Of a stretch of DNA of 47,497 nt, positions 1 to 47,497 are shown one piece after another. How positions within the stretch are numbered: position 1 is the first letter of the stretch; every line of letters starts with the position of its first letter. The notes under the pieces were generated by a model. It worked only from the letters and a program-made list of their open reading frames with translations, had not been told where the DNA came from and did no database searches. The position numbers and the translations under genes are program-made. The DNA is from a virus, in IMG/VR virus record IMGVR_UViG_3300047475_000019, positions 1 through 47,497 of that record. One strand, given 5' to 3'.

Positions 1-44
1 AGATGGTCACCCATCTTTTTACTTTTCATCTTTAAGTCAGACAT
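1..44 (-). CDS. 5' end of a truncated downstream gene
   Basis: An ATG at 44-42 overlaps the stop codon of the preceding gene (TAATG) and opens a frame reading [14 protein letters not shown] up to the window edge. The tight stop-start overlap is the normal junction style in this genome, which is the main support. The 14 visible residues are lysine-rich and do not identify a family. By position it belongs to the structural block. A short hairpin (AGATGG/CCATCT, 1-16) lies inside it, with a T-run on the plus strand, but I do not call it a terminator. Confidence 0.5.
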   Translation of the reverse strand, partial: MSDLKMKSKKMGDH

Positions 45-508
45 TACTGAATGACAGTAGCAATACTTGTTGCGAAAGATGAAGTTGCAACTGCAGCCCA
101 AGCAGTACCAGTATACATTAATGATACTGATTCACCAGCGGCATCTAGTACAACAGTAGTACCAGAACCAACTGTGGCGGCAGGAGTTACAGTGATGTTA
201 TTACCAGCAGTAGTACAAATAATTGTCTTCAACTGACCAGTTACACCAGCTGCAAGTGTTACAGTTACTGCACCACCAGATGAATCAACTGTTGAAACAG
301 CAGTAGAAACTGAAACAGCAGTAGAAGTATTAGTTAGTGCTTCTGTACTGTTAGTTGCAATAAATGTTGGAATATAGTTAAATACATTCGCAGCTGAAAT
401 TTTCTTATTGATAGGTGTACCAGTTGGGTCATCTACAATGTGAAATAAATCAGCAGTTGCGATACCAGACCCTAAGTCTGTTAACGCAGTAATTTTCTTA
501 TCAGCCAT
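44..508 (-). CDS. Putative virion structural protein, 154 aa
   Basis: This is a small protein rich in Thr, Ser, Ala and Val, typical of beta-rich phage surface or fibre-associated proteins. The N-terminus ([20 protein letters not shown], then LFHIVDD) resembles a module often seen at the start of structural proteins in marine T4-like phages. Residues about 55-140 are low-complexity beta-type sequence with repeated AVS/TVT patterns. It has no signal peptide, membrane segment or catalytic motif. The ATG is preceded by AGGAGATAAAAT, a strong ribosome-binding site. It follows two other putative structural genes, probably in one late transcript from 2339. The exact role (decoration, fibre or neck) cannot be read from the sequence. 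Confidence 0.6.
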
Positions 509-525
509 ATTTTATCTCCTATGGT

Positions 526-762
526 CTAAACCCCAGCAATAGTGTGGGGAATGTTACTGTCGGCATCAGAATTTTCATCTTTTCCGACATCAGTTTTCTC
601 ACCGAATTCATTACAAAGCGCTATGGCACCAGCGATAGAGAATTTAGTTTGTTTCAACGACTCTACTTGTTTGAGTGCCTCTACAAGTTGATTCTCTACC
701 TTTGATAATTCAACTTGTAATTCTTGTTTTCTCGTCTCAATATCTTTTAATTCCAAAGACAT
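526..762 (-). CDS. Small coiled-coil protein, 78 aa
   Basis: Residues 3-45 form a heptad-like, charged helix (LKDIETRKQELQVELSKVEN and following) that should make a coiled coil. A short acidic C-terminal tail follows. The start has a good Shine-Dalgarno (AGGAGTATATT-ATG). It lies between two putative structural genes with gaps of 17 and 23 bp and is probably in the same late operon, so a small virion or assembly helper is plausible. I do not recognise the family. No enzymatic motif or membrane segment is visible. Confidence 0.6.
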   Translation of the reverse strand: MSLELKDIETRKQELQVELSKVENQLVEALKQVESLKQTKFSIAGAIALCNEFGEKTDVGKDENSDADSNIPHTIAGV

Positions 763-785
763 AATATACTCCTATAATTTAGATT

Positions 786-2306
786 CTAGCTATCTGGTAG
801 TGCGATATCATCAGCAGCATCACCAGAAATACTTGAAGCAGCAACTAGAGTTTCATATTGAACTCTACCAGCACGACCACCAGTACCTACTGTTTTCTTA
901 ACCCAACCTACATGGCTAAGTTCTGTGGTGTTACTATCACCGTCATTACCTAAACCAGTTGAAGCTACAGCAGTTGCTGTTGTTGCACCAGTTACAATAG
1001 TAAATGTTTGAGCACTATGACCAGTACCAATATTAATCGCAGTTCCACCTTCAGTAGCTGCAATCTTAAAGGTATCGTCAGTTTTATCTCTAACAAATAC
1101 AGTTTGTCCGTTAGTTACATTGGTCATTAAAGTTCCACCACCTACTTGGTTGTAAGTGATTTGGTCAGCATCTGTTAGTCCGTGTCCAGTAAATGTGATT
1201 ACATTAGTACCAGCATTTACATTACCAGTTGGAATTGTCATTTTTGGTGCTTCAACTGTTACAGCTGGTGTAGATTGATAATCAGAACCTACTGCTGTTA
1301 CAGTAATTGCAGAAACAGCTCCACCAGAAACTGTGGCAGTTGCAGTTGCAGTAGTACCAGTTAATGTTTGTGAGTTATTACCAACATTACTAGAACCACC
1401 AGTCATATCAAGTGCAGTACCAGCTTGTGCATTAGAAAGTGAACTTGCTAACTTAATAGTGTCTGCATCTACACGAATAACAAATAATTCAGTATCATCT
1501 GTAATGTTACCACTATTTTGTGCAAGATTAGTTCCACCTTGACTATTATAAGTTATAGATGTACCAGTTCTCATATTGTGGCCTGTAATGGTAAATGTAT
1601 CGTTTGCAAGTGAAACATTTGCAGTTGTAAGAACTCTTGCAGTTGGCCCTGCAACAGTAATAGTTGGTGCTTGTACATATCTTGCACCAGTAGTTGATGT
1701 TAATGCAATATCAGTCACATTATCAACACCAGCAACAGATTCACCTTCATCTATACCAAATACAGTGCTATCAATAGTTCCACCGTGTCCGTTTATTGGT
1801 GGTCTTGATACAGTTGCGGCAACACCACTTTCTGTACTTCCACCAAAATCAGATGTTAATGTCATACCAGTATTTGTTTCACCAATAAATGTTTGTGAAT
1901 TATTACCAGTTCCAGTTATATTAATTACTGAACCGCCTTCTGTTGCAGATACATCTATTGTATTTGCATCGTGAACAGTTTTAACAAATACGATTTGTCC
2001 GTCTGTGATTCCAGCGATTGCAGTTCCACCAGCTGCACTATATGTGAGTGGTGTGTTTGCAGTATATCCGTGTGAAGTAATGGTAATTCTTTCATTACTT
2101 GCGTTTACAGCAGATGTAGCAACTGTTCTAGGTGGTGTAAGGTCTTTTACTCTCACTTTTTCTCCACCAGCTGTAGTGACTACATCACCGATTTTTACTT
2201 CGGTTTTGTATGCTCCACTTGCATTAGCTTGTACAATCGCACTTCCATTCGTGTAAGTGTGAGTACCAGATAAAGCGGAGCCATCATTCATACTCCATAA
2301 ACTCAT
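786..2306 (-). CDS. Repeat-containing virion structural protein, 506 aa
   Basis: This long Thr/Ala/Gly/Val-rich protein has no catalytic motif and contains three divergent tandem repeats of roughly 85-95 residues. Each runs from an N-x-(I/F)-T-(I/F)-T-(S/G)-H-(G/N) segment through a TYN/TYS-x-x-GGT strand and a (V/L)FV motif to an NNSQT(F/L) or HSAQTF end. The repeats start near residues 68, 228 and 367, with the centre offset by a linker. Such repeats are typical of tail or head fibre and decoration proteins of marine myophages. A TATAAATA late promoter lies 26 bp before the ATG, which has a strong AAGGAG site. Role inferred; family not named. Confidence 0.65.
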   Translation of the reverse strand: MSLWSMNDGSALSGTHTYTNGSAIVQANASGAYKTEVKIGDVVTTAGGEKVRVKDLTPPRTVATSAVNASNERITITSHGYTANTPLTYSAAGGTAIAGITDGQIVFVKTVHDANTIDVSATEGGSVINITGTGNNSQTFIGETNTGMTLTSDFGGSTESGVAATVSRPPINGHGGTIDSTVFGIDEGESVAGVDNVTDIALTSTTGARYVQAPTITVAGPTARVLTTANVSLANDTFTITGHNMRTGTSITYNSQGGTNLAQNSGNITDDTELFVIRVDADTIKLASSLSNAQAGTALDMTGGSSNVGNNSQTLTGTTATATATVSGGAVSAITVTAVGSDYQSTPAVTVEAPKMTIPTGNVNAGTNVITFTGHGLTDADQITYNQVGGGTLMTNVTNGQTVFVRDKTDDTFKIAATEGGTAINIGTGHSAQTFTIVTGATTATAVASTGLGNDGDSNTTELSHVGWVKKTVGTGGRAGRVQYETLVAASSISGDAADDIALPDS

Positions 2307-2330
2307 TGTTTTCTCCTTATAGTTTTATAA

Positions 2331-2858
2331 CTATTTATAACCTAATTTTTTCAATTCGTTTAATGTTGTACTCACAGACATATGATGTATTCCGATACCA
2401 CCTTTTGATTTCCACTCTTTAATATTTTTAGCGTGGTCATCAATTAAAACATTAGGTTTATTGTTTGTCATTGCAAAATCTTGTTTTTGAGAACGCCTTA
2501 CTAAATGTATACGGCTTCTCTGTGTTAAACTCAAATTCTTTCTCAACCATTTCATTTTACCAGGCACACAATTACTATCTTTTGTTGAATATGCAGATAA
2601 TATATGTGAACCATATTTATTAACGAAACTCCATAATCTCTTTGCTCCAGGCATCCATTCTAAGTTTTCCCAAAAGGATTTATTCTTGTGAATAGTTGCC
2701 CATCTTTTTGCATTATCCATTTTTACAAAGGTTTGACCGACTTCTTTATCGGCACCTCCTAAAAAATCAACCAACACCATATCCATATCGCAAAATAGTG
2801 TTGGTAATTCCTCTTTCTCGCTTAATGTAGAATTATAAACATCATAAAAATTTTTCAC
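2331..2858 (-). CDS. HAD-superfamily 5'(3')-nucleotidase-like protein
   Basis: The protein has 175 residues. The N-terminal motif CDMDMVLVDF (about 23-32) fits HAD motif I (D-x-D-x-V, with the nucleophile and acid/base Asp). The late IDDHAKNIKEW segment (about 139-149) fits motif IV. A Ser/Thr in LSAYS (about 92-96) may be motif II. The size and arrangement match small phage 5'(3')-deoxyribonucleotidase-like HAD enzymes, which dephosphorylate nucleoside monophosphates. The start is GTG at 2858, with a GAGAGG site upstream. A consensus promoter lies at 2909-2882, so it is probably expressed early, unlike the structural genes after it. The substrate is not readable. A six-codon leader ORF overlaps the start. 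Confidence 0.65.
   Translation of the reverse strand: MKNFYDVYNSTLSEKEELPTLFCDMDMVLVDFLGGADKEVGQTFVKMDNAKRWATIHKNKSFWENLEWMPGAKRLWSFVNKYGSHILSAYSTKDSNCVPGKMKWLRKNLSLTQRSRIHLVRRSQKQDFAMTNNKPNVLIDDHAKNIKEWKSKGGIGIHHMSVSTTLNELKKLGYK
2332..2339 (-). promoter_or_regulatory. T4-type late promoter (TATAAATA)
   Basis: TATAAATA on the minus strand matches the T4/cyanophage late -10 octamer read by gp55. It overlaps the stop codon of the upstream gene and should start a short leader, about 20 nt, before the structural gene at 2306. Confidence 0.6.
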
Positions 2859-2875
2859 TTTACCTCTCTTTTCAT
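2855..2875 (-). other. Possible leaderless mini-ORF overlapping a GTG start
   Basis: Exactly 6 nt after the TATAAT box an ATG opens M-K-R-E-V-K-stop. Its TGA overlaps the GTG start of the nucleotidase-like gene, and it covers that gene's Shine-Dalgarno. It could couple translation; it may also be chance. Confidence 0.25.
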
Positions 2876-2881
2876 TCTGTT

Positions 2882-2909
2882 ATTATAACACACTATCGTA
2901 GCTTGTCAA
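2882..2909 (-). promoter_or_regulatory. Consensus sigma70-type promoter
   Basis: TTGACA (2909-2904), a 16-bp spacer and TATAAT (2887-2882) match all 12 consensus positions. The -35 is preceded by GGG, as in several other promoters of this window. It drives the HAD gene. Confidence 0.75.
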
Positions 2910-2911
2910 CC

Positions 2912-3730
2912 CTATGCAGATTTTTTTTCTTCTTTAGAAGTTTCAATATCTGACATTGGTTTACCAGTCATAGTTTTATTCATTTTTTTACTTTTGATAA
3001 GTTCTTTGTCTTTTTTGTCTTTCTTATGGTTTTCGTGTCCTTCTTCGTGAACTATTTCTAAGTCTTTAGTTGGAACTTGTTTTTCAATTCCGTGTTGAAA
3101 CCAAATATCATACCATTCAACCATACCTTTTTTATCTGGGTCGGCGTGCATTGAGTGTATTGTATTACCTCTACCCCATTTTTCGTGTACTACATTTTTT
3201 GCACACATATGCCAATGGTTGGCTGGGTTAGGTGAATCTTCTAGTTTATTTTCTTCTAATGATTCTTTATAAACTCTTTTACCTTGACTATGAAGTTGTT
3301 TAGCAATTTTAGCATTAGGGGCAAAAATGTGATTCTTATTATTAGGCGTATTTGAATTATCTTTTTTAACCTTACCACCTTTAACAATAAATCTATCATT
3401 CTCATAAGCGTCAGATTCTTTTACTGAATCACTCCATACTTTTTTTAGAGCATCTCTCATAGTATCAACTCTAAAATATGCGTTTTCATTCTTAGACATT
3501 TTTGATTCCTTTTCAGTTTCTTTTTTCATTGCTTTAGATATTGCTTTTCTTTTCTTGTGAAGAAATTTATCACTTGAATCAACATCTCCATCATTATCAA
3601 TATCTTTATCTTTTCTATCGTCAAACTTTTTCTTTACAGCGTCTTTATTTACTGGGTCTAATTTTTTCTCGTAAATAGATAACACGGCATTTTCCAAAGT
3701 TCCATTTTTTGTATCAAAATACTTTGTCAT
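2912..3730 (-). CDS. Hypothetical protein with an EF-hand-like loop, 272 aa
   Basis: This is a highly charged protein. Residues about 40-60 contain DIDNDGDVDSSD, which fits the 12-residue calcium-binding EF-hand/dockerin loop (D1, D3, D5, G6, hydrophobic 8, acidic 12). A lysine-rich helix follows. The central part (about 170-230) carries an HWHMCAKNVVHEKWGRGNTI segment and a VEWYDIWFQHG segment, probably a small beta-barrel. The C-terminus is lysine-rich. It starts in a TAATG overlap with the upstream gene and is the last member of the 10931-2912 gene string. Its N-terminus (MTKYFDTKNGTLENAV) is shared in style with proteins of related marine phages, from memory. A packaged internal protein is possible; function unknown. 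Confidence 0.55.
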   Translation of the reverse strand: MTKYFDTKNGTLENAVLSIYEKKLDPVNKDAVKKKFDDRKDKDIDNDGDVDSSDKFLHKKRKAISKAMKKETEKESKMSKNENAYFRVDTMRDALKKVWSDSVKESDAYENDRFIVKGGKVKKDNSNTPNNKNHIFAPNAKIAKQLHSQGKRVYKESLEENKLEDSPNPANHWHMCAKNVVHEKWGRGNTIHSMHADPDKKGMVEWYDIWFQHGIEKQVPTKDLEIVHEEGHENHKKDKKDKELIKSKKMNKTMTGKPMSDIETSKEEKKSA

Positions 3731-4785
3731 TAATTTTCTCCTTGTTTATCACGACTTGCATCAGTAACATCTTTAATTTTTGCTCTTTGCATAATTGTGT
3801 CGTGTTTATCTTTCATTCTCTCTTTTTCTCTATTAATCAATTCTTTGGCGGCATCAGTAGCATCACCTTCCATCATACCAATATGCGATTGAACTCTTTT
3901 GGATTGACCTAAATGCATTTTAGATGCAGCTCTTAATTCATCACAAATAGTATCTAGTGTTTTGTTTTCTAAATCTAATCTATCAATACGAACTGCCTGA
4001 CTTAAATGTTTTTTAGATGCACCTTTAAGTTCTTCAACAACTTTTTTCATATCCTCTAAATCACCTTCTTTTTCCATAATAACACTTTCTTCAATAGGGT
4101 TCAGAATATAATCTCTCATTTTATTCATACTGTTTGATGCAACTGCAAGTTTATTAGTCCACCAAGTTGGTAGTGAACCTTCCTTGTCCATAGAGTTTAG
4201 TTTACTCATAATCTCATTTGCATCTTCAATAACTGTTTTACATTTTCTAATCATTGATGGAACATCACTATGTCCATCTTCATTAAGTTCTTCTTTTAGT
4301 GCCTTCTCTGTTTTCTTTGCAATATCTTGTCCAAACTTCTTTGCAAGTGCAGACATAAGTTGTTTATCAAACTTCTTAACTTCAGGCCCCTTTTTAATAC
4401 CTTTTTTTTCTAATTCACGATAATACTTAAATAAAGATGGTGATTTAATTTCAATTTTATTTGCAATTTCTATTCTTGCTTTCAAACCAAGTCCCTTTTC
4501 TCTAAGTTGTTTTGCTCTTACAACAAGGGCATCTTTTGTTGTTAATGACAATGACTGAGGATTCGTCATTGATACTTCATCAAGTTCAAAAGATTCTTTT
4601 TTTGCCATTTTAGTTGCAACTGCCATTTTAACTTGCATACCTTTTTCTTTACCATATCTTTTTTCAAAATCTTTTAAAGGTAAATCTTTTGCAATCTCTT
4701 CTCTGCGTTTCAACTCATTTGGAGTCAGTGTTCTTTCCCTAACTTGTTGATACATCTCTGTCATAGTTTTTCTATATGTTGTCAT
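3730..4785 (-). CDS. Hypothetical helical protein, 351 aa
   Basis: This is a lysine- and glutamate-rich, mostly helical protein with no catalytic motif that I can recognise. Residues about 250-310 hold a duplicated helix: VEELKGASKKHLSQAVRIDR and, about 30 residues later, CDELRAASKMHLGQSKRVQS. Short acidic linkers ending in (I/L)-x-E (FELDE, EELNE, NPIEE) separate helical segments. Such sites are the kind prohead proteases cut, but they are common by chance. The start has an AGGAATAAAT site. It sits in the overlapping 10931-2912 string with proteins bearing capsid-targeting-like N-termini. Its own N-terminus (MTTYRKTMTEMYQQV) is only weakly similar. An internal head protein is plausible, not shown. 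Confidence 0.5.
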   Translation of the reverse strand: MTTYRKTMTEMYQQVRERTLTPNELKRREEIAKDLPLKDFEKRYGKEKGMQVKMAVATKMAKKESFELDEVSMTNPQSLSLTTKDALVVRAKQLREKGLGLKARIEIANKIEIKSPSLFKYYRELEKKGIKKGPEVKKFDKQLMSALAKKFGQDIAKKTEKALKEELNEDGHSDVPSMIRKCKTVIEDANEIMSKLNSMDKEGSLPTWWTNKLAVASNSMNKMRDYILNPIEESVIMEKEGDLEDMKKVVEELKGASKKHLSQAVRIDRLDLENKTLDTICDELRAASKMHLGQSKRVQSHIGMMEGDATDAAKELINREKERMKDKHDTIMQRAKIKDVTDASRDKQGEN

Positions 4786-4793
4786 ATTTATTC

Positions 4794-7670
4794 CTAATTA
4801 TCAACCTTTGCACCTTTTCTCCACTGATAACAACTCCAGTATCGTGCCTTTGTTTTTGGGCCAGGATTATCACAATTATGTCTTGCTCTAAAACTCTTTA
4901 ATCTGTTAGGGTCATCCCTTTTTATTTCCATATTTGGATCGCCGAAAGTCACTTTAACTACATTACCTTTTTCATTTTTCACATAAACACCAAATTTTTT
5001 ATTACTTCCACTAGGTAGTCTAAATGGGTCATTTAACTTAACTTTACGACCTTGATATTCAGATTCTACTATGTCTAATTTCTCTATATATTTATCTTCT
5101 AAATCATCTTTAGAAATCTTTGACCTCATAAGATTATAGGTTTCTTGGAGTTTTTCTTCCCATTCATCTTTGTATCTTTCTTGATACTCTTTTCTAGTAG
5201 ACGGTCTTTCAAACCAGTCTTGTATGTTGGATTCACTCGCAACCTTTGACTTGACTGACTGTTCATAATCTTGGCCTGGTGTAACATCAAATGTATGTCT
5301 AGCATAAGGTTCTCCTATTTCATATGATTCTTTCTTCTTTTTCTTTTTAGATGCTCTTGCTTGTTTTTGTAAATCTGGGTCTGCTTTACCACCAGTTAAC
5401 ATTGAGTTCACTCTTGCAAATGCCCATTGTTGTGGAGTAGTGCCTGGTCTGTGTCCAGTTTTCCAAGCTGCAAGTCCTCTATCATAACTCTTCTTTAGAA
5501 TACCATAAGGAACACCAGTTTGTTGTGATTTCTTAACAAGACCAGCAATCTTCTCAGTAAGATTTACAGATTCATCTATTTCAAAATCAACTTTAGCTGC
5601 AAGGTTAGATGGTAATTTACCTTTTTTTACTAAACCATTAATGTAATATGCAACATCTCTTGCATCAACACCTTTTACCATTTGTCCTAATGCTTGAGCA
5701 GGATTTCTATGTCCTTGTTTATGCATTTGTATGTACATTTTAAGTATCCTATCATAACCTCTAGGGTGAGTCATTTGATGTATCTTATCATAGATTTTTC
5801 TATAATAAGGCATTTCTTTTATATCAGTTTCTTCACCTTTTGCTCTTTGTAATTGTGCTGGTGTGGGTGCTCCCTTTTCACCTTTCTTTCTCATCTTCTC
5901 ACCAGAACCTTGTTTTATTCTTTGTCTTTTTTTATGAATGTTTGCCCATAAACTCTCGTCAACTTCTAATTGTTCTTTTAATGCCTTTAATAAATCTTTA
6001 TATGATTTAGAAATTTTACTCTGAAATTTTTCTTTATCAGATGCTTTTTTCATAGAATCATATTTTGATTGAACTGCTTGTGCAATCTTAGATGAAACTT
6101 TTACTTTCTTCTTATCCATAAATTGTACTGGAAAATTACCTCGTAAAGATACAGACTTTCTTAACTGCATCATAATATTTTTATCTGCAGCTTTAATATC
6201 ATCATCTGTTGCAAAATCATCAACATCTGCTGGGTCTATTCTTTTTTCTGAAACTTCACCATACATCTGTTTAAACTTTTTAGTATATTGTGATGGTTTA
6301 GTTTTCTTATCTTTATCACCAGGCGCTGGTTTGTATGCATTTGGGTTATCATCGTCCATTTTCGCTCCCTTTGTAAAATGGGCATCTCTTGCCTTTTTAG
6401 TAGATACAGACATTCCTTTTTTATCACCTACACCTTTTGCATAATACTTTGCTGGTTCAGAGCCTGGACTGTCTTTTATATCTGAGTCTTGTTTTGTTTT
6501 TGTTATTTTTTTTGTTTCTTTTATTGAATGAAGAAATGCTTTATGCACATTTTCACCATCTGTGTATTGCACATAGTTAGTACCTCTTCTAATTATCTCA
6601 CCACTAGTTCCATCATTTATATTTTCTACTAAATCTCCGATTTGATAGATTGCACCTCTGACATATAAATCTCTTTCAATTTCTTCATCAGAGTATTTTG
6701 AATTCTCTTTTAAGTTCATACCTTTCCTCACATCCTTGAATAATTGATTACCATTTTTAAAACCTCGTGGTAATCCTTTTTGAAATGTATCATAATCATT
6801 ATTAGTTGCAGCTGCCCTCATCTTAGATGCACTCATTCCAGTAACACCTTCTGCATCTGGGTCTCTTTCGCCTGCACTAAAAATATTAATAGTATCAAAA
6901 TCATAAAAACCGTGTCGTTTTTCTTGACCATTATATGTTGTCAATAGTTTTTTAAACTCTGCAACTCTATCCGAACCTACCACCATATTTAATTCTACAT
7001 AACCTTGTTGGTGAAAGTAAACTGCAATATCTAAAACTGTTTTTAATTTGTTATTTGCGATTATGTTTCTTTTATGTTTTGGAAACATATCTCTCATATA
7101 TGCAACTTTCTTTGCAAGTGGTAAAGGGTCTTTCTTATTGTTCTGAGAATGTGATGGAAATATATAATAATCATCTCCACCAGCAATCTTCTTAACTTTT
7201 TCTATTAGTTTTTCGTGGCCAGTTGTTGGTGGATTAAATCTACCAAATGTAAATATAACTGATTCAGTTGCTTCTGAAAAAGTTCTAAACGATTCGTACT
7301 TAATAACCTTATTAGGTGTTTTGAAGTTTTGTTTTCTCATAATAGTCTTGTTTGTTACTTCTATTTCATTACCTTTTGTTTTAATAACAACTGGTAAATT
7401 TAAATTAGTTGACATATCTTTTAAAACAGCTTGTATGTCTGGGTTGTTTATTATATTCTTTGCTTTGTTTTTTTGAATCTTCTTAAAAAACCTTTGTAAT
7501 TCAGATACTTTTATCTCTGGACTATTTCTTGGGTCATTCATTCTATCTACAAAGTGTTTAGTAAATTCTATATCAACTCCATATTTTTTTAATATTCTAT
7601 CTGCAAATTTTTCTAAATCATTTATATCTTTTCTTGATACCTCTTCTTCTAATAACTCTCTAAGTTTCAT
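4794..7670 (-). CDS. 958-aa mosaic protein with nucleotidylyltransferase domain
   Basis: Modules in order: N-terminal MKLRELLEEE, similar to a capsid-targeting signal; a small domain at 20-115; a HIGH-type nucleotidylyltransferase at about 137-320, with GRFNPPTTGH at 143-152 and GMSASKMR at 278-285 (the ISSTxxR-like end motif); a basic module at 415-470 ending in KPSQYTKKFKQMY; a module beginning ESLWANIHKKRQR at 572; a helical module at 620-690; a YGILKKSYDRGLAAWKTGHR module at 722-741; and a C-terminal Cys/His module at 880-950 (RARHNCDNPGPKTKARYWSC). These modules recur in marine myophage proteins, from memory. Junctions often carry a hydrophobic-x-E peptide. Residues 125-133 (YESFRTFSE) look like a second targeting signal, suggesting fusion. 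The transferase substrate is unknown; NMN, pantetheine-phosphate and polyol phosphates are family options. Confidence 0.6.
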   Translation of the reverse strand: MKLRELLEEEVSRKDINDLEKFADRILKKYGVDIEFTKHFVDRMNDPRNSPEIKVSELQRFFKKIQKNKAKNIINNPDIQAVLKDMSTNLNLPVVIKTKGNEIEVTNKTIMRKQNFKTPNKVIKYESFRTFSEATESVIFTFGRFNPPTTGHEKLIEKVKKIAGGDDYYIFPSHSQNNKKDPLPLAKKVAYMRDMFPKHKRNIIANNKLKTVLDIAVYFHQQGYVELNMVVGSDRVAEFKKLLTTYNGQEKRHGFYDFDTINIFSAGERDPDAEGVTGMSASKMRAAATNNDYDTFQKGLPRGFKNGNQLFKDVRKGMNLKENSKYSDEEIERDLYVRGAIYQIGDLVENINDGTSGEIIRRGTNYVQYTDGENVHKAFLHSIKETKKITKTKQDSDIKDSPGSEPAKYYAKGVGDKKGMSVSTKKARDAHFTKGAKMDDDNPNAYKPAPGDKDKKTKPSQYTKKFKQMYGEVSEKRIDPADVDDFATDDDIKAADKNIMMQLRKSVSLRGNFPVQFMDKKKVKVSSKIAQAVQSKYDSMKKASDKEKFQSKISKSYKDLLKALKEQLEVDESLWANIHKKRQRIKQGSGEKMRKKGEKGAPTPAQLQRAKGEETDIKEMPYYRKIYDKIHQMTHPRGYDRILKMYIQMHKQGHRNPAQALGQMVKGVDARDVAYYINGLVKKGKLPSNLAAKVDFEIDESVNLTEKIAGLVKKSQQTGVPYGILKKSYDRGLAAWKTGHRPGTTPQQWAFARVNSMLTGGKADPDLQKQARASKKKKKKESYEIGEPYARHTFDVTPGQDYEQSVKSKVASESNIQDWFERPSTRKEYQERYKDEWEEKLQETYNLMRSKISKDDLEDKYIEKLDIVESEYQGRKVKLNDPFRLPSGSNKKFGVYVKNEKGNVVKVTFGDPNMEIKRDDPNRLKSFRARHNCDNPGPKTKARYWSCYQWRKGAKVDN

Positions 7671-7860
7671 TTCCCACCTCTACTATTGGTTCACTGCTAG
7701 ATGTATCTATGTAATCACCTTTAGATGATTTCATATATTTTCTCGTACTAACATCTTTTACCAACATACCATTTTTTAAAGTGTAAGTGATATACTTTGC
7801 AACAATTACACCTTCTTTACTTCTATTAATGTGTTCTTTCATAGGGCCATCTTCCATCAT
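7660..7860 (-). CDS. Hypothetical protein, 66 aa
   Basis: This small protein has a predicted beta-hairpin core (VIVAKYITYTLKNGMLVKDV) and a polar C-terminal tail. Its start overlaps the stop of the preceding gene (ATGATG) and its end overlaps the start of the 958-residue gene by 11 bp, so translation of the three is probably coupled. I do not recognise the family. It lacks the targeting-like N-terminus of its neighbours. Confidence 0.5.
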   Translation of the reverse strand: MMEDGPMKEHINRSKEGVIVAKYITYTLKNGMLVKDVSTRKYMKSSKGDYIDTSSSEPIVEVGNET

Positions 7861-8318
7861 TTTTTTGCTCTCATTTTTGCAATTCTCTCTCTGTCTGCAA
7901 TTCTTACTTTTCTTTCTTGTTTCTTCGCAATCTTATTAATTTTCTTTTTAACATTCGGTTTAGATAAAAAGTTTTGAGTTATCTGTGCTTTTCTCTGCAT
8001 AGGTAAACTTCTATATGGAAGTTTGTATATCTTTTGCACTAACAAATCTATTGCTTTCTTTCTTGCAATTCTTTTAATTGCTTCTGGTTTTTTATACCTT
8101 TTAAGAGATTTCATTCTTTTCTTTAAAAACAATGCAGACTTAGCTCTTAACTTTCTTCCTGCTTTTCTTGCTCTTTGTATAAACTTAGAAATTGCAGTTA
8201 CTTCATCAAGATTTTCTTTATCCATAATCTCAACAACTTCTTGGTCAACAGAATACATATCTCTTACATCGTTATCCAAATCCATAACATACTTTTTTAA
8301 CTCTGTAAATGTCTTCAT
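7857..8318 (-). CDS. Very basic hypothetical protein, 153 aa
   Basis: The N-terminus MKTFTELKKYVMDLDN resembles the N-termini of neighbouring genes. After an acidic linker (ENLDE, about residues 35-39) the rest is extremely lysine/arginine-rich and helical (for example RARKAGRKLRAKSALFLKKR). That suggests a nucleic-acid-binding or DNA-condensing protein. T4 internal head proteins are likewise small, basic and carry a cleaved N-terminal signal. The start overlaps the previous stop by 4 bp (ATGA). Basic composition and context suggest a packaged DNA-associated protein; this is inference. Confidence 0.55.
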   Translation of the reverse strand: MKTFTELKKYVMDLDNDVRDMYSVDQEVVEIMDKENLDEVTAISKFIQRARKAGRKLRAKSALFLKKRMKSLKRYKKPEAIKRIARKKAIDLLVQKIYKLPYRSLPMQRKAQITQNFLSKPNVKKKINKIAKKQERKVRIADRERIAKMRAKK

Positions 8319-8635
8319 TTGTTCATTTCCTTTGTTTTCTTTTTCATCTTCTCTATATAAGCACGATAGATTGCAGCCTCTTTAGTTTTACCAGCAACTT
8401 TTGCTCTTTGTTCCATTGCAATCGCAGCTTGTATTTTATGTGCGTGTTTTTTATCACTACTATTTATTTTCTTTATACTTGCCCTTGCAGTCTTTTCATC
8501 TTTAAATCCTAGTCCGTGTATTGTACCTTTAGGATTCTCATCTGTATATAAATCAGAATGTTTATCAGACCCTGCTGGTTGACCTTTCTTTCTAGGTATT
8601 CTTGGTGCTTCTATAAATTGTTTAAATGTTTTCAT
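8315..8635 (-). CDS. Small basic protein with capsid-targeting-like N-terminus, 106 aa
   Basis: The N-terminus MKTFKQFIEAPRIPRKKG closely follows the pattern of T4 internal-protein targeting peptides (Met-Lys-Thr-aromatic-x-x-Phe-Ile then Glu-Ala). The rest is a compact charged domain: GTIHGLGFKDEKTARASIKK (about 38-57), then HAHKIQAAIAMEQRAKVAGK and a lysine-rich helix. The HGLGFKD and AHKIQAAIAMEQRA segments recur in marine phage small proteins, from memory, but no function is known to me. It starts in a TAATG overlap with the upstream gene, in the putative cargo operon. Confidence 0.55.
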   Translation of the reverse strand: MKTFKQFIEAPRIPRKKGQPAGSDKHSDLYTDENPKGTIHGLGFKDEKTARASIKKINSSDKKHAHKIQAAIAMEQRAKVAGKTKEAAIYRAYIEKMKKKTKEMNK

Positions 8636-9693
8636 TAAATCAATCCGTTATATTGCAATTTAAGTGAAGTAAATTTACCAAGTCTACCAAGTTTTGCTAA
8701 TTTCTTACCAGCTCTTACACCAGAATCACTTCTAATATTCATTTTAATTGTTTTCTTTTCCTCTGGTGTTTCAATATCAATTAACCACTCTTGAACTGAA
8801 CTTTTATTTAAATATGCTTTAAAATTATTAATAAGTGGTAATAAAGATGCAAGGTCATCATTCTTTTGTTCTGCTGTTTTACCTACAGCTTTAACTAAAA
8901 TTAATGGAATTTTTTCTTTTGCATCTTGTAAATTAAAATTATTTTTAACCCAATCTTTAAATTCATCTAAACTTAATGAATTTACTATATCGCAAAAATG
9001 TTCTCTACATACTTTTAACATTATAGTGTACAATTCATTTGCTCCTTTTTCATTTTCAACAAAAAAATCTAAGTATAATTGTCTAACACCATTCTTATTT
9101 GACATATAGTTATTTTTATTAGCAATACTATCTATGCCAGGTATTTTTGAATAAACACTATCCCACAAATCATCCTCTAGTTTTTTAATCTCACTTTCTT
9201 TATTTAATTTTTTATATTGTGTACTTACATAACTATTAAGTAATGGTTCTTTAGATTTCTTTTCACCAGCTTTTAAACTAACTCCTAGTGTATCTCCATT
9301 AGAAAAAAATATAAAAATATCACCAGCGTGATTTTTTGGAATACCAGATGGTTTTTGTCTATATCCCCAAACTACTTTTTTTATCTTTTTAGTTCTATTA
9401 ATATCATACAAGTAATTTGTAATACCTATTGCATTTTCTATTTTTGTTTTTACTAGTTTTTCTGGTAATGAAGTCAATGAATCAATGACTGCAACACCAG
9501 CACTCTTATTTGCATCTACTACAAAAGAATTTTTATCTTTTTTTAAATCTAATTTATATAAAAACTTTTTAAAATCTTCAACTGATGATGGTTTAAATTT
9601 TAAATTAAATGCAAGTGTTGGAAAAAGTTCTGTTATTGATGCAGTTGCAGTAGTATCAACTCTTTCACTTATGAACTGTCTAAATCTTAACAT
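8635..9693 (-). CDS. Hypothetical protein with capsid-targeting-like N-terminus, 352 aa
   Basis: I chose the ATG at 9693, which overlaps the previous stop (TGATG), over a GTG one codon upstream. The N-terminus MLRFRQFISERVDT matches the pattern of the neighbouring genes and ends in I-S-E, a plausible gp21 cleavage motif. The middle contains AGDIFIFFSNGDTLGVSLKAG (about residues 125-145), a two-stranded segment with an Asp and a Ser-x-Lys. This could fit a degenerate PD-(D/E)xK nuclease core, a weak guess. The C-terminal half is helical with many lysines. It lies directly after the KWDG-motif gene. Function unknown; a packaged effector is possible. Confidence 0.55.
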   Translation of the reverse strand: MLRFRQFISERVDTTATASITELFPTLAFNLKFKPSSVEDFKKFLYKLDLKKDKNSFVVDANKSAGVAVIDSLTSLPEKLVKTKIENAIGITNYLYDINRTKKIKKVVWGYRQKPSGIPKNHAGDIFIFFSNGDTLGVSLKAGEKKSKEPLLNSYVSTQYKKLNKESEIKKLEDDLWDSVYSKIPGIDSIANKNNYMSNKNGVRQLYLDFFVENEKGANELYTIMLKVCREHFCDIVNSLSLDEFKDWVKNNFNLQDAKEKIPLILVKAVGKTAEQKNDDLASLLPLINNFKAYLNKSSVQEWLIDIETPEEKKTIKMNIRSDSGVRAGKKLAKLGRLGKFTSLKLQYNGLI

Positions 9694-10931
9694 CACTTAT
9701 CCCAATTCTTTATTGCAGTAAAGTTATTAAAACTAAACTCCATTCTATCAACAAGTTTTACGGCCTTACCATCATTATTAATTGCGACATAACCTTCTGG
9801 ATTTGTAACCTTAAATCCATTTTTCGTTTTTATAAAGGTGTCCGTCAGTTGTTTAACTGAATTCAACTTTTTAACAATTAACATCTTTGCGGCCACAAGG
9901 GCTTGTTGAAAAGAAATGACACTTTCTATATTTCTGATATGTTTCTTAAACTCTCTCAGATACTCGTTCTTATTTCTTTCAATCTTTTCTTTTGCTCCGA
10001 GTGTCTTTACTTTGTCCTTATTCTTATCAAAATGGTTTGCAATATGGTCAAGATATCCTTGAGCGTGTTGCCTTACATTTTTGATAGTTTGTCCTTGTCT
10101 TACTTTTAAATTATTATATGTTTTCAGACTAGCACCAGACAAATTCCCTACCATTGAATTTTGAAGTCTAATAAACTTCTCTAACAATGATGAATTTATT
10201 CGTCTAAAAATCTTACCAACTGTTGATAAGTATAATGTTACTTCTTCTGTTTCTGATTGAGTAAAAGTTGCTTTACCAGAAACATCTTTAAATGAAGCAT
10301 TATCCATCCATACACTATCTATATTTTTTAATCCTTTTATATCCACACCGAATTTTGCTGACATTGATGGCAAATTATCGCCTTCATAGGTGGTGTGCCA
10401 TACAACTCCAATTTGTGATTTAGAGATTTGTCCAGCAAGTTCAGAACCCATAGGTGCAGCATAAACGATAGTGTTAGGCTGAAAAGAAATAAAGGTTTGT
10501 TCATCAATTTTCTCCTTTTTTAAATCTTTCTTGGTGAACATTAAATCACCTTGAATAACATTTTTAATTCCTAATTTTTTAAATTCTTTTAATGCGATTG
10601 CAAACTTGTCTTTTAAATCACCAGAAACATCTATTTCTGATTCTTCTTTATACAACTTTGGATTTACATTAAATACTGATTTCTTTGCGACAAAGAACTT
10701 GCCATCTGATGGGTCAATGCCTGCAAATATAGCAGGGGCCCCGTCCCACTTAACAGTCATATTAACTGAACCTTTAGATGACCCAGATAACATATCTCTT
10801 AATGATTGTAGAAAATTAATTGCACCTCTACCCCCACCGACACCAAAGTTGAGTATCTCATCTTCCAAGTGTTCAAGGTGTAGATTTTTGCCTTGTTTAT
10901 CTTCTAATAAAAATTCTTTAAATGTTAACAT
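9693..10931 (-). CDS. Putative KxDG nucleotidyltransferase/ligase-like protein, 412 aa
   Basis: The N-terminus MLTFKEFLLEDKQG resembles a capsid-targeting peptide. Residues 59-66 (TVKWDGAP) match motif I of the covalent nucleotidyltransferase superfamily (K-x-D-G, Lys61 as the expected AMP acceptor), which contains RNA and DNA ligases and capping enzymes. VIQGDLMF (about 135-142) could be motif III, and GVVWHT (about 175-180) could stand for motif IV. The C-terminal half is helical and basic. No OB-fold or zinc domain is evident. It is the first gene of a tightly overlapping eight-gene string preceded by both host-type and late promoter elements. A packaged nucleic-acid-modifying enzyme is plausible; activity is unproven. 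Confidence 0.55.
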   Translation of the reverse strand: MLTFKEFLLEDKQGKNLHLEHLEDEILNFGVGGGRGAINFLQSLRDMLSGSSKGSVNMTVKWDGAPAIFAGIDPSDGKFFVAKKSVFNVNPKLYKEESEIDVSGDLKDKFAIALKEFKKLGIKNVIQGDLMFTKKDLKKEKIDEQTFISFQPNTIVYAAPMGSELAGQISKSQIGVVWHTTYEGDNLPSMSAKFGVDIKGLKNIDSVWMDNASFKDVSGKATFTQSETEEVTLYLSTVGKIFRRINSSLLEKFIRLQNSMVGNLSGASLKTYNNLKVRQGQTIKNVRQHAQGYLDHIANHFDKNKDKVKTLGAKEKIERNKNEYLREFKKHIRNIESVISFQQALVAAKMLIVKKLNSVKQLTDTFIKTKNGFKVTNPEGYVAINNDGKAVKLVDRMEFSFNNFTAIKNWDK

Positions 10932-10959
10932 TTTTCAATTTTTCCATAGTTCTATTACT

Positions 10960-10987
10960 ACTATATTTATAAATTGAAATTTGTCAA
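10960..10987 (-). promoter_or_regulatory. Dual promoter: sigma70-type plus embedded late element
   Basis: TTGACA (10987-10982), 16 bp and TATAGT (10965-10960) form a host-type promoter. TATAAATA (10971-10964) between them is a T4-type late element. Both point into the 10931-2912 string, so it may be expressed at two stages. Confidence 0.6.
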
Positions 10988-10991
10988 GTCT

Positions 10992-11564
10992 TTAAAACAT
11001 TCCAGTTCTTGCATTTAAATTACCAGCAACCATAACTCTTTCAAAGTCAATTTCTTGTGGTGGTACTTTATGTTTTACCCAGCCTGGAAACATCACCAGT
11101 AATCCGTTTGACGGTTGTACTTTATAATCTGTGTTTGTGAATACTAATGGTGAACATTGACTAGTTACATTAACATAGTATGTCCAAGACCATATCGCAG
11201 GCCAATGGTCGTGGGATACAGTATATTCTCCCTTTTTATATACTGCACCCCAACAATCGTAACAATCTGGAATGAATTGTACTGGTGATACTTCTATTGA
11301 AATTTCTCTTACCCAGTTTACTAGTTCTTGAAAATGTTCACCACCAGCTTCTAATTGCATATTCCATTCAGTCATTTGTGCTTTTACATTTGACTTGTAA
11401 TTTATTCTATCACCTTGTTGTCTGATAAACTTTTCTAATATAGGGTTAAGAGTTTTCCATTTGTCATATGTTTTGAGAACAACTGGATATCTCTCTTTGA
11501 ATAATATTTGTCTACCTTCTTTACCCCATATTGGTGGGTGGTCTTTTACTGGATCATCTACCAT
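10992..11564 (-). CDS. 2OG-Fe(II) oxygenase family protein, 190 aa
   Basis: The predicted double-stranded beta-helix core has H118 and H120 (SHDHWPAIWSW) and H165 (FPGWVKHKVPP), with R176 as a candidate 2-oxoglutarate anchor. This H-x-H/D...H...R arrangement is typical of the small phage oxygenases annotated as putative 2OG-Fe(II) enzymes in marine T4-like genomes. Substrate unknown. It is the last gene of the UvsX-gp41 operon and overlaps the 76-residue gene by 7 bp. It ends just before the promoter at 10987. It is one of at least six such proteins here. Confidence 0.7.
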   Translation of the reverse strand: MVDDPVKDHPPIWGKEGRQILFKERYPVVLKTYDKWKTLNPILEKFIRQQGDRINYKSNVKAQMTEWNMQLEAGGEHFQELVNWVREISIEVSPVQFIPDCYDCWGAVYKKGEYTVSHDHWPAIWSWTYYVNVTSQCSPLVFTNTDYKVQPSNGLLVMFPGWVKHKVPPQEIDFERVMVAGNLNARTGMF

Positions 11565-11788
11565 ACATTTTCCTTTAAGAATTTTGGTAAAGGTTCTCTA
11601 CCAAATGGTCTTATAGTCATTAGAGTTGAAACCATTTCTTCAGCGTCTTCCTTGAATTTAAATATTTGGACAACATCGTTTGTCGGTAATTCAATAACAA
11701 CATAGCAAGCTGCTTTATCTCTCCATTCCACATCAACAAAATATTTAACCTTGTACTTTTTATATTTTGAGGTCGGAAAACTTTTCAT
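11558..11788 (-). CDS. Hypothetical protein, 76 aa
   Basis: This small alpha/beta protein has a strand-rich N-terminal half (KYKVKYFVDVEWRDKAACYV) and a helical KEDAEEMVSTL segment. It overlaps the gp41 end by 29 bp and the oxygenase start by 7 bp, so it is translationally coupled in the replication operon. The family is unknown to me. No catalytic or membrane motif is visible. Confidence 0.55.
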   Translation of the reverse strand: MKSFPTSKYKKYKVKYFVDVEWRDKAACYVVIELPTNDVVQIFKFKEDAEEMVSTLMTIRPFGREPLPKFLKENVW

Positions 11789-13166
11789 AAGACTTCTCTC
11801 CTAATCTTTTTCCAACACCAGTATTGTCAAAGACTGGTTCATTCTGTCCAGAGTCTAACACATCTTTTTGTGCGACTTGTTCAACATCATATAACTTCAT
11901 CTTTGCTCTATCTATTCCTAATATGAATCTTTTATTCATTGTAGGGTCATTATATCTGTTCTTTAATTGTTTAATCATTATCTGATTTAAATCCTCTAGT
12001 TCCTCTGTTGATATTAATGCAAACATTAAATCAGCAGTTGCAGGCAATCCAAAACTTTCAGATGTATCTTCTAATCCTACATCTGTTGAAGTGTATGCAC
12101 TTCTCGTTGTCTGTGTTGCAGAAACAATCGGCACATTTGATTCAACTGCAAACCCTCTAAGTTCTTCTGCAATAGCCTTAATATAAAAATATGAACCTAT
12201 ACTTGCATTACCTTTAAACCTAGATGATGAACAAATATTTAGATAGTCTATAAAAATGATATCTGGTTTAAATGATTTCTTGAGTGCAAGTTCTTTTACT
12301 AAACCTTTAAAGTGTCCACTATGTGCAGATGCAGTTGGATATTCTTTAATTACTAATTTACCATTTGTCTTTTTAGATATACTTGATATCTTATCAGTAA
12401 ACATCTTTTTAGGTAGTTCGTGTAAATCATCAATAGATATATTCATTAAGTTTGCATCTATTCTTTCTGCAATCTTTTCTTCTGCCATTTCTAATGTAAT
12501 ATAAAGAACATTTTTACCTTGCATCAAAGTTGATGCAGCCATATGACACATAAACAATGATTTACCTACACCAGTACCAGCAAGTGCAACATTTAATGTT
12601 TTATTAGGTAAACCACCTTTAGTAATCTTATTAAAGTAGTCTAAGTCAAAAGATATTTTATCTTCTTTTTTATGATAGTATTCATATCTATTTTCAGACT
12701 CATCAATATAATCGTGTCCAATATGATTGTCAAATGATACTGAAAGTGCATCTGATAATATACTTGGAATAGATTCTGGTGTGTTGTTCTTATCTTTGTC
12801 TTCTATTATTTTTATACTATCAACAACTGCATTATATACAGCTTTGTCTTTACAGAATTGTTCAACTGTTTTCAACAACCAATCGTAATCAACCTCTGAC
12901 TTATCAAGTGATTTTAAAAGTTCTAATGCACTAGTATGTTCAGTATCTGATAAATCTCTTCTGTTTTGAAGTTCTATTTCTAAAACAGTTTGAGTTGGAG
13001 GTTTAGAATACTTCTCTACAAAGTCATTTATTTCTTCAAAGACAATCTGTTGACTTCTATCTTTAAAATATTCTTTCTTTAAAAAGGGTGTTACCTTACG
13101 ATTGAATTGTTCATTGTTCAATAACTGACTTAGTGTCGTTACTTCTATCGTCTGATTTTGTACCAC
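11760..13166 (-). CDS. 41: Replicative DNA helicase gp41 (DnaB-like)
   Basis: This 468-residue hexameric 5'-3' helicase of the T4-type replisome unwinds DNA ahead of gp43 and works with the primase. Walker A is GTGVGKS (about residues 198-204) and the Walker B-like segment is IIFIDYL. The DnaB-type ATQTTRS motif and C-terminal RAKMKLYD motif are also present. The N-terminal 100 residues are the helical domain typical of the family. The start is GTG, with GGGGG 6 nt upstream. It overlaps the 131-residue gene after UvsX and is in the same operon. Assignment is secure from motifs and synteny. Confidence 0.93.
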   Translation of the reverse strand: MVQNQTIEVTTLSQLLNNEQFNRKVTPFLKKEYFKDRSQQIVFEEINDFVEKYSKPPTQTVLEIELQNRRDLSDTEHTSALELLKSLDKSEVDYDWLLKTVEQFCKDKAVYNAVVDSIKIIEDKDKNNTPESIPSILSDALSVSFDNHIGHDYIDESENRYEYYHKKEDKISFDLDYFNKITKGGLPNKTLNVALAGTGVGKSLFMCHMAASTLMQGKNVLYITLEMAEEKIAERIDANLMNISIDDLHELPKKMFTDKISSISKKTNGKLVIKEYPTASAHSGHFKGLVKELALKKSFKPDIIFIDYLNICSSSRFKGNASIGSYFYIKAIAEELRGFAVESNVPIVSATQTTRSAYTSTDVGLEDTSESFGLPATADLMFALISTEELEDLNQIMIKQLKNRYNDPTMNKRFILGIDRAKMKLYDVEQVAQKDVLDSGQNEPVFDNTGVGKRLGEKSYEKFSDLKI

Positions 13167-13506
13167 TAATTACCCCCTCTGAATAATGTTTATCTACTAT
13201 ATCACAAAGTATATCACCTAGAAGATTTTTGAAATCTATATTCAAATGTTCTTCTTTCAATCCGTTGTAATCAACAACTGTATATTGAAATTTAAGAACT
13301 GCTTCTAAGCCTTGGTTTTGTGAGTCTTGTACTGATGCAATCTTTCCAAACTTGAATACAACACCATCATATCTACCACCTTTAATACCAATGCAATCTT
13401 GTTGTGACTTTGATTTGTTTTCTAAGAAAACATAACTATCTGCGATATTACCTAAATATCTTTTTGAGGTATCATTCGCTTTCTTCAACGCTTTCTGTTC
13501 CACCAT
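13111..13506 (-). CDS. Conserved hypothetical between UvsX and gp41, 131 aa
   Basis: I chose the ATG at 13506 because AGGA lies 8 nt upstream; an in-frame ATG at 13533 has no site. The protein has a basic N-terminal helix ([18 protein letters not shown]) and a beta-rich middle ([19 protein letters not shown], then [13 protein letters not shown]) with [13 protein letters not shown] near the end. It overlaps UvsX by 35 bp and gp41 by 56 bp, a position typically filled by a small conserved gene in marine T4-like phages. It may help recombination-replication coupling; no direct evidence. Confidence 0.6.
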
Positions 13507-14512
13507 ATCTAAATTCCTTTTTTGCACATTCATCTAAGATGGCCATAACATCTTTAGTGAAATATTTTTTTGGGTCATTCAATATAGTTTTACCATATTG
13601 TTTTGAACCGTCTGGTAATTCATACCTTGTTGAAACTTTTTTGAATACTTTATATTTTTCTGCAAGTTCAAGTAATCCATAATATCTATCAAGACCTTTA
13701 TTATATGTTAGTCTAACATCTACCATTTTGTTTTCAATGGTAAGTCTTGATTTAAAGTTTTTACAATGTATAATATTACCTACAACTTCTGTTCCTTCTT
13801 TTTCTTTTCTTTTAGAAAGATATACAATAGAAGAAGCTGCATATTTTAATCCAGAACCACCACCCATTTCTTTTGTTGGAAACATAGAACCAACAACATC
13901 ATATGTGTGATTCGTTACAACCATAGGTACTTTTGCTTTACCAAGTTTTAAAGTCAACACTCTAAATGCAGCTTTAAGAACTTGAGCACGAGTCATATCT
14001 CTTGTTTCTTTTCCCTCAGCAGTATCTTCAACTTCTTTTGTTGTTGATAACATACCAAGTGAATCTAATGCAAGAAATAATGGTCTACGAATAGATTCTT
14101 CTTGATTAATATAACTATCTAGAACTTTCAATGATTGAGTTCTAAATTCTTGTACTGTTGTTACTGGAAGTATAACCATTCTTGATGGGTCAATACCTCT
14201 ATCAATAATCATTTGTTTAGTAATCGCACTTTCACTTTCAAAGTATATAACACCACTCTCTGGATTTTTGTCTAGAAAGTTTTTACACATACCCATCAGA
14301 AAAAATGTTTTACCAGTTGCACTTTCACCAGCGATTGCAGTAATCTTATTTGCTGGAAGTCCACCATTTATTGAACCAGATAATAATGCATTTAAAGCAT
14401 ATGACCCAGTATCAATAAATTCATCTACATCACCAGCTCCAACTCCGTCTGAAACTAAAGATGCATATTCGTTACCAGTTGTTTTGATAACTTCTTTTAA
14501 AAAATCAGGCAT
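13472..14512 (-). CDS. uvsX: UvsX, RecA-like recombinase
   Basis: This 346-residue strand-exchange protein forms filaments on single-stranded DNA. Walker A is GESATGKT (about residues 43-50, after NKITAIA) and Walker B is [11 protein letters not shown]. The [12 protein letters not shown] and [11 protein letters not shown] segments correspond to the RecA-fold DNA-binding and L2 regions. It is somewhat shorter than T4 UvsX, as is usual in marine relatives. AAGGAG precedes the ATG, and a promoter lies at 14559-14531. It heads the operon UvsX - 131 aa - gp41 - 76 aa - oxygenase. UvsY and UvsW are also in the window. Confidence 0.93.
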
Positions 14513-14530
14513 TCAAATCTCCTTTTCAAC

Positions 14531-14559
14531 ATTGTACCATATTTTTTTATATTTGTCAA
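14531..14559 (-). promoter_or_regulatory. Sigma70-type promoter for uvsX
   Basis: TTGACA (14559-14554), a 17-bp spacer and TACAAT (14536-14531) precede the UvsX ATG, with a normal leader and Shine-Dalgarno. The -35 overlaps the end of the upstream glycosyltransferase-like gene. Confidence 0.7.
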
Positions 14560-15836
14560 TCCATAAATCCATCTAAACTTCCAACAGCCTGAGAAGTCCA
14601 CAAATCTCTTAGTTTATTTTTTATATTTCTTTTCAGACCCAATGATTCATATATGTCATCATTTATTTTCTGACCAGAAACATATTCATCAGAAAGACAA
14701 TTCTTAATACCTTTATTAATCTCTTCAATGTGTATATTGTCATTCATATCAATTTTATCTTTTATTTCTTCAACACTTTGTACTCTATAAAAATTTTGAA
14801 TGTTTGTATTTTTTTGGTCATCATATTCTGGGTGCATAAATGGTGATATTCCACATTTAAGATACTCAAGATATTTTGCTGTTGCCCAACCTTTGTCAAT
14901 AGGAACACAAAAACTATGTTTCCATTTTTTCATTTCTGGATATAATGTTGGTCTATCAATAAATCCTTTAAATGCAATATTACTTTTCATAATATCTTCG
15001 TGCCACTTACCATATATACAAGTATTATCAAAGTTATCTAATAACCATTTCTTTAGTATGGGATATCTTGGTCTGTGTCCGTTTGATAATTTTTTAGTAT
15101 TTAATCTTTCATCCACTCCTGCTTCATTTAAAACCATACCAACTGATGTTTTTCTTTCTTTCCAAGAATCATCTAAAAAATATATCTTTTCATCTAAATT
15201 ACAAGCCATTTCAATATTTGAGTATGAAACATCTATTTTTGTTTTTATTAGTTCTTGATTTTCATAAGATTTGATACTTTCAGATAATATTTCAGTATTA
15301 ATTTGAGATAAAATTTTCTTTGGTTTATTAAATAAGTCCTTTGCAACACAAGTATTTAAACAACGAGGGTCATCAGCTAAAGAAACCCAATCTATGTTTG
15401 TTTCGTTTAATGTATGTATTATAGGTGCAACTCCTCTTTTAGCAGAATCCAAAGGTCTTCCTAATGTTCCAGATTTGATATAAATTTTATTTGGAATATT
15501 TACATTAAGTGTTGGGCCACCACCAATGATTGCATAATCTAAATTTACTTGATTTTTATTTAACCATATCAATGGTGATTCATATAACTTATCTAAATCT
15601 TTATTTGCATTTTCTAATGTATTATAAACATTATTGTGAGGGAAAAGTTTCTTTTTAAGTTCTATATTTATTTTGTTTAAATTGTTTTGACCTATTATGT
15701 AAAAATTATCTTTAGGATTATTATAAGCAAGGTTTATTAATAACTTACAATGGTCAGCTGATTTAAAATTTTCACTTTTTTCAGAAAAATTAAACCTTAA
15801 TTGTAATCCAGTTTTACCAAAAGCAAAGTTAGTCAT
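14556..15836 (-). CDS. Glycosyltransferase-like protein, 426 aa
   Basis: The N-terminal half contains alternating strands and helices, with AIIGGGPTLNVNI (about 105-117) and LADDP (about 155-159). The C-terminal half has the sequence AFKGFIDRPTLYPEMKKWKH followed by GWATAKYLEYLKCGISPFMH, which looks like the GT-B sugar-donor region (an acidic/Gly-rich segment and ..KY.EYL..G..P). The layout fits a GT-B glycosyltransferase, the fold also used by T4 DNA glucosyltransferases. The start has AAGGAG upstream and overlaps the cytidylyltransferase by 8 bp, so the two are coupled. Together with the HAD-kinase fusion it looks like the transferase step of a nucleotide-activated group pathway. Substrate and target are unknown. 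Confidence 0.5.
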   Translation of the reverse strand: MTNFAFGKTGLQLRFNFSEKSENFKSADHCKLLINLAYNNPKDNFYIIGQNNLNKINIELKKKLFPHNNVYNTLENANKDLDKLYESPLIWLNKNQVNLDYAIIGGGPTLNVNIPNKIYIKSGTLGRPLDSAKRGVAPIIHTLNETNIDWVSLADDPRCLNTCVAKDLFNKPKKILSQINTEILSESIKSYENQELIKTKIDVSYSNIEMACNLDEKIYFLDDSWKERKTSVGMVLNEAGVDERLNTKKLSNGHRPRYPILKKWLLDNFDNTCIYGKWHEDIMKSNIAFKGFIDRPTLYPEMKKWKHSFCVPIDKGWATAKYLEYLKCGISPFMHPEYDDQKNTNIQNFYRVQSVEEIKDKIDMNDNIHIEEINKGIKNCLSDEYVSGQKINDDIYESLGLKRNIKNKLRDLWTSQAVGSLDGFMD

Positions 15837-16272
15837 TTTTTATTCTCTCCTTGAGTTCAGTAGAAGAAAATGAATGTTTTCTTGAATTATAATATATTGG
15901 ACATAGCCCCTTTCCAGTATGGTCTTTATCTTTATATTCTTCACCAACGGTTCTAATATCTGGTTTAAGTGTTAATACCATATCAACAATATCTTGTTCA
16001 GTTTGAAATGGTATAATCATATCAACATATGATACTGCATCTAGTTGCACCCACCTCTCAAACAAAGATTGTATTGGTTTTTGTTTTTTAGGTCTGTCGT
16101 GTGTTGGGTCACATAATAAACCAACAATAAGATAATCACACTTTGATTTTGACTCTGCAAGCATAGCTATATGTCCAGCGTGAAGTAAATCAAAAGTAGA
16201 ACAAGTAAATCCTATTCTTTTACCTTCTTTTCTAATTTTTTCAATTTGTAATAGATTCAAATAAATTCTCAA
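15829..16272 (-). CDS. TagD-like cytidylyltransferase, 147 aa
   Basis: The protein matches CTP:(phospho)alcohol cytidylyltransferases in size and motifs. GFTCSTFDLLHAGH (about 21-34) is the HxGH site, RTVGEEYKDKDHTGKG (about 115-130) fits the RxxGxxYK region, and FSSTELKERI (about 135-144) is the ISSTxLxxRI end motif. Such enzymes make CDP-glycerol, CDP-ethanolamine, CDP-choline or similar from CTP and a phosphorylated alcohol. The start is uncertain: a TTG at 16272 overlaps the upstream gene by 32 bp, and another non-ATG start is possible. It sits between a kinase-containing gene and a transferase-like gene, as in phosphocholine or polyol-phosphate decoration loci. Confidence 0.78.
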   Translation of the reverse strand: MRIYLNLLQIEKIRKEGKRIGFTCSTFDLLHAGHIAMLAESKSKCDYLIVGLLCDPTHDRPKKQKPIQSLFERWVQLDAVSYVDMIIPFQTEQDIVDMVLTLKPDIRTVGEEYKDKDHTGKGLCPIYYNSRKHSFSSTELKERIKND

Positions 16273-17233
16273 TCTGTTTCATTACATACTTTTTTGAGTT
16301 ATGATAATGATACATTCTTATCCAATGACTCATCTCAAGTGTAAGTAATTCTTTTTTATTATCATAAGTATTTAGCACTTTCTTGTATTCACCTATTCTA
16401 TCAAATCTTTTTAGACTTGTCAATAGTTTAGATATATCTAATAGCCAAGATGAATAAACATCTGGTAAATAAATTGGGTCAATATAATAAATTATATTAT
16501 CTCTACAAAGTATATTGTCAATACTTGCATCTCCGTGACAAAAACTTTTGTGTATATTATAAAAAGAAGAATACTTACTCAACTCTGCACCATACTTACT
16601 ATCTAATCCTTTTGATTGTATTCTATCAACATAAGTAGAAAAATCTGGTATAGAATGATGATGATAATTAGAATTACTTTCTAATTGTTTTAAAACTATT
16701 TCAATATCAACATTTGAATTGTTGTCAATATATTCCATAGATATAGTTTGACCAACTATCTTATATATTTCTGGTATTTTAAGATTAGAACTTTTAGATA
16801 TATCAAACCACTTCATAGCTAATAAACTATTATCAGCTGTTTTGTGAACAGTATTTCCTTCTCTAAAAATATCTGCACCAGATAAACCACCTTTTAATTG
16901 TTCTATATCTAAAGAAAGAAATGCATCTGGTGTCAAAGATTTATCATCTACATAATATGTACCTAATGGTTTACCAAAAATTAATTTATCATAGGGAACA
17001 TTATATTTTTTACACCAATTTGTAATGATGTTTTCATATTTCTTTCTTGCATCTTCTGGAGTTTTTGCAGACAAACTTCCTCGTGCAGTATGAAGAAATA
17101 CTTCCCAACCATCATTATACATTGAGATAAGTTTTTGTATTAAAGGTAGGTTAGGTTTTGCATTATCCCAATCTCTATCTCTACAAAAACTTATTGTGTC
17201 ATCTATATCACAGACAATTCTTTTGTTATACAT
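16241..17233 (-). CDS. HAD phosphatase - small-molecule kinase fusion, 330 aa
   Basis: I chose the ATG at 17233 (MYNKRIVCDIDD). The N-terminal 115 residues are a HAD phosphatase of the capsule-biosynthesis type: CDIDDTISF is motif I, EVFLHTARG is motif II, and YYVDDKSL is motif IV. The C-terminal part is an aminoglycoside/choline-kinase-like fold with the catalytic HGDASIDNIL (about 232-241) and YYIDPIY as the metal-binding segment. Such a fusion could phosphorylate a small alcohol, amino-alcohol or sugar and trim a precursor. The next genes encode a cytidylyltransferase and a transferase-like protein, which suggests one pathway. The promoter is at 17268-17240; its TATAAT is 6 nt from the ATG and there is no Shine-Dalgarno, so the mRNA is probably leaderless. 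Confidence 0.68.
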   Translation of the reverse strand: MYNKRIVCDIDDTISFCRDRDWDNAKPNLPLIQKLISMYNDGWEVFLHTARGSLSAKTPEDARKKYENIITNWCKKYNVPYDKLIFGKPLGTYYVDDKSLTPDAFLSLDIEQLKGGLSGADIFREGNTVHKTADNSLLAMKWFDISKSSNLKIPEIYKIVGQTISMEYIDNNSNVDIEIVLKQLESNSNYHHHSIPDFSTYVDRIQSKGLDSKYGAELSKYSSFYNIHKSFCHGDASIDNILCRDNIIYYIDPIYLPDVYSSWLLDISKLLTSLKRFDRIGEYKKVLNTYDNKKELLTLEMSHWIRMYHYHNSKKYVMKQIENLFESITN

Positions 17234-17239
17234 TTTTAG

Positions 17240-17268
17240 ATTATAACACAAAAGGCAGTTGATGTCAA
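17240..17268 (-). promoter_or_regulatory. Consensus promoter with -35 inside a hairpin loop
   Basis: TTGACA (17268-17263), a 17-bp spacer and TATAAT (17245-17240) match all 12 positions. The -35 begins in the loop of the 12-bp hairpin at 17251-17281. Six nt (CTAAAA) separate TATAAT from the ATG at 17233. Confidence 0.75.
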
Positions 17269-17281
17269 GTCAACTGCCTTT
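17251..17281 (-). terminator. 12-bp hairpin after the ParB-like gene
   Basis: AAAGGCAGTTGA and TCAACTGCCTTT pair perfectly around a 7-nt loop, 16 bp after the ParB-like stop. A short T-run (CTTTTGTG) follows on the minus strand. It doubles as part of the next promoter. Confidence 0.65.
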
Positions 17282-17297
17282 ATTGTGTCAAGAAAGA

Positions 17298-18395
17298 CTA
17301 GTATAATACTAGTTTGTTCATTGGGTACTTCTTCTTCAAGCTTTCAACTTGAGGAATTGCACCATATAGTTTGAACCTAGAGGTATCAACTTCAGCACCT
17401 CTAAATCTCAACTCAGATAAAGTTGATTCAAACTTATCATAAGTTTGTTTAAACTTTAAAACATTATCTACCCAATCTTTCTCTGGGTCAGATGCCTTTA
17501 AAGTTCCCTTGTACATAATGAGTTTAAATTCCTTTATGCCAGGGTAATTCTTATCAAGAGTCACCATTTTGCCGTAAATCTTATCCAAGAACTCTGCAAC
17601 TGGAACATACATAACCTCTCGGTTATTAGTATATCCATTCTTTTCAAGCCACTTGGCAACGCCATTTCCCATCGGAAAAGATGATACCATCTTGACACCA
17701 GTAAGGTCAGTAATACCTTCCTCAACAATGTAGTTCCACTGAGCAGGTTTCAACTTCTTTCCTGCTATGATAAAGAGTTCTGCTTCAATAGCCTCTCTCA
17801 TTATCAGTACATTCTCAGCAGTTGGTTTCAATGACTTAATTGAACCTAATGATATAAGCGACCTAATCGCTTGTAATATATCGTGTTCAGAAGCAGCACC
17901 ATATGGCTTCTTGATTGTATTCATCATCAAAGCAAACCTTATCCTATCTGATGTAGTTGCAACATCAAACACATTTGCAATAATGTTTGTCATACCAAGA
18001 CTCTTCAGAACAGCAAGTCTAGTTCTACCTTCACCTACCTCATACTTACCATTTGGTAGTTTAAATACCATAATCGGTTTTTCAGATAGGTCAAAGCCTT
18101 CTAAAGTAATATCTGTCTTTATCGCTTCGTATTGTGGGTTTAGTCCAACTCTAACTCGTTGAGAATTAACTGTTTCAGAGTTGTGTTCATCTTCAATGTC
18201 ATTGATATCAATCAAATCATTGTGAAGGTATTTCACAAATGATTGTGACCCATATATCTTCGGTGAAGAATCTGGGTTGAACATTGAATTGAAGGTTTCT
18301 AAGTTTTCCTTAGAAAATGATGTAACATCTTTTGATGCAACATTGATACATACCTTTGTTTCTGGCGTATGCAAATCCAGTTTTATAACAGTCAT
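17298..18395 (-). CDS. ParB/sulfiredoxin-fold domain protein, 365 aa
   Basis: Residues about 105-140 contain the ParB-type core: KPIMVFKLPNGKYEVGEGRT and then RLAVLKSLGMTNIIANVF. The G-E-G-R-T-R signature corresponds to the GERRxRA box that binds nucleotide or phosphate. The remaining 220 residues are helical and unfamiliar. Phage ParB-like proteins often accompany DNA methylation or base-modification genes and can be nucleases, NTPases or transcription factors. This one sits between the TET-like gene and the cytidylyltransferase cassette. It is a monocistronic unit with its own promoter (18516-18489), a structured leader with an inverted repeat, AAAGGAG before the ATG, and a terminator. Exact role unknown. 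Confidence 0.65.
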   Translation of the reverse strand: MTVIKLDLHTPETKVCINVASKDVTSFSKENLETFNSMFNPDSSPKIYGSQSFVKYLHNDLIDINDIEDEHNSETVNSQRVRVGLNPQYEAIKTDITLEGFDLSEKPIMVFKLPNGKYEVGEGRTRLAVLKSLGMTNIIANVFDVATTSDRIRFALMMNTIKKPYGAASEHDILQAIRSLISLGSIKSLKPTAENVLIMREAIEAELFIIAGKKLKPAQWNYIVEEGITDLTGVKMVSSFPMGNGVAKWLEKNGYTNNREVMYVPVAEFLDKIYGKMVTLDKNYPGIKEFKLIMYKGTLKASDPEKDWVDNVLKFKQTYDKFESTLSELRFRGAEVDTSRFKLYGAIPQVESLKKKYPMNKLVLY

Positions 18396-18442
18396 AATGA
18401 CTCCTTTATATTAATGCAGCTCACTGTCTGCGTTTATATTAA

Positions 18443-18478
18443 GAAGAACTTTTTGGTTCTCAGACCTACGAGTTCTTC
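18443..18478 (-). repeat. Inverted repeat in the ParB-like gene leader
   Basis: GAAGAACT (18478-18471 on the minus strand) pairs with AGTTCTTC (18450-18443), 8 bp, with an inner GGT/ACC pairing. It lies in the leader between promoter and gene and could be an RNA structure or protein-binding site. Confidence 0.4.
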
Positions 18479-18488
18479 CCTCTATTAT

Positions 18489-18516
18489 ATATTACCACAA
18501 AATTATAATATGTCAA
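18489..18516 (-). promoter_or_regulatory. Sigma70-type promoter for the ParB-like gene
   Basis: TTGACA (18516-18511), 16 bp and TAATAT (18494-18489). It lies in a 159-bp gap and predicts a leader of nearly 90 nt. Confidence 0.55.
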
Positions 18517-18554
18517 TACCTTTATTAAAAAAAAGGTCTGCAAAATGTGTAGTA

Positions 18555-19535
18555 TTACATAAATTCTTTTAAGTTTCCACTTTCTTTGGCTGCATACTTA
18601 CCAATAAGTTTTTCTTGTTTACCATAAACACCTACTGTTGCAAGTCTTCTATCACAATATGCAACACAACTAAACCTTTGTCCAGAACCTCTTATCTCTG
18701 TAACTCCGTGTACTTCATTACTATCTGCAATGATTACTGAGTTATCTGGTGCATCAAGAGCAACTCCATATCTAGGAAACACTAAGTATGCACCCTCATA
18801 ATCACCCTCTCTAAAAACACACATTGATGTAAGTCCAGCATCTGTATCTCCACTATCAATATGTGCAGACATCTTTGTAGATTGATATGCAGAATATCTA
18901 TTTGCAGAAAGTGTTGTAAATATACCACCACCAACTCTATGTTCTGGTTTTATGTTATTATCTGCAAAACTCTTTTGAGATTTGTATATTTGTTCGTTTG
19001 CTTTCTTAAATGCAATCTCATTCCATTTAGATATCTCTTGAAGTCTTTCCCATCTCTCTTTATTATCTTTACACCAACCAGATGAATCTATTGCACCAGT
19101 AAATCTTCCTCTTTTATATCCTATCATTACTGAATGTATTTCATTACTATATGCAATCATACCCCATTTACCAGATTTGGTTTTTACATAATAAGAGTTT
19201 GGTGTTCTTAATTTATAATGTTCACCCTCTATCAAACCTTTTTTCTTCATTTCTTCTTTATCAATAGGCCCAGAACAATTTGCTCTCATTGTAGATGTAT
19301 CTTCTATTGTTGTGAGAACATCTCTAATATCATCATTAGGATATACATTGTTTACAACATATGCAAGGGGAACATCAGAACCATCTAATGACCTTACTGG
19401 TTTCATTATTCCTAAATCTTCTTTTTGTGTAACTTTGTAAACTTTATCATAAGATGAATCATCTAAGAATTTACCATTCCATTTTTCAAATGTTTCTTTC
19501 TTACCATAATCTTTTTCTAATACTATCTTTCTCAT
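18555..19535 (-). CDS. TET/JBP-like 2OG-Fe(II) dioxygenase, 326 aa
   Basis: The C-terminal core has H225-x-D227 (MSAHIDSGDT), the FREGDYEGAYLVFPRYGVAL strand pair, H276 (DSNEVHG) and R287 (GQRFSCVAY). This H-x-D...H...R layout with GAYLVFP and EVHGVTE is the phage TET/JBP pattern, whose characterised members oxidise 5-methylpyrimidines in DNA. The N-terminal 200 residues include RTPNSYYVKTKSG and a polar helical region, possibly DNA-contacting. Its ATG overlaps the stop of a C5-cytosine methyltransferase (ATGA), so the two are co-translated. The likely role is converting 5-methylcytosine made by its neighbour to 5-hydroxymethylcytosine. The reaction product is inference. Confidence 0.72.
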   Translation of the reverse strand: MRKIVLEKDYGKKETFEKWNGKFLDDSSYDKVYKVTQKEDLGIMKPVRSLDGSDVPLAYVVNNVYPNDDIRDVLTTIEDTSTMRANCSGPIDKEEMKKKGLIEGEHYKLRTPNSYYVKTKSGKWGMIAYSNEIHSVMIGYKRGRFTGAIDSSGWCKDNKERWERLQEISKWNEIAFKKANEQIYKSQKSFADNNIKPEHRVGGGIFTTLSANRYSAYQSTKMSAHIDSGDTDAGLTSMCVFREGDYEGAYLVFPRYGVALDAPDNSVIIADSNEVHGVTEIRGSGQRFSCVAYCDRRLATVGVYGKQEKLIGKYAAKESGNLKEFM

Positions 19536-20731
19536 TTTGTTTCCTTATATGGTTTTAGGATATTATCATAAATGTTTTTAGATAAGTAATGCATTTGTAG
19601 TGGTGCAACCATCAACCCTATCCTCGCAAGGTTGTCATCTAATTTACCAACAAGTTTATAATCTTCTGGTAATGTCATTATTCTTGCAGCCTCAATAGTA
19701 GTAAAAACTCTATCTTCTTCTGGGTGTAAATGAACTGCAAGAGATTGTCTTAATCCTTGTTCTGATAGAGTATGACTTGGTTGATTCCAAGGCACTCTTC
19801 TTGATTGATAAAAACTATGTTTCTTATCTGGAATACTTTTGCCCCATTTCTTTCTATGTGCAATTAGTTTATCATACCAAGGCCCAACAACATCATCACC
19901 AACAGACATAACTTTGTCTGGATTCTTTTGTAATCTTTTTAACCACTTATATTTAGCACTTTTCTTCATAGACTCTTTTAATTCAAATGCTTCAGATATA
20001 TTTTTATTTGTCTTTTGTATATCATATATTGCATCTTTAATATTATATCTTTCTTCTTTTGGGTCTGGAAATATAGAACTATCTAAACACATAAAAGGTA
20101 AACCTATATCATCTAATACATCTTCTCTAACTGATACTATAAAAACTCTTTCTCTCTTTTGTGGTACTCCGTGTTCGTGTCCTTTTAAAACTCTCCATAC
20201 TGTATGATATCCGTGTGATTCAAAATCTTTAATCATTCTATTTAAATGATCTCTTGCATAATCCATTGTTAAACCTTTAACATTTTCACAAACAACAACT
20301 CTAGGTTTTAAATCACCAACAATTCTAATCTGTTCCCAAGTTAAATCTTCAATGTTTTTTTGTTTCATTCCATATGCAGTTTTTTCTTTATTCCAACCTT
20401 TTTGTTTTGTACCAGACATACTAAATGGTGGACAAGGTGGTGAACCATCTAATATATCTAACTCACCAGGCTTTAATCCAGTCATTTCCATAATCTTTTG
20501 ACCAGTGACATTTTTAATATCACCACAGATATGTTGTGTGTTTGGAAAGTTTGCAAGGTAATCATTTACTGCAACTTGTTGAAACTCATTTACAAATAAA
20601 CATTCACCACCAGATAATTTATATCCACAAGAAGAACCACCTCCACCAGCAAAGAAGCTGATAAAATTAAATAGTTTTCTATTTGCAGACTTTTCTAAAT
20701 CGTCTAATGTATATCTAAAATAATTACCCAA
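19532..20731 (-). CDS. DNA cytosine-C5 methyltransferase, 399 aa
   Basis: All key C5-MTase motifs are present: FISFFAGGGGSSCGY (motif I, AdoMet), DGSPPCPPFSMSGT (motif IV, catalytic Cys in PPC), CENVKGL (motif VI, ENV), GVPQKRERVFIV (motif VIII, QxRxR), and GLMVAPLQMHYL as a motif X variant of GNAVP. The start is TTG with AGGA 6 nt upstream, overlapping the DNA polymerase gene by 8 bp; the end overlaps the TET-like gene by 4 bp. It is therefore made from the polymerase transcript. No endonuclease partner is seen, so protection or a substrate for oxidation, not restriction, is the likely role. Target specificity is not readable. Confidence 0.9.
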   Translation of the reverse strand: MGNYFRYTLDDLEKSANRKLFNFISFFAGGGGSSCGYKLSGGECLFVNEFQQVAVNDYLANFPNTQHICGDIKNVTGQKIMEMTGLKPGELDILDGSPPCPPFSMSGTKQKGWNKEKTAYGMKQKNIEDLTWEQIRIVGDLKPRVVVCENVKGLTMDYARDHLNRMIKDFESHGYHTVWRVLKGHEHGVPQKRERVFIVSVREDVLDDIGLPFMCLDSSIFPDPKEERYNIKDAIYDIQKTNKNISEAFELKESMKKSAKYKWLKRLQKNPDKVMSVGDDVVGPWYDKLIAHRKKWGKSIPDKKHSFYQSRRVPWNQPSHTLSEQGLRQSLAVHLHPEEDRVFTTIEAARIMTLPEDYKLVGKLDDNLARIGLMVAPLQMHYLSKNIYDNILKPYKETK

Positions 20732-23213
20732 AGAAATCCTCTAAGTTACCTTGTGTTCCATAAGTTCTATCTATATTCCATTTTATACTATTTAAAATTA
20801 ATGTCAAGGGGTCAATGAAAACTTTTTCAAACTGTATATCATAATCAACAAAACTGTGTATATCAAATTCTTTAGGAAGTTTAGTAATGTATGTGATTAC
20901 ATTTGAAGTAAATGGATTAGGTTGTTTTAAATAAACAAACTTAATCTTATCACCCTCTTGTATCAAAGGGTATTTGTTTATAAGTTTATTTTGTTTTATC
21001 TTATGATTGTATATCAATGCACCTTTGATATGCATAGGTGTTGACTTTTTAAATGTTGTTCCACTATCAAAGTATTTTGATAAACCATTTACTGAACGAG
21101 GAAACGAAATCAATTCTGGTTTTACTTTAAGAAACTCTTCTCTAAAATTAATTACAAACTTGTTTAATTCTTTTTCATCACTTGTCATTATAAGTTCAAG
21201 TGCATCTTTAATCTTTTGTCTACACATTGCAGGCGTTGATGACTTGACAGCTTCAATACCCATCATCTTCAACTTTGCTTCTTTGTATGATACACCTTCA
21301 CTATCCCAAACATTTAGAATATATCTTTTCTTTGCAACCCAAATACCTTTGTCTGCAATCACTTCTCGTTTCATAAACATCTTATTTGCATATGCATTTG
21401 TGTATTGTTTAAGTTCGTCATACGATTTTGTAATGTATGGTTCAATAGATTCTGATGCAACCTTGTCTAGAAAGTTTATTGTTTTAGATAATGCATTATC
21501 ACTTTTAATTGTTTCAGTAACAAGTTTATCCATAGTCAAATAAACAGAATCAGTATCAGATGCAATCACATAATCATCATCTGTTTTTAAAACATTGTTT
21601 AGATATTTGTTAAGTTTCTTTTCAATCCAACGAATAGATAATTGACCACTCTTTGTAATACCCTCTGCAATCGCTTTATCGTAATAACGAAAATATTGAT
21701 TACCTATTGCACCATAAGCAGAGTTCAAAGAAATCTTACGAGCCATCTGAATATTGTTATAACGACTTATCAGTTTTTTATACTTGTTGTCTTTTGTGTT
21801 TTCAAATTCTTGTTGTGCAGATAACATTTTCTTTTTGTAAGTCACTCGTTCATTGTATAACTCTTCCATCATAGTTGGTAAGAAACCTTTTTTATCTGTT
21901 CTAAACAATGCACCATTTGGTGTCATAGTAGTTCTGTCTGGTATGTCTAGTTTAATACCTTTTAACATACCATCAACTGTAATGTCTTGATGTTTACTTT
22001 TCAATAATGTTTCTGGTGAGAGATTATACTGCATAATTAAATGTGGATATAGTGAATTCAAATCAAATGATACAACCCACTTATGTAAACCAGTAATCGG
22101 TTCTTTTACATATGCACCTTCATATTGTTCGTTTTTGTTATAAGACTTTTTCTGTGGTATAACAATCTTTCTTTTTCTCAAGAAGTTATAGATTAAAATA
22201 TCCCAATATTTAACTTGACCAAACACATCTGAATAATTTACTTTACCCTCATAGGCCATAGTAAGTGCAAGGTCAATCAAACCCATCTTGTCTTCTAGTT
22301 TGTCAACTATTTCCACATCTTGAATATTATAATCAATGAAAGATTGAAAGTCTTTTTCATACCACTCTCTAAATGTTTCGTATGGATTTTCATCTTTCTT
22401 TTCACCAAGCTCTACACTTGCAATATAATCTAACTTGTATGATTCTTGTCTGGTGTAAGTAAACTTTTGATAGAGTTGTAAATAATCATATTGAGATACA
22501 CCCATAATGTCATACATCAAATGATTTCTACCCATACTATATATTTTTCTTGCACTAACATTTTTCCAAGGCGATAGTTCTCGCATTTTATCTTCACCAC
22601 AAACTTGTTTGATTCTATTTGCAAGATAAGGAATATCAAAGAAGTCTGTATTCCAACCAGTAATAACATCTGGATAGTTCTTTGTCCAGAAAGACATAAA
22701 CTCCATAATCAAATCGTGTTCGTTAGGACAACGAATATAAGTAACATTTTCTCTTGTATTCTCGTAAGGTTGAATACCCCATACTATAATTTTTTTAGAT
22801 TGTTGGTCTTTAACTGTAATAGAAAGTAAAGGTTCTATTGCAGATTCTGGATTAGGAAAACCATTCTCGCATTGAACCTCAATATCAATCGTCATAATTA
22901 ATAGTTTATCAATGTTCCAGTTTACCTTCTGTGGAAATGTATCTGAAATATATGTGTATGCAAATCTGTTTAGTCCGTAAACAAGATGAGGCTGACTTTC
23001 GTATTTGAGAAGAAAGTCCTTTGCATCTTTTATACAATCAAATTGATATGGTGTTACTGATTTACCATCAAGAGTTTTCCAATCCGTTTGTTTCATTACT
23101 GGAACAAACAGAGTTGGTTTGTATTTTAATCTAAAACTTACTCTTTGATTTTTATCAACACCACGAACTAAAAGAAAATTACCCCATTGCACTACATTAG
23201 TATAAAAATCCAT
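20724..23213 (-). CDS. 43: DNA polymerase gp43 (family B)
   Basis: This 829-residue replicative polymerase has proofreading. The exonuclease site starts with MTIDIEVQCENG (Exo I), with VITGWNTDFFDIPYL as Exo II and YNIQDVEIVDKL as Exo III. Polymerase motifs are DLNSLYPHLIMQYN (A), KISLNSAYGAIGNQ (B) and ASDTDSVYL (C). The C-terminus ends in LEDFFG, a likely sliding-clamp-binding tail. It heads an operon with a cytosine methyltransferase and a TET-like dioxygenase. The promoter's TATAGT is only 6 nt from the ATG and there is no Shine-Dalgarno, so the message is probably leaderless. RegA is encoded just upstream and may control early messages. Confidence 0.96.
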   Translation of the reverse strand: MDFYTNVVQWGNFLLVRGVDKNQRVSFRLKYKPTLFVPVMKQTDWKTLDGKSVTPYQFDCIKDAKDFLLKYESQPHLVYGLNRFAYTYISDTFPQKVNWNIDKLLIMTIDIEVQCENGFPNPESAIEPLLSITVKDQQSKKIIVWGIQPYENTRENVTYIRCPNEHDLIMEFMSFWTKNYPDVITGWNTDFFDIPYLANRIKQVCGEDKMRELSPWKNVSARKIYSMGRNHLMYDIMGVSQYDYLQLYQKFTYTRQESYKLDYIASVELGEKKDENPYETFREWYEKDFQSFIDYNIQDVEIVDKLEDKMGLIDLALTMAYEGKVNYSDVFGQVKYWDILIYNFLRKRKIVIPQKKSYNKNEQYEGAYVKEPITGLHKWVVSFDLNSLYPHLIMQYNLSPETLLKSKHQDITVDGMLKGIKLDIPDRTTMTPNGALFRTDKKGFLPTMMEELYNERVTYKKKMLSAQQEFENTKDNKYKKLISRYNNIQMARKISLNSAYGAIGNQYFRYYDKAIAEGITKSGQLSIRWIEKKLNKYLNNVLKTDDDYVIASDTDSVYLTMDKLVTETIKSDNALSKTINFLDKVASESIEPYITKSYDELKQYTNAYANKMFMKREVIADKGIWVAKKRYILNVWDSEGVSYKEAKLKMMGIEAVKSSTPAMCRQKIKDALELIMTSDEKELNKFVINFREEFLKVKPELISFPRSVNGLSKYFDSGTTFKKSTPMHIKGALIYNHKIKQNKLINKYPLIQEGDKIKFVYLKQPNPFTSNVITYITKLPKEFDIHSFVDYDIQFEKVFIDPLTLILNSIKWNIDRTYGTQGNLEDFFG

Positions 23214-23219
23214 AATATA

Positions 23220-23247
23220 ACTATATCACCTTTTTAAAAATAGTCAA
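23220..23247 (-). promoter_or_regulatory. Promoter for the polymerase-modification operon
   Basis: TTGACT (23247-23242, preceded by GGG), 16 bp and TATAGT (23225-23220). TATATT then leads straight to the ATG at 23213, predicting a leaderless mRNA. Confidence 0.65.
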
Positions 23248-23483
23248 CCCTCAATTAAATCTTTTTCCTCTGGAAAGTATTTGTTCATTGCCTCAATTAA
23301 ATCTTCATATTTAGCGACCTCGTGCAGTTCTTTTTCTATTTCACTTACGATATCACCGTGTTCACCAATGCCTCTTGGATTGTCAAGTAACACCTCAACA
23401 TTTGCAAGGTGTTTCTTAATATGTCCTTCAGAGTGAAGTAAAAATGCAGATTTTAATTTTTGTTTAATTGCTTTTTGGCTCAT
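23244..23483 (-). CDS. Conserved hypothetical, 79 aa
   Basis: This small, mainly helical, acidic protein contains FLLHSEGHIKKHLANVEVLL and IVSEIEKELHEVAKYEDLIE. It overlaps the RegA end by 20 bp and ends at the polymerase promoter. A small gene in this spot is common in marine T4-like phages, from memory. No function is recognised. Confidence 0.6.
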   Translation of the reverse strand: MSQKAIKQKLKSAFLLHSEGHIKKHLANVEVLLDNPRGIGEHGDIVSEIEKELHEVAKYEDLIEAMNKYFPEEKDLIEG

Positions 23484-23889
23484 CAGTTTCCTCTTTCTTT
23501 TTTCCTATATTATATTTTGGTTCTAAAATCCAATCACCTTTTTCTTTAAAAGAGATAACTTTTATTTGTGATAGTGGAGCTTTGGTTTCTGGTTCGTTCT
23601 CAAAACTAACTAGTCCCCAATCTTTTAAAAGACAAGCTATAGAATTTCTTCTTCCTATATCGTTATCTGATATGTTGTGCTCTTTACCATCAAGTGCAAA
23701 TAGTTCTTTGAAGTGAACTATGTAATATTTGCCTTGTTTGTGTAGTATGTGACAAGATTGAAAAAGTTTCTTTTCTTTTCTAGATGATACTCCGATTCTG
23801 GAAAGTGTTTCCCTAACCTTTAAAAAATCATCTGGTTCTTTCAAAGAAACTTCTAACATCTTATCTGTGTTCCATAAAGTTTCGTTCAT
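23464..23889 (-). CDS. regA: RegA translational repressor
   Basis: This 141-residue protein has the RegA layout between gp62 and gp43, as in T4. It begins MNETLWNTDKMLEVSLKEPDDFLKV and contains CHILHKQGKYYIVHFKELFALDG, the helix-strand segment typical of RegA, followed by IGRRNSIACLLKDWGLV. T4 RegA binds translation start regions of early mRNAs, including those of the clamp, clamp loader and itself, and blocks ribosome access. The C-terminal tail is lysine/glutamate-rich and longer than in T4. It overlaps gp62 by 4 bp. Confidence 0.85.
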   Translation of the reverse strand: MNETLWNTDKMLEVSLKEPDDFLKVRETLSRIGVSSRKEKKLFQSCHILHKQGKYYIVHFKELFALDGKEHNISDNDIGRRNSIACLLKDWGLVSFENEPETKAPLSQIKVISFKEKGDWILEPKYNIGKKKEETDEPKSN

Positions 23890-24287
23890 TTTTTCATTCC
23901 ACCTTTATTCAGTTTACTTTTGATAAACTCTATTTGTTTATCGTTAAGTATGTCAAGAATTGATTTAGCTTTAGAGTTATTGTATCCATAATATTCTTTT
24001 ACATACTCAAGATTTCTAGATTTGCTTTCCTTTATCCAAGGGGCATATCTTTTTCTTGTTCTTATAGTATTTAGTAAAAAGTCATATTGCAACTTCTTGT
24101 CTTTGTCTAAAACTGAACCATAACGATTCATTTCATTCACTAATAATATACAATCATTATGTGGTGCAAGACATTTATTTACAATAAAAGGACTATACTT
24201 TTTTTCGTACATATCGTCCTCACCGTCCATAAGATTATTCTTATTAAAGTTTATAGAATTAAGATACTCTTTTAATTCATATGCCAT
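23886..24287 (-). CDS. 62: Clamp loader small subunit gp62
   Basis: This 133-residue protein fits marine gp62 proteins, which are shorter than the T4 one. It contains YSPFIVNKCLAPHNDCILLV, NEMNRYG, QYDFLLNTIRTRKRYAPWIK and an NDKQIEFIKSKL tail, the usual gp62 series. It combines with gp44 to load the gp45 clamp. Its start overlaps the stop of the oxygenase gene by one base and its end overlaps RegA by 4 bp. An oxygenase gene separates it from gp44, unlike in T4. Confidence 0.82.
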   Translation of the reverse strand: MAYELKEYLNSINFNKNNLMDGEDDMYEKKYSPFIVNKCLAPHNDCILLVNEMNRYGSVLDKDKKLQYDFLLNTIRTRKRYAPWIKESKSRNLEYVKEYYGYNNSKAKSILDILNDKQIEFIKSKLNKGGMKK

Positions 24288-25051
24288 TATTGTGGGCTCT
24301 GTGCAAGTATCTTTTGGTCTGCAAGTAAAGGCATAGTTTTTAATTCTATCTCAAAGTTTGCAGATAAGGTTCTTCTTTCTCCCTCACCATAAAATGGCGA
24401 TACAGAGTGTTTTAACCAATTAGGAAACATTAATAGTTTACCAACTTCTGGTTTTACAAATGCTTCTTGAACTGGTTTTAATTGTTTAATATCACTAGTG
24501 CAGTTCATACCCCAACTAAAAAATGTGAAACCATCAGTAGTACCAGATGCATTATTTAAATCTAGTTTAAGTCCACCAGTCTCGTATTCTTTTGCACTAC
24601 CAGATAATTTTTCTATCTGTGGTGGTACTTTTAAATATAAAATACAAGACATTCCAGTAGGTGTATTAACACCGTGATCGTGTAGTGGATTATAATCACC
24701 TTCATAACTATGTACTGACCACATAGATACACAATCACTTTTTGCATCTGCACAACCTAAAAATTGTAGATATGAAAGTGTAAAACCTTCAAGAAGTGCT
24801 TTCAAACCTTTTACTGGCTTATCTTCAAAGTTCATATCTAATTGTGCAGACTTTTTATTTGCTTTAATTTGTCCTACAAGTTCGTGTGAAAAACTTTTTG
24901 CACTTCCTCTTACACCATCAATATACTCATTAAATTCATCTGTAACATATTCTGGTAAAAATACTTCCAACATATTTAATGCTGGTTTAGTAACCATTGA
25001 CATCTTAATATCTTTTGCAAGATTAATTGCCTGTTCATTTGTATCAACCAT
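24287..25051 (-). CDS. 2OG-Fe(II) oxygenase family protein, 254 aa
   Basis: H124-D125-H126 (YNPLHDHGVNTPTG) and H215 (FPNWLKHSVSP), with R226/R227 (EGERRTLSANFEI), form the iron and 2-oxoglutarate site pattern of the small marine-phage oxygenase family. The N-terminal 90 residues are helical. It is inserted between gp44 and gp62 in the clamp-loader operon, with AGGAG before the ATG. Coupled synthesis with replication proteins is shown by the one-base overlap with gp62. Substrate unknown; protein or nucleotide hydroxylation is possible. Confidence 0.72.
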   Translation of the reverse strand: MVDTNEQAINLAKDIKMSMVTKPALNMLEVFLPEYVTDEFNEYIDGVRGSAKSFSHELVGQIKANKKSAQLDMNFEDKPVKGLKALLEGFTLSYLQFLGCADAKSDCVSMWSVHSYEGDYNPLHDHGVNTPTGMSCILYLKVPPQIEKLSGSAKEYETGGLKLDLNNASGTTDGFTFFSWGMNCTSDIKQLKPVQEAFVKPEVGKLLMFPNWLKHSVSPFYGEGERRTLSANFEIELKTMPLLADQKILAQSPQ

Positions 25052-25059
25052 AATAACTC

Positions 25060-25998
25060 CTATTTAAATTTACACTCACCCATCAACTGTGTTAGACAAG
25101 CAAGTAAATTAATTTCTTGGTCGGCAACAAATGCAGCTTTGTATTGATAGTCTGCAATCAATAAAACTGCTGTTGCGATTGAACGACCATCTTCAAAATA
25201 CTCATAAAGATTGTCATACATTTTTCTAAATATTCTAGCAGGGTCGTTATCTAAATTATTAACAACCCACTTTCTCATACTTGTAAAATCTTTCTCTCTC
25301 AAGAATGTGATTAAATCTCTCATATTCTTTTCAGAAAGGTTTACTAATATTCCACTATCAATTTGTCCAGATGTAGCATATCTTTGTAATTCATTAAGAC
25401 ATCTTCTCCAATCTGGAAAGAACTTCATAATTAATTCTGCAACAACTCTTTCTTCATACTTTACATTCTCTGTTGTGAGAACAGTATTAATACTAGACAT
25501 AAATTGTTTTGCAAGATTAGGTTTTTCAGTTTTGGGGATATTAAATTCAACCACACTACAACGACTATGTAAAGGTTCTATGATTCTATTCTTAAAATTA
25601 CAAGTAAGAATAAATCCACAGTTCTTGTGAAACTCTTCTATCATACCACGAAGTGCTGGTTGTGTTGATTGTGCATTTAGATAATCTGCCTCATCAATAA
25701 TGATAAACTTTCTACTACCCTCTAACGACATAGTAGATGCAAAGTTTTTCATTTTATTACGAAGTACATCAATACCAGATTCTTCAGAACCGTTAATCAT
25801 AATATAATCATAACCTATTTGTTCTAACATCGCCTTTGCAACTGTTGTTTTACCAACACCAGGCCCTCCAGTTAGTAATAGATTAGGAATACCATTCTTA
25901 ACAAACTCAGAAAAAGTTTTCTTTAGATTTTCTGGTAATACACAATCTTGTATAGTTTTAGGTCTATACTTCTCAACCCATAAAAAGGTGTTATTCAT
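25060..25998 (-). CDS. 44: Clamp loader large subunit gp44
   Basis: This 312-residue AAA+ ATPase has Walker A GGPGVGKTTVAKAM (about 43-56), Walker B FIIIDEADYL, the SRC motif (LHSRCSVVEF) with the arginine finger, and a helical C-terminal collar domain. Its N-terminus (LWVEKYRPKTIQDCVLPE) is the classic clamp-loader start. With gp62 it opens gp45 and places it on primer-template DNA. It lies directly after gp45 with a 9-bp gap, the T4 order. Confidence 0.94.
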   Translation of the reverse strand: MNNTFLWVEKYRPKTIQDCVLPENLKKTFSEFVKNGIPNLLLTGGPGVGKTTVAKAMLEQIGYDYIMINGSEESGIDVLRNKMKNFASTMSLEGSRKFIIIDEADYLNAQSTQPALRGMIEEFHKNCGFILTCNFKNRIIEPLHSRCSVVEFNIPKTEKPNLAKQFMSSINTVLTTENVKYEERVVAELIMKFFPDWRRCLNELQRYATSGQIDSGILVNLSEKNMRDLITFLREKDFTSMRKWVVNNLDNDPARIFRKMYDNLYEYFEDGRSIATAVLLIADYQYKAAFVADQEINLLACLTQLMGECKFK

Positions 25999-26007
25999 TT
26001 AACTCCC

Positions 26008-26682
26008 CTATGAATTGTATGTTGATTCTGGTTCTAATGCAATAAAATATGATACATCTAAATCTTTATGTTGGAAATAAGAAATACCTTTAGATGAAAC
26101 TTGTACTTTATAATCACCAGGCAATAGTTTTAAATTCTCTACTTTAAAATAGAATTCAAAAGATGCAGTTGCACCATTACCGATTGTGATTGCAAAGTCA
26201 TTTGATGCTTTGTTCTTTTTATCTTTTACTTTTAGTTGTATTGTACTATCTTTTTGACCAGTTAATACTAAATCAGATACACCTAATGTACCAGCTGCAG
26301 TAATAACTTTCTTTAGATTTACTTCTGTGATATCAACCTCTGCATCAACAGATGGCATACTAATTTCTTTATCAACTGTAACGATAACAGATGGGTCAGA
26401 ATAATGATACTTACAACTTGAACTATTATCTTCTTCTGCGATAGTCATATACTTATCATTAAAAGATAAAACTGGTTCTTTAAATAAAGACATAGCTGCA
26501 AGATATTCATTTAAATTGTAGATAGGAATCTCTTGTGAGAACTCATCTGGAACAGTTGCAGATGCAACAATGTTTTTCATTGCAGATACAGTTTTTAACT
26601 GATTACCTTGTTTGATTAAAATGTTTTGATTGATTTGAGAATAGTTTTTTAATATTTCTTTAGTCTGATTTGACAATTTCAT
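26008..26682 (-). CDS. 45: Sliding clamp gp45
   Basis: This 224-residue trimeric processivity clamp matches T4 gp45 in length. It begins MKLSNQTKEILKNYSQINQN and continues through IPIYNLNEYLAAMSLF, DPSVIVTVD and DLVLTGQKDSTIQLKVKD to LDVSYFIALEPESTYN, all typical of marine gp45. It tethers gp43 and also activates late transcription with gp55. It overlaps the DUF3310 gene by 23 bp, and both come from the promoter at 26937-26909. Confidence 0.92.
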   Translation of the reverse strand: MKLSNQTKEILKNYSQINQNILIKQGNQLKTVSAMKNIVASATVPDEFSQEIPIYNLNEYLAAMSLFKEPVLSFNDKYMTIAEEDNSSSCKYHYSDPSVIVTVDKEISMPSVDAEVDITEVNLKKVITAAGTLGVSDLVLTGQKDSTIQLKVKDKKNKASNDFAITIGNGATASFEFYFKVENLKLLPGDYKVQVSSKGISYFQHKDLDVSYFIALEPESTYNS

Positions 26683-26902
26683 TATTTAGTTCCTTCACTT
26701 CAATAAGTTTATTTAAGTACCATTGGGCTTTCTTTAAGTCCTCAGTACCATTTTTATAATTGTATCTCCAAATGTATTTTAATATATTACCTTGAAGATA
26801 GCTTTCAAAACCATCACCAGTTGCACATTCTATTGCATCTATACATTCAATTTTTTGTTGATTGTAATGTGGTGGGTGGTTAACATTATCTATTTTTTTC
26901 AT
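26660..26902 (-). CDS. DUF3310 (SaV-like) small protein, 80 aa
   Basis: The sequence HPPHYNQQKIECIDAIE, followed by GNILKYIWRYNYKNGTEDLK and AQWYLNKLIEV, is the DUF3310 signature found in many phages. The family has been loosely called nucleotide kinase, but its biochemical role is not settled. No Shine-Dalgarno is visible. TATAAT is 6 nt from the ATG, so the mRNA is probably leaderless. It is the first gene of the clamp and clamp-loader operon. Confidence 0.82.
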   Translation of the reverse strand: MKKIDNVNHPPHYNQQKIECIDAIECATGDGFESYLQGNILKYIWRYNYKNGTEDLKKAQWYLNKLIEVKELNNEIVKSD

Positions 26903-26908
26903 AAGACC

Positions 26909-26937
26909 ATTATATATTAAAGGTGGGGTTTTGTCAA
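26909..26937 (-). promoter_or_regulatory. Consensus promoter embedded in the hsp20 terminator
   Basis: TTGACA (26937-26932), 17 bp and TATAAT (26914-26909) match all 12 positions. The -35 starts in the loop of the hairpin at 26922-26944. Six nt (GGTCTT) lead to the ATG at 26902. Confidence 0.78.
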
Positions 26938-26944
26938 CCCCACC
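26922..26944 (-). terminator. Terminator-like hairpin after hsp20
   Basis: GGTGGGGTT and AACCCCACC pair perfectly (9 bp) around a 5-nt loop, 7 bp after the Hsp20 stop. A modest TTTAATATAT tract follows on the minus strand. The same bases serve the next promoter. Confidence 0.65.
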
Positions 26945-26951
26945 GATAAAT

Positions 26952-27380
26952 TTATTTTACTTCAATCGTTTGAGGTTTTTTGTGGTCAGGCACAATTCTT
27001 TCTAATGCAATGTATAACATTCCATTTTCCATTTTTGCACCTTTTACTTTCATCTCATCTGATAAAGTAAAACTTCTTTTGAAACTTTTGTGAGAAATAC
27101 CTCTGTGTATTAAAGTATTCTCATTTGTATCACCTTCTATTTTTTTAGATGAGATACTTAAAGTTCCTTCTTTTAGTTCAATATCAATGTCTTTTTTGGA
27201 ATAACCAGCCAAGGCCATCTCAATTTGATAGTTGTAGTCATCATTTTTGACTATGTTATATGGTGGGAATCCACCACTTGTTGTATGAAAGTCAGTATCA
27301 AAAAGTCTATCAAATAGACTATCAAAACCAACTGTATACGGTGTTAACCTATTACGGTCTAATGTTGCTAAAGTATTCAT
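26952..27380 (-). CDS. Small heat-shock protein Hsp20
   Basis: This 142-residue alpha-crystallin-domain chaperone begins with the IbpA-like LTPYTVGFDSLFDRLFD. It then has PPYNIVKNDDYNYQIEMALA (start of the domain), GYSKKDIDIELKEGTLSI, and the ending RSFTLSDEMKVKGAKMENGMLYIAL plus ERIVPD. Phage Hsp20 is common in marine myophages and may protect folding during head assembly or heat stress. The gene is monocistronic, followed by a hairpin. Its 5' leader holds three hairpins, the last of which sequesters the AAGGAG site with a ROSE-type UUGCU strand. Temperature control of translation is therefore likely. Confidence 0.93.
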   Translation of the reverse strand: MNTLATLDRNRLTPYTVGFDSLFDRLFDTDFHTTSGGFPPYNIVKNDDYNYQIEMALAGYSKKDIDIELKEGTLSISSKKIEGDTNENTLIHRGISHKSFKRSFTLSDEMKVKGAKMENGMLYIALERIVPDHKKPQTIEVK

Positions 27381-27384
27381 ATCT

Positions 27385-27462
27385 ATCTCCTTCTTTAAGC
27401 AAGATTAATATTGAGTCCCAAAAAGGCAACTCATAAAATTGGGGTTTTTTATAGAGAACCCC
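27385..27462 (-). ncRNA. Candidate ROSE-like RNA thermometer in hsp20 5'UTR
   Basis: On the minus-strand transcript three consecutive hairpins precede the ATG: 27462-27441 (GGGGTT/AACCCC), 27433-27412 (TGAGT..CC/GG..ACTCA with a 2-nt bulge) and 27405-27385. In the last, ATCTT-G-CTT pairs with AAG-GAGAT around an AAAG loop, leaving one bulged G and burying the whole AAGGAG site. UUGCU opposite the Shine-Dalgarno with a bulged G is the hallmark of ROSE elements, which control small heat-shock genes in proteobacteria. Fold drawn by hand, no energy calculation. Confidence 0.65.
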
Positions 27463-27473
27463 ATAACTCTATT

Positions 27474-27481
27474 TATTTATG
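27474..27481 (-). promoter_or_regulatory. Late-type element (CATAAATA) before the hsp20 leader
   Basis: CATAAATA fits the relaxed NATAAATA late octamer of marine T4-like phages. Initiation about 6-7 nt on would begin the RNA just before the first leader hairpin. Confidence 0.4.
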
Positions 27482-27544
27482 ACACTCTAGGGTAGGTATA
27501 CTATATTGTGTCATTGAGAAGTCTTATGAACGGCTTCTCATCTA

Positions 27545-27552
27545 TATTTATA
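27545..27552 (-). promoter_or_regulatory. Late-type TATAAATA with overlapping sigma70-like box
   Basis: TATAAATA (27552-27545) overlaps a possible TTGACT-17-TATATA promoter whose -35 is at about 27577-27572. Either would transcribe a longer hsp20 leader of over 150 nt. Confidence 0.4.
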
Positions 27553-27592
27553 TATTATTACACTACCATAGAGTCAATAATTTGTCAAGTCC

Positions 27593-28546
27593 CTAAGCAA
27601 CTTCTGCCATTTTTAATGCAGTATCAAGTGCTTTTAACTTAACTCTTCTGTTCCTACCATACCAAGCAGAAGTAAGTCTTCCGTCAGTAGTAGAACCTTG
27701 TTGGTGGTCAGTATTAAAAGTTACTGCATTAAACGCCTGCCACCAAGTACCTTTTGCATACTGATTACCAGGCTGAGTTTCAATAACTTCAAACGCTTTC
27801 CTACCATTAACTGTTGTCGGAACAGATGGGTTTTTAATATCATCATCTTTGATATTAGATGGATATACTGTGTTAAGATACTCAACAAGTCTTTCAGTAG
27901 TATATCTTTTACTACCAAGAAACTCTGCCATAGTCTTGTAATTATCCATTTTTTCTTTTGCAATACCAAGTTGTTCTTTAACCATTGCTGGATTAAACTC
28001 TCTTCTATGATTTACTTTTACCATAGAATCACTATCGGTACTCAAAGATAAAGTTAAAGTGTTATTACAAACAACCCTAATAGGTGTCATTCTAATATCA
28101 ATAGACTTACCAAACTGATGTGGATTTGAAAACAACATATAGTTTTCTACCTCATCACCTTTGAATAATTCAAAACTTTGTTTAACTTTTGCAAGAGCCC
28201 ATACCATTTTACCGTCCATTAAAGAACCAGCAGTATGCATCTCTAAATCACCAGCTTCAACATACTCAGAAAAGAAATCAAACGCTTCTTTGTTTTGAAC
28301 TGGATTCCAGTTTTGTCCTACACTTGGTGCAAGAACTTTGTTATCAGAACTTCTAACTAATGCAAATGAACCAGTCTTTTGTTGTCCAGATGGGTTATCT
28401 ACATAAGTAGGTAGTTTTTGTACATACCAATCTAAACCAGATTGTTTTAACATCTCGTCAGTTGATAAATCGTGTGGAACTTTTGTTCCTAATCCGTGCC
28501 AAGGCACTTCTCCAGCATATGCCATTGTCTCAACAGCTGCAACCAT
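27593..28546 (-). CDS. DUF932 protein, 317 aa
   Basis: This belongs to the DUF932 (phage/plasmid-like) family. The N-terminal METMAYAGEVPWHGLGTKV is the characteristic MAY..E.PWHGLG motif. Later conserved parts are FEVIETQPGNQYAKGTWWQAF, then NAVTFNTDHQQG and GRNRRVKLKALD. The biochemical role is not known; members are common on plasmids and phages and often near replication or recombination genes. AAAAGGAG precedes the ATG, and a perfect consensus promoter drives it as the first gene, so it is probably strongly and early expressed. A leaderless 19-codon mini-ORF overlaps its start. Confidence 0.85.
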   Translation of the reverse strand: MVAAVETMAYAGEVPWHGLGTKVPHDLSTDEMLKQSGLDWYVQKLPTYVDNPSGQQKTGSFALVRSSDNKVLAPSVGQNWNPVQNKEAFDFFSEYVEAGDLEMHTAGSLMDGKMVWALAKVKQSFELFKGDEVENYMLFSNPHQFGKSIDIRMTPIRVVCNNTLTLSLSTDSDSMVKVNHRREFNPAMVKEQLGIAKEKMDNYKTMAEFLGSKRYTTERLVEYLNTVYPSNIKDDDIKNPSVPTTVNGRKAFEVIETQPGNQYAKGTWWQAFNAVTFNTDHQQGSTTDGRLTSAWYGRNRRVKLKALDTALKMAEVA

Positions 28547-28589
28547 AATATACTCCTTTTTTAATTGTTATTATGTTATTTGTTATCAT
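28530..28589 (-). other. Possible leaderless mini-ORF upstream of DUF932
   Basis: ATG at 28589, exactly 6 nt after TATAAT, opens a 19-codon frame beginning MITNNIITIKKG. It covers the Shine-Dalgarno and start of the DUF932 gene in another frame. It could couple or attenuate translation, or be accidental. Confidence 0.25.
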
Positions 28590-28595
28590 AACTAT

Positions 28596-28623
28596 ATTAT
28601 ACTTGTTTTTGGAACAATGTCAA
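28596..28623 (-). promoter_or_regulatory. Perfect consensus promoter for DUF932
   Basis: GGGGTTGACA with the hexamer at 28623-28618, 16 bp, and TATAAT (28601-28596): all 12 consensus positions match. Confidence 0.78.
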
Positions 28624-28664
28624 CCCCTTTTTGTATTTTTTTGATATTTTATTTGTGAATATAC

Positions 28665-28693
28665 TTTATATTTTTTATACAGAATACTATATA
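28665..28693 (+). promoter_or_regulatory. Weak plus-strand promoter candidate
   Basis: TTTATA (28665-28670), 17 bp and TATATA (28688-28693) precede the plus-strand micro-gene. Each hexamer matches four of six consensus bases in very AT-rich DNA, so it is only suggestive. Confidence 0.3.
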
Positions 28694-28723
28694 AAGATAT
28701 AGACCAAGCCATAGGGGATTCAA

Positions 28724-28792
28724 ATGAATTTATTTACGATTACAGTGTCAGTATTCACAATATTAATGAGTATAGGAATGGGAATCAACTAA
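28724..28792 (+). CDS. Plus-strand hydrophobic micro-protein, 22 aa
   Basis: An ATG preceded by AGGGGA (5 nt spacing) opens a 22-codon frame starting MNLFTITVSVFTILMSIGMG. It is almost entirely hydrophobic and could form one transmembrane helix with no charged residue. The stop codon abuts a strong hairpin terminator. It is the only plus-strand coding sequence in the window that I can support, in an otherwise unexplained 334-bp gap. The good ribosome-binding site and terminator argue for a real gene. Such peptides can be holin-like, toxin-like or complex subunits; none is shown. It converges on a 17-residue peptide gene. Confidence 0.5.
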   Translation: MNLFTITVSVFTILMSIGMGIN

Positions 28793-28794
28793 AA

Positions 28795-28821
28795 AAAAAG
28801 GGAACACGAAGTTCCCTTTTT
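28795..28821. terminator. Bidirectional terminator
   Basis: AAAAAGGGAAC pairs with GTTCCCTTTTT (11 bp) around a 5-nt loop (TTCGT on the minus strand). T-runs lie on both sides (nine on the minus strand, five on the plus). It ends both convergent micro-genes. Confidence 0.85.
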
Positions 28822-28822
28822 C

Positions 28823-28876
28823 TTATACTATATAAGGTAATAGCAAATACCCTACAATACCTATTGCAATCCACAT
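28823..28876 (-). CDS. Hydrophobic micro-protein, 17 aa
   Basis: The frame MWIAIGIVGYLLLPYIV starts at 28876 with GGAG 7 nt upstream and ends at the shared terminator. It is a single hydrophobic segment long enough to span most of a membrane. It starts 5 bp after the stop of the glycine-zipper protein gene, so it looks like the last gene of the envelope-protein operon. No family is recognised at this length. The ribosome-binding site and placement give moderate support. Confidence 0.45.
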   Translation of the reverse strand: MWIAIGIVGYLLLPYIV

Positions 28877-28880
28877 ATTT

Positions 28881-29201
28881 TTACTCCATATGTACGACTA
28901 CCCATTGTCCAAACTCTCTGCAAGCCATTCCTACACGATTAGTTCCAGTAATAAACTTTTTACATCTTTTACTTTCTATATCGTGTATTTCTTCAGTTCG
29001 GTCAATATGTTGACCGACTTGACCACCAATGAATAATCCTAGTAGTCCACTAGCCGCAAGTGCATATGGGTCAGAAACATTTAACTGTTTTGCACCCACT
29101 ACACCTAGAAATGCACCAACACCTTCAAATAATCCCTTTTTAGGTTGACTAAATGCAGTTGTTGATGCAAACAGAAAAATTAAGACAATAAATAATCTCA
29201 T
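28881..29201 (-). CDS. Exported glycine-zipper protein, 106 aa
   Basis: I chose the ATG at 29201, which overlaps the previous stop (TAATG), because it gives a clean Sec signal peptide: MRLFIVLIFLFASTTAFS, cut before QPKKG. The mature part has a glycine-zipper-like hydrophobic stretch (YALAASGLLGLFIGGQVGQH), as in outer-membrane-associated 17-kDa-type proteins. Two cysteines lie near the C-terminus (SKRCKKF, GMACREF). It is in an operon of exported proteins. It probably acts at the host envelope, but whether it alters receptors, excludes other phages or aids release is unknown. Confidence 0.6.
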   Translation of the reverse strand: MRLFIVLIFLFASTTAFSQPKKGLFEGVGAFLGVVGAKQLNVSDPYALAASGLLGLFIGGQVGQHIDRTEEIHDIESKRCKKFITGTNRVGMACREFGQWVVVHME

Positions 29202-29908
29202 TACTCTGTCATCCATTTATCAGGCCCATATGAGGGAACTGTTCTGATGTGTCTATTATTATCACCCAAGTCATCCAATTCTTTTTCTATATTAGATAAA
29301 GATTGTACTTCGTCTTGGTTTAAAGATTTGTCAACACTTCTTTCTAATTCTTTAAATGCATTATTAGAACGAAGTTTTGCATATACAGCTCTGTCTTTTC
29401 TCATTCTATTCATAAGTATTTTTATAGCTTCTTCATCAGAATATTCTAATAATACAAATGAACGATATTGAGTTCCAGCAGGATATACTTCCATATCTTT
29501 AATTTTATAACCAGCAACATCTACTGATGCAATTACATTTTTAGATACTCTTTCTAATTCATTTAATACTTGAGAATCTAAATCCGTAGTACCAGTTTTT
29601 GCAATAAATTGTTTGGTCATACTATTAAGTTTACCATTTATTCTATCTGCAAGAACTGTTTTAGCGTTCATAGTTGCAATATCAACAGATAATTGTAAAT
29701 CTGGTGCGATTGCAGTTCCAGATGAGTAAATCATTTTTTCATCTTCTGGAAGTTCTTTGAACCAATTTGGTATAACACTAGATGTACTTTCAACTTTCTG
29801 TATTTGTTGTTGAATCTCTGGTGTTTCAACCAAAGGGTCAACATCTACTTTTGTTGCACAAGAACCTAGTGCGATGAGAGGCAAGATGCTAAATAACTTC
29901 TTCTTCAT
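29201..29908 (-). CDS. Lipoprotein, LPP20-like, 235 aa
   Basis: The N-terminus MKKKLFSILPLIALGSC is a lipoprotein signal with a lipobox (L-G-S-C, acyl Cys at residue 17). The mature region has IPNWFKELPEDEKMIYSSGT followed by LSVDIATMNAKTVLADRING, the P.WF...iy..GtA...a...A...LA pattern of LPP20/FlgP-type lipoproteins. A helical C-terminal region is rich in charged residues. It overlaps the small lipoprotein gene before it by 20 bp. Envelope proteins of this type are unusual for a lytic phage but have been noted among pelagimyophages in curli-like loci, from memory. Function unknown. Confidence 0.65.
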   Translation of the reverse strand: MKKKLFSILPLIALGSCATKVDVDPLVETPEIQQQIQKVESTSSVIPNWFKELPEDEKMIYSSGTAIAPDLQLSVDIATMNAKTVLADRINGKLNSMTKQFIAKTGTTDLDSQVLNELERVSKNVIASVDVAGYKIKDMEVYPAGTQYRSFVLLEYSDEEAIKILMNRMRKDRAVYAKLRSNNAFKELERSVDKSLNQDEVQSLSNIEKELDDLGDNNRHIRTVPSYGPDKWMTE

Positions 29909-30083
29909 AATTAATCACCTCCTCTTCATCAGAATTTTGTAGTTTCTCTTTTCCCCAACCAGATACATCTTTTATATCTTGGCCAAATCCAGAAACAGTA
30001 CCACAAGACTGTGTAAATATAAGTAGAGCAAAAACTCCACATAAAATTAAAACATTGGTTAAAATGCCTTTTCTTTTATTCAT
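29889..30083 (-). CDS. Small lipoprotein, 64 aa
   Basis: A basic N-terminus, a hydrophobic core (ILTNVLILCGVFALLIF) and TQSCGTVSG form an entericidin-like lipoprotein signal with Cys27 as the likely acyl site. The mature part is about 37 residues and strongly acidic at the end (DEEEVINYEEEVI). It lies 3 bp after the stop of a periplasmic protein gene and overlaps the larger lipoprotein gene by 20 bp. A possible internal promoter is at 30185-30157. Confidence 0.6.
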   Translation of the reverse strand: MNKRKGILTNVLILCGVFALLIFTQSCGTVSGFGQDIKDVSGWGKEKLQNSDEEEVINYEEEVI

Positions 30084-30086
30084 ATA

Positions 30087-30539
30087 TCACCTATTACATT
30101 GTTTAAGTTTAACTTCTTGTAATCCCAACCCTGGCATTACAACATTAAGTGTCTCTATTGTACACTCAATTCTTTGTTTTGTCAAGTCCCTAACTTGACA
30201 ATTTAAATTTTTTGTTGATTCTAATGTTTCTGGAACAAACTCTTGTAATAATCTTTCTTTTGCACGATTAACTGCATTTTGACAAGCTTCGTTTTCTGAC
30301 ATATCTGGTGTGAATATATAATCTTCTGAAGTGATATACCATTTACCTTGTACTTTTGCTTTAATTATTACTTTACATTTCTTTGTTTCTCTAAAATACT
30401 CTGTTACTGTTTTATCTTTAACTTCTAATGATTCTATTGTTCCTTGAATTGTAGATGTAGTTTGATTATCATATTCACAAGGGTTTGTTGCGAAAACAAA
30501 TGATGGTAATAAACATAATACACTAATCTTTTTAATCAT
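30087..30539 (-). CDS. Exported cysteine-rich protein, 150 aa
   Basis: MIKKISVLCLLPSFVFA is a Sec signal peptide, with cleavage before TNPCEYDN. The mature domain has several cysteines (NPCEY, KKCKV, NEACQ, LNCQV, IECTI, KQCNR) that could form disulfides in the periplasm. Its strand-rich pattern (TIQGTIESLEVKDKTVTEYF, CKVIIKAKVQGKWYI) suggests a compact beta domain. It overlaps gp46 by 4 bp, so the envelope genes are co-translated with a recombination gene. No specific family is recognised. Confidence 0.6.
   Translation of the reverse strand: MIKKISVLCLLPSFVFATNPCEYDNQTTSTIQGTIESLEVKDKTVTEYFRETKKCKVIIKAKVQGKWYITSEDYIFTPDMSENEACQNAVNRAKERLLQEFVPETLESTKNLNCQVRDLTKQRIECTIETLNVVMPGLGLQEVKLKQCNR
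30157..30185 (-). promoter_or_regulatory. Internal sigma70-type promoter candidate
   Basis: TTGACA (30185-30180), 17 bp and TACAAT (30162-30157) lie inside the cysteine-rich protein gene and point at the lipoprotein genes. An 8-bp inverted repeat (TGTCAAGT/ACTTGACA, 30180-30200) overlaps the -35. Confidence 0.45.
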
Positions 30540-32242
30540 AATAATTTACTAAAGTTTCTTTGTTTTTCAAACTTTATCACACTTCTAAACTTATCAAACA
30601 TTGTATCTCCCTTATGACTTATGACAAATACATTTTGGTCAGCAAAAGTGTGCAATATTTTTAAGAAATCATCAGTACCAGTAGTATCTAAACTACTATC
30701 AAAGATTTCATCTAGTATTAGTAAATTAGTGTTGGTTGAGTTTTTCATCTTTGCAACAGCTCTCCAAGTAAAGAGAAGTGCAAGGTCAATCCTCATTTTT
30801 TCACCCTCACTAAAAGAAGAATAACTAAATTCATCTCTGTGTCTGGACTTAATAGTTTCATTAAAATTATTGTCCAGTTTAAAGTTAACATAAAAATCCA
30901 TACTTGTCAAGTACCCATTGATTAATTTATTCATAATCGGTAAATACTTGTTTATTATCTTTGTTTTGATACCAGTATCCATTAATAGATTTCTTGCAAC
31001 ATCTACATAAAACTTATCTTCTCTTAGTTTAGTTATCTGTTCCTCTTGTATCTTACATCTTTCTGATAATCTAGTGAGTTTTGCTTTGTCTTCTTCAGAT
31101 ACTTCACCTTTTTTATAATTAGAAATATCTTTTTCAGTTGATATGATTAGTTTTTGCATATGTGTAATTGATGCACAAGACTTTGCAATCTCAACTTCTT
31201 TTTCTCTTATTTGTTTTAATAACAACTCTACATCATTTAAAATAGTTTCCTTTGATTTAAGTTCTACTTTTAATTTTTCTATACCATCATTTAGTTCTTC
31301 TATTCTGTTATGTTTTTCTTCTATCTTTTTATTCTTTAGTTCAGACTCTATGTCTTGAGTACAAACTGGACAAGTTTCATTATTTTCAAAAAACTCTTTT
31401 TGTCTTTTATTTTCATCTATACGATTAGAAAGTTTAGCTTCCATTTTATGATATTCACGAATACTATTTTTGATATCTTGTTTTTTAAAAACTTTAGGTT
31501 GTAGTTCTTTTACCTCTTCATTAAGAACATCAACTCTTTTACTTTCCTCTAGTTTTACAGATTCAGTTTCATTTACTAAAGATACTTTTTCTTCTATAAG
31601 TTTTACTTTATTCTTTTTTATATCCTCAATATATTTTGATTGTAAATCTATTTTTTCTTTAGAGAGTCTAAATTCATATTCTATTGATTTAAGTTCTTCA
31701 GAAACTTCTTTTACTTTATGTTTTAATAAGAAATTCATTAATGAGAATATCTTAATGTCTAATATATCCTCTACTACTTCTCTTCTATCTTTACTTCTTA
31801 ATTGCATAAAAGGAACAAATGTAGATGAGCCTAAGATTACAACTTGAGTAAATGAACGATAATTTAATTTAAGGATTTGTTGTTCTAATATCTTTTGTGT
31901 ATCTAATGCATTTGCATCTTGATTCATCATACGACCATTACAATATATTTCAAATATATTTGGTTTCATACCACGAATAATTTTAAAGTTATTTTTTTGT
32001 ATTACAAATTCTATCTCAACAATAGTTCCCCCTAAATTGATAGAGTTAATTAGTTGTGACTTACTCACAGTTCTAAATGGTTTATTGAATAGTACAAAAC
32101 ATAGTGCATCAAGAACTGTTGATTTACCAGAACCATTTTCTCCGACTATGAGTGTTGTAGGGCTTCTATCTAATTCAACTTCTAAAAAATAATTACCAGT
32201 AGATAATAAATTTTTCCATCTAACTTTCTTAAATATTATCAA
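30536..32242 (-). CDS. 46: Recombination nuclease ATPase gp46 (SbcC/Rad50-like)
   Basis: This 568-residue SMC-like ATPase works with gp47 to resect DNA ends for recombination-dependent replication. The N-terminal Walker A is GENGSGKSTVLDALCF (about 34-49). Long coiled coils flank the zinc hook CPVC (in NETCPVCTQD). The signature motif is FSEGEKMRIDLALLF and Walker B is LLILDEIFDSSLD. The start is TTG in a TTGA overlap with the Mom-like gene. In T4, gp46 and gp47 are adjacent; here seven genes separate them. Confidence 0.94.
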   Translation of the reverse strand: MIIFKKVRWKNLLSTGNYFLEVELDRSPTTLIVGENGSGKSTVLDALCFVLFNKPFRTVSKSQLINSINLGGTIVEIEFVIQKNNFKIIRGMKPNIFEIYCNGRMMNQDANALDTQKILEQQILKLNYRSFTQVVILGSSTFVPFMQLRSKDRREVVEDILDIKIFSLMNFLLKHKVKEVSEELKSIEYEFRLSKEKIDLQSKYIEDIKKNKVKLIEEKVSLVNETESVKLEESKRVDVLNEEVKELQPKVFKKQDIKNSIREYHKMEAKLSNRIDENKRQKEFFENNETCPVCTQDIESELKNKKIEEKHNRIEELNDGIEKLKVELKSKETILNDVELLLKQIREKEVEIAKSCASITHMQKLIISTEKDISNYKKGEVSEEDKAKLTRLSERCKIQEEQITKLREDKFYVDVARNLLMDTGIKTKIINKYLPIMNKLINGYLTSMDFYVNFKLDNNFNETIKSRHRDEFSYSSFSEGEKMRIDLALLFTWRAVAKMKNSTNTNLLILDEIFDSSLDTTGTDDFLKILHTFADQNVFVISHKGDTMFDKFRSVIKFEKQRNFSKLL

Positions 32243-33033
32243 ATGAATTCCTCCAAACTTGCTGTTCCATACTTATCTGCAACTTTATTTACATTAGTAG
32301 AGTTATGTTTTACTTTACCACTATCTTGTTTGAACGGCATTACCTTTGTCAAAGTATATTTCTCGTCCTCTGGTTTTTTAACTTTCCATTCCAAGTCTTT
32401 ATCTTTTGGATAGTCTAAATTCCAATTCATAGTAGATTTTTTAAGATACTTTCTATATGTTTTATTCATAGGATATATGTAACGAAACTGTTTACCAAAA
32501 ACTCTAGTAATTTTCATTTCTTTTAGTTGTTCGGAATTAGGTCTGTGTCCATACTTCATTCCATCATCATTTGGTAATTGTCCTTGTAATGTTCTTGGAT
32601 GTACCTTTTCCCCATCTAAAATATAAACATCTGTCCAAACAAATCCACCATATAAAAAATTTGCAGATTGATAAACATATCCAGGCTTACCAACAATACC
32701 ATCTGCCCAAGTATAAAGATATTTTATATTGGATAAATTTTCTCGTATATAACTTAATGTTTTTGATAACATTTGAGATTCAGAATTACGAGGCATATCT
32801 TCATCCATACACATTTTTCCTATTTCATAATAATCTTTTGTATCTAATTCTGGAAATATTTTTTGTATGGTATGTTTAGGTCTAGTTCCCCAACCTAAAG
32901 TTATTACCCCAACTAACTTTTCATTTTGATAACAACCTAACCAATGTTTAGTTAGTCTAGGCATAACTGCACTATAATGTCTTTTTTGAACGAAAAGAGT
33001 TGCAACTTTCCAATCAATAGTCTTTATTATCAA
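32239..33033 (-). CDS. Mom-like DNA-modification protein, 264 aa
   Basis: The first 150 residues look like the GNAT-type Mom family: QKRHYSAVMP (about 16-25), VGVITLGWG, YEIGKMCMDEDMPRNSESQM, LSKTLSYIRE and YTWADGIVGKPGYVYQSANF. Phage Mu Mom adds a carbamoylmethyl-type group to N6 of adenine and blocks host restriction. Related proteins occur in marine phages. The C-terminal 100 residues are basic and specific to this branch. The start is TTG, overlapping the 79-residue gene by 20 bp. Adenine modification would add a second base-modification activity beside the cytosine route. Assignment is from motif reading only. Confidence 0.6.
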   Translation of the reverse strand: MIIKTIDWKVATLFVQKRHYSAVMPRLTKHWLGCYQNEKLVGVITLGWGTRPKHTIQKIFPELDTKDYYEIGKMCMDEDMPRNSESQMLSKTLSYIRENLSNIKYLYTWADGIVGKPGYVYQSANFLYGGFVWTDVYILDGEKVHPRTLQGQLPNDDGMKYGHRPNSEQLKEMKITRVFGKQFRYIYPMNKTYRKYLKKSTMNWNLDYPKDKDLEWKVKKPEDEKYTLTKVMPFKQDSGKVKHNSTNVNKVADKYGTASLEEFI

Positions 33034-33253
33034 TCTTTAAATCACTTTCTGTTTCAATAACAACTCTTGCACCACAAGGTAGAATTGGTTTATCATTACC
33101 ACCATAAAATAATTTAGATGGGCCTAGTATTTCAACACTATGACAATAAGTATTTTTACGACCTTCTTTGATAGTAATTACTGCTTCATTTGTTCCGTGT
33201 TTTTTATTTGCACGAATCTTGTGTTGATTTATGTGTATGTATTTTTTAGTCAT
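33014..33253 (-). CDS. Conserved hypothetical, 79 aa
   Basis: This small basic protein is rich in beta-strand and has an N-terminal MTKKYIHINQHKIRANKKHG segment and a GPSKLFYGGNDKPILPCGAR segment. Similar small proteins occur in marine T4-like phages, from memory, without a known role. It overlaps the oxygenase gene by 8 bp and the Mom-like gene by 20 bp. Confidence 0.55.
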   Translation of the reverse strand: MTKKYIHINQHKIRANKKHGTNEAVITIKEGRKNTYCHSVEILGPSKLFYGGNDKPILPCGARVVIETESDLKIDNKDY

Positions 33254-33767
33254 ATATGTAATCCATTGCGATTATTATTCTGTCTTCTTCTTCTAAAACT
33301 TCTTTAGGTAAATCTGGAGCTCTATGTGGAATACTTGCATCAAAAACTACAAGTGAATTTTGCACACCTTCTTTCATATCTCCAATACCTATATAAGTTC
33401 CATACTTAGGATATTTATTTTGTGCATAATATATGATACTTAAATCTGGACTTTCGTTAGTGTCTGCTTTCTGGTGTGTGTGATACATATTAATCGTTTC
33501 TTTAGATTGTTTCATACCCCAACACATCGTAAATGCACCAAATCCTATCTTGTTTAAGATAAACATATCATATATTGATTTGAAAAAATTATCCCAATGT
33601 TTATGTATTTTAACATATTTTCTGTGTATGTCAACCTTTGTTTGATATAAAGGTTTCATTTTATTTGGAGTAGGGTTATGTTTTAACTCATACTGTATAT
33701 CTTTTACTATAAGAAGCCTATCTTCCTCTGATAATATATCATTTTTTGTTATAATCATTTTAGTCAT
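33246..33767 (-). CDS. Possible 2OG-Fe(II) oxygenase, 173 aa
   Basis: H96-T-H98 (NMYHTHQKAD) and H148 (ASIPHRAPD), with R163 (EDRIIIAMDYIYD), can form the oxygenase facial triad and 2-oxoglutarate contact. The SLVVFDASIPHRAP segment is the typical late strand pair. The N-terminal half is helical. It overlaps another oxygenase gene by 8 bp. The family is divergent, so confidence is lower than for its neighbours. Substrate unknown. Confidence 0.55.
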   Translation of the reverse strand: MTKMIITKNDILSEEDRLLIVKDIQYELKHNPTPNKMKPLYQTKVDIHRKYVKIHKHWDNFFKSIYDMFILNKIGFGAFTMCWGMKQSKETINMYHTHQKADTNESPDLSIIYYAQNKYPKYGTYIGIGDMKEGVQNSLVVFDASIPHRAPDLPKEVLEEEDRIIIAMDYIYD

Positions 33768-34389
33768 TTACTATTAAATTCGTAACGATAGTTATTCTCA
33801 TTTCGTCATTATATGATTTATCTACTTGGTGTTCTAAGTAAGATGGTATAATTATCATATCATCTTCTGTTGTCAAAACAAAATGTTTTTCAGAAAATAT
33901 TGAAAAGTCTACTTCATTTATTCTAGGTTTAAATTTAGGTTTAATATGATGCAAACTTTTAGCAAACATACTAGGATTTCTAAATGTGGTTGGTTTATGA
34001 ACATCTTTATTAAACTTTATATAATGAATACAAGAATAGTCTGCAACTGGTAAATGATTATGTGGAGCCATATATTGAGAACCTTTAGTTGCAACAATAT
34101 TATCTAAACTATATTCAAACCTTTTAAATTTTAGTTGTTTAGTAAATTCAGTAAATGTATTATTGTAAACATCTGTTAGTTTATCTAAAACTGGTTTATC
34201 GTAATCATCATTGTCAAAATCAGCATATGAATGATGTATGTCACTATTACTATCAAACTTATTTCTATAACTATTTTTTTGGTAATTCTTTTCTACAATA
34301 TCAATTATACTTTGTTTATTATATAAGTTTGGGTCAATATGAAATTTGTAAATCATTGTTGGGAACAATGGTATGCTGTCAATCCTCAT
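33760..34389 (-). CDS. 2OG-Fe(II) oxygenase family protein, 209 aa
   Basis: The protein has the marine-phage oxygenase pattern: an N-terminal SIPLFPTMIYKF, H110-N-H112 (YMAPHNHLPVADYSCIHY), H187 (IIPSYLEHQVDKS) and R198 (EMRITIVTNL). The P-L-F-P-T start is typical of the putative 2OG-Fe(II) family in cyanophages and pelagiphages. It overlaps genes on both sides by 8-11 bp in the block between gp47 and gp46. The target molecule is unknown. Confidence 0.7.
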   Translation of the reverse strand: MRIDSIPLFPTMIYKFHIDPNLYNKQSIIDIVEKNYQKNSYRNKFDSNSDIHHSYADFDNDDYDKPVLDKLTDVYNNTFTEFTKQLKFKRFEYSLDNIVATKGSQYMAPHNHLPVADYSCIHYIKFNKDVHKPTTFRNPSMFAKSLHHIKPKFKPRINEVDFSIFSEKHFVLTTEDDMIIIPSYLEHQVDKSYNDEMRITIVTNLIVND

Positions 34390-34876
34390 CTTTACAAATA
34401 CCCATAATCAAAGATAAAAACATTTTGCCTGGTGGTGCAATAATTCTAATACCAGAATTGGGTGGCATTACAATAAAACTTCCCTCTTTGAGTGGTAGTT
34501 TAAAAATGCCTTTCTCACCAGTTTGAATGTCTAAGTCTATACAATCTGGAGAACAACAAGGTACATATAACATACGATAATGTGATGGAACATCTGTAGC
34601 CTTGTTTAAATCTGCTTGTACAACATAATATTTACCGAATCCAACATCTTCTAATAACTTCATTAGTTTATCAAATAGTGGTTGCATCCAATCGTGTTCA
34701 GTTACATCTGCAAAGCTTTTATCTTTTGTAAAAACATCTTTTGCAACATCAAGAAAATTCTCGTGAAAAGATAATGCTTGACTATGCAAAAGAGTTTTAT
34801 CATTTTTATTACGATTTTCACCTAACCAAATAGAACCCTTTGGGTGTATATCTTTTATTTCATTAAATTTAATCAT
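34379..34876 (-). CDS. Cupin-like hypothetical protein, 165 aa
   Basis: The C-terminal half has a jelly-roll-like series of strands (YRMLYVPCCSPDCIDLDI, then GIFKLPLKEGSFIVMPPNSG) like the cores of the adjacent oxygenases, but no clear H-x-D pair. A CCSPDC cluster could bind metal or be redox-active. It may be a degenerate or diverged member of the oxygenase group. It overlaps PstS by 8 bp and the next oxygenase by 11 bp. Function not assigned. Confidence 0.5.
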   Translation of the reverse strand: MIKFNEIKDIHPKGSIWLGENRNKNDKTLLHSQALSFHENFLDVAKDVFTKDKSFADVTEHDWMQPLFDKLMKLLEDVGFGKYYVVQADLNKATDVPSHYRMLYVPCCSPDCIDLDIQTGEKGIFKLPLKEGSFIVMPPNSGIRIIAPPGKMFLSLIMGICKDED

Positions 34877-35840
34877 TAAGTGGTATAAGTCCTTTACCTA
34901 TCAAATATCCGTCATCACCTATTGCTTTATCGGATGTAAATTCTTTCACATATTCTCTAATGCCTGGAATCACAGTTGCGTGTGCATCTTTTACATAAAA
35001 CCATAATGACCTAGAAATAGGATATGTACCATTACTAATTAATTCAAATTCTGGACTAACACCATTAATTGTTGCAGCCTTTACTTTATCTCTATTCTCA
35101 TCTAAAAAAGAATAACCAAATATACCTAATGAATCTGGGTTTGTTATTAATTTTTCAATTATTAGATTGTCGTTCTCACCAGCTTCTATATATACACCAT
35201 CTGTTCTTATTGCACGACATTCAGATTTATATAATTCTTTATTTTTTTCTTTAAGTTTTTTTCTCTCTGGATATGTTTTACAGCCCCTTTCAATACCAAG
35301 TTCATTAAGTGCATCTCTAGTACCAGATGTTGGAGGTGGGCCATAAACAGCAATAGGTAAGTCTGGATATGTTGGATTTATTTCTATCCATTTTTTATAT
35401 GGATTAGGTTTAACAGTTTTACCATCAATGTCTGCTGGTACATCTTTTGCAAGTGCAAGATATAAATCTCTTGTTGATAAATGAAAGTTAACACCTTTTT
35501 TTGAGTTTGCAATCGCAATACCATCATATCCTATTTTAACTTCTGTAATATCTTTGATACCATTTTTTTTACAATTATCTATTTCTGTTTGTTTTATTCT
35601 TCTTGATGCATTTGTTATGTCTGGGTGTTGTGTTCCCATACCAGCACAAAAAAGTTTTAATCCACCACCAGAACCAGTTGACTCAACTACTGGTGTTTTA
35701 AATCCACTAGACTTACCAAATCGTTCTGCAACAGTTGTTGCAAATGGATATACAGTAGAACTACCTACTATTTTAATTTGGTCTCGTGCAAACAAAGTTG
35801 TTGCAAATAATAATGTAAATACAAATAAGAAGTTTCTCAT
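34869..35840 (-). CDS. pstS: Phosphate-binding protein PstS
   Basis: I chose the ATG at 35840, with AGGAAAG upstream, because it yields a normal Sec signal (MRNFLFVFTLLFATTLFA, then RDQIKIVG); an upstream in-frame extension would bury it. The mature protein has the phosphate-contact segments GSSTVYPFATTV and ESTGSGGGLKLF, plus PPTSGTRDAL. PstS is a well-known phage auxiliary metabolic gene in marine viruses and raises periplasmic phosphate capture by the infected host. It is coupled to a peroxiredoxin gene one base away. Length (323 aa) is normal for the family. Confidence 0.92.
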   Translation of the reverse strand: MRNFLFVFTLLFATTLFARDQIKIVGSSTVYPFATTVAERFGKSSGFKTPVVESTGSGGGLKLFCAGMGTQHPDITNASRRIKQTEIDNCKKNGIKDITEVKIGYDGIAIANSKKGVNFHLSTRDLYLALAKDVPADIDGKTVKPNPYKKWIEINPTYPDLPIAVYGPPPTSGTRDALNELGIERGCKTYPERKKLKEKNKELYKSECRAIRTDGVYIEAGENDNLIIEKLITNPDSLGIFGYSFLDENRDKVKAATINGVSPEFELISNGTYPISRSLWFYVKDAHATVIPGIREYVKEFTSDKAIGDDGYLIGKGLIPLND

Positions 35841-35841
35841 T

Positions 35842-36378
35842 TTACTTTCCTTTATTACTTTTAATATACTGAAGTATATTTTGTGGTGAGGTTTCACCAT
35901 ATGGGTCATCATCTGCATTATCTTTTTTGTTTGGTTCAATAAAAAGATGTTCAATGTTTTTATCATTTATTATAGCCGCATATCTCCACGACCTATCACC
36001 AAAACCTAAATTTTCTTTTTTAACTAACATACCCATTCCAGAAGTAAAATCTCCATTACCATCTGGTATAACTTTAACATTTTCTAAACTATGTTGTTCT
36101 GCCCATTTGTTCATTACAAATGCATCATTACAAGACATACAATAAATGTCATCTATTCCTTCTTCTTTAAACTGTGAATACATAGCTTCAAAATCTGGTA
36201 ATTGATATGTTGAACAAGTTGGTGTAAATGCACCAGGCAAAGAAAACAAAACAACTTTCTTACCACTAAAATAATCATCAGTAGATTTATCTTCCCACTT
36301 ATATGGGTTTGGACAATCCGTGCAATCATTATCTTTTACTCTTGTTTTAAAAACAACATTTGGAACTATATCAACCAT
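35842..36378 (-). CDS. Peroxiredoxin (Prx5-like), 178 aa
   Basis: KKVVLFSLPGAFTPTCSTYQ (about 40-59) contains the Prx5-type active site P-G-A-F-T-P-T-C with the peroxidatic Cys. A later DIYCMSCND has extra cysteines that could resolve the disulfide, and RSWRYAAIINDKNI is the usual late strand pair. Such enzymes reduce peroxides using thioredoxin or glutaredoxin; a glutaredoxin is encoded about 2 kb away. A preceding CTDC pair near residue 18 is unusual. Together they suggest control of oxidative stress during infection. Confidence 0.85.
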   Translation of the reverse strand: MVDIVPNVVFKTRVKDNDCTDCPNPYKWEDKSTDDYFSGKKVVLFSLPGAFTPTCSTYQLPDFEAMYSQFKEEGIDDIYCMSCNDAFVMNKWAEQHSLENVKVIPDGNGDFTSGMGMLVKKENLGFGDRSWRYAAIINDKNIEHLFIEPNKKDNADDDPYGETSPQNILQYIKSNKGK

Positions 36379-36387
36379 TATTTACTC

Positions 36388-37455
36388 CTAAATTTCCATA
36401 TTACTAGCCTCAACATACAATCCTTTTAACATTGTTTTGAGTCTATTTTTATCTAAGTTATTCACATCTATTTCTTCAACATAAGAATCCAATAAGGTTA
36501 TTGTATCTTGTGCATTTTCTATAATTTCATTTTTTACATTCTCAGCTTTCAAGTCTGAAAAGTCCTCTATAATTTTAACATCGTGTGCTTTTGATTCTGT
36601 TAAAACTTGGTCTACAAACTTATCAAACATATATAAGTCTTTTTTATTTACAACTATTAGTTTGACATATTTGTCCTCTAAATCTTTTATTTGATTGAAA
36701 TTATAGTCTTGACCATTAGAATCATCATAATAAACTTTTTTAAATATTTTGTATGGGTTTACAATTCTTTCTAATTCTCTTGTTTCTGTATCAAATATAT
36801 GAAATCCTTTTGGACATTTATCATCATTCCAATATATTTGATAGGGTGTTCCTAAGTAAAATATATGTCCATCATCTGATTTTTTATGAAAGTGTCCAGA
36901 CATTACCATATCAAATCTATTAAACTCTGATTTATCCATACCAGTTTCACTTGGAAAACCGTGATGCATTTCAAATCCTTTTATTTCAAGGTGACCCATT
37001 GCAACTGTAGCTTTTGTCTTTTGCATTTTCTCAAGTGTTTTATTATAGTTTGTTGAATTAATCCAAGGCAGAAAAAATATAGGTATATCAAACTCAACAG
37101 TTTCTGCTTCCGAATATATCTTTATGTTCTCATAACGACTACCAATCAATTCATCAAGTGAATTTACTTCATTAGTATTCTTAAAGTATGTATCGTGATT
37201 GCCCACTATCATATGCACATTTATGTCATTTGTCACAAAACTTTCACAAAACTTTTCTCTGAAGTCTCTTGCAGTTTTGTATGACACAAACTTTCTTCTA
37301 TCCATAACATCACCTAGATGAATACAAGTGTCTATATTATGTTGTTTAAGATAAGGAAAGAATATATCCTCATAGAATTTATAAAAATATGTGTTGAAAT
37401 GGTCGTGGTCATTCCGAGCACCGAAATGGGTGTCGGTTACTAAAGCTATCTTCAT
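36388..37455 (-). CDS. 47: Recombination endonuclease gp47 (Mre11/SbcD-like)
   Basis: This 355-residue metallophosphoesterase has the motifs DTHFGARNDHD, HLGDVMDRR, IVGNHDTYF, GHLEIKG and SGHFHKKS, matching phosphoesterase motifs I-V. It pairs with gp46 to process DNA ends. The C-terminal 100 residues are the gp46-binding/capping region. It has a 9-bp gap to the peroxiredoxin gene and a 3-bp gap to the upstream nuclease. Confidence 0.93.
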   Translation of the reverse strand: MKIALVTDTHFGARNDHDHFNTYFYKFYEDIFFPYLKQHNIDTCIHLGDVMDRRKFVSYKTARDFREKFCESFVTNDINVHMIVGNHDTYFKNTNEVNSLDELIGSRYENIKIYSEAETVEFDIPIFFLPWINSTNYNKTLEKMQKTKATVAMGHLEIKGFEMHHGFPSETGMDKSEFNRFDMVMSGHFHKKSDDGHIFYLGTPYQIYWNDDKCPKGFHIFDTETRELERIVNPYKIFKKVYYDDSNGQDYNFNQIKDLEDKYVKLIVVNKKDLYMFDKFVDQVLTESKAHDVKIIEDFSDLKAENVKNEIIENAQDTITLLDSYVEEIDVNNLDKNRLKTMLKGLYVEASNMEI

Positions 37456-37458
37456 AAT

Positions 37459-37890
37459 CTAATCTATTACGCCTTGTGATTTTAAATATTGTCTATTTTG
37501 TAAGTGATGTTCTTGAATCTGTTGTTTGGATTGACCATTATATTCAACACCTATATTGTGTTTTATCATATACTCAACGATACCCATTTCTCTATCTTCT
37601 TGTCCATCATATATTTTAAAGTCACCTAAGACCCTACCAAACTTACCAGACTTATCTTTCTTTGTCATTAAGACTTGACTTGAACCCACTGGCATAAATC
37701 CTTCCACACACTTTTTTGCGTACAGACCAGCTTTCTTTTCTTCCAAGTCTCTTGTTCTTGATTCTGGTGTGTCAATTCCATAGAGGCGTATTCGTTCATT
37801 ATGAATCCAAGTACCGAAACCCAAATCAATATTGACATCAATAGTGTCGCCGTCCACAATCTTGACAATTTCACATTTATATTCATACAT
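37459..37890 (-). CDS. Thermonuclease-like (SNase) protein, 143 aa
   Basis: I chose the ATG at 37890, which overlaps the previous stop (TAATG); an upstream ATG at 37917 would add nine residues. The staphylococcal-nuclease fold is clear: VKIVDGDTIDVNID (metal Asp), ERIRLYGIDTPE (catalytic Arg and metal Asp), KFGRVLGDF (second Arg) and a helical end. No signal peptide is present, so it would act inside the cell, perhaps in host DNA breakdown or repair next to gp47. Confidence 0.85.
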   Translation of the reverse strand: MYEYKCEIVKIVDGDTIDVNIDLGFGTWIHNERIRLYGIDTPESRTRDLEEKKAGLYAKKCVEGFMPVGSSQVLMTKKDKSGKFGRVLGDFKIYDGQEDREMGIVEYMIKHNIGVEYNGQSKQQIQEHHLQNRQYLKSQGVID

Positions 37891-38075
37891 TATTTCTTTC
37901 CATTTATATGTTTCCAAAGTTGTTCAACAAGGTCATCTTTTAGATATCTTCTATCTAATTCAATACCGTGTTTACGACCTACATTCTCTAACTCTCTCTT
38001 AGTCATAGTCATAAGTCTTGACTTTGAAATCTTTTTTGGTTTTGGTTTAAATATATTTGTTATAAAACTAAACAT
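37890..38075 (-). CDS. Small SAP-like protein, 61 aa
   Basis: Residues about 22-55 (MTMTKRELENVGRKHGIELD, then KDDLVEQLWKHI) look like a SAP or Rho-N type helix-extended-helix that binds DNA. The N-terminus is short and basic (FKPKPKKISKSR). It overlaps the nuclease start and may guide it to DNA; this is inference. The start lies in a strong AAAGGAGATAAA context. Confidence 0.6.
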   Translation of the reverse strand: MFSFITNIFKPKPKKISKSRLMTMTKRELENVGRKHGIELDRRYLKDDLVEQLWKHINGKK

Positions 38076-38094
38076 TTTATCTCCTTTAACTTTC

Positions 38095-38313
38095 TTATTT
38101 ATTTAAGAACTTTACTAAATCATCATATCCACCTATCCATTTGTCATCTAACCAAATCTGTGGAACTGTTCTGAACCCTTGTTCTATTATATAATCTTTT
38201 GCATCTTCATCTTGGTCAATATATATTTTTTCAAAGGGTAAATCTTTTGTTTTCAATAAGTTTTCAGCCTTATCGCAATATAGACATATTGTTGTGCCAT
38301 AAACTTTATACAT
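38095..38313 (-). CDS. Glutaredoxin, 72 aa
   Basis: The thioredoxin-fold redox protein has TTICLYCDKAENLL (C-x-x-C active site CLYC), followed by the cis-Pro segment RTVPQIWLDDKWIGGYDDL, the standard glutaredoxin T-V-P and GG-D contacts. In T4-like phages it supplies electrons to ribonucleotide reductase and could also serve the peroxiredoxin nearby. It starts one base inside the gp55 stop. Confidence 0.9.
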   Translation of the reverse strand: MYKVYGTTICLYCDKAENLLKTKDLPFEKIYIDQDEDAKDYIIEQGFRTVPQIWLDDKWIGGYDDLVKFLNK

Positions 38314-38858
38314 TATTTTTCCTCATAAAAGTTTTCTAAACTCTTTTTAGTTTCTTTTTTCTTTGAACTACTTGTTTTATAAACCTCTTGACCATCAGCT
38401 GGTAACATATTCTTTTGTAAATAATCCATATACTGATTACCATAATTTGTATCATCAAGTGGATTTTGGTCAAAAGTAGCCATCATACTTTTTTCTATTA
38501 TTTTATGTTTAGTATGTGTTTGTTTTTTTTCTTTTTGTATTCTACGAATAAATGCATAATATATTATTTGTGTAAAATATGAAAAGGGATTCTTTGACTT
38601 CTCTGGGTCAAAGTTATTTACATACTGTAAACAGTTTTCAATACCATCACCTATCATTTCTTCTTTATATGAATAATTGATAAAGTTAGGTCTGAATGAT
38701 AAATGTTGTGCAATCTTTAAAAAACACTCACCAATATAATCTGTTACTGGTGGTCTTTCTTCCCCTAAAGATTCTGCATCTTTTACCGTTTCTTTCCACT
38801 CTGTGATTGCTTCTAAGAATTGTTTGTTATTAACATAATGTTGTTTTTTTGCAGCCAA
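38313..38858 (-). CDS. 55: Late sigma factor gp55
   Basis: The 181-residue protein resembles T4 gp55, a minimal sigma factor that directs host RNA polymerase to TATAAATA promoters. DYIGECFLKIAQHLSFRPNF is region-2-like, and ENCLQYVNNFDPEKSKNPFS plus YFTQIIYYAFIRRIQKE match sigma region 2.2-2.4. The C-terminus KKSLENFYEEK is a good sliding-clamp-binding tail, as in T4. The start is TTG with AAGGAA upstream. A promoter at 38907-38880 precedes it. TATAAATA-type sites upstream of capsid genes in the same window agree. Confidence 0.88.
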   Translation of the reverse strand: MAAKKQHYVNNKQFLEAITEWKETVKDAESLGEERPPVTDYIGECFLKIAQHLSFRPNFINYSYKEEMIGDGIENCLQYVNNFDPEKSKNPFSYFTQIIYYAFIRRIQKEKKQTHTKHKIIEKSMMATFDQNPLDDTNYGNQYMDYLQKNMLPADGQEVYKTSSSKKKETKKSLENFYEEK

Positions 38859-38879
38859 TATTATTTCCTTGTATTCATT

Positions 38880-38907
38880 ACTTTACCATATTTTATTTTA
38901 TTGTCAA
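38880..38907 (-). promoter_or_regulatory. Promoter for gp55
   Basis: GGTTGACA with the hexamer at 38907-38902, 16 bp, and TAAAGT (38885-38880). It is arranged back-to-back with a plus-strand promoter candidate. Confidence 0.5.
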
Positions 38908-38931
38908 CCACATAAAAAAATAAATTACCTA

Positions 38932-38959
38932 TTGACAAAATATTTTTCGGTGTTATACT
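38932..38959 (+). promoter_or_regulatory. Plus-strand promoter candidate, antisense
   Basis: TTGACA (38932-38937), 16 bp and TATACT (38954-38959) match 11 of 12 consensus bases on the strand opposite to all neighbours. Transcription would start near 38966 and run antisense into the 147-residue gene. Confidence 0.4.
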
Positions 38960-38979
38960 TATTCTTGTATTGATTGAAA

Positions 38980-39423
38980 TTAGTGTTTAGTTTCATCATA
39001 ATCATAAGGTACATTTTGATATTCATCAATTAATTCTTCTAATTCTGTTTCTTCTAAATTAGTTATTTGTTTTTTTACTTCAATAGTATCATCATCAATC
39101 TTTAATTCATCACCATTTTTATTTTTATACCGTTCAGCTTCATTATATCTTTTTAAAATATATTCGTAATATTTACATAATCCAATGTTTACTTCATAAT
39201 GTAGAACGACTTGGTTTTTTTCTATTGCAAATACTTTATCTCTAGTAAATGTAGCCCACTTACGAAGTGCAAGATTTTCTTCGTATTTACCATCTTTTCC
39301 CATAGTATTTACCGTACACATCTTCATAGGATATCCTATCTTAAAATATCCATTCTGTGTATCGTGCAATTTACAAATAATTTCATCACCATTTGATAAT
39401 TTCATTATTCTGTAACTACTCAT
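38980..39423 (-). CDS. Sm-like-domain hypothetical protein, 147 aa
   Basis: The N-terminal 60 residues (MSSYRIMKLSNGDEIICKL, then GYFKIGYPMKMCTV) look like a bent-strand Sm/LSm-type barrel: the L-x-x-G-x-x-I pattern and two long strands. The C-terminus is acidic (NLEETELEELIDEYQNVPYD). Similar proteins sit near gp55 in cyanophages, from memory, without an assigned role. It overlaps the 83-residue gene by 8 bp. A 121-bp promoter-bearing gap follows. Confidence 0.5.
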   Translation of the reverse strand: MSSYRIMKLSNGDEIICKLHDTQNGYFKIGYPMKMCTVNTMGKDGKYEENLALRKWATFTRDKVFAIEKNQVVLHYEVNIGLCKYYEYILKRYNEAERYKNKNGDELKIDDDTIEVKKQITNLEETELEELIDEYQNVPYDYDETKH

Positions 39424-39667
39424 TCCACAACCTTAACTTTCTATTTTGAGGTTTCCATTCAGCTGGAGGTTCATCTAAATTAGTTCTATCTAAATTTACA
39501 TTTCCCCAGAAGTGGTCAAAAACCTCTTCTTTTGTTTCTACAATGTTAAATTCAAATTCTTCGTACATCTTGTCTATTCTCTTTTTAATCTTTTCTTTAT
39601 TGTATTCAATCTTTCTTCTATAGTCATACATTTCTTTAAATTTTTCATAATCTTTTTCATCTATCAT
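39416..39667 (-). CDS. Small charged protein next to gp55, 83 aa
   Basis: This is a helical, charged protein (KEMYDYRRKIEYNKEKIKKR) with a tryptophan-containing end (FDHFWGNVNL, PPAEWKPQNRKLRLWNE). Its size and position between UvsW and gp55 invite comparison with gp33, the T4 late-transcription co-activator, but I see no decisive motif. It overlaps UvsW by 4 bp and the Sm-like gene by 8 bp. Confidence 0.5.
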   Translation of the reverse strand: MIDEKDYEKFKEMYDYRRKIEYNKEKIKKRIDKMYEEFEFNIVETKEEVFDHFWGNVNLDRTNLDEPPAEWKPQNRKLRLWNE

Positions 39668-41103
39668 AAGTTAATCCTATGTATTGTATAATCAAATTGT
39701 TCTTCGTTGTATATATTTATTCGTTCCATAAAATGACGAAGTGTGAAGTTTTGTCTATTTTTATATGTAAAATCATCTGCAATATCAAATAATTTACATT
39801 CAGTTTTGTTATCACCTAATCTTAAACCTCTACCTATGGATTGTAAAACTCTAATTTTACTTTTAGATGGTGATGAAAATATTATGTTATGTAAATTTTT
39901 AATATTAATACCAGTAGAGAAAGTTCCATATGATGCAACAATAATTGCATCTTTAGATTTTTCAGTCATAGCTCTAATTTCTTCTCTAGTCAACGCATCA
40001 ACACCACCACTTACAAAAAATACCTTTCTACCTTTGTAGGTATTCTTCATTAATTCATATAAAGGCTTTCCGTGTTTCTCTACAAATTGATATAACACTA
40101 ATGTATTTCCTTTTAGTGGATTAACTAATTTATTTACAAAATGCAATCTTCTTTTATCATTGACAATATAATCTATTTCATCTGCATATTTTAAATCTTT
40201 TACAATCTTACAATCATTTTCAGTATATCCTAAAATTAAACTGTTTATTTTAAGATTAGATAATGTTTTCTTTTCTATCAATTCCTTTGTAGTTATAACT
40301 TTATTTGTTGTACCAAACAATCCTTCTAAAACTAATTTATGAGTTTGTAAATCATCTAATGTACCAGTAAGTCCAAAGCGATACTTACATAAATGTAGTT
40401 TAGTCATTATAGATGTAAGTGATTTTGCTTTAAATAGATGAGCCTCATCACCTATAACACAACCAAACTGTTCAAAATATTTTTTAGGAAATTTATGTAA
40501 AGATTGCCAAGTAGATATCACAACATCTTTTTCTATCTTTTTACTATGACCAGAATATACTTTTTGTATGTATGATTCTAACCAACCATAATCAATAAAA
40601 TCACTTGACATTTGTTCTACTAAACTTGTTGTGGGTACAAGTATCAATGTTTTAAGATTCTTTAAATGACACCATCTAGTTAGACCATAAATGATTAACG
40701 ATTTGCCAGATGCAGTAGGACAAACAAAAAGACCACGACATTTTCTGGCACCATAAAGAATACTAGAAATCTGATAATCACGAGCTTTGTATGGAATTTT
40801 AAGGTGTTTAATAAATGATTTAATAGTTGATTCATCTAAGTTTTCTGGTCTTGTATTAAAATCTAATTCGTATCTAATGTCATTTCGTTTACAGAACTCT
40901 CTGATGTATGGTAATAATCCCAGATAGATCTGTCCAGTAGCAACTGAGAATAATCGTATTTTTCCATCCCATATTTTATTTCTATAACTGGGCATAAATT
41001 TTGCACCAGGCACTTCAAAGGTAAAATACTCTGAGAGTTCTCTTGCAATATGTGGTTCGGTTTCAATTCGTATGTATACTTCATTTTTTTTCTCTATTTT
41101 CAT
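39664..41103 (-). CDS. uvsW: UvsW DNA helicase
   Basis: This 479-residue SF2 helicase acts in recombination, fork regression and R-loop removal. Motif I is CPTASGKSLIIYG, motif II GDEAHLFKA (DEAH), motif III GLTGTLDD, and motif VI QSIGRGLRLGD. The N-terminal 100 residues form the substrate-recognition domain (YFTFEVPGAKFMP...). In T4, UvsW is a late protein that ends origin-dependent initiation. It overlaps the oxygenase gene by 23 bp. UvsY lies two genes upstream. Confidence 0.94.
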   Translation of the reverse strand: MKIEKKNEVYIRIETEPHIARELSEYFTFEVPGAKFMPSYRNKIWDGKIRLFSVATGQIYLGLLPYIREFCKRNDIRYELDFNTRPENLDESTIKSFIKHLKIPYKARDYQISSILYGARKCRGLFVCPTASGKSLIIYGLTRWCHLKNLKTLILVPTTSLVEQMSSDFIDYGWLESYIQKVYSGHSKKIEKDVVISTWQSLHKFPKKYFEQFGCVIGDEAHLFKAKSLTSIMTKLHLCKYRFGLTGTLDDLQTHKLVLEGLFGTTNKVITTKELIEKKTLSNLKINSLILGYTENDCKIVKDLKYADEIDYIVNDKRRLHFVNKLVNPLKGNTLVLYQFVEKHGKPLYELMKNTYKGRKVFFVSGGVDALTREEIRAMTEKSKDAIIVASYGTFSTGINIKNLHNIIFSSPSKSKIRVLQSIGRGLRLGDNKTECKLFDIADDFTYKNRQNFTLRHFMERINIYNEEQFDYTIHRINL

Positions 41104-41815
41104 AAGGTACTTCTTCTTTGTTCAATTTTGGAAAAGCATCTTTTTTAGATAAAAGTTCTGCATCTGCCTTTGTAGCAGCCGCAATCTTTTCCTTATCTTT
41201 CGTTGAGTGTGAAAGACCAAGTGATGGTCTAGAATCAAATTTACAAAAATCAGCAAATGGCCCATTTTTGTCTACATAATGTAAAAATACTTGTGTTTGC
41301 CAGGCACCCTCTGGTGCATCAAATGCTTCTCTCCAATGTTCCACTTCACACCCACGATAGATTACTCCATCACCAGGCTCCATAGGAATCATCTTACCCT
41401 TTGTACCTCTTTCACCATCTTCTGGGCCAACAAACATACCCCAGTTATAATCTTCTTTACCCTTGTAATCATATCCTAAACAACAAGTAATAGATACTTC
41501 ACAAGATGGTCTATCTTTATGTCTTTTTAATATATCACCTACTTTGTACAATCTATAATAAGAATAAGTAGGCCACAATTCTAAACCAGTAGATTGTTCT
41601 ATTTTCTTTCTACCAAAATTCAAAAGTGTTTCCATAAGTGGGTCACCATAAACACTATGACTGCCTGGAATCTGAGCACTTTCTGCTTCTGGTTGAAATA
41701 GTCTTGCTTTATCGTAATGTGAATATTGTGCCCCTACTTTTGCAATATCTTTAGGTATCATTTCTTTTATAAGAACATACTTTTTTTCTTTAAAAAATTT
41801 TACAGTATCAATCAT
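41081..41815 (-). CDS. 2OG-Fe(II) oxygenase (prolyl-hydroxylase-like), 244 aa
   Basis: I chose the ATG at 41815, which overlaps the previous stop (ATGA); an upstream in-frame ATG would add eight residues. H99-K-D101 (ILKRHKDRPSCEVS) and H160 (YRGCEVEHWREAF) are the iron ligands. PMEPGDGVIYRG is the usual strand before the distal His. The C-terminal 50 residues are polar and extra. It is coupled to a second oxygenase and to UvsW. Substrate unknown. Confidence 0.75.
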   Translation of the reverse strand: MIDTVKFFKEKKYVLIKEMIPKDIAKVGAQYSHYDKARLFQPEAESAQIPGSHSVYGDPLMETLLNFGRKKIEQSTGLELWPTYSYYRLYKVGDILKRHKDRPSCEVSITCCLGYDYKGKEDYNWGMFVGPEDGERGTKGKMIPMEPGDGVIYRGCEVEHWREAFDAPEGAWQTQVFLHYVDKNGPFADFCKFDSRPSLGLSHSTKDKEKIAAATKADAELLSKKDAFPKLNKEEVPYENREKK

Positions 41816-42675
41816 TTGAACATCTTTCCTAAATTCCATACTACTAAAGAGTATCTAGTTCCCTCAGTAACTGGAGTAACCAAGTGGTGTATGAATGATG
41901 GAAATACTATGATAGAACCTCTTGGTCTTATTTCCGTACAAGTGTGATATCTTTTACTACCCATATGAGGCCCTAAATCAAATTTAAGATTACCACCTTT
42001 GTAATTTTTTGGATTGGTTAAATTTACTGTTACGGATAATTTTCTAGTCTTCCAGAATTGATTTGGATTATCTACAAAACCAGGCGCTGGAATATATCTT
42101 GGCAATCCTTCAAATTTACCACCCCTATATGTTTTATCAAACTTTATTTCTTTACCAGTATCATCTTTTGCAACTATATAATTCCCATCATTATCTTTTC
42201 TTCTTTGTTCTTCTACTGTTGGGTCAAATGGTATGTATGGTCTTGAACCACCATCAGTATGCCAAGAATAAAACTGGCCTGGATTGTAAACTGTAAACTG
42301 ACAAGTTTCAGAAAAATCCCACTCAAAATTCCAGTTTGCTTTTTGATTTGCTTCTCGTATAAATGGGTGTATTAAATCATATATCCATTTATCTGCTAAC
42401 CACCCAACTTTAGTATCTCTAACATAAACATCTTCTTCTTTAATACCTTTTTGTCTTCTACCTTGTGCAGTCAAATGATTTTGTGCGATATTACCAGCGT
42501 TAGATGTTTCACCACCCTTTTGTCTAAAATCAAAAGTAGTAGCATCAGTTGCTTGCTTTCCATTTTTTTGTTCTGTGAGAGTCATATCAGATAACCCTCT
42601 TTCTATAATTGCATTACATTGTTGGTCATTTAATGCACCTATGAAATAATAGTAGTTATTTTCACATATACTCAT
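41812..42675 (-). CDS. 2OG-Fe(II) oxygenase (PKHD-type), 287 aa
   Basis: H139-T-D141 (QFYSWHTDGG), H263/H264 (VFPSFIHHLVTPVT) and R274 (GTRYSLVVW) form a textbook prolyl-4-hydroxylase-type site. The block KLSVTVNLTNPKNYKGGNLK, then FDLG, is the usual strand pair. An insertion between the HxD and the next strands (about residues 145-205) contains YRGGKFEGLPRYIPAPGF. It overlaps UvsY by 4 bp and the next oxygenase by 4 bp. Confidence 0.82.
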   Translation of the reverse strand: MSICENNYYYFIGALNDQQCNAIIERGLSDMTLTEQKNGKQATDATTFDFRQKGGETSNAGNIAQNHLTAQGRRQKGIKEEDVYVRDTKVGWLADKWIYDLIHPFIREANQKANWNFEWDFSETCQFTVYNPGQFYSWHTDGGSRPYIPFDPTVEEQRRKDNDGNYIVAKDDTGKEIKFDKTYRGGKFEGLPRYIPAPGFVDNPNQFWKTRKLSVTVNLTNPKNYKGGNLKFDLGPHMGSKRYHTCTEIRPRGSIIVFPSFIHHLVTPVTEGTRYSLVVWNLGKMFK

Positions 42676-43082
42676 AATGCACCCTCCGTATATTTAATCC
42701 AAGTTGTTATGTTTCTTAATTGAAATCCTCTACTATGCAAATTTTTTACTATATGTTCTAAATAACCAGAAACTACTTTAAGATAATCTAATTTAGATTG
42801 TAGTCTAATCATATCTTCATCTGATTCTAAATATGTCGGAATATCTTGTCTAAGAATTTTTAACTCAAATGGTTTCTCTGCTTTACCAGAATAGTATTCC
42901 CATTTTTGTTTTTTTAATATTTTCATATCAGTTTCAGCCTTACTTAACATAAGTCTAAAATTAGTGTAAAGTTTTAAATATTTATTTAATAATGCTGGAC
43001 TTCTAGTCTCTTCTAGATTGATATTAGTTTCATCAATCTTTGAGTCTTTGTCAAACATTTCTTGTATTTTTGTTAAATCCAT
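42672..43082 (-). CDS. uvsY: UvsY recombination mediator
   Basis: The 136-residue length equals T4 UvsY. It begins MDLTKIQEMFDKDSKIDETN and has the helical core LNKYLKLYTNFRLMLSKAE followed by KKQKWEYYSGKAE and YLKVVSGYLEHIVKNLHSRG. The ending FQLRNITTWIKYTEG is characteristic of the family. It helps UvsX displace single-strand-binding protein. TATAAT is 5 nt from the ATG and there is no Shine-Dalgarno, so a leaderless mRNA is likely. It is the first gene of a UvsY - oxygenase - oxygenase - UvsW chain. Confidence 0.9.
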   Translation of the reverse strand: MDLTKIQEMFDKDSKIDETNINLEETRSPALLNKYLKLYTNFRLMLSKAETDMKILKKQKWEYYSGKAEKPFELKILRQDIPTYLESDEDMIRLQSKLDYLKVVSGYLEHIVKNLHSRGFQLRNITTWIKYTEGAL

Positions 43083-43087
43083 ACTAT

Positions 43088-43116
43088 ATTATATACCATA
43101 ATTAAAAAGTTGTCAA
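43088..43116 (-). promoter_or_regulatory. Consensus promoter for uvsY
   Basis: GACTTGACA with the hexamer at 43116-43111, 17 bp, and TATAAT (43093-43088): all 12 positions match. Five nt (ATAGT) lead to the ATG at 43082. Confidence 0.78.
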
Positions 43117-43119
43117 GTC

Positions 43120-43710
43120 TTATAACGATTCAAATTTAAATAATTGATATTGAAAGGTTGCAGTCGCACTCATATATTGAGTATCTGCTTGGTCATTTGT
43201 ATATTGTAACGCAGAAAGTGATACTGGATATACATTTGAAAAGTTAACATTTAATACTGGGTTATTCTTATTAGATAGTATTGTTAATGTTGCATCTGAA
43301 TACATTGCACCATCTGGTGTTCTAGGTTTAGGTGTATCTGAAGGTGCATTTATTTTTGATTGAGATGTAGGAAACTGGTCTACATTTTCTTGTCTAAAAC
43401 TTTTGAACTGAGCTCTATCTTCTGGAAATCCAATCGCCATAATCCAGTTAAAAAGTTCTTGATAATTCTGTAATTTTTCATCTACTAAAAAAGTTATTTC
43501 AAGATTTTCAAATGTTACCTTATCTGGTAAAACTGGAATATCTTTGAAAGGTGTAGGAAATATTGCATCACCCATATTAACGCCTGGTATATTACACGCA
43601 GTAGTAAAGAATTGTACTTTAGGTAATTGTATAATAGAGAACCTATACTGACTCGGTGCAGAATAGTCTATCTCTTCTGGTTGTCGTGTGAGTGCGTTTA
43701 AATCTGTCAT
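43120..43710 (-). CDS. Tail-tube-fold protein (gp3/gp19/gp54-like), 196 aa
   Basis: I chose the ATG at 43710 (MTDLNALTRQPEE). The sequence SQYRFSIIQLPKVQFFTTAC, NIPGVNMGDAIFPTPFKDIP and then FENLEITFLVDEKLQNYQEL follows the tube-protein pattern of T4-like phages. The position after gp23 and before UvsY is, from memory, that of the tail completion protein gp3 in marine relatives. T4 gp3, gp19 and gp54 share this fold, so I do not choose one firmly. TATAAATA ends 5 nt before the ATG. Confidence 0.65.
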   Translation of the reverse strand: MTDLNALTRQPEEIDYSAPSQYRFSIIQLPKVQFFTTACNIPGVNMGDAIFPTPFKDIPVLPDKVTFENLEITFLVDEKLQNYQELFNWIMAIGFPEDRAQFKSFRQENVDQFPTSQSKINAPSDTPKPRTPDGAMYSDATLTILSNKNNPVLNVNFSNVYPVSLSALQYTNDQADTQYMSATATFQYQLFKFESL

Positions 43711-43715
43711 ACTAT

Positions 43716-43723
43716 TATTTATA
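43716..43723 (-). promoter_or_regulatory. T4-type late promoter (TATAAATA)
   Basis: TATAAATA lies directly after the gp23 terminator and 5 nt before the ATG at 43710. If it initiates at the usual distance, the transcript begins at or near the start codon. Confidence 0.55.
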
Positions 43724-43729
43724 ATCAAA

Positions 43730-43757
43730 AAAAAAGGGGAGCGAACTCCCCTTTTTT
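43730..43757 (-). terminator. Rho-independent terminator after gp23
   Basis: AAAAAAGGGGAG pairs with CTCCCCTTTTTT (12 bp) around a TTCG tetraloop, followed by a run of nine T on the minus strand. It is 22 bp after the gp23 stop. This is the clearest terminator in the window. Confidence 0.92.
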
Positions 43758-43779
43758 GTGGTGTGGTAGATTGTAGTTA

Positions 43780-45120
43780 TTACATTAAGTTAGAAACTTT
43801 AACTCTTCTGTAATATTGGTTAGTTTCTTTAGTAAATGCAGTATTTGAAGAACCAGCATCGTTGTTATCAGCTAACGCACCAGCGTCAACTGCGAATGGG
43901 TTATCAATCATACCGTATCTAGTTTTAAAACCGATTTTTGGTTGGAAAGTTTGCTCACCAACTGCTCTCACCATTTGTAGTGGAACATATGGACAATAGA
44001 AAGTACCAGCATCATAAGGTGAAGTACCTTTATATCCAACAACATAGTATTGACTTGCAGCTACATTTGCAGCGTATGGGTCAACATATACTCTGTAACG
44101 ACCATTCAATACACCAGCAAAAGTGTTTTGAGTGTCATCAACTTGTAGGTTGTTGTTTAATGCAGATTGGTAATCTAGAATTCCAGCCATTTGTAAAGCA
44201 GAAGCAACATCAGCACTTACTAGTAAGATGTTACCTTTTCCTCTACGAGTTTTTTGACCGATTGCATTTGCATCTCTTTCAATTTGGAACATTAGACCTT
44301 TGAATTTTTCAACAGACCATCTACCGTTAGAGTCTGTATCTAAGTCAAAAGTACCAGCAGTAGTTGTATTTACAGCAGCACCTTCTACGGCAGTTCTGTA
44401 AATTCTTCTTACTACTTCCCTATTGATTTCTGCAAGAATTTCAGCAGAAAGGATGTTTGCAAGTTCTGTTTCTGCATCAAGACCGTGAATTGCTTTTAAG
44501 TCTTGTGCAAGTTCCATTGTGTACTCAGCTTTAAGTGCTCTAGACTTTGCAGTAACAGTTGATTTCTCAATAGAGAAAGCCATTTGTGCAAAGTGGTTTT
44601 GAGAACTATCACCTAATGCTTCTGCCTGTGCAGCAGTCATACCTTGTGCGAAAGTATAAGCGCCTTCTGGAGAGTCATTAAGTACACTTGGGTTAGTACC
44701 TTGTTGTGCAGCTGTCAGTGAAGATGATGAGTTATCAGCAGAATGTTCGCCATCTGCTTCATCAACTAGTGCTTCTGCACCAGACTGGTCATCAAATCTT
44801 GAACGCATAGCAAAGATTAAACCAGTTGGGCCAGTCATTGGTTGCACACCACAAATGTCATATGCAATTAAGTTTGGCATAGCTCTTCTTACTAATGAAA
44901 TTAGGATCGGATCCCAATTTGCCATTGGATTAGCACCAGCTGCAGTTGCGTTAGTAGGAACTGATTCTGACAAGAAAGAAGCATCTTCTCTAAGTGCCTT
45001 TTCTTGATTTTCTAAAATAACAGTAGTGACGGCTCTTCTATAACTATCATTGATTTTTGGTAAATCTGGATGGTCTAGAACGGGCTGCCACTTCTCTTGT
45101 AAATGTGTTGTTTGAAACAT
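43780..45120 (-). CDS. 23: Major capsid protein gp23
   Basis: This is the 446-residue HK97-fold shell protein. WDPILISLVRRAMPNLIAYD, CGVQPMTGPTGLIFAMRSRF, KSRALKAEYTMELAQDLKAI and the C-terminal KIGFKTRYGMIDNPFA are the strongly conserved gp23 segments. In T4 the prohead protease removes an N-terminal peptide after an (L/I)-x-E site; here ASFLSE-SVPTN (cut after residue 52) is the likely equivalent. A GATAAATA late promoter and AAGGAG lie upstream, and a UUCG-loop terminator downstream. Confidence 0.97.
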   Translation of the reverse strand: MFQTTHLQEKWQPVLDHPDLPKINDSYRRAVTTVILENQEKALREDASFLSESVPTNATAAGANPMANWDPILISLVRRAMPNLIAYDICGVQPMTGPTGLIFAMRSRFDDQSGAEALVDEADGEHSADNSSSSLTAAQQGTNPSVLNDSPEGAYTFAQGMTAAQAEALGDSSQNHFAQMAFSIEKSTVTAKSRALKAEYTMELAQDLKAIHGLDAETELANILSAEILAEINREVVRRIYRTAVEGAAVNTTTAGTFDLDTDSNGRWSVEKFKGLMFQIERDANAIGQKTRRGKGNILLVSADVASALQMAGILDYQSALNNNLQVDDTQNTFAGVLNGRYRVYVDPYAANVAASQYYVVGYKGTSPYDAGTFYCPYVPLQMVRAVGEQTFQPKIGFKTRYGMIDNPFAVDAGALADNNDAGSSNTAFTKETNQYYRRVKVSNLM

Positions 45121-45146
45121 CTTAGTTTCTCCTTATATATTTACTA

Positions 45147-45154
45147 TATTTATC
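45147..45154 (-). promoter_or_regulatory. Late promoter for gp23 (GATAAATA)
   Basis: GATAAATA fits the NATAAATA late octamer of marine T4-like phages and lies 26 bp before the gp23 ATG, ahead of a strong AAGGAG site. Confidence 0.55.
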
Positions 45155-45155
45155 A

Positions 45156-46367
45156 TTACGATTTATTTACTGCCCTTTTATGGGTTTTGTTAATTGCAGC
45201 CGTATATGCCGCCATTATATCTGAGTTTGCTTCAATAGTCTTAGGACTTTCAGCGTCTTCAGATAATACTTCTTCAACTTTTTTCTCTGAAGGGAAGTAT
45301 GATTCTTTCAAAGTAGATAGTTTTTCTTTAAAAGATTCTTCATCAGAAAATTCAACATCAGCAGTTAAAGAATGAAATTTTTCTTTTTCTGTTTCTGCTA
45401 AATCTTTTGATACTTCAGAAATTAATGATTCACGAACAAGTTCACCAACTTTATTCTTAGCTGATTTATCTTGTTCCATCAAATCGTTCACTTTTGCTTT
45501 TAGTTCCTCAATTTCTTTAGTCTGTGCTTCAAGAATGTCATATTTTTCGTTTGGAACATCAATATAGTGGTCTTCAAATAAAGATTTAAGACCAGTAATA
45601 AAGTCTTCAGCGATTTCTCCCTTTAGACCTCTTTCAATAGCAAGTTGATTTTCTTTCTTCCACTCTTCAGTAACATAAGTTAGATATGAGTCAATTTTCT
45701 CAACCATATCTTCTTTTGCTTCTTCAATAGCTTGTACTTTCTCTTCTTGTAAAGCTCCCTTTACTTCAGAGATTTTAGATGATACTGCAGCTTCAAATAT
45801 TGTTTCAGCTTTAGCTTTAAACTCATCAGAAAAATCTTCACCTTCTAGTAATGCATCAACATCTTTTTTAACATCAACACTCTCATTTGTCTTCTTCTTA
45901 TGATTTTTACCATAAATTTCAGAGGCAAGTTGAGTTTTAGTCATACCTTTGGTGTATTGATTAACGAGTTCAGTTTTAGAAAGTTTAGATAATTTTGATA
46001 CAGCTTCTTCCATATCGTCATCATCGTCATCTTCTTCATCATCTGTTTTCATATCTTTAGGTTCTTCTTCGTCCTCATCATCGTGTTCGGCTTCTTTAAT
46101 AGTATCTGCCTTTTCTGGAGGAACAGCACCTTTAGTGGGTGCAGAAGTGTCCTTTTTAACTTTTTTTGCGGCGTCTGGTTTTCCAACCATATTCGCATCT
46201 TTTTCGGGCGTTGGGCCACCTACATCTTCTGGTTTTTCACCATCTTTCATTTTTGGCATAGGGTCTGCCTTACCACCAGTAGAATTAGGTTTTTTGCCGT
46301 TGGCTTCATCTAGTTCCGCTACGACTTCTTTTTCCAACTCCTCAATAGTCTTATCTAGTTCTGACAT
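45156..46367 (-). CDS. 22: Prohead core scaffold gp22
   Basis: This 403-residue protein is longer than T4 gp22 and is highly acidic and helical. The first 140 residues are low-complexity (a run of Asp/Glu around DDEEDDDDDD), then coiled-coil sequence such as ILEAQTKEIEELKAKVNDLM. Genes 21-22-23 are in T4 order. Scaffold proteins form the prohead core and are degraded by gp21. The C-terminus ends NKTHKRAVNKS. A TATAAATA late promoter lies 32 bp upstream of the ATG, which has AAGGAG. Confidence 0.88.
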   Translation of the reverse strand: MSELDKTIEELEKEVVAELDEANGKKPNSTGGKADPMPKMKDGEKPEDVGGPTPEKDANMVGKPDAAKKVKKDTSAPTKGAVPPEKADTIKEAEHDDEDEEEPKDMKTDDEEDDDDDDMEEAVSKLSKLSKTELVNQYTKGMTKTQLASEIYGKNHKKKTNESVDVKKDVDALLEGEDFSDEFKAKAETIFEAAVSSKISEVKGALQEEKVQAIEEAKEDMVEKIDSYLTYVTEEWKKENQLAIERGLKGEIAEDFITGLKSLFEDHYIDVPNEKYDILEAQTKEIEELKAKVNDLMEQDKSAKNKVGELVRESLISEVSKDLAETEKEKFHSLTADVEFSDEESFKEKLSTLKESYFPSEKKVEEVLSEDAESPKTIEANSDIMAAYTAAINKTHKRAVNKS

Positions 46368-46398
46368 TGAAGGTTCTCCTTGTTTTAATTATCATTAT

Positions 46399-46406
46399 TA
46401 TTTATA
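46399..46406 (-). promoter_or_regulatory. T4-type late promoter (TATAAATA) for gp22
   Basis: TATAAATA lies in the gap between gp21 and gp22, giving an expected leader of about 25 nt. Confidence 0.65.
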
Positions 46407-46409
46407 GTT

Positions 46410-47057
46410 TTATAACTTTTTAAGAAATTTTGCAAACGCAAGAGCTTCCACATTTGGAAGTTTTTTACGCACAGAACTCTCTATAGTTTCAACTATGTCA
46501 CTTATTTCAACTTCTTTTAGAAGTCCATTATTCCAAACCCATTCCTTACCTTCCATAATTCCGTTTACGAAAGCTTTAGGTGCAGAGGGGTCTGCAACTA
46601 TATCAGCAGCAGCTGCCAACATAAAATCTTTTTTCACATAATTTGCACCGTTTTTTTGTTCAAGACTACCCATACCTCTAGAAGAAACACCAAGTGTGCC
46701 ACCTTCATCTATGATATTTTTTACAATCTTACCCATTGGTGTGTTCATAATTTTTGCTTCACCTATAAAATCATCTCCATCTCTTTGTAAAGAAGTTACC
46801 ATATGTGAAACTCTATCCAGATTTACCGTTGGGCCTTCTGGGTGTCCAAGTTCACCATATGCACGATTTTTTTCAATGAATTTTTCAGAGTATCTTTTTA
46901 CTTCATTTTCCAAAACATCTGTTGGATATACTCTACCATTACGGTTCTTTATGTTACCTTGCATAAATACACCTTGAATTTTGTAATTTTTGCTACCTTT
47001 ATCGTCTTCTTCAGTAAGAAATTTTACATTTTCAAGTGCTTCAGATATTAATTTCAT
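46410..47057 (-). CDS. 21: Prohead protease gp21
   Basis: The 215-residue serine protease matures the T4-type prohead. RAYGELGHPEGPTVNLDRVS contains the catalytic His, and GGTLGVSSRGMGSL contains the catalytic Ser, the expected order for this family. It cuts gp22, gp23 and internal proteins after (L/I)-x-E sites. Its presence makes processing of the targeting-like N-termini in the 10931-2912 cluster possible. It starts 10 bp after the preceding structural gene. Confidence 0.93.
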   Translation of the reverse strand: MKLISEALENVKFLTEEDDKGSKNYKIQGVFMQGNIKNRNGRVYPTDVLENEVKRYSEKFIEKNRAYGELGHPEGPTVNLDRVSHMVTSLQRDGDDFIGEAKIMNTPMGKIVKNIIDEGGTLGVSSRGMGSLEQKNGANYVKKDFMLAAAADIVADPSAPKAFVNGIMEGKEWVWNNGLLKEVEISDIVETIESSVRKKLPNVEALAFAKFLKKL

Positions 47058-47067
47058 TCATCTTTCC

Positions 47068-47454
47068 TTATGATAGGTTATTATAACCAGAAACTTTTCT
47101 TAACTTTAAAATAACAAAACCGACACAAGCGGCATCGTTTTCCATATGTATATCACCAGATATACCACTTCCAGCATTATTAGTAATTGGTGGTAATTGT
47201 TGACTACCAATGTTAAAATTACCATTACTATTTAATGTAAGTGCAGTTGTATTAGATGTTGCGTGAAATTCTATTTCAGTTGTTGAACTTACACTCCAAG
47301 TGCAAGAAACAATCGCAAGTCTAGGATTTGTTGAGGCTCCAGCAAGTCCAGATGCATCTACAACTTCAGTTGCAGTTCCGTTTGTTCCAGTAATAAGAAC
47401 AAGAACTACTGTTTCAAAATCTGTATCTTTTAGATTTCTTACTGTAAAAGCCAT
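47068..47454 (-). CDS. Putative structural protein upstream of gp21, 128 aa
   Basis: This beta-rich, Thr/Ser/Asn-rich protein (FETVVLVLITGTNGTATEVV, then IEFHATSNTTALTLNSNGNF) has no catalytic motif. Its position before gp21, where the portal usually lies nearby, suggests a virion surface or head-associated protein. Family not recognised. Confidence 0.55.
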   Translation of the reverse strand: MAFTVRNLKDTDFETVVLVLITGTNGTATEVVDASGLAGASTNPRLAIVSCTWSVSSTTEIEFHATSNTTALTLNSNGNFNIGSQQLPPITNNAGSGISGDIHMENDAACVGFVILKLRKVSGYNNLS

Positions 47455-47455
47455 A

Positions 47456-47497
47456 TTACTTTCCTATTGTTAACATTTCTCTTTCAAAATAACTCAT
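47456..47497 (-). CDS. 3' end of an upstream gene, partial
   Basis: An open frame from the window edge reads MSYFEREMLTIGK and stops 2 bp before the next start. It could be the C-terminus of the gene upstream of gp21 (often the portal), but 13 residues cannot identify it. The initial ATG may be internal. Confidence 0.35.
   Translation of the reverse strand: MSYFEREMLTIGK

Follow-up and report, generated by a model that had tools for sequence, protein, structure and literature searches.

The question raised by this locus is whether a phage small heat-shock gene is preceded by a temperature sensor of the kind used by bacteria. ROSE elements have been described as always residing on bacterial small heat-shock genes (PMC4166951), and the phage thermometers that preceded the sigma70-gene case of PMC11182007 are those of lambda cIII and SPbeta blyA. 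The window (i.e., the whole stretch of 47,497 nucleotides analyzed here) is a virus record of 47.5 kb whose T4-like replication genes encode a gp45 clamp, a gp44 clamp loader, a gp46-type SMC/AAA ATPase, and a DNA polymerase. It carries an hsp20 gene (Table 1), which is one of the core genes of T4-like cyanophages (PMC9004378); the Hsp20 homologues in Pelagibacter and Methylophilales phages are 45 to 49% identical to the window protein, and those in cyanophages are less similar. A sequence-only reading had placed a ROSE-like thermometer of three hairpins in front of a small heat-shock gene. The sequence and coordinates of that leader (27385-27467, minus strand) agree with ours, and the reading frame downstream is indeed Hsp20. 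Judging from sequence and modeled structure, we consider the leader likely to be an RNA thermometer of the ROSE type, related to the short two-hairpin kind of Pseudomonas ibpA but borne by a phage.

RNAfold returned the three proposed hairpins (hairpin A, HP1, and HP2). The last had been described as pairing the Shine-Dalgarno (SD) sequence in 8 bp, with a single bulged G and a loop of 4 nt, and this core, AUCUU[G]CUU-AAAG-AAGGAGAU in the minimum free energy (MFE) structure (bulged G in brackets), was present at the temperatures shown. The outer AUAUU/GAUAU stem of HP2 belongs to the window lineage and was not seen in most relatives in the pair listing. The three-hairpin description holds as a fold but not as a conserved unit: hairpin A probably belongs outside the conserved element, because TATAAATA separates it from HP1 in L014 and L022, which are close relatives. 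HTVC008M and Mosig likewise have a TATAAATA-like site between these two hairpins.

Table 1. Features of the hsp20 locus in the window
Feature	Position	Strand	Basis
hsp20 CDS	26952..27380	-	142 aa, alpha-crystallin domain; PF00011, E 5.8e-17
Extended HP2, outer stem AUAUU/GAUAU	27379..27411	-	RNAfold MFE; stem extends to the start-codon A and U
HP2, Shine-Dalgarno hairpin	27385..27405	-	RNAfold MFE; bulged-G SD hairpin in 134/146 leaders versus 7/130 control genes
Shine-Dalgarno AAGGAG, paired within HP2	27387..27392	-	Sequence
UUGCU anti-SD ROSE motif, bulged G at 27400	27398..27402	-	Fits U(U/C)GCU of PMC3669281 and PMC11182007
HP1, stem-U[G]CC-loop-GGG-stem	27412..27433	-	Bulged-G core as in HP2; covariation
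Hairpin A, GGGGUU...AACCCC	27440..27463	-	RNAfold MFE; variable upstream hairpin
CATAAATA, putative T4-type late promoter element	27474..27481	-	Sequence; positional support from relatives

To compare the leader with known RNA families, 401 nt were scanned (cmscan) against all 4,227 Rfam families. ROSE (RF00435) was listed first and aligned in place over its full length (1-94) at 27463-27374 on the minus strand, with a score of 26.2 bits (E 0.055) that does not reach the gathering cutoff of 45. ROSE_3 (RF02523) was not listed for the window at E <= 10, but it matched the hsp20 leaders of Melnitz-3 (E 0.002) and C48C1 (E 0.15) exactly in place. It also matched 5 of another 20 loci, at E values from 1e-4 to 0.19, and gave an E value of 7.7e-6 in a small search. 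No relative reached the ROSE_3 cutoff of 43 (best score, 39.9 bits). At gathering scores, Rfam gave no match anywhere in the window, and an RF00435 search of the window's record and of one alphaproteobacterial MAG, in which a leader of this type is present, returned nothing even at loose thresholds, such searches being too insensitive to judge absence. By Rfam's own thresholds, then, the phage leader belongs to neither RF00435 nor RF02523. The ROSE_3 consensus nonetheless has its HP1 core (AUGCC..GGGU) and its HP2 core (CUcGCU..AGgAG) in common with the phage leaders, and reciprocally, a covariance model built from phage leaders (R1, described below) matched the Pseudomonas-type ibpA leader in OQ572409 (E 9e-4). 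The elements of ROSE architecture, namely, U(U/C)GCU with a bulged G on the SD sequence, two to four hairpins, and a small heat-shock gene, are each present in the window. With the two conserved hairpins, the in-place ROSE and ROSE_3 matches, the reciprocal hit, and the compensatory changes reported below, the description of the leader as ROSE-like is well founded.

The closest known counterpart is the short ROSE-like thermometer of Pseudomonas ibpA. In that two-hairpin leader, hairpin II melts and hairpin I stays closed, as established by probing, toeprinting, and reporters, and the leader stays shut after deletion of the bulged G (Krajewski et al., PMC3669281). Both leaders have two hairpins, an HP1 in which a bulged G is followed by CC/GG, and U(U/C)GCU opposite the SD sequence; both lie directly upstream of a small heat-shock gene, and the models match in both directions. 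In layout, the phage leader equals this experimentally established Pseudomonas thermometer (PMC3669281). The phage version differs in that it is AU-richer, has a putative late promoter rather than a sigma32 promoter, is found on dnaK as well, and scores below the family cutoff. The rhizobial heat-shock ROSE (RF00435) aligns with the window over its full length, SD hairpin included, but its long middle hairpin is short in the window, and the score is 26.2 bits against a cutoff of 45. The phage thermometers of lambda cIII, SPbeta blyA (fourU), and the sigma70 gene (fourU) (PMC11182007) are likewise structure-sensing phage mRNA leaders, but they differ in structure and gene, and none is ROSE-type or located on a chaperone gene.

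A leader that binds some other ligand or protein, e.g., a manA motif or a RegA target, was also considered. The genes whose potential 5' UTRs contain manA RNAs in marine metagenomes and cyanophages include those of ibpA chaperones (PMC2864571), which places the motif before ibpA in marine phage-type sequences, and regA is located just upstream of hsp20 in S-PM2 and S-CRM01. The manA model, however, gave no match in the 32 loci scanned (E <= 5), none at the window leader (E <= 10), and none elsewhere in the window at the gathering cutoff, and the best matches of the leader are ROSE and ROSE_3. We think it very improbable that the leader is of this other kind.

Conservation of the element was examined in phage hsp20 and dnaK loci gathered by protein and, separately, with a DNA pattern of the SD hairpin that was blind to gene identity. 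The gene-blind pattern found 121 sites, with an hsp20 recognized by BLAST directly downstream in 104 and dnaK in four; a few further sites precede hsp20 genes cut by a contig end. In the protein-gathered sets, 134 of 146 distinct phage hsp20 or dnaK leaders had a bulged-G hairpin covering the SD sequence, compared with 7 of 130 SD-bearing open reading frames on the same contigs. This count comes from a strict test with a control set; a looser hairpin parser, which scored 302/302, was too permissive. Two hairpins recur: an HP1 of variable sequence whose stem closes on (U/C)[G]C(C/U)-loop-(G/A)GG and an HP2 of the form CU(U/C)[G]CUU-loop-AAGGAG. Because mixed leaders aligned with MAFFT go out of register at HP1 and the SD sequence, R1 was built from a gap-free seed of seven phage leaders. 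It scored 60 bits on the window at 27433-27385 and matched the leader in 89 of 98 hsp20 loci (one of the matched loci is cut by a contig end, and three of the loci lie in the seed), with one weak off-target match in 353 kb. In the dnaK set, R1 matched most loci twice, ahead of dnaK and again ahead of the hsp20 downstream of it.

The sequence-only reading had called for compensatory changes in related phages, and these were found in both hairpins. Among 82 distinct aligned hsp20 leaders, 99% of the cells pair, and HP1 showed changes on both sides at 7 of its 8 pairs, with a covariation score of 0.489, compared with 0.149 after shuffling and 0.09 or less in slid controls. This alignment had been fitted to the structure, and we therefore added a test in which the null was re-optimized by swapping HP1 arms among leaders: an HP1 stem of 5 bp was present in 90% of the real leaders and in 6.9% of the swapped-arm chimeras. 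HP2 alone shows little covariation because its core pairs are nearly invariant. Some lineages re-pair HP2 (AAC/GUU, UUC/GAA, or AUC/GAU) and keep the bulged G, which is retained in nearly all relatives; A stands in its place in a few dnaK leaders (L301, L314, L323, L326, and L333, in which the anti-SD is CUUACUU).

Among isolates, R1 matched the hsp20 leaders of S-PM2, S-B64, S-BM3, S-SSM4, S-RIM12, P-TIM40, syn9, S-CREM1, Syn1, S-CRM01, AG-345-P14, Mosig, Melnitz-3, C48C1, and HTVC103P; the matches in HTVC008M and HTVC115P were weak, and in S-H38 the element was recognized by eye. With R1, the element was not found in the Vibrio phages PWH3a-P1 and IBT_VpB-34, and it was not found in contigs L245, L247, and L249, where another reading frame abuts hsp20. 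A search of genome contigs with a single Hsp20 protein yielded one relative. Within the class of one alphaproteobacterial genome, R1 matched 12 of 190 genomes at E <= 0.01, and not all of these matches precede hsp20; in two alphaproteobacterial families with small genomes (0.9 to 2.0 Mb), 29 of 32 and 36 of 40 genomes matched at E <= 0.05. Of 37 bacterial loci examined, 30 have hsp20 directly downstream. The element is not peculiar to the window phage: it is general among the related phages examined, and small-genome alphaproteobacteria have it too. In one alphaproteobacterial MAG (L352/L356; G001:C8, ~13546-13822), a CUUGCUUAACGAAAGGAG leader was seen on both hsp20 and a divergently oriented CBS-like gene. 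Two records labeled as phages, MG065686 (L369, Campylobacter phage A18a) and OQ572409 (L370, Pseudomonas phage Y7), have GC-rich, bacterial-looking ibp genes with ROSE-type leaders; both are labeled "UNVERIFIED" and may hold bacterial DNA.

The phage and bacterial loci differ in what lies upstream of the shared leader. The late-type promoter element proposed in the sequence-only reading, which is the sole TATAAATA-like site in the window, lies upstream of hairpin A, which thus stands between the site and HP1. As a putative element, it gains support from its position in relatives: NATAAATA occurs within 32 nt 5' of HP1 in 80 of 115 distinct phage leaders, compared with 3% in shuffles, and its distance to HP1 in phages is mostly 3 to 5 nt. 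NATAAATA was absent from 29 of 30 bacterial leaders, the exception being L375, a locus that looks phage derived, and a sigma32-like CTTGAA..CCCCAC was found upstream of the leader in 9 of 29 bacterial loci. Thus, phages and bacteria have the leader in common but differ in the promoter. In the window, the region upstream of the promoter (27483-27575) contains AT-rich inverted repeats, including GAGAAG..CTTCTC, with a weak mir-2985 match (E 0.063); these repeats are possibly the terminator of the upstream DUF932 gene.

The short promoter-to-HP1 distance bears on another reading, in which the leader is a constitutive attenuator or an mRNA-stabilizing hairpin, with HP1 shielding the 5' end and HP2 simply lowering translation without any sensing. 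Late transcripts would begin at or close to HP1, and HP2 is weak in many relatives by nearest-neighbor folding. A generic attenuator would not be expected to show a near-exclusive link to heat-shock chaperone genes or the bulged-G core of ROSE, and we consider this reading improbable.

The Hsp20 proteins themselves may suggest how the leader came to be shared. The window Hsp20 groups with one small-genome alphaproteobacterial family (SH-aLRT 89; branch not starred), with up to 58% identity to the Hsp20s of one such family, and well-supported branches of the Hsp20 tree force at least two host-phage changes. The tree, built on 148 columns, is poorly resolved, and we therefore make no claim on the direction or number of transfers. 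The sequences suggest that hsp20 was exchanged together with its leader between host and phage: since small-genome alphaproteobacteria have a matching hsp20 leader, with HP1 and HP2 as in the phages but with other promoters upstream, gene and leader probably moved together and the promoter was probably replaced. Because the leader matches bacterial thermometer hairpins and precedes nearly all of the related hsp20 and dnaK genes examined, it is very probable that these phages adopted a temperature sensor of bacteria. If so, phages would keep a posttranscriptional sensor while swapping its promoter.

Folding at several temperatures, as the sequence-only reading had proposed, gave a divided result, with strong predicted occlusion of the SD sequence in the window and none for the phage leaders as a group. 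At 10, 20, 37, and 42°C, the unpaired fraction of the SD sequence in a local fold of the window was 0.03, 0.07, 0.28, and 0.40, respectively, an opening curve shaped like that of the Pseudomonas-type ibpA control (0.02, 0.05, 0.18, and 0.24 at the same temperatures). The rise was smaller for the longer leader from the predicted start (0.16 at 37°C). Across 146 phage leaders folded at 20°C with nearest-neighbor parameters, SD accessibility was no lower than that of other genes (medians, 0.50 and 0.50; P value = 0.58), and the leaders of Melnitz-3, HTVC008M, and syn9 fold poorly. ROSE pairing includes noncanonical pairs (PMC11182007), and because the energy model omits these, the group result weakens the thermometer reading but does not exclude it.

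For the window, a thermometer would work as follows. The mRNA would be made from the putative T4-type late promoter, where we infer that the transcript starts. At cool temperatures, HP2 would pair UUGCU, by way of the bulged G, with the SD sequence and block ribosome binding, and HP1, with a bulged-G core like that of HP2, would act as its stable folding partner. Warming in the cell would melt HP2 and relieve the repression, such that Hsp20 would be made late in infection, presumably to the benefit of the phage. A role of this Hsp20 in head assembly is speculation.

The chief rival of this mechanism, or its partner, is autorepression, in which the leader would mainly bind the phage's own Hsp20. 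Free Hsp20 would then block translation until aggregated clients titrate it away, and temperature would act indirectly or jointly with melting. The model is E. coli IbpA, which represses its own translation via its 5' UTR and whose Arg93 is required for RNA binding but hardly for chaperoning, with R93K abolishing repression (PMC10474464). The likeness extends to a small heat-shock gene with a thermometer leader and to the critical residue in most phage Hsp20s: among the Hsp20s tested, Arg occupies the position equivalent to IbpA R93 in 117 of 120 from phages and in 32 of 32 from bacteria. In addition, the (U/C)[G]CY/RGG core common to HP1 and HP2 would suit a pair of binding sites. The window lineage, however, departs from E. 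coli IbpA at precisely this position. Residue 98 of the window Hsp20 is Lys, shared among those tested only with L001-L003 and phage C48C1, and the corresponding change kills repression in E. coli. Moreover, dnaK has a matching leader, which would require regulation in trans. We regard autorepression as the main function of the leader as unlikely, and direct melting of a ROSE-type hairpin is the reading that we prefer.

A broader proposal, which we put forward tentatively and find somewhat doubtful, is that T4-like marine and freshwater phages possess a thermometer regulon of hsp20 and dnaK, each with its own ROSE-type leader, with a late promoter in place of a heat-shock promoter and with Hsp20 feedback in most of them. 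If true, the late supply of chaperones for virion assembly would be tied to temperature and protein damage.

The architecture itself is known; what is new is the phage carrier, the extra target gene dnaK, and the promoter context. No earlier report of a ROSE-type leader in phages was found in the open literature searched. The ROSE-type leader is general on hsp20 of the T4-like aquatic phages examined, including the isolates S-PM2, syn9, P-TIM40, Melnitz-3, and Mosig, and dnaK genes of related phages have it as well. How phage hsp20 is regulated can now be tested directly by asking whether its translation tracks temperature during infection.

Several other features were observed in the phage contigs. 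Clusters of dnaK and hsp20 are present in many of them (L067:775-3509, L152, and L263-L342), with a separate ROSE-type leader for each gene; in L067, clpS comes next after the cluster. An additional GGGC..GCCC hairpin separates HP1 from HP2 in some dnaK leaders. A similar two-hairpin leader was seen in L060 (2534-2803, minus strand) before a 90-aa Ala/Lys-rich protein that has no Pfam match and is perhaps phasin-like. In L226, a glutamine riboswitch (RF01739; 64.9 bits, above the cutoff) is located at 1977-2029, shortly downstream of the hsp20 gene of that phage contig.
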